A stretch of 11,634 bases of DNA, from assembly GCA_003152795.1 (NCBI GenBank), contig PMBA01000403.1, forward strand, positions 1 to 11,634, in the 5' to 3' direction. Below the pieces are notes generated by a model. It worked only from the letters and a program-made list of their open reading frames with translations, was not told the DNA's origin and searched no databases. Positions 1-11,634 of the stretch are shown here, in pieces. The stretch comes from Acidobacteriaceae bacterium (lineage in GTDB: Bacteria > Acidobacteriota > Terriglobia > Terriglobales > Acidobacteriaceae). Position 1 is the first letter of the stretch. The number at the start of each line of letters is the position of its first letter. A program made the position numbers and the translations under genes.

Positions 1-67
1 CACCGAACGCCGGCAGAGCAAGAGCAAGCGCCAGCAAAGCCACAAGCACGCGTCTGGTCTTCATCAT
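1..67 (-). CDS. N-terminus of an exported protein (partial, runs off the window)
   Basis: Only the first 22 codons are present. They read MMKTRRVLVALLALALALPAFG, a textbook Sec signal peptide: a basic n-region (K3, R5, R6), an Ala/Leu/Val core, and a small-residue end near Ala-Phe-Gly. The mature protein lies outside the window, so its function cannot be named. The start is supported by an AAGGAG ribosome binding site (complement of 75-80) seven bases before the ATG at 67; a second ATG follows immediately and could serve instead. The product is expected in the periplasm or outer envelope. It is transcribed in the same direction as the next gene upstream (323-790), with a 255-bp gap, so it probably has its own promoter. 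Confidence 0.72.
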   Translation of the reverse strand, partial: MMKTRRVLVALLALALALPAFG

Positions 68-77
68 GGCATTTCTC

Positions 78-107
78 CTTGTACGGATGTGCTTCGCAGA
101 ATGTCAA
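78..107 (-). promoter_or_regulatory. Possible promoter of the exported-protein gene
   Basis: On the minus strand a perfect -35 hexamer TTGACA (complement of 102-107) is followed after 18 bp by TACAAG (complement of 78-83, four of six matches to TATAAT). The -10 overlaps the AAGGAG ribosome binding site, so a transcript from here would start almost at the ATG and lose that site. Either the TTGACA match is chance or the true -10 is elsewhere. The rest of 108-322 shows no clear hairpin or terminator. Confidence 0.22.
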
Positions 108-322
108 AACCGAACAGAAATCCGCGCTTTCAAGACAAGTGAAAGATAGTCGCTCAACCAATTTTGTTCAGTGCGGAAAGTCACGGTGGGCGGTGACCAG
201 CCTCCAAACTTGTGCGCCCGGGTGCAAGGCCATGCGCGGGTTCGGATTTTGGGAGTTGTCGACGAAACCGGCATGGAGGTTTGAAATCTTCGCGGAACAA
301 TCTCTTAGCTCTCAGGACAGGC

Positions 323-790
323 CTAGGGTTCACCGGCCGGATTGGGGGCCTGCCGCTTCACAAATTCGAAGGTGCAAGCGCGGCCTACAATGCCGAGGCC
401 TTCGTCCCTGGTGCCTGTGCCTTCGGTCTCTTTGAATTGGGCCTTGATGTTGTAGCTGTAATCCTCGCCCTTGCGGGCGAAGACTCCACGGGCATATTTT
501 CTGGAGGCGACGATGCCGGTGGCAGACAGCTTGGCGCTGCCGTTCTCGGCGATTTTGCCTTCGATGAGCAGGTAGCCGGGTTCCCCGGCGGTGGCGCGCT
601 CTCCGTGAAAGTCGCTGTTCTGGATGACGCTCGGAAACTGCCAGGTGTAGCCCTCGGTGCTTCCTTTTGGAGGGCAGGTGAGCTTGGTGAGCCACTTGCC
701 ATCGAAACGCCCCCCGGCAACCGATTGGGACAGGGCATGGCTGCCGCTCAGCAGGATGAGTCCAGCCAAAACGAAACTAAGTCTGCGCAT
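323..790 (-). CDS. Secreted protein of unknown function, 155 aa
   Basis: The start is the ATG at 790, preceded by GGAGGT (complement of 794-799) at short spacing. It begins a signal peptide: MRRLSFVLAGLILLSG, then a likely cleavage site around SHALS-QS. Longer in-frame readings upstream to 1072 lack a comparable ribosome site and would bury the signal peptide. The mature part (about 130 residues) opens with a FDGKWLTKLTCPP motif, contains many alternating polar and hydrophobic stretches (SYNIKAQF, GYLLIEGKI), and ends near RACTFEFVKR, which looks like a small all-beta fold. Cys residues in TCPP near the start and RACTF near the end could form a disulfide. It resembles uncharacterised small secreted proteins with an FDGxW...TCPP opening that I recall from Proteobacteria and Acidobacteria; no function is known to me. 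It is expected in the periplasm. Confidence 0.82.
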   Translation of the reverse strand: MRRLSFVLAGLILLSGSHALSQSVAGGRFDGKWLTKLTCPPKGSTEGYTWQFPSVIQNSDFHGERATAGEPGYLLIEGKIAENGSAKLSATGIVASRKYARGVFARKGEDYSYNIKAQFKETEGTGTRDEGLGIVGRACTFEFVKRQAPNPAGEP

Positions 791-1133
791 ACGACCTCCG
801 TGGAGAACCGCCGCCCGTATGACGGGCCACCACCAGAATTTCACGCTTGCGGTCGATGTTTTGTCGGTGAGCTTTGACACACGGGAAGGTGACAACTGAA
901 GTTTGGTCATGCTGGTGAACGAGTTGCTGTATAGGGGAATGCCAACGAAGCGATGGTCAGGGTTCCGGCAGGGACGATTGGGGCAAAATTGTCCTGGCCT
1001 GTGCGTGCGATCACAGACAGAATCGCCTGGACCGACTAAAGTGCCGGTGGATCGTTGGTTCTGGTTCGACACTCAGTCAGCCATGCGAGTGTGCTCCGAG
1101 CGCGATGGTCTTCGCGCCGGAGAGGAGGTTCCC
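791..1133. other. Divergent intergenic region, 343 bp
   Basis: This stretch separates the minus-strand secreted-protein gene from the plus-strand small membrane peptide, so it should hold two divergent promoters. No convincing open frame is present. Structures seen: a perfect 6-bp-stem hairpin GCCCGT-ATG-ACGGGC at 813-827, in the 5' leader of the minus-strand gene; and an inverted repeat ACACTC...GAGTGT at 1069-1074 and 1087-1092, about 40 bp before the small peptide's start. On the plus strand TTGACA at 874-879 has no good -10 at the right distance (TGAAGT after 17 bp). Confidence 0.5.
813..827 (-). promoter_or_regulatory. Small hairpin in the leader of the secreted-protein gene
   Basis: GCCCGT-ATG-ACGGGC is a perfect 6-bp inverted repeat with a 3-nt loop, centred about 30 nt upstream of the ATG at 790 and just upstream of its GGAGGT site. 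It could be an mRNA hairpin or a protein-binding site. Short GC-rich palindromes occur by chance in such DNA, so the call is weak. Confidence 0.25.
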
Positions 1134-1292
1134 ATGCCTCTGTATTTTCTGAAACCACATTCCTTTGTGCCAGGGGCGTTTCTCGGTCTGATCTTGGTTC
1201 TGGTTTCGTTCGTCGTGTGCGGATTCTATGTAGCGTCGCCAGAAGGCAATGAAGTTACCGAGCCAGCCAACTCGGTTGCCTTCGGAAGCTGA
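1134..1292 (+). CDS. Small single-pass membrane peptide, 52 aa
   Basis: The ATG at 1134 is preceded by AGAGGAGG (1121-1128), one of the best ribosome binding sites in the window, at ideal spacing. The 52-residue product has a short N-terminus with Lys and His, one strongly hydrophobic segment of about 20 residues (FVPGAFLGLILVLVSFVVCG, roughly 11-30), and a polar, acidic C-terminal tail (EGNEVTEP) ending GS. The positive-inside rule suggests the N-terminus is in the cytoplasm and the tail outside. No family is recognised. The frame remains open upstream to 903, but that part looks non-coding and contains no signal. The gene lies 314 bp before the pseudokinase on the same strand; a functional link is possible but unproven. 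Confidence 0.6.
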   Translation: MPLYFLKPHSFVPGAFLGLILVLVSFVVCGFYVASPEGNEVTEPANSVAFGS

Positions 1293-1606
1293 ATCCGGGC
1301 TTGTTGAAAGCCACCACGGCGGATGGTACCGGCGCCGGCATTGCAGCGAGGGGGAAGTCTGCGTTTTTTCCGGCTTTGCGGCTGACCGATGAGTTGCTGC
1401 AAGCAGTTACGTGTAACCAGTACGACGATACCTTCCGGTTGCAGCCCGCCGGCATGCGAAAGCCTCCCGCGCCCACTTTCTCAGTACTTTCGTAACTCTC
1501 GGTCGGGCAGTTGAAGGCGGTATTCTAGCTGTTGATTCTCCCCCTTGTTCTTAGGCAAATCCACATTTTAGGTGTAGTGCGGCTTGTCACCGCGGGGACA
1601 AATGTA
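1293..1606. other. Intergenic region upstream of the pseudokinase gene, 314 bp
   Basis: No credible gene is seen; the short open frames here lack ribosome sites and recognisable sequence. It holds a weak hairpin GGCTT-GTTGA-AAGCC (1298-1312) just after the small peptide gene, without a T-run. It also holds a self-complementary CCGGCGCCGG (1329-1338), an inverted repeat GTTAC-GT-GTAAC (1406-1417), and the near-palindrome at 1584-1601. A -35-like TTGTTC (1545-1550) is followed after 17 bp by TTAGGT, a poor -10, so no promoter is called with confidence. Confidence 0.5.
1584..1601 (+). promoter_or_regulatory. Near-palindrome over the pseudokinase ribosome-binding region
   Basis: TTGTCACCGCGGGGACAA is an 18-bp palindrome with a single mismatched pair: TTGTC/GACAA arms around a CCGCGG core. 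It ends five bases before the ATG at 1607, and the only Shine-Dalgarno-like stretch (GGGGA, 1594-1598) lies inside it. It could be an operator for a dimeric repressor, or an mRNA hairpin that masks the ribosome site. The sequence alone does not separate these. Confidence 0.35.
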
Positions 1607-4165
1607 ATGGCGACGATGTTTGGCCGGTTCGAAGTCCAGAGTGAGCTTTCGAGGTCGGAGACCGCCTTGATTTATAAGGCGATGGACACGGAAACGAATC
1701 AGGTGGTGGCGCTCAAGACGCAGAATCTGGAGCCTTTGGGCGACCGCGCGGATAGGTTTGTGAGCACGCTGATCGCGGAAGGGGAGAGCACGCGCGATCT
1801 GGTCAGCCAGAATATTGTCCTGCTCTATGGCGCCGGCGAGATCGACAACCAGTACTGCGCCGCAATGGAGTACATCCAGGGCAACAGCGTTGCCACCATG
1901 CTGGAGCGCAAAGAAGGTTTCTCGATCTGGGATCTGCTGGACATTACCCGCCAGGTTTGCGCAGGTCTGGAGCACGCGGCGGCAAAGGGAGTGGTGCACT
2001 GTTCGCTGGAGCCCGCCAAGATCATGGTGCAGTGGGACGGGATGGTTAAAATCCTGGGCTACGGCATCTCGAACATGAGCCTGATCGAGGCGGAATCGGG
2101 AAAAGGTCTGGGGCGTCTGATGCCCTACTGTTCTCCGGAACAGATTCGCGGCGAAGCCATCGACATGCGTTCGAACCTGTTCAGCCTGGGCACGATTCTT
2201 TACGAGATGGTGGCGGGCCGGCAGGCCTTCGACGCCGCCGATCCGGTTGCGCTGGTGAGCCAGATTCAGAACGAGATGCCCGCCAACCCGGCTACGGTAA
2301 ACGCCAAGATCCAGCCGGGGGTGGGCGCGCTGATTATGAAAGCGCTGGCGAAAGATCCGGCGAAGCGCTATCAGAGTGCGCGCGAACTGGTGGATGACCT
2401 GGAGAAGTGCAAGGACAACAGCGCGAAGGCTGCCACTGATCCCAAGCCGGCGGCATCGGCGGCGAGGGTTGGGGTGGATTCGGCAGCTCGCCGGGCGGCG
2501 GAGAGCAAGTTTGTTACGGCAGCGAAAAGCGCGGCCAAGCCTGAGCGTCCGGCAGCGCCGGTTGCGCCGAAGCCGATTTCTCGCGTTGCTCCTGGGGCCG
2601 TTTCCGCCAAGCCTGTTTCCGCTGAGCCCGTTTCACCAAATACTGTTACTCCGCGAATCAGCCCGCCGGCGGCTTTGCGGACCCCTGCCGCCGCGACCGA
2701 AACCAGAGCCAGTTGGGCGGCTGCGGGCGCTGCGCCGGGAGGGAACGCCACGGGCGCATCCCCTTTGAATCATGGTTCAGACTTGCGCTCGGAATACCGC
2801 TCGGAGTCCGGGGCGCGGATGATCAGCGAAACGGAAGCAAGCGCCCCCCAATCCCAGACCGCGCGCGGCCCGGTTTTATCGGCGGCGATGGTGGAGGAGA
2901 AACCGGAGCGGCAATCGAGGCGCGTGGCGGTTGATCCGGCGATGTCCGAGCCCGCGGCGGGTTCTTCGGGCAGGAGTTTTTCCGATCTGGCGGAGATGCC
3001 ACCGCTGCAGGAACCGGCTTTTACACCGACGGTTCACGAAGCGGCAGAGACGTCGCATCTGGTGGCGCAGATCAAACCGCGAGCGGAAGAGAAACCAAAG
3101 ATGCAGCCGCGGGAAGTCGCAGAGAAGGCAATCCGGCAAATCGTGACGGTTCCGCCGCGACTGATGATCTATTCGATCCTGGGCGCGGTTGGACTGATTC
3201 TGGTGATTGTGCTCGCGGTCTTCTTTCATGTGCGCTCGGAAGACGACGGTTCCACGGCGGCGCCGCGGCCGACGAAAGTCGCCAGGCAAGCCCAGCCGGC
3301 TACGCAGAATGCAGGCAGCCAGAAGCCGGCAGTTTCGCTGGGGCCGGTTTCCGAACCCGCTCCGCGGCTGACCGTGCGCGCGGTCGAAAAGCGCAGTGCG
3401 AACAACGCTCGCCGGGCGCCCGCTCCAGTTCCGGCGCCGGTCGCGATCCCAATGGGAGAGGCGCTGATCGACTCCAGCCCGCCGGGCGCGCAGTTTCAGG
3501 TCGATGGAAAAACCGATCCGGCGTGGGTTACACCGTTTAACGTGGCGGGGCTAAGTCCGGGTAAGCACATCGTGGGCGCGAGCAAGACCGGTTACTCGTC
3601 GGAGATACGATCGGTCGAGGTTGCGGCCGGCAGCAAAGCATCGCTGACGTTTCATTTGTCGCCGGTCAATGCGCTGGTGGTGGTGAACAGCACGCCGGCC
3701 GGGGCCGAGGTCGTCATCGACGGCAGGCCTACCGGACGAGTCACCCCGGTGCAGTTTGCGGTGGAAAAAGGAAGCCACACAGTTCTGGTGCGCAAGCATG
3801 GATACCTGGACGAGACGGTCACTGCCGACCTTGGTCCGGCGCAGAATTTCCAGTACTCGCCCGCGCTCCGGGCGCTGGGCAATACTGAAGCCATGCGGAC
3901 GGTCGGCAAGTTCAACAAGCTGTTCGGACGCGGAGGAGAGAACACAGTAGGCATGGGTTCCATCGCAATTCACACCCAGCCCAAGGGCGCACAGGTTGCG
4001 ATCAACCAGCAGGTCCTGGATAAGCTAGCGCCCGTGGATGTCATGCTGAGTCCGGGGAACTACATCGTGGATATCACGCTCACCGGTTTCAAGCCGGTCC
4101 ACAAAGTCGTCAGCGTCGACAAAAGTGGCAAGGTTGCGATCGACGAAATTCTCGAGCGGCAATAA
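1607..4165 (+). CDS. Membrane-spanning Ser/Thr pseudokinase with three PEGA domains, 852 aa
   Basis: Residues 8-270 have a bacterial Hanks-type (PknB-like) kinase fold. The VAIK-type Lys (ALK, K37), alpha-C Glu (E58), MEY hinge (87-89) and SPEQ (176-179) are kept. The catalytic parts are not: the glycine loop is SRSETA, HRD is HCS (131-133), the catalytic-loop Lys and Asn are E135 and K138, DFG is GYG (151-153), and the F-helix Asp is N190. It should not transfer phosphate and would act as a scaffold or nucleotide/ligand sensor; a search would probably label it a protein kinase. A Pro/Ala-rich linker (about 280-515) leads to one TM helix (520-541). Outside the membrane are three PEGA repeats (about 617-686, 687-755, 784-852), each with a PxGAxxxxxG-type opening; such domains are often linked to envelope or surface binding. 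ATG 1607 fits the start of the fold; an in-frame TTG at 1532 adds 25 unrelated residues, and ATG 1616 is an alternative. Confidence 0.9.
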   Translation: MATMFGRFEVQSELSRSETALIYKAMDTETNQVVALKTQNLEPLGDRADRFVSTLIAEGESTRDLVSQNIVLLYGAGEIDNQYCAAMEYIQGNSVATMLERKEGFSIWDLLDITRQVCAGLEHAAAKGVVHCSLEPAKIMVQWDGMVKILGYGISNMSLIEAESGKGLGRLMPYCSPEQIRGEAIDMRSNLFSLGTILYEMVAGRQAFDAADPVALVSQIQNEMPANPATVNAKIQPGVGALIMKALAKDPAKRYQSARELVDDLEKCKDNSAKAATDPKPAASAARVGVDSAARRAAESKFVTAAKSAAKPERPAAPVAPKPISRVAPGAVSAKPVSAEPVSPNTVTPRISPPAALRTPAAATETRASWAAAGAAPGGNATGASPLNHGSDLRSEYRSESGARMISETEASAPQSQTARGPVLSAAMVEEKPERQSRRVAVDPAMSEPAAGSSGRSFSDLAEMPPLQEPAFTPTVHEAAETSHLVAQIKPRAEEKPKMQPREVAEKAIRQIVTVPPRLMIYSILGAVGLILVIVLAVFFHVRSEDDGSTAAPRPTKVARQAQPATQNAGSQKPAVSLGPVSEPAPRLTVRAVEKRSANNARRAPAPVPAPVAIPMGEALIDSSPPGAQFQVDGKTDPAWVTPFNVAGLSPGKHIVGASKTGYSSEIRSVEVAAGSKASLTFHLSPVNALVVVNSTPAGAEVVIDGRPTGRVTPVQFAVEKGSHTVLVRKHGYLDETVTADLGPAQNFQYSPALRALGNTEAMRTVGKFNKLFGRGGENTVGMGSIAIHTQPKGAQVAINQQVLDKLAPVDVMLSPGNYIVDITLTGFKPVHKVVSVDKSGKVAIDEILERQ

Positions 4166-4467
4166 GCGGCGATTCGGCGAGTTCTGCTGACGCTTTCCTG
4201 GCGTGGCGCGGGTTTCCCTGAGAATCCCTCCGACCTTTGCGGGTGAGCTTTGCGTTTTAACCGCGGAGGCCACCGGGAGTCCACGAAGGCAAACCAGGAA
4301 AGCAGGGGCTCAATCCCAAATCGGGAAAATGCGCCGTTACGTGGTGGTCCTCGGGATTAGTCTGAAAGCAGTGGTTCTTGTTTGCCGGTCACTAAGAGAC
4401 TTGATCCAGATCACAGCCAGCGATTTCGGACGGATGCAGTATAGGCTACGGCAAAAGGAGAAACCTC
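4166..4467. other. Intergenic region between pseudokinase and cNMP-domain genes, 302 bp
   Basis: No gene is supported. The first half contains imperfect hairpins (for example around 4210-4229) but no T-run, so no terminator is called. The stretch near 4257-4285 (TTAACCGCGGAGGCC...) resembles a degenerate dispersed AACCGCGGAGG-type intergenic repeat that I recall from other genomes; this cannot be tested inside one window. The second half holds the FNR-like box and -10 element listed separately. Confidence 0.4.
4401..4445 (+). promoter_or_regulatory. FNR/CRP-family box and -10 element upstream of the cNMP-domain gene
   Basis: TTGAT-CCAG-ATCAC (4401-4414) matches the FNR consensus TTGAT-N4-ATCAA at nine of ten defined bases, and its core TGATC-CA-GATCA is a perfect dyad. 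A -10-like TATAGG lies at 4440-4445 and no -35 is seen at the proper distance. With a start about 7 nt after the -10, the box centre would lie near -42 to -45, close to the -41.5 typical of class II activation by Crp/Fnr proteins. The transcript would keep the AAGGAG ribosome site at 4455-4460. Confidence 0.45.
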
Positions 4468-4932
4468 GTGTTCTCGCAGCCCACGCCAGGCAAGTTGAGT
4501 CCGGATATGTTGCAGTCCCTCCACGGAATAAAATCAATTCGGCTGTTTCCCCGGGGCGTCCTGTTGTTTGAGCAGGGATCCGCGGTAACGGGTGTGTACG
4601 TGGTGGAGCGCGGCGAGGTTCGTGTGCTGCTGTCGACGCCGCAGAGTCAGAGGCAACTTCTGGAGGTTGTCGGCCCCGGAACCATGTTGGGGCTGAGCGA
4701 GAGTATGAGCGGGGAAAATTATCGGATCAGCGCGGAGGCGGGCGAGCAAACGACAGCGGCCTTCATTCCGCGCGAGAAGTTCCAGGAGTTTCTGCGCGAA
4801 CACGGCGATTTCTGCATGGAAGTTGTGCGGCTGTTGAGCGAAGACTTGCACTCGCTTTACCACAAATTCCGGAGCATCAGCGCACATCCGGGGCGCCCGC
4901 GGCACCGGCCGTTGGATGAGCAGCTGAATTAG
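4468..4932 (+). CDS. Crp/Fnr-type cyclic-nucleotide-binding-domain protein lacking an HTH, 154 aa
   Basis: The start is a GTG at 4468 with AAGGAG (4455-4460) seven bases upstream. Residues about 22-115 form a cNMP-binding beta-roll, with the family signatures LFPRGVLLFEQGS (26-38) and GVYVVERGEVRVLL (42-55). Residues 118-140 match the long C-helix (dimerisation) of Crp/Fnr proteins. The usual winged helix-turn-helix, about 70 residues, is absent: the protein ends with a short basic tail (GRPRHRP) and DEQLN. The phosphate-binding cassette is not canonical (GLSESMSGENYRISA, 75-89); R86 might contact a phosphate, but the RS/RT pair of true cAMP receptors is not clear, so ligand binding is uncertain. 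It is cytosolic and probably acts through protein contacts rather than DNA. No HTH remnant is evident before the repeat element that begins at its stop codon. Confidence 0.85.
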   Translation: MFSQPTPGKLSPDMLQSLHGIKSIRLFPRGVLLFEQGSAVTGVYVVERGEVRVLLSTPQSQRQLLEVVGPGTMLGLSESMSGENYRISAEAGEQTTAAFIPREKFQEFLREHGDFCMEVVRLLSEDLHSLYHKFRSISAHPGRPRHRPLDEQLN

Positions 4933-5045
4933 TTCTCAGTTCTCAGTCACCACGGCTTAGAGCCGTGCCCTTCTTAGTGTGCTCGCCTCAGGAATCATGC
5001 GGGCCAGGAGACTGGGAACTGAGAACTGGGAACCGAGAACTGAAC
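4931..5045. repeat. Intergenic element: inverted heptad repeats flanking a hairpin
   Basis: The right arm (5011-5045) is five tandem 7-mers: ACTGGGA, ACTGAGA, ACTGGGA, ACCGAGA, ACTGAAC. The left arm (4931-4947) is the same heptad in reverse orientation (AGT, TCTCAGT, TCTCAGT). The arms can pair over 17 bp with one mismatch, enclosing about 63 bp that includes a perfect hairpin. The element fills the gap between two convergent genes and overlaps the cNMP-gene stop codon. It looks like a dispersed repeat that also serves as a gene-end structure; copy number cannot be judged from one window. Confidence 0.6.
4951..4975 (+). terminator. Hairpin, likely terminator of the cNMP-domain gene
   Basis: CACGGCT-TAG-AGCCGTG (4951-4967) is a perfect 7-bp stem with a 3-nt loop, followed by CCCTTCTT. 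It lies 18 bases after the stop codon. The T-tract is short and interrupted, so termination efficiency is uncertain. Read from the other strand there is no T-run, although the larger stem formed by the heptad arms could help end transcription of the convergent gene. Confidence 0.45.
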
Positions 5046-5066
5046 CGGGAATTCAGGCCGAATGCG

Positions 5067-6839
5067 CTAATTCGCTTTGAAGTTGACCGTGATCTGGGTC
5101 TGAATTTCGACGGGCACGCCATCCAGATAATACGGCTTGTATCGCCATTGGTGAACAGCTTCCATTGCGGCGCGCGCCAGACCTGGATCGCCGCTGAGCA
5201 CCTTCAGATTGGTGACGTTGCCCTCTTTGTTGATGGTGGCTTCGATCTGCACTGCGCCCTTGGTATGAGACGCGAGCGCGGACTGCGGATACTTAGGTTG
5301 TACCTGCTTGATCAGCAGTCCATGGGACACACCCTGCGAAATTCTTACCGTTGCCAGCGAAAGCCGGGGAATACTTGACGATGCCGAAGACATCAGGCCG
5401 CTCAAGTTGCTGTCGTTTGCGGACGCAACGGCGAGCGGACTGGGAAGCGATGTCGAGGACTCCTCGGATTGGGTCTGCGTCCTCCCAGCTGTGGCCATCG
5501 GCTTGCCGGCGACATGCGAGGAATCGGGTTTCTTGCTTGCCGGCTGAGGATTGAGCGCGATCGTGATCGAAGAATCGTCAGTGCCAGTCGATGCCTTGTC
5601 GAGCGCTGCCGCAGTTGCTGTTTTGGAAGCGGAGGACGTTGCGGAACCCGACCGGCGGGTGGTGCCCGTCGAAGGCGAAGCTACCGGGGCAGAAGCGGGC
5701 GAGGGGTCTGGCGCGGGTCGTCCCGAGTCCTGAATCGCGCTTGCGGGCTGTGGAACCGGGGCTGTGCTGGACTTTCCCCACGTGCCATAAGCAAAGTAGG
5801 CGAGCACGGCCAGAGCCAGGACAATCACAGCCGCGATCATGATCTTCCTGTTGTCGTTCGATCCGGTGGAATCCTCTTCGCCGAATGCTTCAAAGGACGG
5901 AGCATCGGCGGCGTTCAGCGAACTGAAAACTGGAAATGGAGAGACATCGTGCGACGGATTGATGTGCGGCGGATCGCCATGCGATGGACTGGTGTGTTCC
6001 GGGGCAATCGTGTTCTCGGGCGATGGCGGATACGGCACCGTTCTTGCCTGAGCCGGTGCAGCGGCCGATCCCGGGACTGACGAAAGAGCGGGACTCGGAT
6101 TGTGAACTGGCGAGGCCGCGGCCACATTTCCTGCCGCTTCGTTCATGATTGCGTTGTTCTTGGCCGGGTCGTGGTTGATCGCCGGCGCGAGCGGGAACGT
6201 CGTCTGCGCTGGAGCCTGGGTTGGGGCTGCGGGTACTGGCACAACAGGCTGGCTGTCCTCAAGTTTTGCCGACGCGGTCACGGCTGGAAGGCCACGCAGG
6301 GGCGATTCCGGCAGAAGGGGAGGTTGAAATTCGGGAAGCCCGGTTGGGCCTGGCGATGGAGCAATCGGTGCCGCGCCTCGACTCGCAGGTTGGAATGAAC
6401 TGCCGGAGGACGCATGAGCCGGTTTTCCGGGGATAGCAGCAGCATTCGCGGCGGCGCCGGCATTGTCTGAGTTTTTCCGCAGCAGGCCGCGCGCGACCCG
6501 CAACGTTCCTTTTGCCTGCTCCACGTTCACCGGCTTGGTGAGTACCAGGTTGGCGCCGATGCGGTAGGCCTTGGCCACGCCCGCTTGTCCCTCGACCAAA
6601 GCGATGGCCAGCGAGCTCTGATTGGAGCTGGAATTTCTTGCGCTTTTAAAGAGCAGGGAAGCGTTCTGTTCGTTGTCGCAGTCCACAACAATGGCGTCGT
6701 AACGCTGCGCCATCAATCTCTTGACCGCGGCAAACGGTTCATGAACCGGGTCTACGGAGAAATCCAGTTCGCTGAACACCTGACTGATGACGCGAGCCAG
6801 CCTTTCGTCAGGGCAGAAAAGTAGAGCTTGGTAACCCAT
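5067..6839 (-). CDS. Receiver-domain-TM-TonB C-terminal fusion protein, 590 aa (copy 1)
   Basis: Residues 1-118 resemble a response-regulator receiver: an acidic pair D11/E12 after the first strand, phospho-acceptor D53 (IVVDCD), and K102 in LTKPV. The usual Thr/Ser switch after strand 4 is replaced (ALVEG, 80-84), so signalling may be atypical. I recall similar receiver-like N-termini in acidobacterial PilZ proteins. A low-complexity Pro/Ala/Ser linker (about 125-330) leads to one TM helix (332-353), then a second linker and a TonB C-terminal domain (about 505-590) with KYP (516-518), the GNV turn and WRYKP (565-569). The receiver would be cytoplasmic and the TonB domain periplasmic, reaching an outer-membrane partner. 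No ExbB or ExbD is present. It is a paralogue of the neighbouring gene at 6991-8619 and has its own matching promoter. No good Shine-Dalgarno precedes the ATG at 6839. Confidence 0.87.
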   Translation of the reverse strand: MGYQALLFCPDERLARVISQVFSELDFSVDPVHEPFAAVKRLMAQRYDAIVVDCDNEQNASLLFKSARNSSSNQSSLAIALVEGQAGVAKAYRIGANLVLTKPVNVEQAKGTLRVARGLLRKNSDNAGAAANAAAIPGKPAHASSGSSFQPASRGAAPIAPSPGPTGLPEFQPPLLPESPLRGLPAVTASAKLEDSQPVVPVPAAPTQAPAQTTFPLAPAINHDPAKNNAIMNEAAGNVAAASPVHNPSPALSSVPGSAAAPAQARTVPYPPSPENTIAPEHTSPSHGDPPHINPSHDVSPFPVFSSLNAADAPSFEAFGEEDSTGSNDNRKIMIAAVIVLALAVLAYFAYGTWGKSSTAPVPQPASAIQDSGRPAPDPSPASAPVASPSTGTTRRSGSATSSASKTATAAALDKASTGTDDSSITIALNPQPASKKPDSSHVAGKPMATAGRTQTQSEESSTSLPSPLAVASANDSNLSGLMSSASSSIPRLSLATVRISQGVSHGLLIKQVQPKYPQSALASHTKGAVQIEATINKEGNVTNLKVLSGDPGLARAAMEAVHQWRYKPYYLDGVPVEIQTQITVNFKAN

Positions 6840-6848
6840 AATGAGGTC

Positions 6849-6890
6849 ATCCTAGGTAATGCGGTGGGTACCAGCAAGTTACGTGGGTAA
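6849..6890 (-). promoter_or_regulatory. Promoter and TTAC-N4-GTAA palindrome of receiver-TonB copy 1
   Basis: Read on the minus strand: the palindrome TTACCCACGTAA (complement of 6879-6890), one base, -35 TTGCTG (6872-6877), a 17-bp spacer, -10 TAGGAT (6849-6854), nine bases, then the ATG at 6839. The same parts with identical spacing precede the paralogue at 8619. The -10 is so close to the ATG that the transcript would start within a few bases of it, consistent with leaderless translation. Confidence comes from the duplicated layout, since each hexamer alone is only a moderate match. Confidence 0.5.
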
Positions 6891-6911
6891 TAAGGATGGC
6901 CGACGTGGATG

Positions 6912-6981
6912 GTCGTTTGTCATTGGAAGTGGGTCGTTCGCAGCTTGGCGGATTCCCCGGACGACTAAACGACGAACGACT
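6912..6981. repeat. Intergenic heptad-repeat element with inverted arms
   Basis: The left arm (6912-6939) can be read as four 7-mers: GTCGTTT, GTCATTG, GAAGTGG, GTCGTTC, the third degenerate. The right arm (6960-6981) carries ACGAC three times at spacings of 8 and 7 in the opposite sense. GTCGTTCG (6933-6940) pairs perfectly with CGAACGAC (6973-6980), and GTCGTTT (6912-6918) with AAACGAC (6967-6973). It follows the stop codon of the upstream receiver-TonB gene and precedes the promoter of the next, so it may act as a terminator or insulator. Its construction parallels the element at 4931-5045 with a different heptad. Confidence 0.5.
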
Positions 6982-6990
6982 GTTCTGCGT

Positions 6991-8619
6991 TCAGGGTTTT
7001 TGAAAGTCGACGATCACGACCGTCTGGAAGGGCTGAGCCTTGCCATCGCGGACGTAGGGCCGATAGCGCCATTGCTTTACCGCGTCGATGGCGGCGGTTG
7101 CCAGGACAGCGTCTCCATCGACCAGTCGCACGCCCTGAACCTTGCCCGTCTCATCAACGACTTCCTTGAGGACGACCGTTCCTTGTGCTTCTCCGGAACG
7201 CGCGTCGACGGGATATTTCGCAGGTATGCTGTGAGCCAGGCGTTTCTCAGCACCCTTGGACGAGAGAATAATCGCGCTGTTCTCCCCGGGCAGCGGAGTG
7301 TTGGACGAAGTCGCAGCAGCGGTGTCTTTCTTGCTGTCGCCAGGCTTGCCGGCTTCGGTTTTAGCGACCCCCGATGGAACTGCGGTGGCGGCAAGGGAAT
7401 TTGATGCGGCAACTGCCGTACCCGGAGTCGTGGTGGTCTGGACAGGAGCAGCCACGGTGGCGGAGGTTGCGGGTGAACCTGTTGCGGGAGTGATTGCTGA
7501 GCTGGTTGCCGGTTCGGGGACGGCCGATTGTGTCTGATGCGGATCGGGCGCCGGGGCCGAATTGGCGGCTGGAGCCAGGCGAGCCGAAGGTTTTGCGGGA
7601 CTTGGCGCCGAAGCCGGCGGCGGTGCCATTCCGGCGAGGGCCAGCACCCGATCAATCTGCGGTTGGGCGAGGGCCCGGAATCCGGGCTGGTACATCCATG
7701 CGGCATAGAAGCCAACGCCGGCGAGAGCGAGCACGAGCAAGGCGACGAGCGGGCCGCGGGTTTTCTGCTGGCCGTGCTGGTACGACGAAAACACCGGGGC
7801 AGCAGACTGGGCTGCCACTGGAACTGGCTCTGCTTTTTCGAGTCGCGAGCTTTCCAGTTGGGATTCCGCAAGCTCGGCGCTCTCGAGTTCAGCGAGCACC
7901 GGATCGTCGGAAGGTTTTAAGGGGCTTGCGGATTTCGAACGCACGGAAGCGGATCGATCCAAAGAAAACTCTGCCACCGATGACGGTGAAAAGGAGGCGG
8001 TTTTCGGACCGGAACCTGGAGTCACGGGCGCGGTAGTGGCTTCGGCGACTGCGGACTGCATCTTCATCGAGCGGGCGGGTCCGGACAGCGTCGTTGTGAC
8101 GGCGCTGGGAACACAGATTGGAGCGGGGTCGGCAAAGTTCGTCAGCTGCGGAGAAGCGGTTGCCGCGGCCGCTGCCTGCTCGTGCTGGTCGCTCATGATT
8201 GTGCTGGGAAGGACCGCGCTTGCCGGTTGCTCGGGGACATTCCCCTGGGGCGTGTCTTTCCGCACCCGGCCGACAGCCGTGCGGATGGTGCTTCGGGCCT
8301 GGTCTTTCGCGACCGGCTTGGTCAAGATCAGTTCCGCGCCCAGGCGAAATGCGGTGGGCAAACCGGCGCGGCCATCGACGATGGCAATGGGGACCGGGTT
8401 GTTGCCGTTTTTTCCGCGGCGGCAAACGTCAAAGATCAGCTTGGCGGCGGGAAGATTCTCGCAGTCGACGAGCACCAGGTCGAAACTTTGCGAATTAAGC
8501 TTGTGGGCAGCAGATACTCCGTCCAGGGGACGTTCGCAAGTTACTGACATTTCGTCTAACACGCCAGTAATTGCATTGACTGCCTGGTCATCCGGCGACA
8601 ACAGCAGGGCATGAGGCAT
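6991..8619 (-). CDS. Receiver-domain-TM-TonB C-terminal fusion protein, 542 aa (copy 2)
   Basis: Same plan as its neighbour. A receiver-like domain (1-115) has acidic pair D10/D11, phospho-acceptor D52 (LVLVDCEN) and K101 (ILTKPV); the switch Thr/Ser is again missing (AIVDG). A Pro/Ala/Ser linker (about 120-285) precedes one TM helix (291-312). A second linker rich in Ala, Pro and Thr leads to a TonB C-terminal domain (about 455-542) with KYP (468-470), GTV, a GKV turn and WRYRP (517-521). The two proteins share clear similarity in the receiver and TonB ends and almost none in the linkers, as expected for an old tandem duplication. Predicted topology is receiver inside, TonB domain in the periplasm. 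It may couple phosphorylation or ligand state to an outer-membrane transporter. ATG 8619 has no proper Shine-Dalgarno (GAGAG sits only 4 nt away). Confidence 0.87.
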   Translation of the reverse strand: MPHALLLSPDDQAVNAITGVLDEMSVTCERPLDGVSAAHKLNSQSFDLVLVDCENLPAAKLIFDVCRRGKNGNNPVPIAIVDGRAGLPTAFRLGAELILTKPVAKDQARSTIRTAVGRVRKDTPQGNVPEQPASAVLPSTIMSDQHEQAAAAATASPQLTNFADPAPICVPSAVTTTLSGPARSMKMQSAVAEATTAPVTPGSGPKTASFSPSSVAEFSLDRSASVRSKSASPLKPSDDPVLAELESAELAESQLESSRLEKAEPVPVAAQSAAPVFSSYQHGQQKTRGPLVALLVLALAGVGFYAAWMYQPGFRALAQPQIDRVLALAGMAPPPASAPSPAKPSARLAPAANSAPAPDPHQTQSAVPEPATSSAITPATGSPATSATVAAPVQTTTTPGTAVAASNSLAATAVPSGVAKTEAGKPGDSKKDTAAATSSNTPLPGENSAIILSSKGAEKRLAHSIPAKYPVDARSGEAQGTVVLKEVVDETGKVQGVRLVDGDAVLATAAIDAVKQWRYRPYVRDGKAQPFQTVVIVDFQKP

Positions 8620-8628
8620 GGCTCTCTC

Positions 8629-8670
8629 ATGCTAGGAATCGCGGTCGAAAGCCGCAAGTTACCGGGGTAA
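8629..8670 (-). promoter_or_regulatory. Promoter and TTAC-N4-GTAA palindrome of receiver-TonB copy 2
   Basis: Read on the minus strand: the palindrome TTACCCCGGTAA (complement of 8659-8670), one base, -35 TTGCGG (8652-8657), a 17-bp spacer, -10 TAGCAT (8629-8634), nine bases, then the ATG at 8619. Compared without gaps to the region before copy 1, 33 of the first 44 bases agree, including 15 of the first 17. It occupies the 72-bp gap after the channel gene, so copy 2 probably does not depend on read-through from it. Confidence 0.5.
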
Positions 8671-8691
8671 GAGGGGTGACTGCCTATAGTT

Positions 8692-10455
8692 TCAAGGAAG
8701 GGGCTGATCCTTTCCAAGCGCCGATTCCGGCCCCGGATAGACGATTGAACGACGGAAGGCTGACTTGTCGGCGGGCGCAAAATCGGGGAATGGCAGATTG
8801 TGCTGGTCCCGCCATTGCTGGACCTGGTGTTCGGCGGCGGCGGCTTTCTCCTTGTCGAGGCCGGAATCGCGCGAGAAGTAAAGGGTCTGGGAGGGGAAGG
8901 CGAAAGCGCTGCCCGATTTCCCGACGATGTCCATGATGCGCAGCAGCAAGTCTTCGCGGATGGCGGCGAATTCCACCGAATCGCGGGTAAGCACGTAGCT
9001 GGAGATCTCGAGACGCAAAGCGCTGTTATCGAAATTAGTGAAGCGGATGTATGCGCTGTCGCTTTCGACTTTCGGGTGTTGGTATAACAAGCGGCGGACT
9101 TCAGCCAGAAGATAGCGTAACTGGTCGGCGGTGGTCTCGCACCGTATGGCGAGCGCGGGATTGAACAGGATTTTGTCGCGGCGGGTGAAGTTCTCAATGT
9201 TCATGGTGGCGAGGGCGCCGTTTGGGATGGAAAGCTCGGTGCGGGCGTCGGTGCGAACCCGGGTGGAGCGCAAGCTGATGTCTTCCACGGTCCCGACGCG
9301 ATCGCCGAAGCGGCAGTAGTCGCCGACGCGGATGACTTCGTCGGCGAGGACGGAAATTCCTCCAAAGAGATTTTCGAGTGTTTTCTGGGCGGCGAATGCG
9401 ATGGCAATGCCGCCGATGCCCAGGCCGGCGAGCACAGTGGTCAGGTTAAAGCCCACGATGCCGAGGGTGGCCAGTATGGCGACGATCACCACCAGCGCTG
9501 CCAGTAAGCGCTCGCCGAGCACCATCAGGGTGCCGGTGCCGATGCGGCCCGCGTCGATGGCATGAACGCGCAGGCGCTGCATGGTGAGGCTGCTGGCGCG
9601 GAGCAGAAACCAGAAAAAGCCGATGCTGATGAGAACCCAGACGGTCCGGGAGTAATACAAACGCGGCAGCAAAGGCAGTCCGATGTAAGCGCCGATCACG
9701 CGGTGAGCTACGGCGCTGAAGGTGAGCAACAGCGGCTTGGACATGCGGCTGTAGGAGTGCAGGTTAGGGCGATGCCTGAGCTTGAGCCACAGCCGCCGCG
9801 GAATCGCCAGCAGCAGAACCACGGCCCAGCCGATGGCGAGGGCCACTGGAATCGCGGCGATCAACGCCAGCCATTGCCAGAGCGGCATCCCGAGAAACAC
9901 GTTCTTAACCAAGTTCTGCGGGAGCTTATTTTCGACCTGGTGAGCCTCAAGGTTGTCATACAGCTCAGGGACTTTGCTGAGCGTCTCGGAAGAGAAGAGC
10001 CAGATTTTTCCGGAATTCGGATCCCCAACCCGGACCAGGATAACGGGAACATCGCCATCGCTGCTGGAAAAAATGCCGATGGTCTGCTGATCGGGGTTGG
10101 CTTCGGGATTGCCTTCAGGACTGGTGCTGAGGCGCCGCAGGCTGCCCACGAAGGTGCGGTCCATGAGGACCTTCAGTTTGTCGGCCAAGTCCGGACCCTG
10201 CGACTGGCGGCGGGAGGTGCTCATCTGGAGATAATCGGCGGCGGTCTTGTAATTTCCGGACTGCGCGGCTTGCAGGAAACCCAGCACGGCTCCCGAAGGC
10301 GTCTCGCGGTCCAGCGGATCGGCGAGTGTGGGAGTTGGCGTCTGTGTCTGCGCCCCACCCTGCAGCAGGCTACTCACTGATTTGGCGACCGACTGGGCCA
10401 TCAGACCAGGGAGAAAAATAGAAACGACAAGGACTAATGAAGCTAGTTTTCTCAT
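8692..10455 (-). CDS. MscS-family mechanosensitive channel with exported N-terminal domain, 587 aa
   Basis: A signal peptide (MRKLASLVLVVSIFLPGLMA, 1-20) precedes a soluble extracytoplasmic region (about 22-185) with DRETPSGAVLGFLQAAQSGNY (49-69), a motif I associate with N-terminal regions of large MscS-like proteins. Membrane helices are expected at about 192-218, 241-266, 270-289 and 313-336. The pore helix (339-367) has the family-typical AGLGIGGIAIAFAAQKTLENL (343-363). It is followed by the MscS beta domain (VGDYCRFGDRVGTVEDISLR, 377-396; SIPNGALATMNIENF, 409-423) and an alpha/beta C-terminal vestibule. The role is release of small solutes or ions under membrane tension, in the inner membrane. 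The ATG at 10455 is preferred; a GTG lies immediately upstream at 10458. The ribosome site is weak (TTGGAA). No sign of truncation. Confidence 0.92.
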   Translation of the reverse strand: MRKLASLVLVVSIFLPGLMAQSVAKSVSSLLQGGAQTQTPTPTLADPLDRETPSGAVLGFLQAAQSGNYKTAADYLQMSTSRRQSQGPDLADKLKVLMDRTFVGSLRRLSTSPEGNPEANPDQQTIGIFSSSDGDVPVILVRVGDPNSGKIWLFSSETLSKVPELYDNLEAHQVENKLPQNLVKNVFLGMPLWQWLALIAAIPVALAIGWAVVLLLAIPRRLWLKLRHRPNLHSYSRMSKPLLLTFSAVAHRVIGAYIGLPLLPRLYYSRTVWVLISIGFFWFLLRASSLTMQRLRVHAIDAGRIGTGTLMVLGERLLAALVVIVAILATLGIVGFNLTTVLAGLGIGGIAIAFAAQKTLENLFGGISVLADEVIRVGDYCRFGDRVGTVEDISLRSTRVRTDARTELSIPNGALATMNIENFTRRDKILFNPALAIRCETTADQLRYLLAEVRRLLYQHPKVESDSAYIRFTNFDNSALRLEISSYVLTRDSVEFAAIREDLLLRIMDIVGKSGSAFAFPSQTLYFSRDSGLDKEKAAAAEHQVQQWRDQHNLPFPDFAPADKSAFRRSIVYPGPESALGKDQPLP

Positions 10456-10458
10456 CAC

Positions 10459-10484
10459 TGTTCCAACAAGATTGTTCCAACAAG
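10459..10484 (-). repeat. Tandem 12-bp repeat just upstream of the MscS-family gene
   Basis: TGTTCCAACAAG occurs at 10459-10470 and again at 10473-10484, a period of 14 bp. Each unit is nearly self-complementary (TTGTT-CC-AACAA). The first unit ends four bases before the ATG at 10455 and contains the only Shine-Dalgarno-like bases, so a protein bound here, or an mRNA fold, could affect expression of the channel gene. Confidence 0.4.
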
Positions 10485-10496
10485 TACCATCGCGGC

Positions 10497-10593
10497 GTAG
10501 CGCCGGCAGCTTGCCGCCTGTCCCGAGAGCGTCCCGCTCGCGGCGTGCGGTCGAGGACAGTCTGCCGGACAGCCGCCGGGACGGCGGCGCTAC
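10497..10593. repeat. 97-bp structured intergenic element (REP/MITE-like)
   Basis: The ends are perfect 9-bp inverted repeats, GTAGCGCCG (10497-10505) and CGGCGCTAC (10585-10593). Inside are perfect hairpins CGGCA-GCT-TGCCG near the left end, GAGCG-TCC-CGCTC (10527-10539) and GCCGCC-GGGAC-GGCGGC (10572-10588), plus CTGTCC/GGACAG arms around the middle. It fills most of the gap between lpdA and the channel gene. I recall GTAGCGCCG-type intergenic repeats from acidobacterial genomes. No coding capacity is seen. It may act as a terminator or mRNA-stabilising fold for lpdA. Confidence 0.6.
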
Positions 10594-10608
10594 CTCGTCA
10601 CCACGATG

Positions 10609-11634
10609 CTACTTCTTTGGACGGTAAATGTCGGTGGCCTGTCCGTAAAAGACTTCCGCCGCTTCCATCATCGTCTCCGACAGCGTTGGGTGCGGATGGA
10701 TGGTCATGCCGACATCGGCCGCCAGCGCGCACATTTCGATGGCCAGCACGCCTTCGGCGATCAGTTCGCCCGCGCCCGCGCCCACGATGCCGACCCCGAG
10801 CACGCGCTCCGTCTTCGGATCGATGAGCAGCTTGGTGAGACCTTCGGGCCGGTCGAGTGTGATGGCGCGTCCCGAAGCCGCCCACGGGAACTTGGCGACG
10901 GTGATCTCGCGTCCTTGTTCTTTAGCCTGCGTTTCGGTCAGGCCAGCCCATGCGATTTCAGGATCGGTGAAGACGACGGCCGGAATTGCGTTTGGTTCGA
11001 AAGCAACTTTGTGGCCGGCGATGGCTTCAACGGCGGTGCGGCCCTCATGCATTGCCTTGTGGGCGAGCATCGGTTCGCCGGCAACGTCGCCGATGGCGTA
11101 GATCGTCGGTTCAGCGGTCTGCCGCTGCTCGTTGATTTCGATGAACCCCTTTTGATTGACTTTGACTCTCGTCTTATCGAGGCCGGGAATCTCGGAGTTC
11201 GGACGGCGTCCCACTGACATCAGCACACGGTCGAATACCTGCTCTTTTTCTTTTACGTTGGGACCGTCGAGCGTGACGCGAATGCCAGTTTTCTCGTCCT
11301 TGAGCGACTTGACTGTCGTATTCAGCAGGATCGCAGAGAAAAGCTTTTCCAGGCGCTTGTGCAGCGGCAGCACTAGGTCGCGGTCGGCGCCGGGCAGCAA
11401 GCCGGGCATCATTTCAACGCAAGTCACTTTGCTGCCGAGCGTGGCGTAAACCGATCCCAGTTCCAATCCGATGTAGCCGCCGCCAATGACGAGCAGCGTC
11501 TTCGGAATGTCGGGCAGATCGAGAGCGCCGGTCGAATCCATGAGGCGCGGGCTGTCGAGCTTGAGGCTGGGCACAACCGTCGGACGCGATCCGGTGGCGA
11601 TGATGATGCGGTCGAAAGTCAGATTCTCTTCGCC
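10609..11634 (-). CDS. lpdA: Dihydrolipoyl dehydrogenase (E3), C-terminal 341 residues (5' end outside window)
   Basis: This FAD enzyme reoxidises dihydrolipoamide of pyruvate, 2-oxoglutarate or branched-chain 2-oxoacid dehydrogenase, or the glycine cleavage system, passing electrons to NAD+ in the cytosol. The visible part starts inside the FAD domain. In fragment numbering it shows ATGSRP (13-18), the NAD-binding GGGYIGLELGS (51-61), the second FAD motif IYAIGDVAG (about 167-175), and the dimer-interface catalytic pair in HPHPTLSE (313-320), with H315 and E320 as the acid/base dyad. Full-length enzymes have about 470 residues, so roughly 130 are missing, including the redox-active CxxxxC segment. 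The protein ends YRPKK. The frame is open to the last base of the window with no damage. The next gene in this direction is the channel, separated by the structured repeat, so they are probably separate transcription units. Confidence 0.95.
   Translation of the reverse strand, partial: GEENLTFDRIIIATGSRPTVVPSLKLDSPRLMDSTGALDLPDIPKTLLVIGGGYIGLELGSVYATLGSKVTCVEMMPGLLPGADRDLVLPLHKRLEKLFSAILLNTTVKSLKDEKTGIRVTLDGPNVKEKEQVFDRVLMSVGRRPNSEIPGLDKTRVKVNQKGFIEINEQRQTAEPTIYAIGDVAGEPMLAHKAMHEGRTAVEAIAGHKVAFEPNAIPAVVFTDPEIAWAGLTETQAKEQGREITVAKFPWAASGRAITLDRPEGLTKLLIDPKTERVLGVGIVGAGAGELIAEGVLAIEMCALAADVGMTIHPHPTLSETMMEAAEVFYGQATDIYRPKK

Follow-up and report, generated by a model that had tools for sequence, protein, structure and literature searches.

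TonB proteins are usually viewed as power cables without a cytoplasmic domain. In the locus described here, a cytoplasmic signalling fold has been joined to such a cable. It lies in an 11,634-nucleotide stretch of DNA from a soil bacterium of the Acidobacteriaceae (assembly GCA_003152795.1, contig PMBA01000403.1), hereafter the window. Two adjacent open reading frames, ORF A and ORF B, had been described in the initial annotation as tandem paralogues combining a receiver-like domain, one transmembrane (TM) helix and a TonB C-terminal domain (TonB_C). Their features are as follows.

5067..6839, minus strand: ORF A, 590 aa; domain order pseudo-receiver, linker, TM, linker, TonB_C
6468..6839, minus strand: ORF A residues 1-124, pseudo-receiver with C9-P10 in the acid-pair position, acceptor D53, C54 and K102
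5784..5849, minus strand: ORF A residues 331-352, predicted membrane helix without Ser-x3-His (hydrophobicity; helix 330-351 in the AF2 model)
5073..5333, minus strand: ORF A residues 503-589, TonB_C (Pfam E 7.5e-19; confident end of the full-length model)
6991..8619, minus strand: ORF B, 542 aa; same domain order as ORF A
8251..8619, minus strand: ORF B residues 1-123, pseudo-receiver with S8-P9 in the acid-pair position, D52, C53 and K101
7693..7749, minus strand: ORF B residues 291-309, predicted membrane helix without Ser-x3-His (hydrophobicity; motif count in homologues)
6997..7254, minus strand: ORF B residues 456-541, TonB_C (Pfam)

The tandem arrangement proved to be real. Pfam, fold and hydrophobicity agree for ORF A, and the same order is found in ORF B; the two proteins, 36% and 32% identical at their two ends, are paralogues made of a receiver-fold domain, a linker, one membrane helix, a second linker and TonB_C. 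The full-length AF2 model of ORF A (pTM 0.29) does not fix the relative placement of the domains. At E <= 1e-3, the receiver domain of ORF A matched 3937 proteins and that of ORF B 840, the best 120 being listed in each case. The dN/dS ratio was about 0.07 in the receiver and 0.17 in TonB_C, and reached 0.40 and 0.43 in the linkers (11 rows, two identical). Both folded ends are under purifying selection, strongest at the receiver. A chance or frame artefact was ruled out for both ORFs by the number of matches and this domain-specific selection. Among the best 120 homologues of ORF A, those that bore a name in their source were called "TonB family protein", "protein TonB" or "periplasmic protein TonB", with a single "CheY-like chemotaxis protein"; with such TonB-type names, the receiver-TonB_C architecture is easily missed. 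No publication on this fusion was found in the open-licence literature, as judged by title and start of abstract.

Profile searches, proposed in the initial annotation to verify both ends, gave a divided answer. Pfam recognised in ORFs A and B the TonB_C domain of TonB energy transducers, and the domain of ORF A also matched solved TonB C-termini (TonB2, E 3.5e-13). The PF00072 scores of 20.4 (A) and 17.7 (B) remained under the gathering score of 30.2, although the N-terminal domain of ORF A does have the (beta-alpha)5 receiver fold. One of the genome's own PilZ paralogues with this type of N-terminal domain (L013) scored 35.7. Neither domain holds the full set of acid pair, Asp, Thr/Ser and Lys. 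At the acid-pair position of ORF A, which reads C-P in one analysis and P-D in another, C9 was present in 89/89 rows and P10 in 83/89; in relatives of ORF B, the position was S-P in 20/20. The switch Thr/Ser is missing from the A rows at residues 80-83, and the K-3 aromatic position is Val in 88 of 89. A pseudo-receiver is defined as a receiver without at least one of five active-site residues (PMC12632262). By this definition the domain of ORFs A and B is, from its residues, a pseudo-receiver, as the initial annotation had suspected: Thr/Ser and at least one acid residue are missing. The acceptor D53 (87/89) and K102 (89/89) are nearly invariant and would not be needed in a wholly dead site, so phosphorylation or ligand binding may still occur there.

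Two cysteines bordering the receiver pocket were also considered. C9 and C54 of ORF A (C54 in 84/89 A rows) might pair in a disulphide or a metal site and act as the switch in place of phosphorylation. Their conservation in ORF A agrees with this proposal, but ORF B has Ser in place of C9 (20/20) and retains the second Cys only (19/19 rows with a letter), and we regard such a redox switch as highly improbable.

The initial annotation had also suggested checking for a tie to ExbB/ExbD, which found no support. No match to ExbB or ExbD was found within the window; their genes sit elsewhere in the genome, which also contains 16 Plug-domain matches. The membrane helix of TonB carries an ExbB-binding SHLS motif (PMC8928145). 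Ser-x3-His was absent from the helices of A/B homologues in all three sets counted (0/89 A rows, 0/115 and 0/113), whereas the TonB encoded beside exbB/exbD on another contig of the same genome (C172), used as positive control, has it, as do two further TonB_C proteins of the genome. An ExbB/ExbD-coupled TonB was consequently demoted as the lead reading. The absence of the motif is not proof against motor coupling, since other helices might bind other motors.

These data bear on a regulated TonB, in which ExbB/ExbD would drive ORFs A and B while a distant histidine kinase phosphorylates D53/D52 and thereby switches energy supply to certain outer-membrane receptors. The clear TonB_C domain, the conserved D53 and K102, and the ExbB/ExbD and Plug-domain genes of the genome would suit this scheme, but the acid pair is changed, the Thr/Ser is gone and the helix motif is missing. 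Because an altered receiver site is combined with the absence of Ser-x3-His, which is kept in the exbB/exbD-linked TonB, a phosphorylation-gated TonB is not favoured and appears quite unlikely. Control by phosphorylation of D53/D52, as put forward in the initial annotation, is further disfavoured by a linked kinase-like protein, described below, that is also catalytically incomplete.

The same genome encodes on other contigs TonB_C fusions with GAF (C33), PilZ (C244) and kinase-like (C447) domains. Like ORFs A and B, they combine a cytoplasmic-type regulatory domain, a hydrophobic stretch and TonB_C; they differ in the sensing domain. In a tree of 22 TonB_C domains from this genome, 14 of the 19 inner branches stayed open, and no groups emerged. 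Among known proteins, TonB and TolA also have a membrane helix, a proline-rich or disordered span and a C-terminal domain whose mode of binding is strand addition (PMC12204202). ORFs A and B differ by their large cytoplasmic part, which TonB proteins generally do not have (PMC8262864), and by a helix without Ser-x3-His. Pseudo-receivers and atypical response regulators likewise have a receiver fold in which one or more of the five active-site residues is lacking (PMC12632262), but the output of ORFs A and B is a membrane helix with a periplasmic-type domain; the word "TonB" is absent from the main text of PMC4395418, and "transmembrane" from that of PMC12632262.

The nearest known architecture is that of GltG (PglI) from Myxococcus xanthus gliding, in which a cytoplasmic signalling-type domain, a membrane helix and TonB_C form one FHA-TM-TonB_C protein; in a two-hybrid assay, GltG bound the motor protein AglR (PMC3169522). 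ORFs A and B could accordingly be imagined as the bitopic components of a force or adhesion complex that spans the envelope and on which an ExbB-like motor pulls, and the genome does contain an ExbB-like gene on the short contig C350, where no ExbD match was found. However, GltG has FHA where ORFs A and B have the pseudo-receiver, and it is tied to AglRQS and Glt genes. FHA gave no Pfam match at E <= 1 in either protein, the AgmX/PglI C-terminal model scored 17.8 and 14 bits against a cut-off of 40, and the motor-binding Ser-x3-His is lacking. A gliding-like machine is thus very unlikely.

Conservation along the receiver was highest in beta5 (0.99) and alpha5 (0.96), with 0.90 in alpha4 and 0.89 in alpha3 (46 distinct rows, picked by whole-domain score; many contigs are shared with earlier sets, which were biased because the choice of rows or loci had relied on the receiver domain, or on two motifs within it). 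With 5 of 122 circular placements scoring as well, the real one included, the conserved beta5-alpha5 side hints only weakly at a binding side. The pseudo-receiver family also heads a third TonB_C protein and five PilZ proteins of the same genome, PilZ being a cytoplasmic output. Together with the strong purifying selection at the receiver end, this is in line with an outside-in sensor, where TonB_C would register the condition of a protein in the outer membrane, to be relayed by the pseudo-receiver to cytoplasmic partners, perhaps those of the pseudo-receiver/PilZ paralogues. We consider this relay unlikely.

The genes surrounding ORFs A and B in the window are the following.

1532..4165, plus strand: convergent neighbour, 877 aa from TTG; kinase fold, TM, PEGA repeats
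1994..2071, plus strand: pseudokinase signature; HCSLEPAK replaces HRDxKPxN and GYG replaces DFG (alignment to solved kinases)
3176-3232, plus strand: predicted TM of the same protein
3449..4162, plus strand: PEGA region, residues 640-877, three PEGA stretches (Pfam)
4468..4932, plus strand: cyclic-nucleotide-binding-domain protein, between ORF A and the pseudokinase (PF00027, E 3.3e-18)
8692..10458, minus strand: MscS-type channel, upstream of ORF B (Pfam)
10609..11634, minus strand: Pyr_redox_2 and Pyr_redox_dim gene running past the window end (Pfam)

The last gene, which we take to be dihydrolipoamide-dehydrogenase-like, has a counterpart in the 7.5 kb upstream of A in 49/57 loci, as does the channel gene in 44/57. 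ORF B lies directly upstream of A in 18/75 loci only. The cyclic-nucleotide-binding-domain gene was found downstream in 14 of 51 loci, mainly in close relatives. In loci without B, the receiver was 79% and the neighbouring oxidoreductase 77% conserved, against 87% and 95%, respectively, in 20 loci with B; a receiver as conserved as the adjoining oxidoreductase is therefore true of the former loci only. Synteny alone was set aside as functional proof, since close relatives keep gene order by descent. Over the 7.8 to 17 kb read at five distant A loci, none of the window's neighbour genes was found.

The convergent gene starts with TTG, an ATG being present at 1604, and its product matched Pkinase (E 3.4e-30) and PEGA (E 2.5e-30). 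All 42 pseudokinase rows have lost the aspartates of both motifs, that of HRD being replaced by Ser (41) or Gly (1) and that of DFG by Gly or Ser; the DFG Asp was kept in 2 of 13 fetched matches. A motif script classed 22 of the genome's 27 kinase matches as canonical and did not read 4. Judged from these motifs, the protein appears to be a conserved pseudokinase that also carries a membrane helix and PEGA domains, and looks inactive. In one locus (L089), residues 1 to about 371 of A are joined in frame to the pseudokinase PEGA tail; apart from this tail, that genome yielded ordinary kinase matches only. Such a gene would hint at a fusion, but as a single metagenome-bin case that may be an assembly error it was given no weight.

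Across 398 genomes of the family, A and the pseudokinase co-occur in 94 of the 108 with either gene (8 with A alone, 6 with the pseudokinase alone, 290 with neither gene; thresholds E 1e-45 and 1e-70). The listed completeness of the 14 genomes with a single partner is 59-91%. Fisher's test on this tally treats genomes as independent and ignores descent, so its significance is overstated, and the pair may simply mark one clade. Among five distant-genus genomes without a pseudokinase beside A, four (G319, G376, G406, G424) carry it elsewhere, and it was not found in the genome search of the fifth (G440).

The reading we prefer, with a confidence somewhat short of even, is that ORFs A and B and the pseudokinase constitute a trans-envelope adaptor of catalytically altered signalling domains, read by binding. 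The domains, the receiver fold of ORF A, the lost residues, the selection pattern, the neighbourhood and the co-occurrence are the direct results that support it. ORFs A and B would be single-pass inner-membrane adaptors. Inside the cell, the pseudo-receiver would dock to itself or to some partner, possibly through its beta5-alpha5 side; outside, strand addition would let TonB_C bind a partner in the envelope or outer membrane, the long linkers on either side of the helix providing reach. ORF A and the pseudokinase-TM-PEGA protein would belong to one trans-envelope signalling or tethering scaffold, which ORF B would have joined in some lineages. Information would thus move by binding, rather than by phosphotransfer or ExbB/ExbD power.

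In a broader and more doubtful form, which we consider possible but not probable, this would be a phosphorylation-free trans-envelope module co-inherited in one Acidobacteria family. Its pseudo-receiver/TonB_C and pseudokinase/PEGA proteins, each with one predicted helix, would carry state between cytoplasm and surface by binding alone, and the module would belong to a larger group of TonB_C proteins whose cytoplasmic sensor domain is a pseudo-receiver, GAF, PilZ or a kinase-like domain. In ORFs A and B, a cytoplasmic signalling fold is welded to a TonB cable and appears freed from both phosphate chemistry and motor contact; ORF A is inherited together with a kinase fold likewise stripped of its catalytic residues. 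The locus thus offers a concrete case for two questions, namely the role of pseudo-receivers and the purpose of the many TonB_C proteins beyond nutrient uptake.

ORF A and ORF B are adjacent paralogues, alignable at both ends but barely in the middle.

5067-6839, minus strand: ORF A, 590 aa, C-terminal TonB_C (E 7.5e-19)
6991-8619, minus strand: ORF B, 542 aa, C-terminal TonB_C (E 2e-14)
1532-4165, plus strand: convergent neighbour gene with kinase and PEGA model matches

The TonB_C domain that the initial annotation placed at both C-termini was thus confirmed. Both N-termini matched the receiver profile below threshold. Each protein contains a single strong hydrophobic stretch flanked by linkers rich in Ala, Pro and Ser. 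In the predicted full-length model of A, residues 330-351 form a helix, the TonB_C domain is confidently modelled and the linkers have low confidence.

The receiver active site of A was analyzed in an alignment of 89 rows (the window and 88 relatives, five of them second fetches of the same protein). The acceptor Asp (D53) is present in 87 rows and the Lys (K102) in all. Depending on the register, the acid pair of A is C9-P10 (aligned to NtrC1) or P10-D11 (aligned to RssB). Position 9 is Cys in 89/89 rows and position 10 Pro in 83; Ser or Thr was found at 80-83 in none, and the aromatic place at K-3 is Val in 88. In B, the pair is Ser-Pro in 20/20 relatives. PMC12632262 defines a pseudo-receiver as a receiver without any one of five residues. 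A lacks at least one of them in either register, and so does B; both are therefore pseudo-receivers by that definition, as the initial annotation had suspected. Nevertheless, the near-invariant Asp and Lys count against a site without any use. Two cysteines of A, Cys9 (window 6813-6815) and Cys54 (6678-6680, present in 84/89 rows), lie at the active-site edge; B retains the second only.

A simple counting method applied to near relatives of A (11 rows, of which two are identical) gave dN/dS values of about 0.07 in the receiver and 0.17 in TonB_C, rising to 0.29 in the helix and to 0.40 and 0.43 in the two linkers. Mean identity to the window in loci without B was 79% for the receiver, 62% for TonB_C, 77% for the neighbouring oxidoreductase and 51% for MscS (87, 77, 95 and 78%, respectively, in 20 loci with B), the receiver figures being biased upward because loci were picked by receiver motifs. 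Conservation peaked at beta5 and alpha5 of the receiver (46 distinct rows retrieved by whole-domain score), but this is suggestive only: when the alpha4-alpha5 stretch is placed at each of 122 circular positions, 5 of them, counting the real one, score at least as high.

The window's own genome (G000; 4.72 Mb, 82% complete, 475 contigs) contains nine copies of the pseudo-receiver domain (down to E 5.7e-8): A, B, a third TonB_C fusion (contig C224), five PilZ fusions and locus L014, which shows no output domain and has an unknown base in its frame. All nine share D53 and P103, with either Lys or Arg at position 102. In two PilZ paralogues of 392 aa, L011 (G000:C233) and L012 (G000:C174), the pseudo-receiver is followed by two PilZ stretches according to Pfam. 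Of 297 genomes sampled across the phylum, 5 had the A domain at E 1e-18, all in the window's own family, where 138/398 genomes matched at E 1e-16. An A orthologue (E <= 1e-45, read off the match list) occurs in 102 of these 398, including all 24 listed genomes of the window's genus. The locus search retained 80 of 102 confirmed A loci; where the records are named, most belong to metagenome bins, labelled Acidobacteria, Acidobacteriaceae, Acidobacteriales, Terriglobia, Terriglobales or Candidatus Sulfotelmatobacter. More distant TonB_C fusions, with a receiver part 42% identical to A, were observed at L176 (G300:C5) and L177 (G332:C45), in genera where no A orthologue reached E <= 1e-45; TonB_C was checked in L176 only.

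In TonB and TolA, the membrane helix carries an SHLS motif, the motor-binding site according to PMC8928145 and PMC12204202. In contrast, Ser-x3-His was absent from the helix in all 89 A rows (five have a His in or adjoining it) and from 115 A and 113 B homologues of at least 500 aa among the best 120 listed for each. As a positive control, the TonB_C protein adjoining exbB and exbD on contig C172 has Ser-x3-His in its helix. So do 2 of the 20 further TonB_C frames read (on C419 and C444), a set that includes the third pseudo-receiver fusion; the genome total is 28 TonB_C matches. ExbB matched in three places of the genome and ExbD in two, none within the window, and the tie to ExbB/ExbD raised by the initial annotation was not supported. 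Three other proteins of this genome link TonB_C, across a hydrophobic stretch, to a GAF domain (L151, G000:C33), a PilZ domain (L007:802-1731, G000:C244) and a kinase-like domain (L149, G000:C447; catalytic loop HGRIQPSN by eye, pseudokinase-like), respectively. A and B are thus part of a set with cytoplasmic-type regulatory domains.

In the convergent gene, alignment places HCSLEPAK at the catalytic loop, versus HRDIKPQN in solved kinases, and GYG versus DFG. Over 42 rows (the window's sequence plus 41 relatives, of which L178 and L175 repeat L032 and L043), Ser replaces the HRD Asp in 41 and Gly does so in the other, the DFG-Asp position is Gly or Ser in all, and the catalytic-loop Lys and Asn are always replaced by Glu and Lys. 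The VAIK Lys is present in 41, the remaining row being a gap. A motif script found 22 of 27 own-genome kinase matches canonical and the window's not; it left four unread, including the C447 protein. By its sequence motifs, then, a conserved predicted pseudokinase adjoins the two pseudo-receivers. Elsewhere in the window, an open frame (323-790, minus strand; internal ATG at 790, start MRRLSFVLAGLILLSGS) resembles a small secreted protein by eye.

In 80 loci, with genes called simply by longest frame, the common order is oxidoreductase, MscS, (B), A, then pseudokinase on the opposite strand. Where over 4.5 kb is available upstream of A, the oxidoreductase was found in 49/57 loci and MscS in 44/57; with more than 6 kb downstream, the pseudokinase lay within 9 kb in 34/51. 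B is directly upstream of A in only 18/75 loci (a B-like copy in 3/75), indicating that A is the fixed component and that B was added to it. Nor is B invariably directly behind MscS: the gap is about 2.3 kb in L060 and 1.1 kb in L110. Many loci without B have a gene of about 200-230 aa between MscS and A, divergent from A (e.g. L065:9264-9911 and L089:1643-2332, both minus strand); Pfam gave no hit at E <= 0.01 for the two products searched. Five genomes of a distant genus, whose A receivers are 65-70% identical, have none of these neighbours near A in the stretch read; four of the five encode the pseudokinase elsewhere.

Across the 398 family genomes, 94 have A and the pseudokinase, 8 A only, 6 the pseudokinase only and 290 neither, a tally of these two genes alone, with shared descent as the obvious confounder. 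Among 13 fetched pseudokinase hits above the threshold (E 1e-70), none has the HRD Asp and two keep the DFG Asp; 11 loops follow the pattern HxSxEPAK, another carries Ala in place of the Ser and the last is HKRLHPAN. All seven fetched hits below threshold are canonical. At L089:2377-4140 (JABDHA010000150.1), A residues 1 to about 371 are in frame with the pseudokinase PEGA tail in one gene, and a whole pseudokinase was not found in that genome; this is either a natural fusion or an assembly error.

A cytoplasmic domain, helix and TonB_C is an architecture already known from GltG, an FHA-TM-TonB_C protein serving an envelope-spanning machine (PMC3169522). However, A and B have no FHA domain, and both miss the AgmX/PglI model cut-off. 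In the open-licence literature searched we met no account of a pseudo-receiver in that place, of the motor-motif loss or of a co-inherited pseudokinase, the last not queried by name. Two catalytically altered signalling folds are co-inherited and maintained by purifying selection, which was measured in A alone. Each of the A, B and pseudokinase proteins combines a periplasmic-type domain with a single predicted membrane helix, and A with the pseudokinase may form a trans-envelope adaptor that would work by binding.
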